Under the pieces are notes generated by a model. That model did no database searches, was not told the DNA's origin, and worked only from the letters and a program-made list of their open reading frames with translations. 51,398 nucleotides of DNA from Brevundimonas sp. AAP58 (GTDB lineage Bacteria; Pseudomonadota; Alphaproteobacteria; Caulobacterales; Caulobacteraceae): NCBI RefSeq assembly GCF_001295975.1, contig NZ_LJHU01000015.1:1-51398 (forward strand). Reading direction: 5' to 3'. Shown in pieces: positions 1 to 51,398 of the stretch; position 1 is the first letter of the stretch; the number at the start of each line of letters is the position of its first letter. The position numbers and the translations under genes are program-made.

Positions 1-1086
<1,086 letters not shown>

Positions 1087-1130
1087 TCAGAGTGATGCGG
1101 AACGCTAGTCCCGATGGCTACTCAAGACAA

Positions 1131-1167
1131 ATCGATTATAGTTCCGCTTGGGATAAGTCTTATCTAT
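1131..1167. promoter_or_regulatory. Candidate OxyR binding site upstream of katG
   Basis: The OxyR consensus is two tandem ATAGnTnnnAnCTAT half-sites spaced 22 bp apart, 37 bp in all. Here 1153-1167 reads ATAAGTCTTATCTAT, which matches one half-site with a single change. Exactly 22 bp upstream, 1131-1145 (ATCGATTATAGTTCC) keeps ATnG, the T and the A but has a poor CTAT. The site lies 63-99 bp upstream of the katG start codon. The match is seen directly; the OxyR assignment is inferred, since no oxyR gene is in the window. Confidence 0.6.
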
Positions 1168-1255
1168 GAATGTCCGCCGCGTTCCTCGATCCGCGCGTCG
1201 CATGCTAACCGCTGATCTTCCTCGCTGATGCAGCAGCAGAGAGTGGGGGCGGCCG

Positions 1256-2359
1256 TTGAAGGGGGCAGACGGGGTGACGCGGCGACAGGTCATGTTCATT
1301 CACGGGTATGACCCGCGCGGCCCTGCGCCCTATCACGCCCTGATGTCCGAACAGGCTGTTCCAGGCGCCTTCACGGTCACGCCCCGTTCGGGATCCCGCT
1401 GGACCCTGTCCGTCGACTGGCCAGAGGGCAGGGCTGAGTCGGCGTTCGAGGTCCTTCGGTGGGACGACGTCGTTCGGAACTTCTGGCTTCGTGGCGCATC
1501 CGCCCGCTCGCTGTCGTGGCGCTACCTGCCGGCCTATCTGCGCTCTGGCATCCTCGCCGGGGCGGCCCGGGAGAACAGGCCTCTCTTCCTCGCACTGCTG
1601 ATGCCTGCCCTGGTGGGAATAGTCTTTGTGGCCTCGCTGCTGGTTGCGACGGCGGCGGCCGTCGTCTTGGCGGCGTCGCTGATCGGTGCCGTGGGGGGGG
1701 ATTCGCGCCTCGGGCTTTCGGCCATCGCCCTGATGCTGGCGGGTCCTGGATTATGGCAGGCGGTGCGAGCGAGGATCGACCTCGACTGGCTCAGCCAGTG
1801 CTTCGACGTGCTGGTTCGATTCCGGGCCATGCCGCAGGCCCGCGAGGCGAAACTGGACGCCATGGCCGAGCGGATCGTCCAGGTCGGCCGGGACGCCCCG
1901 TCCGACCCCCTGATCGTGGTCGGCCACAGCATCGGCACGGTCATGGCGGTCGCCGCCCTGTCCCGGGCTCTGACACGGGATCCCCTTCTGGGCCGCCGGG
2001 TCTCGCTGGTGACGCTGGGTCAGTGTCTGGCCGTGTACACCCGTCTCGGCGGCGACCCGGGCTGGGCGCGGGACCTGGATATACTGGTCAGATCGGATGT
2101 CGCCTGGACCGATGTGACCTCGCCGGCGGACGCGGCTTCGTCGGGGCGTTGGCACCCCCTCCGGTTCAGCCCGCATGAGGCCGCGGCGGGCCGTGTCAAG
2201 GTGACCTCGCCCCGCTTTCACCAGGCGCTGAGCCCCGATCGTCTCGCGCGGCTGAGACGGGATCCGTACGCCTATCATTTCCAGTATCTGCGGCTGTCCG
2301 ACAGCCCCGAGATCTATGACATCCGGCGTCTGATCGTCGGTCCGCCGGTGCCGGTCTGA
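1256..2359 (+). CDS. Alpha/beta-hydrolase-like membrane protein of unknown substrate
   Basis: This is a 367-residue protein. It opens with a conserved-looking VMFIHGYDPRG segment near residue 12, the typical oxyanion-hole region of alpha/beta hydrolases. It has the nucleophile-elbow motif GHSIG at residues 222-226, with Ser224 as the presumed nucleophile. Two hydrophobic segments at about residues 108-145 and 152-170 suggest membrane attachment between the two halves of the fold. The start is uncertain: TTG at 1256 has GGGGG six bases upstream, GTG at 1274 also has GGGGG upstream, and ATG at 1292 has a weaker site. Its TGA overlaps the ATG of the P450 gene (TGATG), so the two are probably translated together. 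A role in releasing or modifying an ester substrate of the P450 is plausible but not shown. I do not recognise a named family. Confidence 0.75.
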   Translation: MKGADGVTRRQVMFIHGYDPRGPAPYHALMSEQAVPGAFTVTPRSGSRWTLSVDWPEGRAESAFEVLRWDDVVRNFWLRGASARSLSWRYLPAYLRSGILAGAARENRPLFLALLMPALVGIVFVASLLVATAAAVVLAASLIGAVGGDSRLGLSAIALMLAGPGLWQAVRARIDLDWLSQCFDVLVRFRAMPQAREAKLDAMAERIVQVGRDAPSDPLIVVGHSIGTVMAVAALSRALTRDPLLGRRVSLVTLGQCLAVYTRLGGDPGWARDLDILVRSDVAWTDVTSPADAASSGRWHPLRFSPHEAAAGRVKVTSPRFHQALSPDRLARLRRDPYAYHFQYLRLSDSPEIYDIRRLIVGPPVPV

Positions 2360-3756
2360 TGGCGCTGTTCACGCCGCCCAAGCCCGATCCGCTGCCCGAG
2401 CGTCCTGGTCTGATCAGGCGCGCGCGCCTGATCGCCCATTCCAGCCTCGCCATCCTCCAGGGGGGCAGCTACGGCACGCCCAAGGTCGGCCGGATGGGAC
2501 TGCCGAAGCTGCCCGGACACCGAAAGCGCTGGGTCTATCAGGTCCGTGATCCGGCCCGCGTTCGCGAGATGCTGGTGACCCGGGTCGACGCCTTTCCAAA
2601 GGCCGGGCTGATGGGCTGGATGCTGCGCCCCCTGACCGGCGAGAGCATCTTCACGACCAATGGCGAGGTCTGGCGCCGCCAGAGGCGACTGGTCGACCCG
2701 GCGCTGGAGCAGGCGCGCGTGCGCGACAGCTTCTCGCGCATGCGCGATGCGGCCGAAAGCGCCCTGACCCGGCTCAGGGCAGCGGCGTCGGCCCATGGGG
2801 CGGTGGCCGTGGACGACGAGATGACGCTGTTCGCCGCGGACGTCATCTTCCGCACCATCTTCTCCGAGCCGATCGATCCGGCCGAGGCGAAGGAGGCGGT
2901 GGACGCCTTCGAGCGCTTCCAGGCCCTCGCCTATGCCCATGGCATGTTCGGGCTCGCCGGGGTGCCGGAATGGCTGATGCCGGGGACCTGGTCCCGAATC
3001 CGCGCGGGCAAGCGCCTTCGGCGGGTGCTGAAGCGACCGCTGGACCGCCGTCTGGCGCGGATCGCCGCGGGCGAGAGCCCGCCCGCCGACATTCTCACCA
3101 GCCTGATGACCTCTCGTGATCCGGACACCGGCAGCGTCTTCGCGCCGGAGGAGTTGCTGGACCAGGTCGCCATGCTCTTCCTCGCGGGTCATGAAACCTC
3201 GGCCAGCGCCCTGGCCTGGGCGCTCTATCTTCTGTCCGAAGCGCCGGATGTGCAGGCCCGGGCGCGCGAGGAGGTGATCGCGACGGTCGGAACTGGCCCG
3301 ATCGCTTTCGAGCACATGAAGCGCCTGGATCGGGTCCGGAACGTCTTTCGCGAAGCGCTCAGGCTCTATCCTCCGGTGACCACGGTGGTCAGGGAATGCG
3401 TGCGCCCGGAGCCCATGGGGCGCAATGAAGCCCAGCCCGGCGATCCTCTGTTCATCACGCCCTGGGTCCTGCATCGCCTGTCGGATGTCTGGAGCCATCC
3501 CGATGCCTTCGATCCGGATCGTTTCGAGACGGCGGAGGGGCGAGAGGCGGTGCGTCAGGCCTATCTGCCGTTCAGCGTCGGTCCCCGGGTCTGTCCGGGC
3601 GCCGCCTTCGCCTTGCAGGAGGCGACCCTGATGCTGGCGCTGATCCTGCGGGACTTCGAACTGACCCGGGCCGAAGAGGCGAGGCCGCCCGAGCCGGTCG
3701 CCAAACTCACCCTCAGGTCAGCGACCGGCGTCACCGTCCGCCTGAAGCGGTTGTGA
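2359..3756 (+). CDS. Cytochrome P450
   Basis: This haem-thiolate monooxygenase of 465 residues has all the signature motifs. The I-helix oxygen-activation motif AGHETSA is at about residues 276-282, the K-helix ExxR is EALR starting near residue 332, and the haem-binding loop FSVGPRVCPG spans residues 405-414 with Cys412 as the iron ligand. No N-terminal membrane anchor is evident, so it should be a soluble bacterial class I type that needs separate redox partners; none is encoded nearby. The start codon overlaps the stop of the upstream hydrolase, which indicates translational coupling. The 3' end overlaps the convergent SRPBCC gene by 39 bp. The substrate cannot be told from the sequence; fatty acids, terpenes or alkyl compounds are all possible. 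Confidence 0.95.
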   Translation: MALFTPPKPDPLPERPGLIRRARLIAHSSLAILQGGSYGTPKVGRMGLPKLPGHRKRWVYQVRDPARVREMLVTRVDAFPKAGLMGWMLRPLTGESIFTTNGEVWRRQRRLVDPALEQARVRDSFSRMRDAAESALTRLRAAASAHGAVAVDDEMTLFAADVIFRTIFSEPIDPAEAKEAVDAFERFQALAYAHGMFGLAGVPEWLMPGTWSRIRAGKRLRRVLKRPLDRRLARIAAGESPPADILTSLMTSRDPDTGSVFAPEELLDQVAMLFLAGHETSASALAWALYLLSEAPDVQARAREEVIATVGTGPIAFEHMKRLDRVRNVFREALRLYPPVTTVVRECVRPEPMGRNEAQPGDPLFITPWVLHRLSDVWSHPDAFDPDRFETAEGREAVRQAYLPFSVGPRVCPGAAFALQEATLMLALILRDFELTRAEEARPPEPVAKLTLRSATGVTVRLKRL

Positions 3757-4272
3757 CGCCTGGGACAGGTGGTCGGCCAGCCGTCCGAACTGCTGCTCCA
3801 TGACGGCATGGACTGGTTCGGCCATCGCCCCTGATCCGGAACCGTCGACGACGAAGGTCCAGCGCAGGCGTCGCATCGGCTGGCCCTCGACCGGCGCCCA
3901 GCTCAGGGTCAGCACGGCTTGCGCGCCGATCCCCCGAAGCGGGCCGAACGGCGCGTCGAACTGCGCCATGCTCCGGGCTGGCCAGACCAGCACGGCCTCC
4001 GCATGCTTGACGCCGCCGCCCGGCAGGGCCTCGCACCAGCAGCCGCCGGGCCGCAGATCGAGGCTGATGTTGGCTGCGTCGCCGGAATAGGTATGGGCGC
4101 TGCTCCACCACCGTTCCGGATGGGCGACGGCTTCGAGGATCGCCTCGGGCGAGGCGGCGACCGTTCGTTCGAAGGCCAGGGTGAAGGCGGTCTCGCTGCG
4201 CGACACGATTTCGGCGTTCGCGGGGGCGGCGAGCAGGCTCAGGCCGAGGCCGATCAGGGCAAGTCGAAACAT
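3718..4272 (-). CDS. Exported SRPBCC (START/AHSA1-like) domain protein
   Basis: This 184-residue protein starts with a clear signal peptide (MFRLALIGLGLSLLAAPANA, cleavage after ANA). The rest resembles the SRPBCC ligand-binding fold: an N-terminal strand with TVAASPEAILEAVAHPERWW, typical of the polyketide-cyclase/AHSA1 group, and a C-terminal helix ending in LADHLSQ. The ATG at 4272 has a good GGAGG ribosome site. A longer reading frame exists upstream, but the signal peptide fixes the start here. The last 39 bases overlap the end of the convergent P450 gene. The ligand is unknown. Export of an SRPBCC protein suggests it binds a hydrophobic compound in the periplasm. Confidence 0.8.
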   Translation of the reverse strand: MFRLALIGLGLSLLAAPANAEIVSRSETAFTLAFERTVAASPEAILEAVAHPERWWSSAHTYSGDAANISLDLRPGGCWCEALPGGGVKHAEAVLVWPARSMAQFDAPFGPLRGIGAQAVLTLSWAPVEGQPMRRLRWTFVVDGSGSGAMAEPVHAVMEQQFGRLADHLSQASQPLQADGDAGR

Positions 4273-4374
4273 GGCGGATCCTCCGGGTGGCAGGGGGCGC
4301 TCCCAGCGTCTCTGCGTCAAGGCTGTCGAGCGATGCGACCGTTTCTGACGTGTTGGCCTGATAGGGTTGCCACC

Positions 4375-4893
4375 ATGACCAGCGATATCGCCACGTCTGA
4401 ATTCTCCGATGCCTGTTCGTCCTCCCCGTCGGAGGCCCTTTGGGACGCCGTCCGCGACGCCTATCTGGCCGGGGCCACCGTCGCCAGCCTGCGCGAGGAC
4501 TTCGGCATCCCGTCCTCGACCTTCTACAAGCGGGCGGGCCGCGAGGGCTGGCTGCATCGGCCCCGGGCCATGCCAGAGGACGCCCCACTGGACCTCGACG
4601 CCCCGCTCGCCGAGCCGCAGGCCATGCTGGACCTGGCCTGGCGCCGACTGTCCCATGCGCTCGACCAGGGCCGCTCCGCCGATGCCCTGCGCTGGATGCG
4701 CATCCATGATGGGCTCAAGGCCCGCGTCGCGACCGCTCCCGCCGCCGTCTCGCAAGGCGCTCGCGAAAGGCCGTCGGCATCGATCGTGGAGAAAGTGGAG
4801 ACTGTTTTTCAGGATTCCACGACCCCGGCCGCTCGTCCGCCACTGAACCGCGCCGAACGCCGACGCCTGGCCCGCCTCGGCGGCGGCCCCTGA
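4375..4893 (+). CDS. Helix-turn-helix protein of unknown function
   Basis: This 172-residue protein has an N-terminal helix-turn-helix: the segment from WDAVRDAYLAGATV through SLREDFGIPSSTFYKRA to REGW at about residues 22-60 is typical of small-terminase/transposase-type DNA-binding helices. A second segment (LDLAWRRLSHALDQGRSADAL, here split into two helices) looks like a helical repeat. The C-terminus ends with a basic RAERRRLARLGGG tail. No phage genes lie nearby, so this is more likely a host regulator or a small nucleoid-associated protein than a terminase subunit. It converges on murI with a gap of four bases between the stop codons. Confidence 0.6.
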   Translation: MTSDIATSEFSDACSSSPSEALWDAVRDAYLAGATVASLREDFGIPSSTFYKRAGREGWLHRPRAMPEDAPLDLDAPLAEPQAMLDLAWRRLSHALDQGRSADALRWMRIHDGLKARVATAPAAVSQGARERPSASIVEKVETVFQDSTTPAARPPLNRAERRRLARLGGGP

Positions 4894-4897
4894 TCGT

Positions 4898-5749
4898 TCA
4901 GGCGGCTTCGAAGCTCAATGGCGCGCCCCAGAACTGGCTGACCAGGTCAGACTGCGGCCCCGGCTTGCCCGTCGTCAGGAAGGTGCGCCGCCCGTTGTCG
5001 CCAAGCCCGTATTCAGGATGGCGCTGGAAGTAGCGATCCAGCGCGTCGGCCACGGCACTGGGCTGATGGATCACCGGCGTCCCTTCCGGGAGCGCCGCTG
5101 CGAAGATGTCGGCTACGATCTCATAATGGGTGCAGCCCAGGATGGCCTTGTCCGGATGCCGCCCGATCCGCCGCCGCAGCGCATCGACGTGATCGCGCAC
5201 CACGACCGTCAGCTCAGCCGTCGGGGCCCCCAGTTCGATCAGCCCGGCCAGGCCGGGGCAGGGCTCGGAGAAGACCGCCAGGTCCTCGCGCCGCTTGTCG
5301 ATCTCGATCTCATAGACCCGGCTCATGGCGGTCGCGGCGGTGCAGAAGACGCCGGTGATCTCCAGCGCCTCGATCTTGTCGCCGCGCCGTTCGGCCTCAT
5401 AGGTCCAGGGCAGGCCCGTCGCCGCCTCGATGGTCGGGACGATGATGCCCAGCACATTGACCGGGCGGCCATGGCGCGCCCGCGCCTCGGGCACCCAGGT
5501 CTGCTGCAGCCGGCGAAGCGCGATGGCCGACGCCGTATTGCAGGCCAGCACGATCACGCTGGCTCCGGCCTCGAACAGGCGTTCGCACCCCGCGCGGGTC
5601 AGGTCGACGATCTCCTCGCCGCCGCGTCCGCCATAGGGGGCATGGGCCTGGTCGGCCAGGTAGATGAAGTCCCGCCCGGGGAACCGCCGTGTCAGTTCGC
5701 GGTGGACCGTCAGCCCGCCCACGCCGCTGTCGAAAACGCCTATCGCCAT
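4898..5749 (-). CDS. murI: Glutamate racemase
   Basis: This cofactor-independent racemase makes D-glutamate for peptidoglycan from L-glutamate. The 283-residue protein has the N-terminal GVFDSGVGGLTV motif, the first catalytic cysteine in LACNTASA and the second in GCTHYE, each placed as in the family. The reading frame extends 31 codons upstream, but the start at 5749 places MAIGVFDSGVGG at the N-terminus, as in other MurI proteins. The gene is transcribed towards the helix-turn-helix gene, and nothing else of the cell-wall pathway is adjacent. Confidence 0.95.
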   Translation of the reverse strand: MAIGVFDSGVGGLTVHRELTRRFPGRDFIYLADQAHAPYGGRGGEEIVDLTRAGCERLFEAGASVIVLACNTASAIALRRLQQTWVPEARARHGRPVNVLGIIVPTIEAATGLPWTYEAERRGDKIEALEITGVFCTAATAMSRVYEIEIDKRREDLAVFSEPCPGLAGLIELGAPTAELTVVVRDHVDALRRRIGRHPDKAILGCTHYEIVADIFAAALPEGTPVIHQPSAVADALDRYFQRHPEYGLGDNGRRTFLTTGKPGPQSDLVSQFWGAPLSFEAA

Positions 5750-5927
5750 GTCGCAGGCTCTACGGCCTCGCCCGGAAAAGTGTAAGCGGTTTTCCACCAA
5801 GGCGAGGCCCAACGAGGGGCCGCCGCTTGCCTTGTCGTCCAACGGGATTACAGGTCGTTCATGTGACGGTCATGCGAACCTGGCCTAGGGTGCGTTCACG
5901 TCCAAGACCCATGAACAGGATGTTCCC

Positions 5928-8099
5928 ATGCATAGACGCCAGCTTCTTGTCGGAGGCGCGAGCCTGATGGCCCTTTCGGGCTGCGCCAGCGCCAGCGCCG
6001 GGGCCATGGGCGGTGGAGCCGCCGCCACCGCCGACGAACTCGCCATCGCCAGGGCCGTGCTGCCGACGCAGACGCCGCGCGCCGAACTGCTCCAGCCCTG
6101 GACCGGTCCCTACGGGGGCGTTCCGCCCTGGCCGTCGGTGACGGCCGACAAGCTGCGGGCCGCCATCCTCGAGGGCATCGAGTTGCAGCGCGCCGAGATC
6201 GCCGCCATCGCCAACAACCCCGAGCCGCCCACCTTCGCCAATACCATGGTCGCCATGCAGCTGGCCGGCGAGCCGCTGGATCGGGCCACCTCGATCTTTG
6301 GCGTGATGACCTCCAACATCGGCTCGGACGATTACCAGGCGGTCGCCACCGAGGTTTCGCCTGTGCTGTCGGCGGCGGGTGACGAGATCACCTTCAACGA
6401 GGCGCTCTTCCGGCGCATCCGCACGGTCGCCGACAACGCCCGCGCGGCCGGTCTGACCCCTGAGCAGACCCGCGTGGCCGAACGCAGCCGCGACGCCTTC
6501 ATCAGGAACGGTGCCGCGCTCGACGCCGCTGGCAAGGCGGAACTGGGCCGGATCAACACCGCGCTCGCCAACGCCTTCACCACCTTTGGCCAACGGGTCG
6601 TCGCCGACGAGAACACCTGGACCCTGATCGCCAACGAGGCGGGCGTCGCGGGTCTGCCCGAGTCCAACAAGGCCGCCGCCGCCGGGGCCGCGCGCTCGCG
6701 CAACCTGCAGGGCTGGGCCATCGTCAACACCCGCTCCAGCGTCGATCCCTTCCTGACCTTCGCCGACGACCGGGGCCTGCGCGAACAGGTCTGGCGCAAG
6801 TTCGTGAACCGCGGCGACAACGGCGACCGCAACGACACCAACGCCATCATCGCCGAGATCGTGCGCCTGCGCGCCGAGCGGGCGCGTCTGCTGGGCTACG
6901 CCAACCATGCGGAGTGGCGCATGCAGGACACCATGGCCGGCACCCCTGCCGCCGCCATGGAACTGATGATGCGTGTCTGGGAACCGGCCAAGGCGCGGGT
7001 GACGCAAGAGGTCGCCGACATGCGCGAGATCGCCGGTCACGACATCGAGCCGTGGGACTACCTCTACTACGCCGAGAAGGTCCGCAAGGCGAAGTACGAC
7101 CTCGATCAGAACGAGCTGAAGCCGTACTTCGAGCTGAACGCGGTCAAGCGCGGGGCCTTCTACATGGCCGAGCGCCTGTACGGCTTCACCTTCACCCCGG
7201 TGCCGGCCGGCAGCGTTCCGGGCTTCCATCCGGACGTCGAGGTGTTCGAGGTCAAGAACAAGTCGGATGGCAGCCACGTCGGCTTGTTCTACTCCGACGA
7301 CTTCGCCCGTGCGGGCAAGCGGTCGGGGGCCTGGATGACCAGCTACCGTCTGGCCTGGGGCTATGAAGGCGGCGGCAACAAGCTGGTGTCGAACAACAAC
7401 AACTTCGTGAAGGCGGATGCCGGCCAGCCGATCCTGATCTCGCTGGACGATGCCGAGACCCTGTTCCACGAGTTTGGCCACGCCCTGCACTACCTGTCCT
7501 ATCAGGTCCGCTACCCGGCCCTGGGCACGACGCCGCGCGACTACGTCGAGTATCCGTCGCAGGTGCACGAGCACTGGGTGCTGAGCCGGCCGATCCTGGA
7601 TGGCTTCATGAAGCACTACCAGACCGGCGAGCCCATGCCGCAGGCGCTGGTGGACAAGGTCGAGGCGGCCGCGACCTTCAACCAGGGCTATGCCACGGTC
7701 AGCTATCTGTCTTCGGCCCTGGTCGACATGGACCTGCACACCCGCGCCACGCCGCCGACCGACATCGACGCCTTCGAGCGCGAGAGCCTGGCCCGCTACG
7801 GCATGCCCAGGGAAATCGTGATGCGGCACCGCCTGCCGCAGTTCAACCACCTGTTCACGTCCGACGCCTACTCGGCCGGCTACTACAGCTATCTGTGGTC
7901 CGAGGTGATGGACGCCGACACCTGGGCCTACTTCGAGGAGTCGGGCGACGTCTTCAATCCGGACATCGCCGCCCGCTACAAGTCGATCATCCTTGCGGAA
8001 GGCAATGCGTCGGATCGCGGCGAGGCCTATCGCCGGTTCCGCGGCCGCAATCCGGACGTGGCGGCCCTGCTGCGCGTGCGCGGATTTCCGGTGAGCTGA
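5928..8099 (+). CDS. Secreted M3 family zinc metallopeptidase (oligopeptidase/Dcp-like)
   Basis: This 723-residue protein has a lipoprotein-type signal with a twin-arginine look (HRRQLLVGG, then lipobox LSGC), so it is probably anchored on the periplasmic side. The zinc site is HEFGH at about residues 514-518, and the third ligand is probably the Glu of DYVEYPSQ, some 30 residues on. The spacing matches the thimet oligopeptidase/peptidyl-dipeptidase family (M3). It should cleave short peptides released in the envelope. The gene stands alone and is followed by two hairpins (8111-8131 and 8161-8192). A long antisense reading frame covers it but encodes nothing recognisable. Confidence 0.9.
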   Translation: MHRRQLLVGGASLMALSGCASASAGAMGGGAAATADELAIARAVLPTQTPRAELLQPWTGPYGGVPPWPSVTADKLRAAILEGIELQRAEIAAIANNPEPPTFANTMVAMQLAGEPLDRATSIFGVMTSNIGSDDYQAVATEVSPVLSAAGDEITFNEALFRRIRTVADNARAAGLTPEQTRVAERSRDAFIRNGAALDAAGKAELGRINTALANAFTTFGQRVVADENTWTLIANEAGVAGLPESNKAAAAGAARSRNLQGWAIVNTRSSVDPFLTFADDRGLREQVWRKFVNRGDNGDRNDTNAIIAEIVRLRAERARLLGYANHAEWRMQDTMAGTPAAAMELMMRVWEPAKARVTQEVADMREIAGHDIEPWDYLYYAEKVRKAKYDLDQNELKPYFELNAVKRGAFYMAERLYGFTFTPVPAGSVPGFHPDVEVFEVKNKSDGSHVGLFYSDDFARAGKRSGAWMTSYRLAWGYEGGGNKLVSNNNNFVKADAGQPILISLDDAETLFHEFGHALHYLSYQVRYPALGTTPRDYVEYPSQVHEHWVLSRPILDGFMKHYQTGEPMPQALVDKVEAAATFNQGYATVSYLSSALVDMDLHTRATPPTDIDAFERESLARYGMPREIVMRHRLPQFNHLFTSDAYSAGYYSYLWSEVMDADTWAYFEESGDVFNPDIAARYKSIILAEGNASDRGEAYRRFRGRNPDVAALLRVRGFPVS

Positions 8100-8160
8100 C
8101 GTTGGAGATCGAGCCGGTTGTTCGCCGGCTCCATCCCCGCTCACCTGATCGATGATGTGA

Positions 8161-8192
8161 AGCCGTCGCGGTTCAGGCCGCGACGGCTTTTT
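8161..8192 (+). terminator. Rho-independent terminator of the M3 peptidase gene
   Basis: An 11-bp perfect stem (8161-8171 with 8178-8188) has a six-base loop and is followed by a run of five T. The loop holds the stop codon (8173-8175) of the convergent histidine kinase, so the 3' arm and T-run are coding sequence on the other strand. A second hairpin without a T-run lies just before it at 8111-8131 (7-bp stem). Confidence 0.85.
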
Positions 8193-10122
8193 CTTCGGAC
8201 GGACGGGCGTGTTCGGCGATGGCGGCGAACAGGGCGCGCGGATCGATGGGCTTGGCCACATGGCCCTGCATGCCCGCTGCGCGGCACTGGTCGATCTGCT
8301 CGGGCAGGACGTTGGCGGTCAGGGCGATGATCGGGGTCCGGGCCGCAGGTCCCGGCAGGCCGCGTATGGCGCGGGCCGCCGAGGGGCCGTCCATGACGGG
8401 CATCTGCATATCCATCAGGATGAGGTCATAGGCCTCGGCCTGGAGGGCCAGGACGGCTTCCTCGCCGTTCTCGACGACGTCCAGCTCGATATCGAGCGGG
8501 GCGGTCAGGGCCGTGATCAATGCCCGGTTGGCGGCGTTGTCCTCGGCCAGAAGGACGCGCAGCCGGCGGTCCGGCGTCACGGTGTCCGGGGCGCGATGGC
8601 TGTCCGCCGGGCTTTCGGCCGACCGCAGCGGCACGCGGAAGCGGAAGGTCGAGCCGGAGTGTCCGTCGCTTTCCGCGCCAATCTCGCCACCCATCATCTC
8701 CACCAGGCGTCGGGAGATAGCCAGGCCCAGCCCGGTCCCGCCGTAGCGTCGAGACACCGACCCGTCCGCCTGGGTGAAGCGATCGAACATCTGGTCGATC
8801 TGGGCCGGATCCAGGCCCACGCCGGTATCGCGGACCTCGACCTTCAGCCACGAGTGGCCCGCCTCGGGTTCGACCTGCAGGGTCAAGGCGACCTCGCCGC
8901 GCTCGGTGAACTTCACGGCGTTGGAGACAAGGTTCAGCAACACCTGACGCAGCCTGGCCGCGTCACCGGCGAGCCAGACGCCGTTGGGGGCCTCACAGGT
9001 CAGGCGCAGACCCTTGTCCTCCGCCTGGCCGCTGAGCAGGGCAGTCACGCCCTGGCCGAGGTCGGCGATCGAGAACGGCTCCTCCGTGAGGCTCAGCGCC
9101 CCGGCCTCCAGCTTGGAAAAGTCCAGAATGTCGTTGACCACGGCCAGAAGCGTTTCACCGGCCGTACGGATGAGGTCGAGGTGCTTGCGGTCCTTGTCCG
9201 ACAGACCGCCGTCCTGGCCCACAAGGCGGGAAAAGCCGAGGATGCTGGTCAGGGGCGTGCGCAGTTCATGGCTCATGTTGGCCAGGAATTCGCTCTTGGC
9301 GCGCGAGGCGGCCTCGGCGTCCTGACGGGCCTGAATCAGGGCCGCTTCGGCCTCCTTGCGTGCCGTGATGTCTCGAACGACGTCGACGATCTCGGTCAGT
9401 TCGCCGGCCCCGTTCAGGACCAGGCGCGGGTTGGCCTCGAGCCAGACCAGATGGCCGTCCTTGTGGCGGCCTCGATACTCATAGCCTGTCGGGCTGATCA
9501 GCTCGCCGCGCGCGATCCGCTCCTGCAACAGCGCACGGATGCGGATCACGTCCTCCTCGACGACGATGTCGGCCGGGGCCATGCCGACGATCTCTGTCGG
9601 CGAGTAACCCAGGACAGCGCGCGATGCCGGGGAGGCGAAGGTGATGCCGCTGTCCATCCGGCTGCGGATGACCATGTCGGAGGTGTGCTCGGCCACGAAG
9701 CGGAAGGCGCGCTCGCTTTCGAACAGCTCACGGTCGTCGACATGGTCGGTGACGTCGAACGACATGCCGAAGATCCAGCGACGGCCCTCCGCGTCCGGGG
9801 GCTGGCGCTGGCCCCAGTTGACGACCTGGCGGTATTCACCAGACGGCCGGATGATGCGGTAGCGGATCTGGACCTTTTCGTCGGTCTCGAACATCCGCCG
9901 CCACGACCGCCCGACGAGGTTGGTGTCGTCCGGATGGTAAAGCCGGAAGATCTGGTCGCGCGTCGGCACCCCGCCGGCGGGGTCGAGGCCGGCGATCTCG
10001 TACATGCCCGGCGACCACCAGGTCGTCTCGGGATCGAGAATCCGCCACCAGCCCACGCCCATCCCCTGAAGGCCAGCGAGAGCGATGGCGAGCGAGTCTC
10101 GATCACTGGTCTGGATCGTCAT
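8173..10122 (-). CDS. Hybrid sensor histidine kinase (PAS-PAS-HisKA-HATPase-REC)
   Basis: This 649-residue cytoplasmic kinase has no membrane segment. Two PAS domains cover roughly residues 15-130 and 135-255; the first contains a WWSPGMYEIAGLDP-type opening. HisKA follows with the phospho-acceptor His in FLANMSHELRTPL at about residues 283-295. The ATPase domain has the N-box around NLVSNAVKFTE, the G1 box DTGVGL and the G2 box GGTGLGL. The C-terminal receiver domain has LLAEDN and the phospho-acceptor Asp in LILMDMQMP. Phosphate should pass from the His to the fused receiver and then to a separate Hpt protein, which is not encoded here. The signal is unknown. The stop codon sits in the loop of the opposing gene's terminator. 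Confidence 0.93.
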   Translation of the reverse strand: MTIQTSDRDSLAIALAGLQGMGVGWWRILDPETTWWSPGMYEIAGLDPAGGVPTRDQIFRLYHPDDTNLVGRSWRRMFETDEKVQIRYRIIRPSGEYRQVVNWGQRQPPDAEGRRWIFGMSFDVTDHVDDRELFESERAFRFVAEHTSDMVIRSRMDSGITFASPASRAVLGYSPTEIVGMAPADIVVEEDVIRIRALLQERIARGELISPTGYEYRGRHKDGHLVWLEANPRLVLNGAGELTEIVDVVRDITARKEAEAALIQARQDAEAASRAKSEFLANMSHELRTPLTSILGFSRLVGQDGGLSDKDRKHLDLIRTAGETLLAVVNDILDFSKLEAGALSLTEEPFSIADLGQGVTALLSGQAEDKGLRLTCEAPNGVWLAGDAARLRQVLLNLVSNAVKFTERGEVALTLQVEPEAGHSWLKVEVRDTGVGLDPAQIDQMFDRFTQADGSVSRRYGGTGLGLAISRRLVEMMGGEIGAESDGHSGSTFRFRVPLRSAESPADSHRAPDTVTPDRRLRVLLAEDNAANRALITALTAPLDIELDVVENGEEAVLALQAEAYDLILMDMQMPVMDGPSAARAIRGLPGPAARTPIIALTANVLPEQIDQCRAAGMQGHVAKPIDPRALFAAIAEHARPSEEKAVAA

Positions 10123-10188
10123 GGGCGCCCCTCAAGCGAAGGGCGCATCCTGAACGAAAATGGCTGCTATCCGGTGAACGCGGATTCT

Positions 10189-10500
10189 TCAGCCGTAGAC
10201 GACCGGGATCATGGCCACCTGCCGGCTGGTCCGGCCGCGCGCATACTCCTCGCGGCGAACCGAGGGGAGCAACGACTGGAGCTCGGCGCGCAGCGAGGCG
10301 GCGCACTGGGCGGCCTCACGATGCGAGCCGCCCTGGCAGGCGGTGCGAACCGCGCGGTTGACGCGTCGGTCGAATTGCTGGGCACCGGCGGCGCTGGCGA
10401 GATCGAGGTCACCATAGGCGACGCGGATGTCCTCGGCCGAGGCTGAGCTGGCGGCGATCAGGGCCACGGCGAGGGTCGTGGCGGCGGCGAAGGCTTTCAT
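10189..10500 (-). CDS. UrcA family protein, copy 1
   Basis: This 103-residue exported protein has a signal peptide ending in SSASA. The mature part has the UrcA pattern: IRVAYGDLDLASAAGAQQFD, then RRVNRAVRTAC, a second Cys in AAQCAASLRAEL, and an Arg-rich stretch around EEYARGR. The two cysteines probably form a disulfide in the periplasm. It is paralogous to the gene at 10665. The family is common in Caulobacterales and sphingomonads but has no established function. The start at 10500 gives the signal peptide MKAFAAATTLAVALIA. The longer frame upstream lacks it. Confidence 0.88.
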   Translation of the reverse strand: MKAFAAATTLAVALIAASSASAEDIRVAYGDLDLASAAGAQQFDRRVNRAVRTACQGGSHREAAQCAASLRAELQSLLPSVRREEYARGRTSRQVAMIPVVYG

Positions 10501-10664
10501 GGCGGTCTTCCTGAGGTCTGGCGTCGCTCTTGGCGGCGACGGACAGGGACTAGCCCCGCTCCGTCGCCGCACGATGAGCGCGCGAGGGCCAAACTGCGAC
10601 GCTGGGTGAATTCGAAGCCAGAAAGTGAATGATCGGCAACGAACCCCAAGGCTCGCAGCGAGGC

Positions 10665-10970
10665 TCAGCCGTAGACCACCGGAACAGCGGCGAGGATGCG
10701 GCCGCCGCGGGCGCGGGCGTATTCGTCGCGGCGAACGCCGGGCAGAAGGCGCATGGCTTCAGCGCGGAAGCGGGCGCGGCATTGATGATCGGCCAGCGGC
10801 GCGCCGGTGCGGCAGGCGCGACGGGCGACAGCGTTGACGCGGGCGTCAAAGGCGTCAGCACCGGAAACCGAACCGAGGTCCAGGTCGCCGAACGCGATGC
10901 GATAGTCCTGAGCGGAGGCGGCGCCGGCCGACAGGGCCAGGGCGGCGAAGGCGAGGGCGAGGGTCTTCAT
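10665..10970 (-). CDS. UrcA family protein, copy 2
   Basis: This 101-residue exported protein is a paralogue of the gene at 10189. It has a signal peptide (MKTLALAFAALALSAGAASA) and the conserved core YRIAFGDLDLGSVSGADAFD. It has two cysteines (RRACRTG and DHQCRARF) and a similar end (RRDEYARARGG, then VPVVYG; copy 1 ends IPVVYG). The two copies lie in the same orientation with 164 bp between them, which points to tandem duplication. The function is unknown. The intergenic regions hold no clear terminator or promoter that I can name. Confidence 0.88.
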   Translation of the reverse strand: MKTLALAFAALALSAGAASAQDYRIAFGDLDLGSVSGADAFDARVNAVARRACRTGAPLADHQCRARFRAEAMRLLPGVRRDEYARARGGRILAAVPVVYG

Positions 10971-11145
10971 GGCGGAAGGTCCTTGGCTGTCGTCGCGGGG
11001 AGGCGACGCGGGGCCGTATGACCGCGTTCGGTGACAGCGAAGGTCGAGTTCCGTGACCGCCCGGTGAAGCCTTCCCTAAATCTTGTTCATGGTCGTCACG
11101 GTGTGCGCAAACGGCTGTTGTGACGCATGATCCGTGCGCGGTGTC

Positions 11146-13851
11146 TCAACCGCTGTTCCTCAATCCCGCCGCGACGCCGTTGATGGACAGGAGGATGCCC
11201 TCCCGCACTCGAGGATCATCGTCGCCCGCGCGACGGCGCCGGATCAGCTCGATCTGCACATGGTTGAGCGGCTCGACATAGGGCATGCGCAGTCGGATCA
11301 GGCGATCGAGCTCCGGCTGGCCGCCCAGAAGCGCGGCTTGGCCGGTAATCGCCAGCACGGCGGCGTGGGTGCGGTCCCACTCGGCCTGAAGCGCGCCAAA
11401 GACACGCGCGGCCAGGGCCTGGTCCGGAACCAGAGTGGCGTAGCGGCGGGCGATGGTCATGTCGGCCTTGGCCATGATCATCTCCATGTTCTGGACCAGC
11501 GTCCGGAAGAAGGGCCAGTCCGTCGCCATAGCGCGCAACTCCTCGATATCCGCGCCCTCGCAGGCCGAGCCGAAGCCGAACCAGCCGGGCAGCATGACCC
11601 GGCTCTGGGACCAGCTGAGCACCCAGGGAATGGCGCGCAGATCCTCGATGGCGGTCGAGGCGGTGCGGGATGTCGGGCGCGAACCGATCTTGAGCTCGGC
11701 GATCTCATTGATCGGCGTGGCCGCCCGGAAGTAGTCGACGAAGCCCGGCGTCTCATAGACGAGAGCGCGATAGGCGGCCATCGAGGCGCGCGACAGGGCA
11801 GCCGCGGTCTGCCCGTGGCGGTCCGACATCCGCTCGTCCGGCGGAGGGGTCAGGGAGGCGATCAGGGTGCCGGCGGTCAAGGCGTCCAGATTGCGCCGCG
11901 CCACGTCGGGTTCGCCATACTTGTTGGCGATGACCTCGCCCTGTTCGGTGATGCGGATGCGACCGGCCACGGTTCCGGTCGGCTGTGACAGGACGCCGGC
12001 GAAGCTGGAGCCACCGCCGCGTCCCACGGCCCCGCCTCGTCCGTGAAACAGCTGCAGCCGCAGGCCCAGGGCCTCGGTCACCGACAGCAGACCGCGCGAG
12101 GCCTCGTGCAGTTCCCACGTCGAGGTCAGGTAGGACCCGTCCTTGTTGCTGTCGGAGTAGCCGATCATGACCTCCTGCACGCCGCGCGCCCGGGCGACGG
12201 CAAGGGCCGACGGCTCTTTCAGCAGACGCTCCAGGGTGGGCTTGGCGGCCCTTAGGTCGTCGATGGTTTCGAACAGGGGGGCGGCCTGGATCGGGCAGGC
12301 GGCGGGGTCTTCCGGACGATAAAGGCCGACCTCCTTCAGCAGCAGATAGACCTCCAGCAGGTCAGACGCCGCGTCGGTCTTGGACACGATGTGGGTGCGG
12401 ATGGCGTCGGGTCCGAACCGGGCAAGGGCCTCGGCGGCCGCCTGAAGGATGGCGCGCTCCTTCAGCGTCTCGGACGCATAGTCAGCATAGGAACTGAAGA
12501 GCGGGCGGGGCGAGCGGAGTTCGGCGGCGAGCAGCGCCAGCCGCGCTTCCTCGTCGAGGGCGGCGTAGTCGTCGCAAACCCCGGCCACGCGCAGCAGGTC
12601 GGCGACCACCCGGGCATGCACGTCGGCGTTCTGGCGCAGGTCCAGCGTCGCCATGTGAAAGCCGAACACATCGACCGTGGCGATCAGGCGAGCGAGGCCA
12701 TCGTCGGCGAACACAGCACCGTGGCTGGCGACCAGGCTTTCATGAAGCACCGTCAGCTCCGCGCGGAACTCGAACGGTCCGGCATAGGCGGGAGCCGCGA
12801 AGGGCGCCGGTCGAGGCGCGGGCTGGCCGGTCAGGACCAGATGGGTGGCCGACAGCCGAGCGTAGATCTGGCTGAGCGCACGGCGATAGGGCTCGTCGGC
12901 GCGGTGGGGCGACAGGTCTCCAGAAGCGTCCGAGAGAGCCTTCAGCGCCGGACTGATGCGGGCGAGCGAGCCGGACAGGCTGAGCTCGGCGCCGAGCGCG
13001 TTCACGGCCTCCAGATAGTGACGCATCACGGCCTTGGCGGGCGTGGCGAAGGCGGCCCGCAGGGCGTCGGCGTCGACGTTGGGGTTGCCGTCGCGGTCGC
13101 CTCCGACCCAGGCGCCGATGCGGACGAAGGGCTTCAGGTCCGGGGCGTTCAGGCGGCGGCGCCAGTCGATCAGCTGCTCTGGCGCGACCTTGAGGAAGAC
13201 GCGCTCCAGGAAGGAGACGACGGTGTCGATCTCGTCCTGAACCACCAGGCCGGTGGTGCGCACCAGCCGCGTGGCCCACAGGATGACGGCCTGACGGCGC
13301 AGCCCGTCGGTCATGACCTCCGGGCGGCAGGCCAGGTCGTCGCGGTCGCAGGCGTCGAGCAGGTCGGACACGGCGGCGATGCGGTCGATGACGCTCTTCC
13401 TGCGCACTTCCGACGGGTGGGCGGTGAGGACCGGCGAAATCAGGGCGTCTGACAGCAGGGCGCGGGCGTCCTCCAACGAACGCCCTGCGGCTTGCAGACG
13501 GGCCAGCGCCCCCTCCGGCGTATCGGCCCGCGCCCCCTCGGCCGCCTGGGCCTGGGCCCGGCGCTTGCCGGCCCGGTCCTCGGCGACGTTGGCCAGAAGC
13601 GAGAAGACCGCGAAGCCGTGGGCGAGGCCCACCGCCTCGTCCAGCGACAGCTCGCTCAGCAGCCGTTCCAGCTCCGCCGAGCCCTTGGCCCCGGGGTGGC
13701 GGTGGTAGGCGACCGAGGCGACGCGCACGGCCTCGATCCTGTCGTAGAGCGCCTGTCCGCCCTCGTCGCGGATGACCTCACCCAACAAGCCGCCGAGCAG
13801 CCGCACCTCCTCTCGCAGGCGGTCGTCGGCGGCGGGGACTGTGCTCGGCAT
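11146..13851 (-). CDS. ppc: Phosphoenolpyruvate carboxylase
   Basis: This enzyme carboxylates phosphoenolpyruvate to oxaloacetate and refills the TCA cycle. The 901-residue protein has the family motifs: TAHPSEVRRKSV with the catalytic His, GGDRDGNPNV, GYSDSNKDGSY, and FHGRGGAVGRGGG with the mobile-loop region. The C-terminus ends in GVAAGLRNSG, where most family members end in NTG. The frame is open 63 codons further upstream, but the start at 13851 (MPSTVPAADDRLREEVRLLG) matches the usual N-terminus. The gene is divergent from ffh across a 299-bp region. Confidence 0.97.
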   Translation of the reverse strand: MPSTVPAADDRLREEVRLLGGLLGEVIRDEGGQALYDRIEAVRVASVAYHRHPGAKGSAELERLLSELSLDEAVGLAHGFAVFSLLANVAEDRAGKRRAQAQAAEGARADTPEGALARLQAAGRSLEDARALLSDALISPVLTAHPSEVRRKSVIDRIAAVSDLLDACDRDDLACRPEVMTDGLRRQAVILWATRLVRTTGLVVQDEIDTVVSFLERVFLKVAPEQLIDWRRRLNAPDLKPFVRIGAWVGGDRDGNPNVDADALRAAFATPAKAVMRHYLEAVNALGAELSLSGSLARISPALKALSDASGDLSPHRADEPYRRALSQIYARLSATHLVLTGQPAPRPAPFAAPAYAGPFEFRAELTVLHESLVASHGAVFADDGLARLIATVDVFGFHMATLDLRQNADVHARVVADLLRVAGVCDDYAALDEEARLALLAAELRSPRPLFSSYADYASETLKERAILQAAAEALARFGPDAIRTHIVSKTDAASDLLEVYLLLKEVGLYRPEDPAACPIQAAPLFETIDDLRAAKPTLERLLKEPSALAVARARGVQEVMIGYSDSNKDGSYLTSTWELHEASRGLLSVTEALGLRLQLFHGRGGAVGRGGGSSFAGVLSQPTGTVAGRIRITEQGEVIANKYGEPDVARRNLDALTAGTLIASLTPPPDERMSDRHGQTAAALSRASMAAYRALVYETPGFVDYFRAATPINEIAELKIGSRPTSRTASTAIEDLRAIPWVLSWSQSRVMLPGWFGFGSACEGADIEELRAMATDWPFFRTLVQNMEMIMAKADMTIARRYATLVPDQALAARVFGALQAEWDRTHAAVLAITGQAALLGGQPELDRLIRLRMPYVEPLNHVQIELIRRRRAGDDDPRVREGILLSINGVAAGLRNSG

Positions 13852-14044
13852 GGCGATCTCGCTCAGCGGGGAGGCTGGAACGGTGAACGTATCAACGCTT
13901 ATCCGCCCGGTCCCGGATAATCCGGAGGACTGAAACCCGATGTGCGATCGGCCTCGGAGGCCCCAGAGTCGACAAGCCGGAGCTTTTCGAGCATAAGCCG
14001 CCGCTTCCGGCGCAAGTGAACCTCGCGCCTCCACCGTCACGACC

Positions 14045-14118
14045 CCCGCCCTTCATCGAAGGGAGCCACGGGACGAGGGCGGAGAGGAACCCCCGTCGAC
14101 GTCGTACGTCCACGGGGG
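14045..14118 (+). promoter_or_regulatory. Structured leader upstream of ffh
   Basis: Between the divergent ppc and ffh genes the plus strand holds a cluster of hairpins. CCCTTC (14049-14054) pairs with GAAGGG (14058-14063). The overlapping CCGCCC (14046-14051) can instead pair with GGGCGG (14077-14082), so these two folds exclude each other. A third hairpin follows: CCCCCGT (14090-14096) with ACGGGGG (14112-14118), plus an inner ACGT/ACGT pair. TTTT occurs at 14128-14131, about 20 bases before the ffh start. This could be an attenuator or a structured ffh leader. Rfam has a family described upstream of ffh genes, but I cannot check whether this matches it. Confidence 0.4.
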
Positions 14119-14150
14119 CTGAGGTCGTTTTGCGCCCTGACGAGGTGTGA

Positions 14151-15689
14151 ATGTTCGAGGCTCTGAACGAGCGGCTGACAGGCGTCTTCGACCGGATCAC
14201 CGGGCGCGGCGCCCTGTCCGAAAAAGATGTGGCCGAGGCGATGCGCGAGGTGCGCGTGGCCCTGCTGGAGGCCGACGTCGCCTTACCCGTCGTCAAGGAC
14301 TTCGTCGCCTTCGCCACCGAGCGTGCCACCGGCGAAGAGGTCATCCGCTCGGTCAAGCCCGCCGACCAGGTCATCAAGATCGTCTACGACGGCCTGATCG
14401 AGATGCTGGGCGGCGAGGAGCCGGTTCCGCTCAACACCAACGCCACACCGCCCGCCGTCGTTCTGATGGCCGGCCTGCAAGGCTCGGGCAAGACGACCAC
14501 GTCGGCCAAGCTGGCGCTGCGCCTGACCAAGTTCGATCGCAAGAAGGTCATGATGGCCTCGCTGGACACGCGGCGTCCGGCGGCGATGGAACAGCTGGCC
14601 CAGCTGGGCAAGCAGATCGAGGTCGCGACCCTGCCGATCGTCCAGGGCGAGAGCGCGGTCCAGATCACCCGGCGCGCGCTGCAGTCGGCCAAGCTTCAGG
14701 GTTTCGATGTCCTGATCCTGGACACCGCCGGTCGGATCACGCTGGACGAGGCGCTGATGAACGAGGTGGCCGAGGTCGCCGCCATCGCCAAGCCGGTCGA
14801 GACGCTTCTGGTCGCCGACAGCCTGACCGGTCAGGACGCGGTGCGCACCGCTGCTGCCTTCCATGAGCGGCTCCCGCTGACGGGCCTCGTTCTGACCCGC
14901 GCCGACGGCGACGGGCGCGGCGGGGCCATGCTGTCAATGCGGGCCACGACCGGCCTGCCGATCAAATATCTGGGCGCGGGCGAGAAGGTCGATGCGCTGG
15001 ACGTGTTCGACGCGCGGCGCGTGGCGGGCCGCATCCTGGGCCAGGGCGACATCGTGGCCCTGGTCGAGAAGGCCGCGACCGAGCTGGATCAGGCCAAGGC
15101 CGAGGCCATGGCCAGGAAGCTGGCCAAGGGTCAGTTCGACCTGAACGACCTGGCCGCTCAGCTGCAGCAGATGAAGAAGATGGGCGGGCTTCAGGGCATC
15201 ATGGGCCTGATGCCGGGCGTGGCCAAGATGAAGGCCCAGATGGCCGACGCCAACATCGACGACCGCATGATCGCCCGCCAGGAGGCCATCATCAGCTCCA
15301 TGACCAAGGCCGAGCGCAAGAAGCCGGACCTGCTGAACGCGAGCCGCAAGAAGCGCATCGCGGCGGGCGCCGGCGTCGAGGTTCAGGAGATCAACCGCCT
15401 GCTCAAGCAGCACCGCCAGATGGCCGACATGGTCAAGTCGCTGTCGCGCGGCGGGCGCGGCAATCTGCAGAAGATGGCCGCCATGATGGGCGGCATGGGC
15501 ATGGGCGGCATGCCTGGAATGGGCGGCGGCCCCGACATCAATCGCCTGAAGGCGCTGGGCGGCGGGCGCATACCCGAGCCGAGCCCCGAAGAGATGAAAG
15601 CCCTCCAGGACCGGCTCTCCGGCCTGGGCGGCGGACTACCGCCGGGAGGCCTGCCCGGCCTGCCGGGCCTCCCCAAGAAGCCGAACTGA
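14151..15689 (+). CDS. ffh: Signal recognition particle protein Ffh (SRP54)
   Basis: This GTPase binds 4.5S RNA and signal sequences and brings ribosomes to FtsY at the membrane. The 512-residue protein has the N domain, then the G domain with GLQGSGKTTTSAKLA, DTAGR and a TRADGDGRGG motif, then the Met-rich M domain. The C-terminal tail is rich in Gly and Met (MMGGMGMGGMPGMGGG). The plus-strand order ffh, rpsP, rimM is the usual alphaproteobacterial arrangement. Confidence 0.97.
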   Translation: MFEALNERLTGVFDRITGRGALSEKDVAEAMREVRVALLEADVALPVVKDFVAFATERATGEEVIRSVKPADQVIKIVYDGLIEMLGGEEPVPLNTNATPPAVVLMAGLQGSGKTTTSAKLALRLTKFDRKKVMMASLDTRRPAAMEQLAQLGKQIEVATLPIVQGESAVQITRRALQSAKLQGFDVLILDTAGRITLDEALMNEVAEVAAIAKPVETLLVADSLTGQDAVRTAAAFHERLPLTGLVLTRADGDGRGGAMLSMRATTGLPIKYLGAGEKVDALDVFDARRVAGRILGQGDIVALVEKAATELDQAKAEAMARKLAKGQFDLNDLAAQLQQMKKMGGLQGIMGLMPGVAKMKAQMADANIDDRMIARQEAIISSMTKAERKKPDLLNASRKKRIAAGAGVEVQEINRLLKQHRQMADMVKSLSRGGRGNLQKMAAMMGGMGMGGMPGMGGGPDINRLKALGGGRIPEPSPEEMKALQDRLSGLGGGLPPGGLPGLPGLPKKPN

Positions 15690-15710
15690 CCTCGTTAGAA
15701 AGAGACTGAA

Positions 15711-16280
15711 ATGCTGAAGATTCGTCTGGCCCGCGGCGGCGCCAAGAAGCGCCCCTACTACTACATCGTCATCGCCGACAGCCACTCGCCGCGCGACGGC
15801 AAGTTCCTGGAGCGGGTGGGCACCTACAACCCCATGCTGCCGAAGGACGGCCCGACCCCGCGCGTCAGCCTGAAGGCCGACCGCATCGCCGAATGGCTGA
15901 CCAAGGGCGCCCAGCCGACCGACCGCGTCGCCCGCTTCCTGAGCCAGGACGAGACCCTGTCGGCCAAGGTCAAGTGGACCCAGGGCAACAACCCCAAGAA
16001 GGGCGAGCCGGGCAAGAAGGCCCAGGAGCGTCTGGCCGAGCGCGCCCAGCGTGAAGCCGACCGCGCCGAGGCCGAGGCCCAGGCCAAGATCGAGGCCGCC
16101 GAAGCCGCCGCCCGCGCCAAGGAAGAGGCCGCTGCTGCCGCCGCTGCCGCTGCCGCCGCTCCGGCCGAGGAAGCCCCGGCTGAAGAGGCCGCTCCGGAAG
16201 CCGCTGCCGAGGAGGCTCCGGCCGCCGAAGCCGCCGCTGAAGAGGCGCCCGCCGCCGAGGAAGAGAAGACCGAGGCGTAA
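15711..16280 (+). CDS. rpsP: 30S ribosomal protein S16 with long Ala/Glu-rich tail
   Basis: S16 is a small-subunit assembly protein. Residues 1 to about 85 are the standard fold ([20 protein letters not shown], then [17 protein letters not shown] and [16 protein letters not shown]). The rest of the 189 residues form an extension: a charged, probably coiled-coil helix (about residues 105-145) and then an Ala/Glu/Pro-rich low-complexity tail of about 45 residues. Bacterial S16 is usually 80-100 residues; alphaproteobacterial versions are often longer. The gene starts 21 bp after ffh, so the two are probably one transcript. Confidence 0.96.
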
Positions 16281-16293
16281 CCGTCTCATTTTT

Positions 16294-16423
16294 TCCGCTC
16301 ATCCCCGCGAAAGCGGGGACCCAGTGCTTTGGCCGATGGACGTTCATTGGAGCGGACAATGGCGATCCCATTCGCCGTGCCTCGCTTAAGGACTGGGTCC
16401 CCGCTTTCGCGGGGATGAGCGGA
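16294..16423. repeat. Short palindrome-ended element between rpsP and rimM
   Basis: The outer ends (16294-16325 and 16392-16423) are perfect 32-bp inverted repeats. Each contains the hairpin CCCCGC-GAAA-GCGGGG followed by ACCCAG facing inward. The 66-bp middle carries no gene. It shares GCTTTGG, CGATG, CCGTGCC and AAGG with the copy at 25660. The element begins 14 bp after the rpsP stop and ends 7 bp before the rimM start; its last bases supply GCGGAG, the likely rimM ribosome site. As RNA the two ends could form one long stem. Confidence 0.9.
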
Positions 16424-16430
16424 GTTTTTT

Positions 16431-16967
16431 ATGTCCACCTCTTCATCGAACCAGAAACTCATCCTCGTCGCCCACGTCGCCGGTGCCTTCGGCGTGAAGG
16501 GCGAGGTGCGGATCACGACCTATACGGCCGACCCGCGCGCGCTGATGGACTATGGCCCCTTGCTGCGCGCCGATGGATCGCACGGCCTGACCCTGACGGC
16601 GGCTCGGCCGACCAAGGACGGGCTGGTCGCCAGAGCCAGGGAGATCGCCACCAAGGAGGAGGCCGACGCCCTGCGCGGTCTCAAACTCCACGTCCCCCGA
16701 GACCGGCTGCCAGAGCCGGAGGAAGACGAATTCTATCTGACCGACCTGATCGGATTGGAGGCGCGCGAGCCCTCGGGCACCGCGCTCGGCAAGGTCAAGG
16801 CGGTCCAGAACTTCGGCGCCGACGACATGCTGGAGATCGCACCGGCCGAGGGCGGTCCGACCTGGTACCTCCCCTTCACCCGGGACGCCGTGCCCGAACT
16901 GCACATCGCCGACGGCTGGCTGATGGCCGTGCGCCCGGCCGAGGTCGGCGAGCGCGAGCCGGACTAG
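16431..16967 (+). CDS. rimM: Ribosome maturation factor RimM
   Basis: RimM binds ribosomal protein S19 and helps to process 16S rRNA in the 30S head. The 178-residue protein has an N-terminal barrel beginning LILVAHVAGAFGVKGEVRI and the C-terminal PRC-barrel part with FYLTDLIGLEA and WYLPFTRDAVPEL. The gene follows rpsP as usual, but a palindromic element is inserted between them. The expected trmD and rplS genes do not follow. The TAG stop overlaps the stop of the opposite gene in a shared CTAG. Confidence 0.95.
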   Translation: MSTSSSNQKLILVAHVAGAFGVKGEVRITTYTADPRALMDYGPLLRADGSHGLTLTAARPTKDGLVARAREIATKEEADALRGLKLHVPRDRLPEPEEDEFYLTDLIGLEAREPSGTALGKVKAVQNFGADDMLEIAPAEGGPTWYLPFTRDAVPELHIADGWLMAVRPAEVGEREPD

Positions 16968-17137
16968 CCGTCCACGACCTCGGCGTCTCCGACGTGCTTC
17001 TTGATCGACTCGATCGCCCGCTTGGCCCCGGATTTGTCGGAATAGCCCTCGGTCGAGAAGATGATTTCCGAGTTGTATTTGAAGCGGACCCGGAACTCTC
17101 CGGCCTTGTCCTGGTAGATTTCAAACTTGTGGGCCAT
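16964..17137 (-). CDS. DUF1508 (YegP-like) small protein
   Basis: This is a 57-residue protein. It begins MAHKFEIYQDKAGEFRVRFK and continues with NSEIIFSTEGYSDKSGAKRA and IESIKKHV. This is the single DUF1508 repeat (the YegP fold, a small beta-sheet plus helix); E. coli YegP has two such repeats. The function is unknown. The start codon at 17137 is preceded by CAGGGAGA. The stop overlaps that of rimM by four bases (CTAG), in convergent orientation. Confidence 0.85.
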   Translation of the reverse strand: MAHKFEIYQDKAGEFRVRFKYNSEIIFSTEGYSDKSGAKRAIESIKKHVGDAEVVDG

Positions 17138-17276
17138 GCGGCGTCTCCCTGCTGAAGGGCCGATATGGCCAAGCCGGATGGTCGCCGGTCAACCCGTCCC
17201 GTGTCGTGTAACGGACACTTGCGCGTGAGCGAAGGACCCCCACATGAAGCCCTAACCGCAACAGAGACTGTATCTT

Positions 17277-17981
17277 ATGGCCGACCTCAGCGCCTTTCCG
17301 ATCACCAACCAGTATCCGACCAAGGACCCGTCGGTTCTGCAGCTCTATTCCAATCCCACGCCGAACGGGGTGAAGGTCGCCATCGCGCTGGAGGAGCTGG
17401 GCCTGCCGTACGAGGCGCATTTCGTCGACATCATGCAGAACCAGACCTGGACGGCCGACTATCTGTCGCTGAACCCGAACGGCAAGATCCCGGCGATCCT
17501 CGATCCCGATGGTCCGGGCGGCAAGCCTTTCGCCCTGTGGGAGTCCGGGGCCATTCTGGTCTACCTCGCCGACAAGGCGGGCAAGCTGATCCCGGCCGAT
17601 CCGGCGGGGCGCTACGAGACCCTGCAGTGGGTGTTCTGGCAGATGGCGGCGCTGGGGCCGATGACGGGCCAGCTCGGCTTCTTCCACAAGTTCGCGGGCA
17701 AGGAGATCGAGGACAAGCGTCCGCGCGACCGCTTCGCCACCGAGGTCAAGCGGCTGCTGGGCGTGCTGGAAGGCCGCCTGGCGGACCGCCCCTTCATCAT
17801 GGGTGACGACTTCACCATCGCCGATATCGCCCTGATCGGCTGGGTCCGCGCCATCCCCGCCTTCTACGCGGCGGGCGAACTGGTCGACTGGGGGTCGCTG
17901 AAGGTCGTGCCCGAGTGGGTCGCACGCTGCGAGGCGCGACCGGCCGTGGCGCGCGGTCTGACGATCCCGGCCAAGTCTTAA
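17277..17981 (+). CDS. Glutathione S-transferase (YfcG/Ure2p-like)
   Basis: This 234-residue protein has an N-terminal thioredoxin-like domain with LYSNPTPNGVKVAIALEELG, the active-site region of nu/Ure2p-like transferases. LNPNGKIPAIL holds the cis-proline, and ALWESGAILVYLAD is the glutathione-binding Glu-Ser motif. The C-terminal helical domain has FIMGDDFTIADIALIGW with the structural N-capping box. It probably uses glutathione for peroxide or disulfide reduction. The 3' end overlaps the next gene on the other strand by four bases. Confidence 0.93.
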   Translation: MADLSAFPITNQYPTKDPSVLQLYSNPTPNGVKVAIALEELGLPYEAHFVDIMQNQTWTADYLSLNPNGKIPAILDPDGPGGKPFALWESGAILVYLADKAGKLIPADPAGRYETLQWVFWQMAALGPMTGQLGFFHKFAGKEIEDKRPRDRFATEVKRLLGVLEGRLADRPFIMGDDFTIADIALIGWVRAIPAFYAAGELVDWGSLKVVPEWVARCEARPAVARGLTIPAKS

Positions 17982-18517
17982 GGGGCGATTGGGGCGCGCC
18001 AGCACTCAGACAGGCGCGTTTCGGCGAGGATTACCGCTTCTGCGATGAGACCATCTGTGGCGGTCAATCGCATGGTCGCTGTGGTGTTTCCGGGTTGGAT
18101 CGCGGGTCCCTCTATGGTGAAACCTCGACCATCGACGGGCGGCGGTTCCGCTGGTATTGGCTCCCCTCCTCGAGGAGGCGCCCCATATAGAGGGCCACTG
18201 TCAAATCCTGGTGCTTCGAGTCGGTTGAATGCGTCCAGCACGGTCAGGATCGCAGGGCAGGTGTCGCTGTCTGCGCGCTCGATGTCGAAGGCAAGGTCAA
18301 AGGACGGTCCTCGATACCGCGTCGCTGAAAATTCGGTTCGGAAGGCCCTTGCACCAGGACCGTCAACCGGACGAACGGCCTTATGGAACTCTATCGTCCA
18401 GGCACCCTGGGCATCGGAGGACGAAACGCTCAGAACTCTGACAGCCGAAACATCCGCGGCGTCACCACCACCGGCGGCGAAAGCCTCAAGCGCAGCGATG
18501 AATGATGTCAGCCACAT
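17978..18517 (-). CDS. Hypothetical protein, paralogue of the 18562 gene
   Basis: This 179-residue protein is not recognised. Its C-terminal half aligns with that of the gene at 18562: DTCPAIL matches RSCPAMR, and GLIAEAVILAETRLSECW matches GLIAEFGLAATANLAGCW. Both therefore keep two cysteines and a Cys-Trp near the end. The N-terminus (MWLTSFIAALEAFAAGGG) is hydrophobic but lacks the basic start of a signal peptide; a stop codon upstream rules out a longer form from the same frame. GC is lower than in the neighbours. It is the last gene of a three-gene minus-strand unit with the JAMM-like pseudogene. Confidence 0.6.
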   Translation of the reverse strand: MWLTSFIAALEAFAAGGGDAADVSAVRVLSVSSSDAQGAWTIEFHKAVRPVDGPGARAFRTEFSATRYRGPSFDLAFDIERADSDTCPAILTVLDAFNRLEAPGFDSGPLYGAPPRGGEPIPAEPPPVDGRGFTIEGPAIQPGNTTATMRLTATDGLIAEAVILAETRLSECWRAPIAP

Positions 18518-18561
18518 GTCATTCCGTTCCGCGCCTGTCGGGTGCTTTCCATGTCAGCCGC

Positions 18562-19155
18562 TCAGTTAGCGAAATCAGGCTCTTGGCTGGTCCAGCATCC
18601 CGCCAAGTTTGCTGTGGCCGCCAGCCCGAACTCTGCGATCAAGCCTCCGTTGCTGCTTATCTCAACCCGAGTTCCCATGGTATGGTCCGGCTGGGTGCCC
18701 GATCCCCAAACCTTTGTGTGCAAGCCATCCACCGTCATTCGTATTGGCCGACGCCCCACCGGGTCTGCTGACGGCGGCGAAATACCTGGGACCTCAAGCT
18801 GGGGGGCGACCAAGCCCGTCATCCAGATGAGCGTGTTCCTCATTGCCGGGCACGAGCGGGAATCAGCCCAAGTCGCTTCGCCAGGTTCTCCTCGTTCCCC
18901 CGAAACCCGACGCGCAGAGTATTCGATCCACGGAAGGCCATCGGGCAGGCGGATCGATCGGTTCGGGTGGACGAAGAACTCTACGGTTTGCCAGCGACCG
19001 CTGACGGCTTCCTCGGTCGAGAAACCGGCGCTTGCAGACATTCGGTGGGGATCAGAGGGATCCTGACCTGCAAGGCTCGACGCCGCTGTAGCCGAATGCG
19101 GCAGAGCGAGTAGAGCCGCCAATACCGCATATGCTTTAAGGGCAGGGTGTCGCAT
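18562..19155 (-). CDS. Exported hypothetical protein, paralogue of the 17978 gene
   Basis: This 197-residue protein has a signal peptide (HPALKAYAVLAALLALPHSA, cleavage near TAA). The mature part keeps the two cysteines it shares with its paralogue (RSCPAM and GCWTSQ). The ATG at 19155 overlaps by 20 bases the end of the upstream JAMM-like reading frame (its TAA is at 19136-19138), so the pair was once translationally coupled. The function is unknown. As a small secreted partner of a protease-like protein it could be an inhibitor, an immunity protein or a substrate; nothing in the sequence decides between these. Confidence 0.6.
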   Translation of the reverse strand: MRHPALKAYAVLAALLALPHSATAASSLAGQDPSDPHRMSASAGFSTEEAVSGRWQTVEFFVHPNRSIRLPDGLPWIEYSARRVSGERGEPGEATWADSRSCPAMRNTLIWMTGLVAPQLEVPGISPPSADPVGRRPIRMTVDGLHTKVWGSGTQPDHTMGTRVEISSNGGLIAEFGLAATANLAGCWTSQEPDFAN

Positions 19156-19793
19156 CTGGATTTACCTCCGGGCCGGGGTTGTCTTCGTCGCCATCCATGT
19201 TTGTCTGATTGTAGACGTGTATCTGCACCCTTGGCGGCTGATTCCTAGAGTGGGTTCCGACCATATAGAATCGAAGCCCGGTGCTCGGTCCGCCAGCTTG
19301 CGTCACAAGGTCCTGGAAATGCGGGTAGACGACTTATCTATCTGGACTCGACGGGTAAGGTCCTGTGCCAGGATGAGAATGAATTAGTCCAACCAAATTC
19401 GCTGGGTTGACGCCGTCTAGCAAGAAGCTGCAGCTCCCTGCGTTGGGTGCGCCAACGTCCAAGTTGAGGGCGTCGACCCCACCGCTGGCGTTGCGGACCA
19501 GCACCATGCACCTCTCTCTGTTGTCGAGAAGCGGATCACCCGCGTCTTGTTGCATGATCCTGAATGCCCGCCGCCGCCGCCGCATCCGCATTCCATTCCA
19601 GAGCGGCTTCAGGATTGTCACATGGGTGCGGCGGCGGAACATACTCAGGATCGGTGATCTCATTTTGCGGGTCGCCGGGGTTCTCCCCCTGACCGCCACC
19701 CCCGCTGCCGCCCCCTCCTGACGGAAAGGTTCCTCCCGGTCGTCGGCGTTGACCGACGAGGAAGATGTCACCCGGGTATGTCGGATCGGTCAT
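19136..19793 (-). pseudogene. Broken JAMM/MPN metalloprotease-like gene
   Basis: Three pieces of one reading frame can be joined. The start is ATG 19793 with AGGAG upstream (MTDPTYPGDIFLVGQRRRPG, then a Gly/Ser-rich linker and PEAALEWNADAAAAA). A one-base shift at the CCC of 19567-19569 is needed to continue into FRIMQQDAGDPLLDNRERC. The frame then holds HSHPGTGPYPSSPD, a perfect JAMM zinc motif (HxH-x7-S-x2-D). An in-frame TAA at 19334-19336 follows two codons later. Past it the frame continues as VVYPHFQDLVTQAGG for 65 more codons to a TAA that overlaps the next gene. The gene looks broken by a frameshift and a nonsense codon, unless these are sequencing errors. Confidence 0.7.
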
Positions 19794-19922
19794 GGCGGGC
19801 TCCTGAGATGGCCCGCTTACCATGAACCCGCATGCCCCCCCCCTTGACGAGTCACATTCCCGTTAATCGTGAAAATTGTTCCGCATGCGACCTGTGCGTT
19901 GGACTCGTCGTCGCGTCGGAAC

Positions 19923-20741
19923 CTATTCCTCGCCGTCCGGCAGGCCCATCATGTGGAAGCCGGCGTCGACATGGATGACCTCGCCGGTGGTCGACAGGCC
20001 CAGGTCCGAGCACAGCCACAGGGCGCAGCCGGCGACGCCCTCCATGCTGGTGTCTTCTTTCATGGCCGACATGGCGCGGCCTTGCGCGATCATGCCCCGG
20101 CCGCCGGAGATGCCGGCCAGCGAAAGGGTGCGCATGGCGCCCGCCGAGATGGCGTTGACGCGGATACCCTTGGGCCCCAGGTCGCGGGCGATGTAGCGGG
20201 TCGCGGCCTCCAGCGCGGCCTTGGCCACGCCCATGGTGTTGTAGTTCGGGATGGCGCGCTCGGACCCCAGATAGGTCATGGTCACCAGCGAGCCGCCGTT
20301 GGGCATCAGCTTCGAGGCGCGTTTGGCCACGTCGACGAAGCTGAAGGCCGAGATGTTCATGGCCAGGAGGAAGCTGTCGCGGCTGGTGTTGTCGACGAAG
20401 GAGCCCTTCAGCTCGTCCTTGTTTGCGAAGGCGACGGAGTGGACGACGAAGTCGATGGTGCCGAAGGTCTTTTCCAGCTCGGCGAAGGCGGCGTCCATGG
20501 AGGCGTCGTCGGTGACGTCGGCCTGGATCACGGCCTTGGCCCCGACGCTCTCGGCCAGCGGACGCACGCGCCGCTCCAGCCCCTCGCCGAGGTAGGTGAA
20601 GGCCAGCTCCGCGCCCTGGGCGGCCAGCTGGGAGGCGATGCCCCAGGCGATAGAGTTCGAATTGGCGACTCCCATGATCAGGCCCTTCTTGCCCTTCATG
20701 AGTTCGCCCGTGGGCATGTTCCAGCCGCTCTCGCTCGCCAT
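19923..20741 (-). CDS. fabI: Enoyl-[acyl-carrier-protein] reductase (NADH)
   Basis: FabI carries out the last reduction in each round of fatty-acid elongation. The 272-residue protein is a short-chain dehydrogenase with the FabI-type nucleotide motif GVANSNSIAWGIA. It has both active-site tyrosines and the lysine in TYLGSERAIPNYNTMGVAKAAL, split as Tyr-x9-Tyr-x6-Lys. The C-terminal substrate loop is AISAGAMRTLSLAGI. This is the classical triclosan-sensitive type. The gene lies 37 bp after the antiporter gene, at the end of a minus-strand run with fabA and fabB. Confidence 0.96.
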   Translation of the reverse strand: MASESGWNMPTGELMKGKKGLIMGVANSNSIAWGIASQLAAQGAELAFTYLGEGLERRVRPLAESVGAKAVIQADVTDDASMDAAFAELEKTFGTIDFVVHSVAFANKDELKGSFVDNTSRDSFLLAMNISAFSFVDVAKRASKLMPNGGSLVTMTYLGSERAIPNYNTMGVAKAALEAATRYIARDLGPKGIRVNAISAGAMRTLSLAGISGGRGMIAQGRAMSAMKEDTSMEGVAGCALWLCSDLGLSTTGEVIHVDAGFHMMGLPDGEE

Positions 20742-20778
20742 GTCTCGATCTCCGTGTGCGCGGGCGTCCGGCGTCGGA

Positions 20779-22074
20779 TCAGCCCAGCTGTTCGTCTCTG
20801 GGGGGTGGGTTAGCAGGGGCGGCCTCGCCCTGCAAAGAGCGTCCGCCCAGCCGCTCGATCAGCGCCATCAGCGGGGTCGAGGTGATCCCGTGGACGATGA
20901 TGGATGTCAGGATGATGAAGCCAGTGATGGCCCACAGCCGCTCGCTGTCGCCGAAGTCGCCGTGGTTGATGCCGTAGGCGAGGTAGTAGACCGACCCCAG
21001 GCCCCGGATACCGAGATAGGCCAGGAGCACCTTGTCCCGACGGGGCAGGGGCGATCCGATCAGGGACAGGTAGCCCGCGACCGGGCGCACGATGAACAGG
21101 ATGGCCAGGCCGATTGCGACGTCGGTCCAGGTCAGGGCGTCGAGCAGGCCGTTGGCCAGGGCCCCGCCGAACAGGACGAGCAGGAGCATCATCAGCAGGC
21201 GTTCGATCTGCTCGGCGAAGTCGTGCATCTCCTCGTGGAAGTCGTCCTCGCGCTCGGACGCCCGGATCGTCAGGGCACAGACGAAGACGGCGAGAAAGCC
21301 GTAGCCGTGGACGATCTCGGTCACGGCATAGGCGATGAAGGTCGCCCCGATCGCCACCAGGCCGTCGGCGTGGCGCGACAGGCCGCGCTTGTGCGCATGG
21401 AAGATCAGCCAGCCCATCGCCTTGCCGACCGCCCAGCCCGTGACGCCGCCGGCCAGCAGTTTCCACCCCACGTCGATGGCCAGCCATTCCCCCAGCCCCT
21501 GACCGGCCCAGGTCGCCGCGCCGGCCATGGAGACGAGGATGGCCAGGTTGACGAAGGGAAAGGCCAGGGCGTCGTTCAGCCCGGCCTCGGCCGTCAGATT
21601 GAAGCGGACCTCATTCTCCTCGCCCGAGCGCGGCGGCCCGGTCTGGACATCGGAGGCGAGAACCGGATCGGTCGGGGCCATGGCCGCGCCGAGCAGCAGC
21701 GCCATCGCCAGGCTGAAGCCGAGACCCAGCACGCCGAGCCAGGCGGTCGCGGCGATCGTCAGGGGCATGGCGATGGCCAGCAACCGCCAGGTCGGTGCCC
21801 ATCCCTTCCAGCTGATGGGCCGATCCAGCTTCAGCCCCGCCCCCATCAGGGAGATGATGACCACCAGCTCGGTCAGCCGCTCGGTGATGGTGTCGAAGGT
21901 GCGCGGGTCCGGGTCGAAACCGACGATGTCCAGCGCGAAGATGCCGAAGCCCAGGCCGACGCAGATCATGGCCAGCGACAGCGGCAGGCGTCGCAGCCCC
22001 TTGGGCGCCCACGAGACGAGCAGGACCACGGCCCCGAGGCCGAGCAGCAGCAGGATGTAGGGGTCGATTTCCAG
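20779..22074 (-). CDS. Cation/proton antiporter, CPA1/NhaP type
   Basis: This polytopic membrane protein exchanges protons for sodium or potassium. About 12 hydrophobic segments are visible. AAMAPTDPVLASDVQ and AEAGLNDALAFPF carry the conserved Asp residues of the ion path in this superfamily. The first ATG-like start in frame is GTG 22029, but it cuts the first membrane helix. Upstream the frame reads LEIDPYILLLLGLGAVVLLV back to a TGA, with GGAG nine bases before a CTG at 22074, so a CTG start giving 431 residues is likely. It sits between fabB and fabI in the same direction, an unusual place for an antiporter. Confidence 0.85.
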   Translation of the reverse strand: MEIDPYILLLLGLGAVVLLVSWAPKGLRRLPLSLAMICVGLGFGIFALDIVGFDPDPRTFDTITERLTELVVIISLMGAGLKLDRPISWKGWAPTWRLLAIAMPLTIAATAWLGVLGLGFSLAMALLLGAAMAPTDPVLASDVQTGPPRSGEENEVRFNLTAEAGLNDALAFPFVNLAILVSMAGAATWAGQGLGEWLAIDVGWKLLAGGVTGWAVGKAMGWLIFHAHKRGLSRHADGLVAIGATFIAYAVTEIVHGYGFLAVFVCALTIRASEREDDFHEEMHDFAEQIERLLMMLLLVLFGGALANGLLDALTWTDVAIGLAILFIVRPVAGYLSLIGSPLPRRDKVLLAYLGIRGLGSVYYLAYGINHGDFGDSERLWAITGFIILTSIIVHGITSTPLMALIERLGGRSLQGEAAPANPPPRDEQLG

Positions 22075-22134
22075 GCGCTCGGTCTCCGGTCAGCGCCCTA
22101 GAACGCGCGAAACCGAGCTTCGCCGCAAGCCGCG

Positions 22135-23364
22135 TCAGACCTTCGAGAAGATCACCGTGCCGTTCGTCCCGCCGAAGCCGAAGCTGTTCGACATGACGGT
22201 GGTCAGCTCCATGTCCTTGCGCTCGCGCAGGATGGGCATGCCGTCGAACTCGGGGTCGAGGTTCTCGATGTGCGCGCTCTCGGAGGCGAAGCCGTTGTGG
22301 AGCATCAGCAGCGAATAGATGGCCTCCTGCGCGCCGGCCGCGCCCAGGCTATGGCCCGTCAGCGACTTGGTCGACGAAATCAGGGGCATGTGGTCGCCGA
22401 ACACGGCCCGGACCGCGCCCATCTCCTTGGAGTCGCCCACCGGCGTGGAGGTGCCGTGGGGGTTGAGATAGTCGATGGCGCGCTGGCCCGCCTGGGTCAG
22501 GGCGATCTTCATGCAACGCTCGGCACCCTCGCCCGACGGCGCCACCATGTCGTAGCCATCGGAGTTGGCGCCGTAGCCCACGACCTCGGCATAGATCTTA
22601 GCGCCGCGCGCCTTGGCCCGCTCATACTCCTCCAGCACCACGATGCCCGCGCCGCCGGCGATGACGAAGCCGTCGCGGTCCTTGTCGTAGGCGCGCGAGG
22701 CGACCGAGGGCGTGTCGTTGAAGTTCGACGACATGGCCCCCATCGCGTCGAACATGTTGGACATGGACCAGTCGATGTCCTCGACCCCGCCGGCGAAGAC
22801 GACGTCCTGCTTGCCCCACTGAATCTGCTCAGCGGCCGCGCCGATGCAGTGGACGCTGGTTGCGCAGGCGGAGCTGATCGAATAGTTGATGCCGCGCATC
22901 TCGAACCAGGTCGACAGCACGGCCGAGGGGCCCGACGCCATCGCCTTGGGCACGGCGAACGGCCCGATGCGCTTGGGCGAGCCCTTTTCGACCGTGGTCT
23001 GGGCGGCCTGGAGAATGACCTGCGTGGAGGGGCCGCCCTCGCCGACGATCAGGCCGATGCGGTCGTCCTTGATCTCCTCGGCGGTCATGCCGGAGTCCTT
23101 CAGCGCCTCCTCGAAGGCGATGTGACCCCAGGCGGTGCCGTTGGCGAGGAAGCGCGCGGCGCGACGGTCCACGAGCGGGGCCCAGTCCTCGGCGGTGACG
23201 CCCAGCGACGGCGGGGCCCAGACCTGACTGCGGAAGCCGTGGGCGATGTGGTCGGGGGCCGCGATGACGCCGGATCTGGCCGAGCGCAGAGAGGCGGTCA
23301 CTTCCTCCTGGCCCGTGCCGATGGAGGAGACGATGCCCAGACCGGTGACGACGACACGCCGCAT
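22135..23364 (-). CDS. fabB: 3-oxoacyl-[acyl-carrier-protein] synthase I
   Basis: FabB is the condensing enzyme required for elongating unsaturated intermediates. The 409-residue protein starts [19 protein letters not shown], as in FabB. It has the catalytic Cys in [12 protein letters not shown], the first catalytic His in [11 protein letters not shown] and the second in [11 protein letters not shown]. The gene starts 55 bp after fabA, the classical fabA-fabB arrangement of the anaerobic unsaturated fatty-acid pathway. Confidence 0.96.
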
Positions 23365-23419
23365 ATGTGTTTCCTTCTAAAGTCTTCGGTCCGCGTTGAT
23401 CGCGGAACTCGTTTGAAAA

Positions 23420-23953
23420 TCAGCCGCCCGTGGGCTTCTCGCCCGGCTGGAACAGGCCGACGCGCATGTCGGTCGCCGTGTAGATAGGAACGCCGTCGGC
23501 TTCCATCACCCCGTCGGCGATGCCCATGACGAGGCGACGGTTGATCACGCGCTTCAGGGTGATCTTGTAGGTGACCTTTTTGATGTCCGGGGTGACCTGG
23601 CCGGTGAACTTGACCTCGCCGACGCCCAGAGCCCGGCCCTTGCCCGGTCCGCCGATCCAGCCGAGGTAGAAGCCGACGAGCTGCCACATGGCGTCGAGGC
23701 CCAGGCAGCCTGGCATCACCGGATCGCCGATGAAGTGGCACTGGAAGAACCAGAGGTCGGGATGAACATCGAGTTCGGCCTCGATGTAGCCCTTGCCGTG
23801 CTCGCCACCGTCGCCGTTGATCTGGGTGATCCGGTCGAACATCAGCATGGGCGGGGCGGGCAGCTGGGCATTGCCCGGCCCGAACAGCTCGCCCCGGCTG
23901 GACGCCAGAAGCGCGGCGTGGTCGAAGGACGAGGGATATTGCGACTGGCTCAA
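23420..23953 (-). CDS. fabA: 3-hydroxydecanoyl-[acyl-carrier-protein] dehydratase/isomerase
   Basis: FabA dehydrates 3-hydroxydecanoyl-ACP and isomerises the product to the cis-3 form, starting unsaturated fatty-acid synthesis. The protein matches FabA along its whole length: [11 protein letters not shown], then [20 protein letters not shown] with the active-site His, then [13 protein letters not shown] with the catalytic Asp. The TTG at 23953 has GGGAG upstream and gives 177 residues, close to the family length. An ATG at 23989 would add 12 residues but has no good ribosome site. It is followed by fabB. Confidence 0.95.
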
Positions 23954-24020
23954 GGGCGGGGCTCCCGAAGTGTGGCGGGGGCGTGACATGACCGGCGTCA
24001 AGGGTCAATGGCGCGCTGTT

Positions 24021-24047
24021 TCTCCCTCCCCGGAACGGGGAGGGAGA
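24021..24047. repeat. Perfect 12-bp hairpin, possible REP-like palindrome
   Basis: TCTCCCTCCCCG, a GAA loop and CGGGGAGGGAGA form a perfect 12-bp stem between fabA and the SH3 gene. There is no T-run on either strand, so it is not a standard terminator. A similar but looser palindrome is at the window end (51372-51398), and a related one is at 42150-42171. They may belong to one dispersed repeat family. Confidence 0.6.
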
Positions 24048-24051
24048 GGCG

Positions 24052-24621
24052 TTACCTTGCCTCGCCCGCCGGGCGCGAGGCGTCGCACAGGGCGGCGTCC
24101 GCGGCGCCGAACACCGAATCGGCCTTGACCCAGCCGCGCAGCTTCTGGGCGCGGACGCGACACCAGCCGTCCTCGCACTCGTCGAGAGAGACAAGGGAGC
24201 GTCCGCTGAAGCGGGCCTTGATCGCGGCCTCCTCGTCCGGGCGGGCGCGGATCGGCACCTCGTCCGTCGTCGCGTTGAAGGCCCCGCGACGGCCGGACGC
24301 CACGCTGCGGTGAATCCAGGCGACGGCGCCTTCGGGATCGCAGATCTTCCGCCATTCGCGTGTCTCGGCGATGACCTGAACCGGCAGGCCGGCGGCGCGG
24401 TATTCCCACAGGATGCGGTAATCCAGGCCCGGTCCCTGACGCGCGCGGACCTCGGATGACTTCAGCGAGACCCAGCGCGGCACCTCCAACCCCGTCGGCG
24501 TCGGGCGACCGTCTGGCATGGTGGCCGTGGCCCCGGCCGCCACGCCTGCGCCGATCACCAGCACGATCGCGGCCATGCGGCGCGACAGGCTTTGGAGACG
24601 GGGGTGAGACTTGCTAGACAC
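24052..24621 (-). CDS. SH3-domain (SH3b) exported protein
   Basis: This 189-residue protein has an N-terminal hydrophobic segment (MAAIVLVIGAGVAAGATA) after a basic lead. This is a signal peptide or anchor. Two bacterial SH3-like modules follow: WVSLKSSEVRARQGPGLDYRI with WIHRSVASGRRGAF, then VPIRARPDEEAAIKARF with GWCRVRAQKLRGWVKADSVF. Such proteins usually bind peptidoglycan or peptides in the periplasm. The start could also be the ATG just before the hydrophobic segment. The gene is upstream of fabA in the same direction, 62 bp before the hairpin-containing gap, and divergent from the dehydrogenase at 24659. Confidence 0.85.
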   Translation of the reverse strand: MSSKSHPRLQSLSRRMAAIVLVIGAGVAAGATATMPDGRPTPTGLEVPRWVSLKSSEVRARQGPGLDYRILWEYRAAGLPVQVIAETREWRKICDPEGAVAWIHRSVASGRRGAFNATTDEVPIRARPDEEAAIKARFSGRSLVSLDECEDGWCRVRAQKLRGWVKADSVFGAADAALCDASRPAGEAR

Positions 24622-24658
24622 CGGGCTCTATGTCGCTCGTGGTCAATCCAAGGCTCTC

Positions 24659-25645
24659 ATGTCCAGCAATCGGCTTAAGGTCGTCTTAACCAGAAGGCTG
24701 CCCGACGCGGTCGAGACGCGCATGCGCGAGCTGTTCGACGCCGAGCTGAACCTGAAGGACCAGCCGTTCGACCGCGCGGCACTGGTCGCGGCGGTCCAGC
24801 GTGCGGATGTGTTGGTGCCCACTATCACCGACGAGATCGACGCCGACCTGATCGCCCAGGCCGGCGAGCAGCTGAAGATGATCGCCAACTTCGGCGCGGG
24901 CGTGGACCATATCGACGTGGACGCCGCCGTCGGGCAGGGACTGATCGTGACCAATACCCCGGGCGTCCTGACCGAAGACACGGCGGACCTGGCCATGAGC
25001 CTGATCCTGGCCGTCAGCCGCCGTCTGGTTGAAGGCGCCAACATCGTCCAGGCGGGTGAGTTCCAGGGCTGGACGCCAACCTGGATGTGCGGGCGCAAGT
25101 TGTGGGGCAAGCGGCTGGGGATCATCGGCATGGGCCGCATCGGCCAGGCCCTGGCGCGCCGGGCCAGGGCTTTCGGTCTGCAGGTCCACTATCACAACCG
25201 AAAGGCCGTCAGCCCCCGGATCGAGGAGGAGCTGGGCGCGACCTACTGGGACGAGCTGGACCCCATGCTGTCGCGCATGGACCTGATCTCGCTGAACTGC
25301 CCGGCGACGAAGGACACCCATCACCTGCTGGACGCGCGGCGGCTGGTGCTGCTCCAGCCCCACGCCATCCTGATCAACACGGCGCGGGGCGAGCTGATCG
25401 ACGAGGCTGCACTGGCCGATGCGGTGGCCCAGCGCAGGATCGCGGGCGTCGGCCTGGACGTGTTCGAGAACGAGCCGGCCATTCATCCCGGCCTGCTGGG
25501 CCATCCGAACGTGGTGCTGCTGCCACATCTAGGCTCTGCGACGCTTGAGGCGCGTCAGGACATGGGCGACCGGGTCATCGCCAACATCATGACCTTCCAG
25601 AACGGCCACCGGCCGCCGGACCGGGTCATTCCGGCGATGTTCTAG
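24659..25645 (+). CDS. 2-hydroxyacid dehydrogenase (glyoxylate/hydroxypyruvate reductase-like)
   Basis: This D-isomer-specific NAD(P)-dependent dehydrogenase has 328 residues. The nucleotide-binding loop is LGIIGMGRIGQALARRA. The catalytic triad is visible as Arg in NTARGELID, Glu in DVFENEPAI and His in LLPHLGSAT. The closest pattern I know is GyaR/GhrA-like reductase, which turns glyoxylate into glycolate or hydroxypyruvate into glycerate. The start is ATG 24659 (MSSNRLKVVLTRRL); the frame is open further upstream into the divergent SH3 gene's start region. The gene stands alone and is followed 15 bp after the stop by a palindromic element. Confidence 0.92.
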   Translation: MSSNRLKVVLTRRLPDAVETRMRELFDAELNLKDQPFDRAALVAAVQRADVLVPTITDEIDADLIAQAGEQLKMIANFGAGVDHIDVDAAVGQGLIVTNTPGVLTEDTADLAMSLILAVSRRLVEGANIVQAGEFQGWTPTWMCGRKLWGKRLGIIGMGRIGQALARRARAFGLQVHYHNRKAVSPRIEEELGATYWDELDPMLSRMDLISLNCPATKDTHHLLDARRLVLLQPHAILINTARGELIDEAALADAVAQRRIAGVGLDVFENEPAIHPGLLGHPNVVLLPHLGSATLEARQDMGDRVIANIMTFQNGHRPPDRVIPAMF

Positions 25646-25659
25646 ACGCCCCGCCTCTC

Positions 25660-25790
25660 TCCGCTCATCCCGGCGAAAGCCGGGACCCAGCGCTTTGGGC
25701 GATGATCAGCGGGCGTGGAGTCGAGGCATCCAATCGACCCTCCGTGCCCCACAAAAGGACTGGGTCCCGGCTTTCGCCGGGATGAGCGGA
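25660..25790. repeat. Short palindrome-ended element after the hydroxyacid dehydrogenase gene
   Basis: Ends 25660-25690 and 25760-25790 are perfect 31-bp inverted repeats. Each holds the hairpin CCCGGC-GAAA-GCCGGG followed by ACCCAG facing inward. The 69-bp middle has no gene and resembles that of the 16294 copy at both of its edges. Relative to that copy the stem has C-to-G and G-to-C changes on opposite strands, so pairing is kept. It starts 15 bp after a stop codon. Confidence 0.9.
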
Positions 25791-25804
25791 ACATGGGGGT
25801 CAAA

Positions 25805-25834
25805 GAAAAAGGGACAGCCAGCAGGCTGTCCCTT
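25805..25834 (-). terminator. Rho-independent terminator of the GlsB/YeaQ-type gene
   Basis: On the minus strand an 11-bp stem (25809-25819 with 25824-25834) has a four-base loop and is followed by TTTTT. It lies 25 bp after the stop of the 25859 gene. It is the last feature before the palindromic element, so the two are distinct. Confidence 0.85.
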
Positions 25835-25858
25835 CATCATATCAGCCTGTCGGGTCGA

Positions 25859-26113
25859 TCAGGCGCGTCGCTTGACCAGTCCCAGCAGGAACAGAAGCAG
25901 GCAGGCACCGCCGAACGCGACGATGAACGTCATGATGTTGAAGCCGCCCACGGGCGTTCCAAACAGGTTCGAGGCGATGAAACCACCGATGAGGGCACCG
26001 AGCACACCAACGATAAGGTTGGTGATCAGGCCGTGATTACGGCCCATGACTTTCTCGGCCAACCAACCGGCGACGATGCCGATGACCAGCCAACCAATAA
26101 TACCAAGTCCCAT
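25859..26113 (-). CDS. GlsB/YeaQ/YmgE family stress-response membrane protein
   Basis: This 84-residue protein is nearly all hydrophobic, with three membrane helices. It begins MGLGIIGWLVIGIVAGWLAE, has the conserved Gly-rich middle (LIVGVLGALIGGF) and ends FLLGLVKRRA. This is the YeaQ/YmgE (transglycosylase-associated) family, often stress-induced; the biochemical role is not known. GGAAGGA precedes the ATG at 26113. It ends in a clear terminator and lies downstream of glmS in the same direction (75 bp), but its own promoter is likely. Confidence 0.92.
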   Translation of the reverse strand: MGLGIIGWLVIGIVAGWLAEKVMGRNHGLITNLIVGVLGALIGGFIASNLFGTPVGGFNIMTFIVAFGGACLLLFLLGLVKRRA

Positions 26114-26188
26114 GATGTCTATCCTTCCAAAGCCAAGGTGACCCAACAATGCGCCCGGGCTCTGGAAGGTTGCGTTTGACGGTCGCGA

Positions 26189-28018
<1,830 letters not shown>

Positions 28019-28143
28019 TCGTCTAGGTCTCCCGGGTCGTCCCGGCCGGGTGACGGCCGCGATGGTCTGCTCTAGGGAAGGCGTAAGGAACCGGCACCTA
28101 ATAAGCCGTTTCGGAAGATTTCCGACAGCGGGGAGGGCAGACC

Positions 28144-29493
<1,350 letters not shown>

Positions 29494-29533
29494 GGGCCGA
29501 CCCCGCCAGATTAAGGCAAATTTCAGTCGAACC

Positions 29534-30985
29534 GTGCATGCTCGCGGCATGGAGAGCGCCGCTCGCGAGATCTCGGCATCAATCGCAGCCCGCTTTTCGG
29601 CGTGGGATCTGCTGAGGCGGCCTATCTGGTTGTTCGATCCATCGGCCGGGATGCTCCTGCACGCCAACCCTGCGGCCGTGGCGTTCTGGGGAGCGGATAC
29701 GCTGGATGCGTTGCTGGCCCGCGACGTGTCCGTCCTGTCCCCAGCGGTTCAGGCACGCATCGCGCGTCTGGTCCAGGTGACCGCCAACGGCGGGTCCATC
29801 AAGGAGACCTGGACCCTCTATCCGAACGGCAGCCCCGTCTCGACCGAGGCGACGATTTCGACCCTTGCTCTCGATGACGGACGGTCGGTTCTTCTGATCG
29901 AGGCCGATCGCCTCGAGATCGATCCCGAGGAGGTTCGGGCGATCGAGGCCCTGAGACACACCACGACCCTGATCTCCCTGTTCGATCCGGACGGCCAGCC
30001 CCTGTTCAGCAATCCTGCGGCTTTCGCTGTCTATGCGGGGCAATGTCGATCATTTGGCGAGCGGTTTGTGTGCCTTGCCGTGGCGAAAGAGCTCTGGGCC
30101 AGGGCTCTGGATGGGACGACCGCGATCGACGTCTGCGAGGTCAAGACGCCGGGTGGTGTTCGCTGGCACCACATGGTCGTGACGCCCGCGCTTGATCCCG
30201 TCACCGGCCAGACAGGCCTCTTGCTGACCGAGCACGACGTCACGGTGCGTGTCCTGGCAGAACAGGCCCGTGCAGTGGCGGAGCAGAAGGCGGTCATGGC
30301 GGAGGCCCGGCAGCAGTTCCTGTCCGTGATGTCTCACGAACTCAAGACCCCGCTGAACGCCATTCTGGGGTTCGCCGAGGTCATGGCGCATGACTCTCTT
30401 CCGTCGAGAACCCTGGAGCAGGCCAGCCGGATTCACGAAGCTGGTCGGCGGGTTCTGACGCTCGTCGAGGAAATGATCGCCGTGTCCAGCCAGGACGTCC
30501 TGGAGCCGGGAGCGGAGACCCTCGGGGCGGCGTCGATTGCGCCTGAGACGGCGAACCCGTTCTTGTCTGGGGCGGAGGCATCGACGCGGGTGCTGTATGT
30601 CGACGACAACGAGAACAACCGAACTCTGGTCGCGACCATCCTCGCCACCCAAGGTCTGTCCTGCACGACGGCCGAAGACGGATTGCAGGGACTGGAAGCG
30701 GTCGAGCAGGGGGATTTCGACCTGATCCTGATGGACATCGCCATGCCCGTCATGGATGGGGTCGAGGCGTCAAGGCGCATTCGGGCCCTCCCCGGGGCCA
30801 AGAGCAGCGTCCCCATCGTGGCGGTAACGGCCAACACCCTGCCGGAACAACTCGCGTCGTATGCCGCGGTCGGCATCGACGACGTCCTGGCGAAGCCAAT
30901 CACGATGAGCGGCCTGCTGATGGCCGTATCGGTCTGGAGCGGTGGTCGAACGAAGACCGCGTTGACCCAGGCGATCGGCCTGTAG
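29534..30985 (+). CDS. PAS-PAS-HisKA-REC protein lacking an ATPase domain
   Basis: This 483-residue cytoplasmic protein has two PAS-like regions (about residues 28-125 and 135-240). A short helical linker and a HisKA dimerisation domain with the phospho-acceptor His in FLSVMSHELKTPLNAIL (about 258-274) follow. It then goes, after about 60 residues, straight into a receiver domain (VLYVDDNENNR, then LILMDIAMP with the acceptor Asp). No N, G1 or G2 box of a HATPase_c domain exists between them. It therefore cannot phosphorylate itself by the normal route. It might be phosphorylated in trans, act as a phosphorelay adaptor, or heterodimerise with a full kinase. Starts at GTG 29534 or ATG 29549 cannot be told apart. 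Confidence 0.85.
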   Translation: MHARGMESAAREISASIAARFSAWDLLRRPIWLFDPSAGMLLHANPAAVAFWGADTLDALLARDVSVLSPAVQARIARLVQVTANGGSIKETWTLYPNGSPVSTEATISTLALDDGRSVLLIEADRLEIDPEEVRAIEALRHTTTLISLFDPDGQPLFSNPAAFAVYAGQCRSFGERFVCLAVAKELWARALDGTTAIDVCEVKTPGGVRWHHMVVTPALDPVTGQTGLLLTEHDVTVRVLAEQARAVAEQKAVMAEARQQFLSVMSHELKTPLNAILGFAEVMAHDSLPSRTLEQASRIHEAGRRVLTLVEEMIAVSSQDVLEPGAETLGAASIAPETANPFLSGAEASTRVLYVDDNENNRTLVATILATQGLSCTTAEDGLQGLEAVEQGDFDLILMDIAMPVMDGVEASRRIRALPGAKSSVPIVAVTANTLPEQLASYAAVGIDDVLAKPITMSGLLMAVSVWSGGRTKTALTQAIGL

Positions 30986-31049
30986 AGCCTGGCTGGTCTT
31001 GGACTTTCGTCCTTCCGCGTGCCTTTGGGGCCGGTCCTGATCGGCAGGC

Positions 31050-32381
31050 TCAAACTGCTTCGGCTAATCCAGCTCCGGTCTCCGACAGCGTCTTCGCCAC
31101 GTCCTCGATTCGCTGGCGGATGTCGGGCACGGCGATGGTTTCCCAGAAGGCGGCGCGGGCAGGGGGGCCCAGCACGAACAGGGTCGGATCAGGGCGGCCG
31201 TCGCGGCCCAGAACCCGGCCAAGGGGATCCAGATCGAGGCCGAGGCGAAGCGGGTCCAGCCGAGCGCGCCCGGCGGCAATCAAGGGCGCGGTCAGGGCGT
31301 CGGCGTCGGCGGCGTGGCCGGGGCCGGTGCAGTCGATCAGCCACGGGGCGGTCAGCGCCGGGGCTTCGCCCCGTCGGGCGCGCCAGTCGAGACGGACTCC
31401 GTGCTCATCGGCGGTTATCGCGCGGACACGGCCGGTGACGACGGTCAAGCGGCTCTCGGCTCGAAGTCGGTCCATCGCATCGCCGATGACGGTCGCCAAC
31501 CGATGCCGATGGACGTCCCAGAAGGGGCGCAGGTGGCGCACGATGCGTCGGCGGGTCGGCAGGTCGGCGTTGGTCCACAGCTCGGCGGTGATGGGGCGCA
31601 GGCCCTCCATGACCTCGCGCCAGCCGTGCTCGCTGGCCAGTTGGCGGGCGCTCTTCAGCCGTTGGGACAGGGGCGCGGTCAGCAGGGTCTCGGTCGGTCG
31701 AAGCGGCGGGTCGGGTCGTTCGCCGTGCGCCCGGGGCATCAGGCCCCTCCGCGACAGGGCCGTCGCCCGGCCGCGCCAGCCGCGTCCCTGAAGCATCAGC
31801 AGCATGTCCACCATCGTCAGACCGGTGCCGACGATCAGGACGTCGTCCTCGGCACCGATTCCGTCCAGAGCGCCCGGAGCCCAGGGGTCAGCGATGATGC
31901 GCTCGCAGGCGCCTGCCTCGGCCGTCTTCGGTGCGGGGTTTCCGGTCGCGAGGACGACGGCGCGCGCTGCGATCCTTGATCCATCCGACAGCCGGACGCC
32001 GTCGTCCTCGATGGCTTCGACCTCGCCGACGATGCGCTGGATCTGGCCGGGATGGGCCGCTTCGACCACCGTCAGCCGATCCCGAACATAGAGCCCATAG
32101 ACCCGGCGCGGCGCGAAGCCGTCGGGATCGGCCATGTCGGGATGGTTCGCCTCCAGCCAGTCGACGAAGTGGCCGGGCCGGTCGGCGAGCGCGCTCATCC
32201 GGCTCGAGCGCACGTTCAGCAGATGACCGTCGAATGGGGTCGAATAGGCGACGCCGAGGCCGAACGCTGCCGTCCGGTTGACGACCGTCGAGGCCACGCC
32301 CCGCTCCGCCAGACGCGCGGCCAGCATGGCCCCGGAGAAGCCTCCGCCCACGATGACCACGTCTTGTCTCTGTCCGGCCAC
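31050..32381 (-). CDS. FAD/NAD(P)-binding oxidoreductase, unknown substrate
   Basis: This 443-residue flavoprotein has an N-terminal dinucleotide motif VVIVGGGFSGAMLAARLAE, an ATG motif VVLATGNPAPK (about residues 150-160), and a second nucleotide motif VLIVGTGLTMVDMLLML. The layout is like the FAD-NAD(P)-binding (NAD_binding_9) proteins that resemble lysine/ornithine monooxygenases. The start is GTG at 32381. It is divergent from the IYD-type flavoprotein with 98 bp between the starts, so both could share a control region. The substrate is not evident. Confidence 0.85.
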   Translation of the reverse strand: MAGQRQDVVIVGGGFSGAMLAARLAERGVASTVVNRTAAFGLGVAYSTPFDGHLLNVRSSRMSALADRPGHFVDWLEANHPDMADPDGFAPRRVYGLYVRDRLTVVEAAHPGQIQRIVGEVEAIEDDGVRLSDGSRIAARAVVLATGNPAPKTAEAGACERIIADPWAPGALDGIGAEDDVLIVGTGLTMVDMLLMLQGRGWRGRATALSRRGLMPRAHGERPDPPLRPTETLLTAPLSQRLKSARQLASEHGWREVMEGLRPITAELWTNADLPTRRRIVRHLRPFWDVHRHRLATVIGDAMDRLRAESRLTVVTGRVRAITADEHGVRLDWRARRGEAPALTAPWLIDCTGPGHAADADALTAPLIAAGRARLDPLRLGLDLDPLGRVLGRDGRPDPTLFVLGPPARAAFWETIAVPDIRQRIEDVAKTLSETGAGLAEAV

Positions 32382-32479
32382 TCGCTTCCCCGCTCGCGCG
32401 GCTTCTGGACTGGCCGGCGCGCGGCGTCAAACCGAGACGGTCTGGCGTCCGGCGCGCGCCCAAGCTAGGCCTTGGCATC

Positions 32480-33154
32480 ATGCGCGATCATCCCGCTACG
32501 CCGCTCGTCGGCTATCCCGACCTGTCCGAGCCGGAGCGTCTGGCCCGGGTGGCGGCCTTCCGGGACCAGATGGCTTCGCGGCGAACCGTGCGCGACTATT
32601 GCGATCGCCCGGTGGATCGCCGTGTCATCGAGGCCGCCTTGCTGACAGCCGGGGGCGCGCCGTCGGGGGCCAATCACCAGCCCTGGTTCTTCGTCGTCAT
32701 CGAGAGCGCCGAGGCCCGTCGTCGCATCCGCGAGGCGGCCGAGGCCGAAGAGCGGGAGTTCTACGCCACCAAGGCTCCGCAGGAATGGCTGGACGCCCTG
32801 GCGCCGCTCGGCACCGATCCGGACAAGAGCTTCCTGGAAGTCGCGCCGGTGCTGATCGCCGTCTTCGGCCAGAGGCGCGGTGGACCAAGACCCGGCGACG
32901 ACAGGAAGAACTACTATGTGCCCGAGAGCGTCGGCATCGCCACCGGCTTCCTGATCGCGGCCCTGCATCAGGCCGGGCTCGCGACCCTGACCCATACGCC
33001 CGCGCCGATGAGCTTCCTGAATGACATCTGCGGTCGCCCGGACAATGAGAAGCCCTTCCTGCTGCTGGTCGCCGGTCATCCGGCCGAGGATGCGACGGTG
33101 CCGATCGCCGCGCTCGACAAGAAGCCGCTGGACGCCATAGCCGCCTGGATTTAA
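32480..33154 (+). CDS. Nitroreductase-fold flavoprotein of the iodotyrosine deiodinase type
   Basis: This 224-residue FMN protein has RRTVRDYCDRPV (phosphate-binding arginines) and APSGANHQPWFFVVI, both typical of the nitroreductase superfamily. Beyond that, it matches iodotyrosine deiodinase (IYD): EEREFY, then KSFLEVAPVLIAVFGQ, PESVGIATGFLIAALHQAGL, and ATVPIAALDKKPLD. The three lid residues that bind halotyrosine in IYD appear as Glu and Tyr in E-x3-Y (EREFY) and Lys in the DKSFLEVAP segment. Bacterial IYD-type enzymes can reductively dehalogenate halotyrosines or halophenols in vitro; the natural role is unknown. Confidence 0.88.
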   Translation: MRDHPATPLVGYPDLSEPERLARVAAFRDQMASRRTVRDYCDRPVDRRVIEAALLTAGGAPSGANHQPWFFVVIESAEARRRIREAAEAEEREFYATKAPQEWLDALAPLGTDPDKSFLEVAPVLIAVFGQRRGGPRPGDDRKNYYVPESVGIATGFLIAALHQAGLATLTHTPAPMSFLNDICGRPDNEKPFLLLVAGHPAEDATVPIAALDKKPLDAIAAWI

Positions 33155-33185
33155 CCGGCGGGCAGTCCCGTCCGGAGCCTGCCCC

Positions 33186-34220
33186 ATGAAGCGCCTCGCC
33201 CTCGCCGCCTCGATTCTCGTCCTGTCCGGGGTCGCTGCCGTCGGCACCTCAACCCCCGCCGATGCCTGGGGCGCGACCGGGCACCGGCTGATCGGCGTGG
33301 CCGCCATGCGCGCCCTGACCGACGAGCTGCCGGCCTTCCTGCGCGAGCCCGGCGCCATCGCCGAGATCGGCGAGCTGTCGCGCGAACCGGATCGCACCAA
33401 GGGCGCCGGGCAACCCCACGACCGCGAGCGCGACACCGCCCACTTCGTCGACCTGACCGACGACGGCCGGGTCATGACGGCGGCGGGTCCGACGCTGGCC
33501 GAACTGCCGGAGCTGAAGAGCGAATACGACGCCCTGCTGCTGGCGGCCGACATCAAGGTCAACGATGCGGGCTATCTGCCCTACGCCATCATGGACGGAT
33601 ATCAGCAGCTGGCGCGCGACTTCGCCCTCTGGCGCGTGCTGAACGCCGCCGAGGCGCGCGAGACCGATCCGGCGAAACGCGCCTGGTATCGCGAGGACCG
33701 GTTGCGGCGCGAAGCCCTGATCCTCAGGGACATCGGCTATCTGTCCCATTTCGTCGGCGACGGCTCCCAGCCGCACCACCTGTCGATCCACTACAACGGC
33801 TGGGACCGGAACACGCCCAACCCCGAGGGCTTCACCACCTCGCGCCAGACGCACAGCAGCTTCGAAGGGGCCTTCACCCGTCGCACCGCGCGGCTGGATA
33901 TCGTGGAGGCCGCCATGCCGGCGCCAGCGCTGGAGGGCTTCGAGATGCGGGCGCGCGTCGCGACCTATCTGACGGCGGGGCTGGGGCAGGTCATCCCCTT
34001 CTATCGGCTGGAGAAGGCAGGCGGCTTCGTCGACGCCGATCCGCGCGGGGCCGAGTTCGTCACCGTGCGTCTGGCGGCGGGCGCGGCCGAGCTGCGCGAC
34101 CTGATCACCCTGGCCTGGCGTGATGCCGGAACCCAGGCCGTGGGCTGGCCCGCCGTGCGCGTCGCCGAGGTCGAGGCCGGGACTGCCGATGCCTGGGGCG
34201 CGATGGTGGGAACGGACTGA
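33186..34220 (+). CDS. S1/P1-type zinc nuclease (exported)
   Basis: This 344-residue protein has a signal peptide that ends ADA, so the mature protein begins with Trp28. WGATGHR puts His33 five residues after Trp28, as Trp1 and His6 in P1 nuclease. The central HFVGDGSQPHH fits the H-x3-D-x5-H zinc ligands, and LTDDGRVM and PDRTK lie where other ligands occur. A later H-x3-D appears here as HSSFE, so one zinc ligand may be Glu for Asp. The family includes single-strand nucleases and phospholipase C. It may salvage nucleotides or phosphate outside the cell. The stop is 7 bp before the TTG of the next gene. Confidence 0.85.
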   Translation: MKRLALAASILVLSGVAAVGTSTPADAWGATGHRLIGVAAMRALTDELPAFLREPGAIAEIGELSREPDRTKGAGQPHDRERDTAHFVDLTDDGRVMTAAGPTLAELPELKSEYDALLLAADIKVNDAGYLPYAIMDGYQQLARDFALWRVLNAAEARETDPAKRAWYREDRLRREALILRDIGYLSHFVGDGSQPHHLSIHYNGWDRNTPNPEGFTTSRQTHSSFEGAFTRRTARLDIVEAAMPAPALEGFEMRARVATYLTAGLGQVIPFYRLEKAGGFVDADPRGAEFVTVRLAAGAAELRDLITLAWRDAGTQAVGWPAVRVAEVEAGTADAWGAMVGTD

Positions 34221-34227
34221 GCCCGCC

Positions 34228-35058
34228 TTGGCCGAGCCCACCCCTTTCCAGCCGACGCCCCCCGTCGTCATCCTCGACAAGCCGCAGCTGGCCGACAACA
34301 TCGGCGCGGTGGCCCGCGTCATGGCCAACTTCGGCCTGGACCGGCTGAGGCTGGTCAGCCCGCGCGACGGCTGGCCCCAGGACCGAGCCTGGGCGGCCGC
34401 GTCAGGTGCCGACTGGGTGCTGGATGGCATCGTTGTGTTCGACACTGTCGCCGACGCCATCGCCGACCTGAACACCGTCTTCGCCACCACCGCCCGCCCG
34501 CGCGAGACGCGCCAGCCGGTGCGGACGCCACGTGAGAGCGCCCGGCTGCTGTATGACGACACGGCGTCGGGCCTGTCGACCGGCCTGCTGTTCGGCGGGG
34601 AACGGGCGGGGCTGGAGACGACGGACATCGCGCTCTGCCAGGGCATCACAACCATCCCGATCGACCCACGCCATCATTCGCTGAACCTGGCCCAGGCCGT
34701 GGCGATCAACGCCTATGAGTGGCGCACGATGGTGCTGGACGCCCCGCCGCCGAACTTCCGCGAAGGCGAACCGCCGGCCGAGGCGCGGCTGATCGAAGGC
34801 ATGATGGGGCATCTGGAGAACGAACTGGAGGAGGGCGGCTTCTTCTATCCGCCCGAGAAGAAGCCCTCGATGATGCAGAACCTGCGCGTCATGCTGGGCC
34901 GCGCGGCCTTTTCCGAGCAGGAGGTGGCGACGTTCCGGGGCGTGATCCACGCCCTGTCCAAGGGCCGGGGGCGGCGGCTGGAGAAGCTGGCGAGAGAACA
35001 CTCAACGTCTTTCCGGGGCCGCGAAGCGGAACCCGGAACCCAGGCTGGCGGGGATTGA
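34228..35058 (+). CDS. TrmJ-like SPOUT RNA methyltransferase
   Basis: This 276-residue SPOUT (trefoil-knot) enzyme methylates 2'-O ribose in RNA; the best fit is TrmJ, which acts on tRNA position 32. It has DNIGAVARVMANFGLDRLRLV near the N-terminus (here 21 residues, so split as DNIGAVAR and MANFGLDRL), FGGERAGLE in the middle and LNLAQAVAINAYEW, the AdoMet-binding knot. The start is TTG 34228. The last 17 residues (from 35008) are encoded by the left end of the palindromic element at 35011: the codons for FRGREAEPGTQ are repeat sequence. The enzymatic core ends about 20 residues earlier, so activity need not be affected. Confidence 0.88.
   Translation: MAEPTPFQPTPPVVILDKPQLADNIGAVARVMANFGLDRLRLVSPRDGWPQDRAWAAASGADWVLDGIVVFDTVADAIADLNTVFATTARPRETRQPVRTPRESARLLYDDTASGLSTGLLFGGERAGLETTDIALCQGITTIPIDPRHHSLNLAQAVAINAYEWRTMVLDAPPPNFREGEPPAEARLIEGMMGHLENELEEGGFFYPPEKKPSMMQNLRVMLGRAAFSEQEVATFRGVIHALSKGRGRRLEKLAREHSTSFRGREAEPGTQAGGD
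35011..35044 (+). repeat. Left 34-bp end of the GIY-YIG element
   Basis: The hairpin TTCCGGG/CCCGGAA (35011-35017 with 35032-35038), with inner CCGC-GAA-GCGG, is followed by ACCCAGG (35038-35044). It is the perfect reverse complement of 35386-35419. It is translated as part of the TrmJ-like C-terminus. Confidence 0.9.
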
Positions 35059-35061
35059 GCG

Positions 35062-35364
35062 GTGGTCGCCGCCGATGCACTGATCGCCGTCTACATGATG
35101 GCCCGTCAGCGCAACGGCACGATCTATACGGGCGTGACGAGCGCTCTCGTCACCCGGGTCTGGCAGCACAAGACCGGCGTGACGAAAGGCTTCGTCCAGG
35201 AGTACGGCTGCAAGACCCTGGTCTGGTACGAGCAGCACGAGTCCATGATCGAGGCGATCATTCGCGAGAAGCAGATCAAGAAGTGGCGACGGGCGTGGAA
35301 GATCGCCCTGATCGAGGCCCGGAACGAGTCGTGGAACGATCTGGCTCGGCATTGGTACGACTGA
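35062..35364 (+). CDS. GIY-YIG endonuclease-domain protein
   Basis: This 100-residue protein is a stand-alone GIY-YIG nuclease domain of the YhbQ/UPF0213-like group. The first strand pair reads GTIYTGVTSALVTRVWQHK, with the Tyr of YTG and the Arg of the next helix as catalytic candidates. The C-terminal half has YEQHESMIEAIIREKQIKKW, where the Glu of REKQ is the likely metal ligand. Such domains nick or cut DNA. The start is probably GTG 35062; ATG 35095 is possible but would cut the first strand. The gene lies inside a palindrome-ended element, so it may act on the hairpin ends. It is not a homing endonuclease in an intron: it sits between two genes. Confidence 0.9.
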   Translation: MVAADALIAVYMMARQRNGTIYTGVTSALVTRVWQHKTGVTKGFVQEYGCKTLVWYEQHESMIEAIIREKQIKKWRRAWKIALIEARNESWNDLARHWYD

Positions 35365-35385
35365 AGGGTGCGCCAGTGGAAACAC

Positions 35386-35419
35386 CCTGGGTTCCGGGTT
35401 CCGCTTCGCGGCCCCGGAA
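35386..35419 (-). repeat. Right 34-bp end of the GIY-YIG element
   Basis: This is the exact inverted copy of 35011-35044, with the same nested hairpin and with ACCCAGG on the minus strand facing the gene. It ends 6 bp before the sirtuin stop codon. Confidence 0.9.
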
Positions 35420-35425
35420 GGACGG

Positions 35426-36136
35426 CTATAGGGTGTCGAGGAAGACCGGCACAATCTCAGTGGCCGGGCCGTGGATACACTGGTCGAACAGGGCCGCGCC
35501 CTGGCTGGGCTCCAGATTGATCTCGACCGTCCGCGCCCCGGCCATCCGCGCCCGCCGCACAAAGCCCGCCGCAGGGTAGACCTCGCCCGAGGTGCCGATG
35601 GAGACGAACAGGTCGCAGCGCGACAGCGCCCCCTCGATCCGGTCCATGTGCAGCGGAAACTCGCCGAACCAGACGATGTGCGGCCGCAGCCAGCCGTCCG
35701 GGCTGAACGGGCTGTCGTGATAGGCGTCGAGGTCATCGGTCCAATCGAGGACGCGGCCAGTCGCGGTGCATTGGGCCTTCAGCAGCTCGCCATGCATGTG
35801 AATCAGTTCGAAGCCGGGCGCGGGAGGCGTTTCCGCTTGGGCGCGGTCGTGCAGATCGTCCACGTTCTGGGTGACGAGGGTCAGTCGCCCCTGAAACCGC
35901 GCGGCGAAGTCGGCGATGGCGCGGTGGGCGGCGTTCGGCTGGACCTCGGCCATCTGGCGGCGGCGCTGGTTGTAGAAGGCTTGCACCTTTGTCGGGTCGC
36001 TGGCGAAGGCCTCAGGCGTCGCCACATCCTCGACCCGGTGGCCAAGCCAGAGGCCGTCGTCGGAGCGGAAGGTCGGCACGCCCGATTCCGCCGAAATGCC
36101 GGCTCCGGTCAGGATGACGATGTTGCCGTGAGCCAT
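35426..36136 (-). CDS. cobB: NAD-dependent protein deacylase, sirtuin (CobB/SIRT5-like)
   Basis: Sirtuins remove acyl groups from lysine using NAD. The 236-residue protein has GAGISAESGVPTFRSDDGLW for NAD binding, TQNVDDLHDRA, and the catalytic His in HMHGELL. FYNQRR carries the Tyr and Arg that in SIRT5 and CobB favour succinyl- and malonyl-lysine. The zinc finger is degenerate: of the four expected cysteines only one (KAQCTATG) is present between HMHGELL and LRPHIVWFGE. A longer upstream frame is not used, since the start at 36136 gives the typical N-terminus. It is divergent from a small gene and is next to the GIY-YIG element. Confidence 0.9.
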   Translation of the reverse strand: MAHGNIVILTGAGISAESGVPTFRSDDGLWLGHRVEDVATPEAFASDPTKVQAFYNQRRRQMAEVQPNAAHRAIADFAARFQGRLTLVTQNVDDLHDRAQAETPPAPGFELIHMHGELLKAQCTATGRVLDWTDDLDAYHDSPFSPDGWLRPHIVWFGEFPLHMDRIEGALSRCDLFVSIGTSGEVYPAAGFVRRARMAGARTVEINLEPSQGAALFDQCIHGPATEIVPVFLDTL

Positions 36137-36157
36137 GGCTCGTCCTAGCACCGGCAA

Positions 36158-36388
36158 ATGAGCATCGACTACGTCACATTCTTCGACGGTCTCTGCCGTG
36201 ATCTGGGGTTCTGTTCGATCGATCTCGAAGCCCAGGATCGCATCATTCGGCTTGCGTCGAGCGACCCTGAGACAATCACGCGCGCCGTCTTTGATGCAGA
36301 AGGGCTCGACTACGACACCTACGCACCGGATAGGGTCCGCCGAGAAGTCCGCGCCTATGTCGAGCGCCACCTGAACCGTGAGATTTAG
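36158..36388 (+). CDS. Small hypothetical protein upstream of the class III ADH
   Basis: This 76-residue acidic, mostly helical protein ([18 protein letters not shown] at the start, [12 protein letters not shown] at the end) is not recognised. It begins 21 bp from the divergent sirtuin start and ends one base before the ATG of the dehydrogenase gene, so it is probably in the same transcript. It is not an FrmR-type repressor: the Cys/His pattern of that family is absent. Base use is slightly less GC-rich than in the neighbours. Confidence 0.55.
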
Positions 36389-36389
36389 A

Positions 36390-37496
<1,107 letters not shown>

Positions 37497-37557
37497 GTCC
37501 GTTGCATTGAGAAACGCACTCGGTTAGCGTCGCCGGACAACAGGGAGAGAGACCATC

Positions 37558-37941
37558 ATGTTCACCCACGTCACCGTTGGCGCCAACGACATCGAGGCGT
37601 CGCGCCGGTTCTATGATGCCGCGCTCGGCGCGCTCGGCATCGACCCCGGTTCCGGACCGGACGCCATGGGACGCTACTGGTGGCGGACGCGCATGGGGGC
37701 CTTCGCCATCGGCGCGCCCATCGACGGCGAGCCCGCCTGCCATGCCAACGGCGGCACCATCGGCTTTCACGCCAAGACCCCCGAAATGGTCCAGGCCTTC
37801 CACGAGGCCGGCGTCGCGGCCGGCGGGGCGGCCATCGAGGACCCGCCCGGCGAGCGCAAAGGCCCGTTCGGCACCCTGATCCTCGCCTATCTGCGCGATC
37901 CCTCGGGCAACAAGATCTGCGCCATGCATCGGCCAGGGTGA
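37558..37941 (+). CDS. VOC (glyoxalase/bleomycin-resistance fold) protein
   Basis: This 127-residue protein has the two beta-alpha-beta-beta-beta modules of the vicinal-oxygen-chelate family. It begins FTHVTVGANDIEASRRFYDAAL, split here into FTHVTVGAND and RRFYDAALGALG, and ends LRDPSGNKICAMHRPG. His4 is a candidate metal ligand. The substrate is unknown; its place after the class III alcohol dehydrogenase suggests a glutathione adduct or aldehyde. It has its own ribosome site (GGGAGAG, 37542-37548). Confidence 0.88.
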   Translation: MFTHVTVGANDIEASRRFYDAALGALGIDPGSGPDAMGRYWWRTRMGAFAIGAPIDGEPACHANGGTIGFHAKTPEMVQAFHEAGVAAGGAAIEDPPGERKGPFGTLILAYLRDPSGNKICAMHRPG

Positions 37942-37979
37942 GGCTGGCGGCTGTGTAAGCGCCGTGCTATCATGAAGGC

Positions 37980-38237
37980 ATGGGACAGCTTCTGATCCGT
38001 CAGGTTGACGACGCCGACATCCTCGCGCTCAAGGCCCAGGCGGAGCGGGCGAACATCTCGCTGGAACAGCGCCTGCGCAATCTGGTGTCCGAAGCTGCCG
38101 GACGTGAGCGGGACGCGTTCTGGGAGCTCGCCCGCATCAGCCGAGAGTTGACCGGCGGGCAGACGATGGACGTGGAATCGGTGCTGCGCGAAAGCCGTCG
38201 GGAGTTGCTGGACCGTGACCCCCTCAGCCGTCGTTGA
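37980..38237 (+). CDS. FitA-like antitoxin of a VapBC/FitAB-type module
   Basis: This 85-residue protein has a short ribbon-helix-helix type N-terminus (LLIRQVDDADILALKAQA) followed by a helix that likely wraps the toxin (RERDAFWELARISREL). FitA-type antitoxins bind promoter DNA with the RHH part and block the PIN nuclease with the tail. Its stop overlaps the toxin start by 23 bases, which is the usual layout. Autoregulation is expected, but I could not assign a clear operator upstream. Confidence 0.85.
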   Translation: MGQLLIRQVDDADILALKAQAERANISLEQRLRNLVSEAAGRERDAFWELARISRELTGGQTMDVESVLRESRRELLDRDPLSRR

Positions 38238-38628
38238 CAGCAGCATCGTGCTGAGATGGTTCGTTCGCGATCCATGGTCAGACGCCGCCATCGCCGCCGC
38301 CGACCGCTACCGTCTGATCGCGCCGGCCTTTCTGAAGGTCGAGATCGCCAACGCCCTCAGGAGCCAGGTCCGGTTCAACAGCATGGCGCTGGATATGGCC
38401 CTGCGTCATCTTGAAGGTCTCCGTTCCACGGTCTCGCTTTTTGATGACGATCCGCTTCTCCCTGCCGCCCTTCGCCTGGCCGCCGATCGGGATCACGCGA
38501 TCTATGACTGCGTCTACATCGCCCTGGCGATGAGAGAGGCCGTTCCTTTGGTGACAGCGGACATGAAGCTGTTCCGCAAGTTCGCCGATGTGCCGGCGTT
38601 GCAGATCCTGACGCCAGAGACGCTCTGA
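38215..38628 (+). CDS. PIN-domain ribonuclease toxin (VapC/FitB-like)
   Basis: This 137-residue PIN nuclease has the four acidic residues of the active site: Asp in VVDSSIVLRWF, Glu in KVEIANAL, Asp in YDCVYIALAM and Asp in TADMKLFRKF. PIN toxins of this type cut tRNA or rRNA loops. The GTG start at 38215 lies inside the antitoxin gene. A second, weaker start is possible a few codons on, since the PIN fold begins right at the N-terminus. Confidence 0.92.
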   Translation: MTPSAVVDSSIVLRWFVRDPWSDAAIAAADRYRLIAPAFLKVEIANALRSQVRFNSMALDMALRHLEGLRSTVSLFDDDPLLPAALRLAADRDHAIYDCVYIALAMREAVPLVTADMKLFRKFADVPALQILTPETL

Positions 38629-38690
38629 GTCTGGGACAGTGAAGACCCGCCCGTTCTAGGGTGCCTCCCCTTGCCGCTCAAGCGGGACAG

Positions 38691-38737
38691 GGCGACGAGA
38701 GGCACGTCGCCGCCCCTTCCGCCAGACGGAGGAAGGG
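38691..38737 (+). promoter_or_regulatory. Hairpin-rich leader before the AGCS symporter gene
   Basis: Two hairpins lie upstream of the symporter gene: GGCGACG with CGTCGCC (38691-38697 and 38705-38711, 7-bp stem) and CCCTTCC with GGAAGGG (38714-38720 and 38731-38737). The 172-bp gap holds no gene. Some symporters of this family are under a glycine riboswitch, but its conserved core is not visible here. The role is unknown. Confidence 0.3.
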
Positions 38738-38800
38738 CATTCCCATTCGGCGATCAGCCGCTAAGGTGCCTTCTTTCTTAGCGTTACCGGGGTATGGGGA

Positions 38801-40264
38801 ATGACCGAGACGACGACGCCCGCGGGCGTGCAGGCCTTCTACGACCAGGTCACCAACGTCAGCGACTTCATCTGGGGTGGCACCTGGAACGGCGAAGCCG
38901 TCCTGCCTTTCCCTCCCATGGTGATCGTGCTGCTGGGCGTCGGGGCCTGGATCATGATCGGCCTGCGCTTCTACCCGATCCTGAAACTGGGCGAGGCGTT
39001 CGCGGGTCTGTTCAAGAAAGGTGATGGCGGCAAGGGTGAGATCTCGCCCTTCGCGGCCCTGTCGACCGCCCTGTCAGGCCAGGTCGGCACCGGCAATCTG
39101 GCGGGCGTGGCGACCGCCATCACCCTGGGCGGACCCGGGGCCCTGTTCTGGATGTGGATCACCGCCCTGTTCGGCATGGCCCTGGCCTTCGCCGAGGGGT
39201 CGCTGGCGATCCGCTTCCGCGAGCAGCGTGCCGATGGCACCTACCAGGGCGGGCCCATGTCCTACATCCGCATGGGGCTGGGCAAGAAATGGGGCTGGCT
39301 CGCCATCCTGTTTTGCCTCGGCACCCTGTTCTCGTCGGTGGCGACGGGCAACATGATCCAGTCCAACTCGATCGCGGACTCCATCACCAGCCTGGCCCCC
39401 GTGCCGGAATGGGGCGCGGGTCTGATCGTGGCGGCGGCCGTCTTCATCGTCATCATCGGCGGCATCAAGTCGATCGGCAATCTGGCCGAGAAGATCGTGC
39501 CCTTCATGGCCATCACCTATCTGCTGCTCGGATTCGCTGCCCTCATCCTGAACATCGAGGACCTGCCGGCCTCGTTTGCCCTGATCTTCGACAGCGCCTT
39601 CAACGGCGCGGCGGCGACAGGGGGCTTCCTGGGCGCCGGCGTGATGATGGCGATCCGGGCTGGCGTGGCGCGCGGCCTGTTCTCCAACGAGGCGGGCCAG
39701 GGCTCGACCCCCATGGCCCACGCCGTGGCCCAGACCGACGATCCCGCGCGTCAGGGTCGCTTCGCCATGATGGGCACCTTCATCGACACCATGATCATCT
39801 GCACCATGACGGGGCTGGTCATGCTGACGGTGCAGGGCAGCTTCCCGGCGGCGGGCGGCACGGTCGAGCACGTCTGGAACTCGGACCTGCGCGGATTCGA
39901 CATGACGCTGGCGGCCTATTCCGCCGTCTTCCCGCAGATCCTGTTCGGGACGACGACGCTGGGCGGACTGGTCACCTCGGCCTGCCTGATCATGTTCGTG
40001 TTCACGACGCTTCTGACCTGGAGCTACTACGGCGAGCGGGCGGCGACGCACCTGTTCGGCCAGAAGGTCGCCATTCCGTGGCGACTGCTGTGGGTCGGCA
40101 TGATCTTCGTGGGCTCGTTCCAGCAGATCGAGTTCGTCTGGCGCATGGGCGACATCGCCAACGCGGCCATGGCCCTGCCCAACCTGATCGCGCTCGCGGC
40201 CCTGTCGGCGGTGGTCTTCGCCCTCGCGCGGGGCGACAAGACGGCGGGCCGGACGCACGACTGA
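38801..40264 (+). CDS. Alanine/glycine:cation symporter (AGCS family)
   Basis: This sodium-coupled importer of alanine or glycine has 487 residues and about 11 membrane helices. FAALSTALSGQVGTGNLAGVA is the AGCS signature (here split across the first helix hairpin). FREQRADGTYQGGPMSYI and GVARGLFSNEAGQGSTPMAHA also belong to this family. Its start is ATG 38801; a second ATG lies 8 bases upstream and is out of frame. It is followed by superoxide dismutase, with a palindrome at 40291-40316 between them. Confidence 0.95.
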   Translation: MTETTTPAGVQAFYDQVTNVSDFIWGGTWNGEAVLPFPPMVIVLLGVGAWIMIGLRFYPILKLGEAFAGLFKKGDGGKGEISPFAALSTALSGQVGTGNLAGVATAITLGGPGALFWMWITALFGMALAFAEGSLAIRFREQRADGTYQGGPMSYIRMGLGKKWGWLAILFCLGTLFSSVATGNMIQSNSIADSITSLAPVPEWGAGLIVAAAVFIVIIGGIKSIGNLAEKIVPFMAITYLLLGFAALILNIEDLPASFALIFDSAFNGAAATGGFLGAGVMMAIRAGVARGLFSNEAGQGSTPMAHAVAQTDDPARQGRFAMMGTFIDTMIICTMTGLVMLTVQGSFPAAGGTVEHVWNSDLRGFDMTLAAYSAVFPQILFGTTTLGGLVTSACLIMFVFTTLLTWSYYGERAATHLFGQKVAIPWRLLWVGMIFVGSFQQIEFVWRMGDIANAAMALPNLIALAALSAVVFALARGDKTAGRTHD

Positions 40265-40290
40265 GGCCGGTATTCGGGACTGTTTGGACG

Positions 40291-40316
40291 CCGGGGCCTT
40301 GGCTTGGGGGCCCCGG
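40291..40316. repeat. GC-rich hairpin between the symporter and sod genes
   Basis: CCGGGGCC (40291-40298) and GGCCCCGG (40309-40316) form a perfect 8-bp stem with a 10-base loop. No T-run follows on either strand, so it may end the symporter transcript only partly, or act in mRNA stability. Confidence 0.45.
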
Positions 40317-40362
40317 TGCCTAGATAGGGACGACCTTCCACCGTCCATCCCCGGAGTCTCCC

Positions 40363-40977
40363 ATGGCCTTCACCCTGCCGCCCCTGCCCTATGCCTATGA
40401 CGCGCTGGAACCGGCCATCGACAAGGAGACGATGACCTTCCACCACGACAAGCACCACCAGACCTACGTCGACAATCTGAACAAGGCGGTGGACGCCGAC
40501 GCGTCGCTTCAGGGCAAGTCGCTGGAAGAGCTGTTCGCCTCGATCTCCAAGGCCCCTAAGGCGGTCCGCAACAACGGCGGCGGCCACTGGAACCACGCCC
40601 TGTTCTGGGAGCTGCTGGCTCCGGCCGGGCAGGGCGGCCAGCCGTCGGCTGAGCTGTCGGCCGCGATCGACCGCGATCTGGGCGGGCTTGAGAAGTTCAA
40701 GGAGGCGTTCAACGCCGCCGGAGCTGGCCAGTTCGGCTCGGGCTGGGCCTGGCTGATCGTTCAGGACGGCAAGCTGAAGGTCACCTCGACCCCGAACCAG
40801 GACAACCCGCTGATGGACGTCGCCGAGGAGAAGGGCGCGGTCGTGCTGGGCGCCGATGTCTGGGAGCACGCCTATTATCTGAAGTACCAGAACCGCCGGG
40901 CCGACTATCTGAAGGCCTTCTGGGAGGTGGTGAACTGGAACAAGGCCAACGCCCTCTTCGCCGCCGCCACGGCCTGA
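40363..40977 (+). CDS. Superoxide dismutase (Fe/Mn family)
   Basis: This 204-residue protein has the metal ligands in [22 protein letters not shown] and [11 protein letters not shown]. The Gly at GGGHWNH and the NQDNPLMD segment with Gln fit the Mn or cambialistic type better than the strict Fe type, which has Gln in the first position and Ala or Thr at the second. No signal peptide is present, so it acts in the cytoplasm. The metal cannot be fixed from sequence, so no sodA or sodB symbol is given. The mRNA starts after a palindrome. Confidence 0.95.
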
Positions 40978-41089
40978 TCGTCTGACATCCCGGGGCGGGT
41001 CGTCGCGAAAGCTTCACGATCCGCCCCACTGGCGCCCGCACCGGTCGCGCCTATGTGACCTTGGCCATTCCGAACCGCCGAGGTCGTCC

Positions 41090-42031
41090 ATGTCCCCCAC
41101 ATTCAAGATTTCCGCCGCCGCCCTTCTGCTGTCCGGTGTGCTCGCCGCCGCCGCCTGCACCCCGCCCGCCGAGACCACCGAGCCCGCCTCGGCCGAGACC
41201 CCTGCGGCCAATCCCGATGTGACCCGTTTCAACGTCGGCTCGCTGGAACTCATCGCCCTGCGCGACGGGGGCATGACGGGCGTGCCGAACGACAACTCCG
41301 TCCTGGCCGTGGACCGCACGCCGGAAGAGGTGGCCGCCGTCCTGACGGCCGCGGGCCTGCCGGGCGACAGCTTCGACCTGTCGATTCAGCCGCTTCTGGT
41401 CCGTGACGGAGAGCGTCTGGTTCTGATCGACGCCGGTGGCGGGGCCTCGATGGGGGCCAACGCGGGCAAGCTCGTCGCCTCGCTTCAGGCCGCCGGCGTG
41501 ACCCCCGACCAGATCACCGACGTCCTGATTTCGCATGGCCACGGCGACCACGTGGCGGGGCTGGCTGATGCTTCGGGAGCCCTGACATTCCCCAACGCCA
41601 CGATCCGCCTGACCGCCAATGAATGGACGGCGATCCAGGCCAATGCCCAGTCGGCCGACCTGGTGACCGCCATCACGCCCAAGGTCGAGACCTTCGCCCC
41701 GGGTGCCCAGATCACGCCCGGCATCAAGGCCTATGCCATCGACGGCCATACGCCCGGCCACACCGGCTATGAGATCGCCTCGGGCGACGAGCGGCTGCTC
41801 TACATCGGCGACGCCATGCACCACCATGTGATCTCGGTGCAGCAGCCGACCTGGACCATCGCCTTCGACGGCGATGAGGCCACCGCCGAGGCCAGCCGCC
41901 AGGCCCTGCTCAGCCGCGCGGCGTCGGAGAACCTGCTGGTTTACGCCGTCCACTTCCCCTATCCCGGCATCGGCCGCATCCAGCGCCGCGAGGACACCTT
42001 CGTCTGGGTGCCCGAGACGCCGGCGTCCTGA
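41090..42031 (+). CDS. MBL-fold hydrolase, exported lipoprotein
   Basis: This 313-residue protein has a lipoprotein-type signal (VLAAAAC) and a linker rich in Ala, Glu and Pro. The metallo-beta-lactamase fold has the zinc motif SHGHGDHVAG, the His of DGHTPGHTGY, the Asp of YIGDAMHHH and a final His in HFPYPGIG. The pattern fits the lactonase/quorum-quenching group of MBL proteins and related esterases. It is probably attached to the outer or cytoplasmic membrane on the periplasmic side. The substrate is not known. Confidence 0.88.
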   Translation: MSPTFKISAAALLLSGVLAAAACTPPAETTEPASAETPAANPDVTRFNVGSLELIALRDGGMTGVPNDNSVLAVDRTPEEVAAVLTAAGLPGDSFDLSIQPLLVRDGERLVLIDAGGGASMGANAGKLVASLQAAGVTPDQITDVLISHGHGDHVAGLADASGALTFPNATIRLTANEWTAIQANAQSADLVTAITPKVETFAPGAQITPGIKAYAIDGHTPGHTGYEIASGDERLLYIGDAMHHHVISVQQPTWTIAFDGDEATAEASRQALLSRAASENLLVYAVHFPYPGIGRIQRREDTFVWVPETPAS

Positions 42032-42197
42032 ACGGCCTGACGGCTTGACCTGAAGGGGGCGGGCCGTCATAAGGCCCGCTTTCCCGCGCCGGGCCCTGTC
42101 CGTCGCGCGAAATCACTACGGACGATGCGTGTACCGCCGTTGAGATCGTCCCTCCATCTGGGGAGGGACCGGGCCGCATCATTTTGAAGAGACCAGA

Positions 42198-42815
42198 ATG
42201 TCCAAGCGCCACAGCGCCAAGTACAAGATCGACCGGGCCATGGGTGAAAACCTGTGGGGTCGCTCCAAGTCCCCCGTCAACAAGCGCAGCTACGGCCCCG
42301 GCCAGCACGGCCAGCGTCGCAAGTCGAAAGTCTCGGACTTCGGCCTGCAGCTGAAGGCCAAGCAGAAGCTGAAGGGCTACTACGGCAACATCACCGAAAA
42401 GCAGTTCTCGGCCATCTACGACGAGGCTACCCGCCGCAAGGGCAACGCCTCGGAGAACCTGATCGGTCTGCTGGAGTCGCGCCTGGACGCCATCGTCTAT
42501 CGCGCCAAGTTCGTCCCGACCGTCTGGGCCGCCCGCCAGTTCGTCAGCCACGGCCACGTGACCGTCGACGGCAAGAAGGTCGACATCGGCTCCTACCGCG
42601 TGAAGCCGGGCCAGGTGATCGAGGTCAAGGAAAAGTCGCGCAACATGGCTCTGGTGCTCGAAGCCCAGCAGTCGTCCGAGCGTGACGTGCCCGACTACCT
42701 CGAGCTGGGCGACCGCGGCTTCTCGGTCCGCTACGTCCGCGTGCCGGAATTGGCCGATGTGCCCTATCCGGTGAAGATGGAGCCGAACCTGATCGTGGAA
42801 TACTACAGCTCGTAA
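42198..42815 (+). CDS. rpsD: 30S ribosomal protein S4
   Basis: S4 starts assembly of the small subunit and represses its own operon in other bacteria. The 205-residue protein has the [15 protein letters not shown] N-terminus ([20 protein letters not shown] here) and a domain with [20 protein letters not shown], followed by the S4 RNA-binding motif with [20 protein letters not shown]. It stands alone here, as in Caulobacter relatives. The 166-bp leader holds the hairpin at 42150-42171. A strong terminator follows. Confidence 0.96.
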
Positions 42816-42867
42816 GGGCGCTTCCGCTCGGAACACGGTACTTCGTGGCTTGAGCCCAAGATTGAAG

Positions 42868-42896
42868 AAGGCCCCGGAGCGATCCGGGGCCTTTTT
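42868..42896 (+). terminator. Rho-independent terminator of rpsD
   Basis: AAGGCCCCGGA (42868-42878), loop GCGA and TCCGGGGCCTT (42883-42893) form an 11-bp stem, followed by a run of T to 42896. It lies 53 bp after the rpsD stop codon. Confidence 0.93.
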
Positions 42897-43016
42897 CGTT
42901 TTGCGGCTCCTGGCAGTGGACCTTCGGGATGTCCGTTGTGGGTGGAAAGCGGACGCTACCGCGTGCGATAACGGCGCCACGCCCTAGATTTTGGCGAACG
43001 TGTTGATTGGCTCCCG

Positions 43017-43301
43017 ATGGAAACGATAGCGTTCATTGCGGCGGTGCTGATCCTTAGCACCGGGACGCTCTACGCCATCAGGCGACGTGTGATGAGCGCG
43101 GCAGAACCGGTCCAGTCAAAATGGTGGGACTGGATCGGAAACATCGCATGCGCTCTCGTCGGACTTGGCGTAGCCGTTGGGTTGTTCGCCATCAGAATGG
43201 TCTGGGATGAAGAGGCTCGCCGGGCTCTGCTTGTGGTCGCCGCCTTGCTCATCGCTATCAGCGTCACGGCCTTCGCTTTCGAGCGGTTATCGAGGCGCTG
43301 A
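43017..43301 (+). CDS. Small membrane protein of unknown function
   Basis: This 94-residue protein has three hydrophobic segments (IAFIAAVLILSTGTLYAI, then IGNIACALVGLGVAVGLFAI and LLVVAALLIAISVTAFAF) separated by short charged loops. I do not recognise it. Base composition is lower in GC than that of the flanking genes, and the 154-bp region after it holds no gene I can support. It may be a recent acquisition. Confidence 0.55.
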   Translation: METIAFIAAVLILSTGTLYAIRRRVMSAAEPVQSKWWDWIGNIACALVGLGVAVGLFAIRMVWDEEARRALLVVAALLIAISVTAFAFERLSRR

Positions 43302-43455
43302 TGCTTGGCAGTAATGTCCACTATGGCTCGACAGCTGCCAATCCCGGCCTGCCGAAAACCCGCTCCCAACCAACGAAGGCAAACCAAGGTTACGGGAAGT
43401 TCACTTGGCGTGGGGCGTCAAGGACGTTTTACATGGCGGGTGAACGGAGGCCCCC

Positions 43456-44538
43456 ATGGATCGCAGACAACTTCTCCTCACCGGCGCGGCCCTCGGCCTG
43501 ACGCCGGGCCTGGCTCTCGCGCAGGACGCCAGCCCGCAATGGCTCAAGCTGCCGACCGAGCCCTATCGCGGCAAGCAGGATGACGTGGTCTTCGTCGATC
43601 CCATGACCGGCTGGTACGGCAACGGCGCGGGCAAGCTGTTCAAGACCACGGATGGCGGCCAGACCTGGACGAAGCAGCTGGACCGGCCGGGCACCTTCGT
43701 GCGGGCGCTGGGCTTCGTCGACGCCGACCTCGGTTTCCTCGGCAATATCGGGCCGGACTACTTCCCGGGCGTGACCGACACCACGCCGCTCTATCGCACC
43801 CGCGATGGTGGGACGACGTGGGAGGCGATCACGATCGAGGGCCCGGCCATCACGGGCATCTGCGCCATCGATGTGCTCAAGACCCAGTTCATCAACGCCG
43901 GCGTCCTCGGGAACCGCGTCACGGTCCGGGCCGGAGGACGGGTGGGCGGGCCGGCGCTGCTGGCCACGTCGCGGGACGGCGGCGAGACCTGGACGTCGGA
44001 AGACCTGTCGGCCCTGACCGCGATGATCCTGGATGTCCATTTTGTCGACGAGCGGATCGGCTTCATCTGCGGCGCGACCGACACCGACGTGGCCCAGTCC
44101 CGCGCCCTGATCCTGAGGACCGGCGATGGCGGCCGCAGCTGGAGCCGGGTCTATGAGGGCAGCCGTCCGTTCGAACTGACCTGGAAGATGAGCTTCCCGA
44201 GCGAGACGACGGGCTACGTCACGGTCCAGAGCTACAACCCCGACACCACGGTGTCGGCCCGCGTGTTCGCCAAGACGACGGACGGCGGCCTGACCTGGTC
44301 CGAGATGCCCTTGATCGACAATGCGGCGGTGCGCGCGTTCGGCATCGGCTTCCTGGACGAGAACCAGGGCTGGATCGGCGCCGTGCCGAACGGCTTCGAG
44401 ACCCGCGACGGCGGCGCGACCTGGACGCCGGTCCAGATGGGCAATGCGGTGAACAAGGTGCGGGTGATGCGCCACGCGGGCGGGGTCGCCGTGTTCGGCA
44501 TCGGGGTGGAGCTGCACCGGCTCGACCTGCCCGGCTGA
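43456..44538 (+). CDS. YCF48/Asp-box (BNR-type) beta-propeller protein, Tat-exported
   Basis: This 360-residue protein has a twin-arginine signal (MDRRQLLLTGAALG, cleavage near LAQ). The mature part carries repeated Asp-box motifs: TTDGGQTW, TRDGGTTW, SRDGGETW, TGDGGRSW, TTDGGLTW and TRDGGATW (with a slight variant), one per blade. This is a seven-bladed propeller of the photosystem-assembly YCF48 type, found outside phototrophs as a glycosidase-like or scaffold protein. No phototrophy genes are in the window. The role is not known. Confidence 0.88.
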   Translation: MDRRQLLLTGAALGLTPGLALAQDASPQWLKLPTEPYRGKQDDVVFVDPMTGWYGNGAGKLFKTTDGGQTWTKQLDRPGTFVRALGFVDADLGFLGNIGPDYFPGVTDTTPLYRTRDGGTTWEAITIEGPAITGICAIDVLKTQFINAGVLGNRVTVRAGGRVGGPALLATSRDGGETWTSEDLSALTAMILDVHFVDERIGFICGATDTDVAQSRALILRTGDGGRSWSRVYEGSRPFELTWKMSFPSETTGYVTVQSYNPDTTVSARVFAKTTDGGLTWSEMPLIDNAAVRAFGIGFLDENQGWIGAVPNGFETRDGGATWTPVQMGNAVNKVRVMRHAGGVAVFGIGVELHRLDLPG

Positions 44539-44614
44539 GATTACAAAGATATCAGATGCGGACCGGGCCGAATTGGGTGATCATTCGGTCTCTGGCTGTT
44601 ACGGGATCGGGCGC

Positions 44615-44998
44615 ATGTCCACCCTCCGCACACTCTGCATCGTCGCCGTCGCGGTGCTCGGCGCGTCCGGGTGCGCCCTGCTGCCGTTCGGGCGGGAATA
44701 CGCGGTGGTGCGCGCCATGCCTGGCCAGCTGGAGCCGATCCACGCGGCCGCCATCACGCGCGACCTGGCGGTCTTCTGGGTCAGCTCGAACGGCTGCACC
44801 GACAAGGACGACCTGACGCCGGTCGTCGAACGCGCCCGCGATGGCTCCACCATCACGCTTCGACGCATCGATGAGGACACCTGCGACCAGCCCATGGCCG
44901 AGGGGATCGAGATCATCTGGTCGTTCGAGGAACTGGGCCTTGCGCCCGGCGAGCGGGTTCGCGTCAACAATCCCTACCAGTTGCCACCGTCGATCTAG
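44615..44998 (+). CDS. Lipoprotein of unknown function
   Basis: This 127-residue protein has a lipobox LGASGC with a typical signal in front. The mature part is short and has three more cysteines (NGCTD and EDTCDQ among them). No known domain is seen. Start at 44615 gives the signal; an earlier GTG would add 14 unrelated residues. Its stop and that of the kinase on the other strand share a CTAG (44995-44998). Confidence 0.7.
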   Translation: MSTLRTLCIVAVAVLGASGCALLPFGREYAVVRAMPGQLEPIHAAAITRDLAVFWVSSNGCTDKDDLTPVVERARDGSTITLRRIDEDTCDQPMAEGIEIIWSFEELGLAPGERVRVNNPYQLPPSI

Positions 44999-46065
44999 GC
45001 GGGATTGCTGGCGCTCAGCGGCGGGTTCTGGACCGCTGTCAGCTGGCTGTGGATCACCGACACCCGTGTGCCCGGATGCTGGTCCTCGACCTGGATCCGC
45101 GCGTGCAGCTGACGCGCCAGGGCCTCGACGATGCTGGTGCCCAGGCCTGGCGTCGCGCTGGCGGCGTCCTTGGGCATGCCGACCCCGTCGTCAGCGACGG
45201 TCAGCGTCCAGTTGGCACCGTGGCTCTCATAGCCGACCCGGATCGTCCCGTTCCGTCCGCCGGGGAAGGCGTGCTTCAGCGCGTTGATGACCAGCTCGGT
45301 CACCACCAGGCCCAGGCTGACGGAGACATCGGCGTCGGCGGCACTGTCGTCGGCCTCGACGGTCAGCGTCAGGCGCTCGGGATCGTGGATCATGGAGGCG
45401 GCGATGCTCTTGCACAGCTGGGTGAAGTAGGGTGCCAGCTCGACCTCGCCCAGACGCGACGCGGCCAGCTGCTGCTGCAGAGCAGCGACCGACATCACCC
45501 GGCTGTGGGCGTCCTTCAGATGCAGGCGGGCCTCGTCGGACTGGACCTTACGCGCGCTCTGCAGGATGACGCTGGCGATGATCTGCAGGCTGTTGGCGAC
45601 GCGGTGCTGCAGCTCCTGCAGCAGGATGCCCTTCTCGCGCAGAAGGTCGTCGCGCAGCTGGTCCTCGGCGCGGGCGTCGGTCACGTCGTCGATCGTCACG
45701 AGAAGGCGGACAGGCTGATCGGATGACGCATAGGCCAGACGCTGTGCGTTGATGACCAGGCAGCGAACGCCCTGACGCGGACCCTTCAGGTCCATTTCAT
45801 ACGCCGCGATGTCGGCGTCGCCGCCCGCCGTGGCTTCCAGCAGGATCTGCAGCTGAGGCTTGTTCCACTCACCCGTGCCGATCTCGCCAAGATAGCGGCC
45901 GACGATCCGATCGGGATCGATGTCGAACGTCCGGCAGAACGACGCGCTGGCGGCGACGATCTTGAGCGACTGATCCAGCAGCAGAAGGGGCGGTTTCGAT
46001 GAGCCCACGACGGCCAGCGCCAGGCTGAGGGGACCATCGGGATGCAGTGGTGGATGGGCAGCCAT
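44995..46065 (-). CDS. Sensor histidine kinase, HisKA_2 type, with PAS domain
   Basis: This 356-residue cytoplasmic kinase has an N-terminal PAS domain (about residues 20-135, ending TIDDVTDARAED). A HisKA_2 dimerisation region carries the phospho-acceptor in LLQELQHRVANSLQIIASVI. The HATPase_c domain has VVTELVINALKHAFPGG as N-box and DDGVGM as G1 box. Kinases of this subfamily in alphaproteobacteria often feed the general stress response through PhyR. No response regulator is next to it. Confidence 0.92.
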   Translation of the reverse strand: MAAHPPLHPDGPLSLALAVVGSSKPPLLLLDQSLKIVAASASFCRTFDIDPDRIVGRYLGEIGTGEWNKPQLQILLEATAGGDADIAAYEMDLKGPRQGVRCLVINAQRLAYASSDQPVRLLVTIDDVTDARAEDQLRDDLLREKGILLQELQHRVANSLQIIASVILQSARKVQSDEARLHLKDAHSRVMSVAALQQQLAASRLGEVELAPYFTQLCKSIAASMIHDPERLTLTVEADDSAADADVSVSLGLVVTELVINALKHAFPGGRNGTIRVGYESHGANWTLTVADDGVGMPKDAASATPGLGTSIVEALARQLHARIQVEDQHPGTRVSVIHSQLTAVQNPPLSASNPA

Positions 46066-46219
46066 GGCTGGCCCTCCAGGGTGATCCGGAGGCTCGCGGA
46101 GCGAAAGCCGTTCCCGGTATTCTTTTCGATGCAGGGTCGGTTGTCCCGGAGCGTCCGGACGACAACGCTGCAGTCTAGCACAAAGCCGCGAATGGAATGA
46201 GTCCTTTCGGACCGGCCTT

Positions 46220-46645
46220 TCAGCGCCGCTCGAACGTCGGCAGCATGTCGGTCGGGATGCGCGTCGGCCGCATGGTGCGCGGCTCGATCAGGCACCATTC
46301 GGAGATCCCTTGCGCGCATAGCCGGCCCTCGCCGTCCTCGATGCGGACATAGCGGGCGAAGCGCGGACCCTGCGGCTCGCCGACCCAGGTGCGGGCGACC
46401 GCGACCGAGTCCGGCATCAGGGCGCGCAGGTAGTCGATCTCGTGACGCAGGGCGACCCAGGACCATTTCGCCCGGGTCTCGGCGTCGAATCGCGCGTTCC
46501 AGTGGGCGGTGCCGGCGTCCTGCAGCCAGCCGACATAGACCACATTGTTCACATGGCCGTTGTCGTCGATGTGTTCGGGTCGAATGACGAGCGGCAGCTC
46601 GAAGACCTCGCGGTCCGGGCGCGGCTCCAGCGTCTTTCGGGCCAT
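46220..46645 (-). CDS. Acyl-CoA thioesterase, 4HBT hot-dog fold
   Basis: This 141-residue protein has the HIDDNGHVNNVVYVGWLQ pattern of the YbgC/FadM group, with the Asp and the His typical of its active site. It would hydrolyse acyl-CoA or hydroxybenzoyl-CoA esters. The stop of grx4 and its start are 5 bp apart, so it is in the same transcript, after the bolA unit. Confidence 0.9.
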   Translation of the reverse strand: MARKTLEPRPDREVFELPLVIRPEHIDDNGHVNNVVYVGWLQDAGTAHWNARFDAETRAKWSWVALRHEIDYLRALMPDSVAVARTWVGEPQGPRFARYVRIEDGEGRLCAQGISEWCLIEPRTMRPTRIPTDMLPTFERR

Positions 46646-46650
46646 GCGCG

Positions 46651-47010
46651 TCAGGCCTGGCTGGTCGTCACGCCCTTTTCGGCCATGAGGGCCTGCAGCT
46701 CACCGGCCTGGAACATCTCGCGCACGATATCCGAACCGCCGACGAACTCGCCCTTCACATACAGCTGGGGAATGGTCGGCCAGTCGGTGAAGGTCTTGAT
46801 GCCGTCCCGCAGGCCGTCGTCCTGAAGCACGTCCACCCCGACGAATTCGACGCCGACATGATCCAGAATCTGCACCGCCAGCGAGGAAAAGCCGCAGCGC
46901 GGCGCGTCCGGCGTGCCCTTCATGAACAGGACAACCGGGTGCTCGGCGATCGCCTGGGCGATGAAGGCGTGGATCGGATCGGCGGGAGTTTCGACAGCGG
47001 TATCGGTCAC
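46651..47010 (-). CDS. grxD: Monothiol glutaredoxin Grx4 type
   Basis: This 119-residue CGFS-type glutaredoxin has the motif RCGFSSLAVQIL with the single active cysteine. FMKGTP, WPTIPQLYV and GGSDIV are the glutathione-binding segments. CGFS glutaredoxins hold [2Fe-2S] clusters as dimers or with BolA proteins and pass them to iron-sulfur targets. The bolA gene is nearby, with an aldo/keto-reductase-like gene between. It is an unusual spacing, as bolA and grxD often touch. Confidence 0.95.
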   Translation of the reverse strand: MTDTAVETPADPIHAFIAQAIAEHPVVLFMKGTPDAPRCGFSSLAVQILDHVGVEFVGVDVLQDDGLRDGIKTFTDWPTIPQLYVKGEFVGGSDIVREMFQAGELQALMAEKGVTTSQA

Positions 47011-47103
47011 GGGGACGCCTTTCGTGTGCGGCCGTCAGCTAGGCACCATGACGATGCGGGTCAAGGTCGCGGCCGATCACGGCCCCGCGAGTCCGGCAGG
47101 GGA

Positions 47104-48024
47104 TCAGGCCGCCACGCGGGCCATTTCGATCTGCGCTGAGAGGCCCGGAGGCATGTCGCGCTCAGGCACCGCGGCGAGGACGGCGAGCCGGTCGACATCG
47201 CCGGCGCGGACCAGAACGCTCGCGACGCTGGGGTCGGTCATGGCGTGCGCCAGACAGATCGCCTCCGCTGTCCAGTTCGGCGTGCGGTGCAGGAAGGCGA
47301 AAGTGCCCGCGCCCGCCAGAGGATCGTCCTTGGGGCGCTCGGGCTTGGGCGCACCGAAGCCGAACAGGCCCTTCCGCGTCGGCGGCTGATGAACCGTTGC
47401 CGCCTTCTTCTCGGTGTTCAGGGCCTCGGGGAAGTAGTCATAGGCCAGGATGACCATGTCCTGCTCGCGAGCGGCGCGCATGCGACTGCGGATGCGCCAG
47501 TCGACATTGACGTGGAACGGCGTGGCCAGGACGTCGAAGGCGCCGGTCGAGACATAGGCGTCCATCACCTCGCCCTCGCCGGAGACGCCCAGGTATCGTA
47601 CGCGTTCGGTGGCCCGCAGCGCCTTGAGCGCGTTCAGCGAGCTCTGCGACAGCTCGTGCTCGCCGGGTTCGTCCAGGATGGCCAGGTCGAACCAGCCCAG
47701 TCCCGAGACGTGCAGGCAGCGGTCGATCGCCCCGGTCATGCCCTCGGCCGAGAAGTCGCGCGCCGATCCCTTGCGGCCGTCGCCGGCGCCCAGGTGAAGG
47801 CTGATGTTCAGCAGCTTCCGGTCCACGTTGGCGACCGCATGGCCCAGCACCTCGGCCAGCACCGGGTCGGCGCTCTCCAGGCTGTAGGCGTTGATGCCGG
47901 CTTCCAGCGCCGCATAGATCAGGCCGTGGGCGGCTTCCTCGCCGCGCGTCAGGGCGCCCAGGCCCAGGCTCAGCGTCAGGCTGGACACGGCACCCCCGGA
48001 GGCGCCGAAGGGGCGATACCGCAT
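47104..48024 (-). CDS. Aldo/keto-reductase-like protein without the catalytic tetrad
   Basis: This 306-residue protein has the overall pattern of the AKR barrel. YRPFGASGGAVSSLTLSLGLG is the first strand; EEAAHGLIYAALEAGINAYSL follows; RYLGVSGEGEVMDAY matches the iGvSN strand. The catalytic tetrad is missing: the usual DTAxxYG is replaced by AYSLESADP, the Lys strand reads ISLHLGAG and the His site LDEPGE. It may be a scaffold or regulator, or bind a nucleotide without reduction. It lies between bolA (2-3 bp gap) and grxD, in the same direction. Confidence 0.8.
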   Translation of the reverse strand: MRYRPFGASGGAVSSLTLSLGLGALTRGEEAAHGLIYAALEAGINAYSLESADPVLAEVLGHAVANVDRKLLNISLHLGAGDGRKGSARDFSAEGMTGAIDRCLHVSGLGWFDLAILDEPGEHELSQSSLNALKALRATERVRYLGVSGEGEVMDAYVSTGAFDVLATPFHVNVDWRIRSRMRAAREQDMVILAYDYFPEALNTEKKAATVHQPPTRKGLFGFGAPKPERPKDDPLAGAGTFAFLHRTPNWTAEAICLAHAMTDPSVASVLVRAGDVDRLAVLAAVPERDMPPGLSAQIEMARVAA

Positions 48025-48026
48025 CG

Positions 48027-48269
48027 TCAGTCTCCCTTGCTGGGTGCGGAGGTTTCGAGCGCCAGGGCATGCAGCTCCCCGCCCATGCGGCCCTTGAGCG
48101 CGGCGTAGACCAGCTGGTGTTGTCTGACCCGCGACAGGCCCTCGAAGGCCGTCGATACGATGCGCGCGCGATAGTGGTCGCCGTCGCCCGCCAGGTCGTC
48201 GATCGCGATCTCGGCGTCGGGGAAGGCCTCGGCCAGGCAGGCGTGCAGCGCTTCGACGGGCATGGGCAT
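48027..48269 (-). CDS. BolA family protein
   Basis: This 80-residue protein has the BolA fold: DLAGDGDHYRARIVSTAFEGLS, then RVRQHQLVYAALKGRMGGELHALAL with the helix-turn-helix-like part. The His residues that bind [2Fe-2S] with a CGFS glutaredoxin are present (GDHY and GELHAL). Start at 48269 (MPMPVEALHACLAEAF) matches the family N-terminus; the frame is open to an ATG at 48305. It opens a minus-strand unit with the AKR-like gene, grxD and the thioesterase. Confidence 0.9.
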   Translation of the reverse strand: MPMPVEALHACLAEAFPDAEIAIDDLAGDGDHYRARIVSTAFEGLSRVRQHQLVYAALKGRMGGELHALALETSAPSKGD

Positions 48270-48406
48270 GGGAGGGTGCGTCTCCGCGAGGTTCGCGCCG
48301 ATCATGTCCGGTAAACCTTAATGGGGCGCTACGGCCGTCAGGGCGCAACCGAAGCGCCGGACCGGCGTTGTCAGCGAAGGTTCCACAGCTTGACCGGGGG
48401 TTTCCC

Positions 48407-48727
48407 ATGCGCGTTCGTCTGCCGTCCATCATCGCCGTGTCCGCCATCGCCGCCCTGTCGCTGGGCGTCGTCGCCTGCACCGAGGCCGAGCAGGACCAGA
48501 CCGCCGCCGAGGCGGACGCCGCCGGCGACAATGCCGAGGCCGCCGCCGCCGAAGCGGGGCAGGAGCTTCAGGAAGGTGCCGCCGCCGCCGGCGAGGTGCT
48601 GGAAGCCGGAGCCATGAAGGCGGCCCAGGCCGTGGAAGAGGGCGCGGGGAACCTGGCCGACAGGCTCGAGGAAAATCAGGCCGAGGCCGCCGCCGAGGGC
48701 CGCCCCGGCGCGACCCCGCCGGCCTGA
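48407..48727 (+). CDS. Small Ala/Glu-rich lipoprotein
   Basis: This 106-residue protein has a lipobox (LGVVAC) and a mature part that is almost wholly Ala, Glu, Gln and Gly, predicted to be one long helix (for example AEAGQELQEGAAAAGEVLEA). No domain is recognised. The ATG at 48407 gives the signal peptide. It is divergent from bolA. Confidence 0.7.
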   Translation: MRVRLPSIIAVSAIAALSLGVVACTEAEQDQTAAEADAAGDNAEAAAAEAGQELQEGAAAAGEVLEAGAMKAAQAVEEGAGNLADRLEENQAEAAAEGRPGATPPA

Positions 48728-48767
48728 TCCTGAGTGCGATCAGCCCTCGGTCGGTCTCGTCATGCGG

Positions 48768-49007
48768 TCACTTGTCTCTGACGGCCGACGCGCTCGACCG
48801 ATCCGAGCCAAGCAGGATGACAAGGGCCGCATTGCCCAACGCGCCTATGCCGGCAAACGCCGCCAGACGGGCCAGCATGTCCAGGGGCGCCGCAACGACC
48901 GCGTCAACGAGATCATACGGTGAAATGAAGGCCACAAGGGTGGCCAGACCCGCGACGAGCACAGCACCCTGACCTGCGCCTCGGGCGATACCGGTGAGCG
49001 ATGACAT
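48768..49007 (-). CDS. Small membrane protein of unknown function
   Basis: This 79-residue protein has two hydrophobic segments (AGQGAVLVAGLATLVAFI and MLARLAAFAGIGALGNAALV). The start at 49007 has GGAGAGG upstream. No family is recognised. It follows the TlpA-like gene in the same direction with a 63-bp gap. Confidence 0.6.
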   Translation of the reverse strand: MSSLTGIARGAGQGAVLVAGLATLVAFISPYDLVDAVVAAPLDMLARLAAFAGIGALGNAALVILLGSDRSSASAVRDK

Positions 49008-49070
49008 AGCGACCTCTCCGCTTTTCGGGACGAAGACGATGGGTCGACCGACCCTCGCGATCAAGTCCTC

Positions 49071-49701
49071 TCACGTGCCTTCCGCCAGGACCGCGTCGAT
49101 CAGGGCGCGGGCCTCGGTGCTGTTCCAGTTCGCCTCGCCCGAGAAGGCCGCGTGGATGCGTCCCTGACGGTCCAGCAGGATCGTCTGGGGCATCTTTCCC
49201 CGGCCCGGAAACTCGAACGGCAGCTGGAAGCGCGTGTCCGAATAGAAGGGCAGGGGCTCGTGCACGTCGATGAAGGAGCGGGCGTCGGCCACGGCGTCGG
49301 CGCCCGTGTCGACGTTGATCGGCAGCACGACCAGGTCTCCGTCCGGATAGGCCGAGGCCAGGGCGGCGATGGTCGGCATCTCGGTGCGGCACGGCGCGCA
49401 CCACATGGCCCAGAGGTTCACCAGAACGACCTTGCCCCGGAAATCCTCGAACCGGACCTCGGCGCCCTCGCGGTCGCGGAAGACGTAGACGGGCGCGGTT
49501 TCGAGCACGGCGGGGGTCTCCAGCCGGGCCAGAGGGCCCGTGGCGAAGCGGGCCAGCTCGCTTCTCGCTACCGGTCCGGCCTCGACCGGCTCAGCGCCTT
49601 TGAAAGGACCGGCACGCATGGCGTATAGGGTGCCCACCGTGCCCCCGGCGATCACCGCCAAGGCCAGCGCCCCGATCAGAACGCCTTTCCCGGACCCGCC
49701 C

Positions 49702-49703
<2 letters not shown>
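49071..49703 (-). CDS. TlpA-like membrane-anchored thiol-disulfide oxidoreductase
   Basis: This 210-residue protein has one membrane anchor (residues about 8-28) and a periplasmic thioredoxin fold with the active site [14 protein letters not shown]. TlpA-type proteins reduce disulfides in the periplasm, for example for cytochrome c or copper-site assembly. GGAG lies six bases before the ATG at 49703, inside the argH reading frame. This start and the argH start share a CATG, so the two divergent genes overlap by two bases. Confidence 0.92.
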
Positions 49704-51117
<1,414 letters not shown>

Positions 51118-51128
51118 AGGATCAAGCC

Positions 51129-51365
51129 ATGAAGACCCTCCCTGTCCTGGGCGCCGTCGCCCTCGCCCTCGCGTTGTCGGCCTGCGGCCGCATGGCCGAT
51201 CTGGAAGCGCCGGCGCCGCGCGAGACCGAACGCGCCCCGCGCGACGCCAACGCGCGGCCGATCATCGATCCGGCGACCGTCAACCGCCCCTCCAGCCAGG
51301 TTGGCATCGACGGCGGCCCGTCCAATCCCTTCGGCTCCACGGCCGCCGGGCGGGAGCCGCAGTAA
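51129..51365 (+). CDS. Small lipoprotein, LptM-like position
   Basis: This 78-residue protein has a lipobox (LSACG) and a short proline-rich, charged tail. It directly follows argH. In many proteobacteria a small lipoprotein (LptM/YifL) precedes lysA and helps LPS-transport assembly; that placement and the LSACG end fit, but the LptM motif after the Cys is not clear. A GTG at 51114 overlapping the argH stop is another possible start; the ATG here gives a standard signal peptide. Confidence 0.7.
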   Translation: MKTLPVLGAVALALALSACGRMADLEAPAPRETERAPRDANARPIIDPATVNRPSSQVGIDGGPSNPFGSTAAGREPQ

Positions 51366-51371
51366 CTCAAT

Positions 51372-51398
51372 CCTCCCCCGGAGCGCAGCGAACGGGGG
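51372..51398. repeat. Palindrome truncated by the window end
   Basis: CCTCCCCCG and CGGGGG flank a short GC-rich loop, and the right arm runs past the last base. It resembles the hairpin at 24021-24047 (both pair a CTCCC...CCCG with CGGGG...) and could be another copy of that family. It lies just after the stop of the small lipoprotein gene. Confidence 0.4.

Follow-up and report, generated by a model that had tools for sequence, protein, structure and literature searches.

The window analyzed here is a stretch of 51,398 nt from Brevundimonas sp. AAP58 (contig NZ_LJHU01000015.1). It contains a unit of two inverted CGTC-tagged REPs with one GIY-YIG nuclease gene between them (35006..35424). The left REP (35006..35044, plus strand) consists of a CGTC tag, a nested hairpin and an inward ACCCAGG tail. 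The right REP (35386..35424, minus strand) is an inverted copy, and its CGTC tag occupies 35421-35424. An initial sequence-only reading had described a 409-bp unit, whose two ends match perfectly as inverted copies over 34 bp and each form a nested hairpin followed by an inward ACCCAG. Both points hold: 35011-35044 is identical to the reverse complement of 35386-35419 in 34/34 bases, and the nested hairpin with its inward ACCCAG is found at each end. The outward CGTC tags (CGTCTTTCC on the left, CGTCCTTCC on the right) come in addition to this claim. Because they are added to the repeat arms, the unit is taken to be 419 bp long. The inverted arms reach 42 nt at 95% identity (35006-35047 and 35383-35424). 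The nuclease gene (35062..35364, plus strand) has a GTG start and codes for a protein of 100 aa. The upstream gene is a trmJ-like SpoU-methylase frame (34120..35058, plus strand; PF00588). The final residues of this frame are encoded by the left repeat, which falls within its 3' end. Further downstream in the window, two adjacent plus-strand ORFs (37980-38628) resemble, by eye, a VapB/VapC (PIN-domain) toxin-antitoxin pair.

When folded alone, each end of the unit forms a nested hairpin (-11.9 and -11.4 kcal/mol), with a stem of 7 bp (outer) and 4 bp (inner). By itself, this hairpin is only moderately unusual, because 6/200 and 9/200 shuffles fold as well as the respective end. With its CGTC, hairpin and ACCCAGG, the repeat fits the plan of CGTC-tagged REPs, which have an unpaired tag, a hairpin and a short CCA-like tail. 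The sequence-only reading had named full-length copies at other loci, empty sites or ends always paired with the gene as signs of mobility, and had held that ends found only here would speak against an element. The repeat has three close copies in the genome. The third one (one mismatch in 28) is on contig C43, where it is half of a gene-less inverted pair. The gene-bearing unit occurs in one copy, and no second full-length copy of the 409-bp unit was found in this genome.

As had been proposed, the lone gene between the ends codes for a stand-alone GIY-YIG nuclease; PF01541 (4e-13) is the sole domain found. In 54 aligned relatives, Y22, R32, H36, E69 and N88 are invariant and Y11 is nearly so. 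Tyr, Tyr, Arg, His, Glu and Asn are what we take to be the conserved catalytic residues of GIY-YIG enzymes. The predicted structure has a mean pLDDT of 88.6. Among solved structures, it comes closest to a UPF0213 protein, the UvrC N-terminal domain and Slx1, all with E-values of 0.001 or more. The closest relative that carries an organism name is from Brevundimonas (73%), and relatives are currently annotated merely as GIY-YIG nuclease or putative endonuclease. NCBIfam gave no match for 5 members, and Rfam gave none. The PADLOC and PHROG libraries gave no sign of an anti-phage defense or phage gene (0 families matched, with 14 members tested in each).

The genome holds five divergent GIY-YIG paralogs with five differing repeats. 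Inverted repeats bracket four of the five, while the remaining one is found just behind a head-to-head repeat pair. The REPs have a CGTC tag at the window gene and a CGTC or GCTC tag at the paralogs, and their CCA-like tails face inward. At six loci (L014, 1396-1776; L068, L091, L092, L096 and L100), the 3' end of the GIY-YIG frame overlaps a REP, which thereby encodes the last residues of the protein. In genome G045, two related GIY-YIG genes are found in tandem, about 1.1 kb apart (L044, 330-671 and 1456-1797).

The association between gene and repeats was assessed with a sequence-blind rule. Among inverted repeats whose two arms flank the gene at a distance of no more than 250 bp, it takes the one that scores best; arms may enter the gene by up to 90 bp, and a score of at least 18 is required. 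Control genes were called at the same loci by a simple ORF rule (90 aa or more), leaving out those closer than 900 bp to the GIY-YIG gene or 250 bp to a locus edge. At 60 congeneric loci, which are not independent of each other as they come from one genus, the GIY-YIG gene is bracketed in 41/60 cases versus 0/509 control genes. When one-side-only repeat pairs are added, the values are 56/60 and 58/509. These loci are successive matches by E-value, with one swap (G097 for a G045 match that overlaps L044). One locus was also taken from each of 40 alphaproteobacterial families (one strong match each, from about 50 families, picked blind to the flanks), and here 17/40 GIY-YIG genes are bracketed versus 0/168 control genes. 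By eye, most of the unbracketed family-level loci keep a single or degraded REP; at L143 and L163, no REP was seen by eye in the stretches viewed.

The association extends to several phyla. At 80 named loci (the best 80 of at least 573 matches), 50/80 GIY-YIG genes are bracketed versus 7/276 control genes; this count includes L271, where a run of N was scored as a REP pair, and three of the seven control-gene matches sit in L214, where REPs cluster. The bracketed records include Methylomonas, Rhodanobacter, Thiomicrorhabdus, a delta-proteobacterial record, Nitrospirae, Planctomycetes, Omnitrophus and Moraniibacteriota; as many of the records are metagenome-assembled, individual host assignments may be incorrect. 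In a phylum-wide search, counted at GIY-YIG loci only, 22/30 loci are bracketed. Distant GIY-YIG genes are unlike the clade described here: among weak matches outside the clade in 30 genomes, 0/30 are bracketed by inverted repeats. According to the sequence-only reading, the idea of an element fails if the gene is found without the ends at orthologous places in many genera; most of the relatives examined have adjoining REPs.

A second count addressed the tag itself. A CGTC- or GCTC-tagged hairpin is found within 250 bp of the GIY-YIG gene at 50/60 genus, 29/40 family and 77/80 named loci, compared to 30/509, 10/168 and 32/276 control genes, respectively, and to 3/30 distant GIY-YIG genes. At 11/40 family-level loci, the detector finds no tagged hairpin. 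A first version of this detector (any match at 27/60, 19/40 and 43/80 loci and at 4/30 distant GIY-YIG genes) was replaced because the stem it required was too long. Detection of repeats by a fixed CGTCAT[CT]C tag alone (36/60 versus 56/509) was dropped in favor of the sequence-blind rule, because many flanking repeats bear another tag. At L121 and L242, the GIY-YIG genes adjoin a different palindrome of the AATTGCGAAACAGGCTGTTTCGCAATT type, which is devoid of a CGTC tag.

These counts bear on the idea that the nuclease gene is a passenger. The REPs would then be moved by something else, or would mark old insertion hot spots, and the gene would be carried by recombination between flanking REPs, on which it would not act. 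The tagged hairpins near ordinary genes (30/509 controls) are in line with this. The bracketing results speak against it, given that no control gene at the genus or family level and no GIY-YIG gene outside the clade is bracketed.

A further argument comes from the repeat class, which follows the nuclease clade. Within the genus, one nuclease clade is found with CTTGA-loop repeats and another one with CTTGT-type loops. A further clade has mostly GCTC-tagged repeats with GCGNNNGC cores, and the largest cluster has long or nested repeats. Repeat similarity correlates with protein similarity (rho 0.43 over 3321 non-orthologous pairs), with 0.09 as the highest value in 500 permutations; 85/95 loci have an arm and were used, and the 10 without an arm were dropped. 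For 46 genes that have a paralog in the same genome, the repeat was compared to that of the paralog and to that of the closest relative, which is in another genome and at a different place. It is nearer to that of the closest relative in 43 cases and less near in 3. One would not expect a passenger gene to be accompanied by its clade's repeat class at non-orthologous places in 43/46 comparisons. In genome G026, the 29 GCTC copies among the matches listed represent two variants (16 and 13, counted by hand), and both are found at its two GCTC-class nuclease genes. The sequence-only reading had likened the unit to the plan of a REP-flanked RAYT, with a different enzyme class. This view gains support from the specific, co-varying pair of nuclease and repeat in many genomes.

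The copy number of the repeats is linked to the nuclease as well. Median copy numbers of the GCTC repeat are 18 in the 46 genus genomes that code for the cognate nuclease clade (defined by E below 1e-33), 5 in the 41 genomes with other GIY-YIG genes only, and 1.5 in the 14 with none (cognate-clade genomes versus the rest: p 7e-9). A reversed-pattern control gave zero in each genome. Eight or more copies are found in 39/46 genomes with the clade versus 19/55 without it. Among 289 genomes of the class, a strong GIY-YIG match is present in 43/56 REP-rich genomes (at least 10 copies of a single REP pattern) versus 49/233 others. The survey pattern misses some REP classes, as the genome under study has none of it, yet has 56 GCTC repeats. 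REPs persist or spread without a detected enzyme, because 13/56 REP-rich genomes lack a strong match and the 19/55 clade-less genomes still hold GCTC repeats. The nuclease-free, REP-rich genomes count in favor of the passenger idea.

The link in copy number also bears on a housekeeping role, in which the protein would remove or process REP hairpins and cruciforms in replication or repair, without spreading them. Such a role is suggested by the nearest solved folds, although their E-values are weak, and by the gene being mostly resident (see below). The UvrC N-terminal domain and Slx1 act on DNA structures. However, the presence of the nuclease goes with higher, not lower, numbers of cognate REPs, and 14/101 genus genomes do without any GIY-YIG match. 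Also, the five divergent paralogs with their five repeats in one genome look like separate selfish families, and less like a single function in repair. We thus regard a housekeeping role as very improbable.

Gene-less pairs are also found in the window. Two head-to-head pairs of GCTC-class REPs (16297..16420 and 25663..25787), each of about 125 bp, are devoid of a gene; the class of the former occurs at another GIY-YIG gene of the genome (L015). A direct repeat of 3-9 nt was found at the ends of 0/50 distinct head-to-head pairs. Without a target-site duplication, there is no classical transposition footprint such as a DDE-type transposon or MITE would leave beside its terminal inverted repeats. 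Outside both ends of the head-to-head pairs (L016-L104, L175-L204), the sequence is pyrimidine-rich when read towards the tag, which is a symmetric flank rather than a target duplication. Beyond these flanks, no common target sequence was seen at the pairs.

The site 3' of trmJ, where the window unit resides, was compared in 30 genus genomes over 330 nt. Depending on the species, three states are seen there: no insertion, a REP pair without a gene, or the gene together with REPs. Empty sites, named as a sign of mobility, do occur. The gene with REPs is found at L175 (the window), L177, L182, L193, L195 and L202. Gene-less REP pairs are found at L178, L197, L204 (CTTGA-type) and L183 (GCTC-type), and L180 has one REP with a degraded partner. 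In 19/30 genomes, the detector finds no REP in the 330 nt, but one of these (L199) has, by eye, a GCTC-tagged hairpin with a 6-bp stem. In twelve of the 19 genomes, trmJ overlaps the next gene, which we take to be YnfA-like. Another inverted repeat family, of the CCTCCCCC type, occupies the site directly past trmJ at L187 and L188. The closest relative by TrmJ (G071, 96%) has neither a GIY-YIG match nor a GCTC repeat.

A related gene is found 3' of trmJ in eight other genus genomes (G002, G026, G035, G038, G054, G055, G062 and G079). In G062, the nuclease gene of this unit has stops, and the inner stem of the left hairpin shows compensating changes (CCGC/GCGG to CGGC/GCCG). The nuclease gene looks mostly resident, because there is no second full-length copy of the unit and related genes are found at trmJ in these eight genomes. 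The sequence-only reading had suggested a self-contained element. A 409-bp unit that moves by itself is not supported, for the same two reasons. RAYT genes are likewise mostly resident and low-copy, with multi-copy gene-less REP pairs.

The trmJ site provides the remaining points in favor of a passenger gene: gene-less and gene-bearing insertions both occupy it, and it received REPs of different classes. On balance, we consider a passenger gene unlikely, if not negligibly so. The site also brings in a homing-type nuclease, which would cut a REP-free or different target. The REP-flanked unit would then be copied in by double-strand-break repair, and the REPs would be its borders, not the substrate. 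GIY-YIG homing nucleases are known, and homing would be compatible both with the lack of target-site duplications and with the finding that eight other genomes have related genes at this trmJ site. On the other hand, gene-less REP pairs are many, with 56 GCTC repeats in this genome; no shared target sequence was seen beyond the pyrimidine-rich flanks; and the repeat class tracks the protein clade, which points to the REP as the thing that is recognized. Homing to another target is thus improbable.

We therefore prefer the reading that the stand-alone GIY-YIG protein is the dedicated partner nuclease of CGTC-tagged REPs, which we consider likely (probability about 0.7). A REP-class-specific nuclease is the simplest common cause for three observations: the calculated association, the match between clades and repeat classes, and the link to copy number. 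The protein is predicted to recognize REPs of its own class in hairpin or cruciform form, and would cut the REP near the tag. Host repair or replication would then copy REP pairs, and occasionally the gene between them, to new sites. It is the gene-less pairs, not the gene unit, that appear to multiply, given that the gene has few copies and that related species often carry it at a common location. By analogy, we infer that recognition may be structure-specific and that movement may be completed by host repair. Likeness to the job of RAYTs, with a different chemistry, suggests that the cuts would be hydrolytic and without a covalent intermediate. GIY-YIG enzymes cut hydrolytically and form no such intermediate. 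The absence of target duplications agrees with hydrolytic cutting that is completed by host repair or replication.

CGTC-tagged REPs are a known superfamily that was said to “apparently lack a dedicated transposase” (Di Nocera 2013, PMC3733652). According to the accessible part of that paper, they have a hairpin with an AT-starting stem of 8-9 bp, a loop of 4-5 and a CCA-like tail, and are found in alphaproteobacteria foremost. Tyrosine transposases and other transposase gene classes were examined there, and no enzyme partner was found; the text has 0 occurrences of GIY-YIG. What moves these REPs is left open in that text, and a specific enzyme partner would be an answer. The repeats described here share the CGTC tag, the CCA-like tail and the head-to-head pairs with that superfamily. 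They differ from its consensus, as far as given in PMC3733652, by the GCTC tag of one class and by the nested stem of the window repeat, which does not have the 8-9 bp stem with AT start and the loop of 4-5. Some of the paralog-associated classes, e.g. CGTCATCCTCGGGCTTGACCCGAGGATC, fit the consensus stem better than the window repeat does. In a literature search with a coverage of few subscription papers and no preprints, no publication among those listed ties GIY-YIG genes to REPs, so such a link may have been described elsewhere.

The closest parallel is the REP/RAYT system (TnpA-REP, REPtron, REPIN). In both cases, a small enzyme gene is flanked by inverted tagged hairpin repeats that are its own, gene-less head-to-head pairs are found elsewhere in the genome, and enzyme clade and repeat class co-vary. 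RAYTs are described, in the accessible parts of the sources, as HUH tyrosine transposases with mostly GTAG-tagged REPs (PMC8266576, PMC3733652), which process cognate REPs in single-stranded form and evolved together with these repeats (PMC8266576). Unlike RAYTs, the enzyme here is a GIY-YIG nuclease, found with CGTC- or GCTC-tagged REPs. Neither an HUH domain nor a catalytic tyrosine of the IS200/IS605 type was detected in the window protein, and the GTAG tag is absent from the REPs at the window gene and its paralogs, which rules out that the gene is itself a RAYT.

The protein shares fold and domain family with UPF0213, the UvrC N-terminal domain and Slx1, although the sequence matches to domains of these types are weak (best 6e-6). 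Mobile DNA that uses such a nuclease is known from GIY-YIG homing nucleases and from Penelope-type elements with a GIY-YIG domain. Those are paired with introns or a reverse transcriptase, whereas here the domain stands alone between DNA hairpins. If the preferred reading is correct, proteins named just GIY-YIG nuclease or putative endonuclease gain a function. The numerous combinations of a nuclease clade with its repeat class would offer a ready-made collection from which to learn how a DNA hairpin is read by a protein of some 100 residues. Also, the plan of a REP with a dedicated enzyme would have arisen at least twice, with unrelated enzymes. It is tempting to go one step further, and to see here a separate kind of bacterial mobile DNA that is independent of RAYT/HUH and extends from alphaproteobacteria to candidate phyla. 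Its hairpin-ended elements would have a stand-alone GIY-YIG nuclease as their sole enzyme, which cuts its own REP class, and host repair would spread dozens to hundreds of gene-less pairs per genome. We hold this wider view tentatively, at slightly less than even odds. The pairing itself is like that of REPs and their dedicated enzyme, with an unrelated enzyme in its place, and cutting and spreading, if demonstrated, would justify a class of its own beside the REP/RAYT system.
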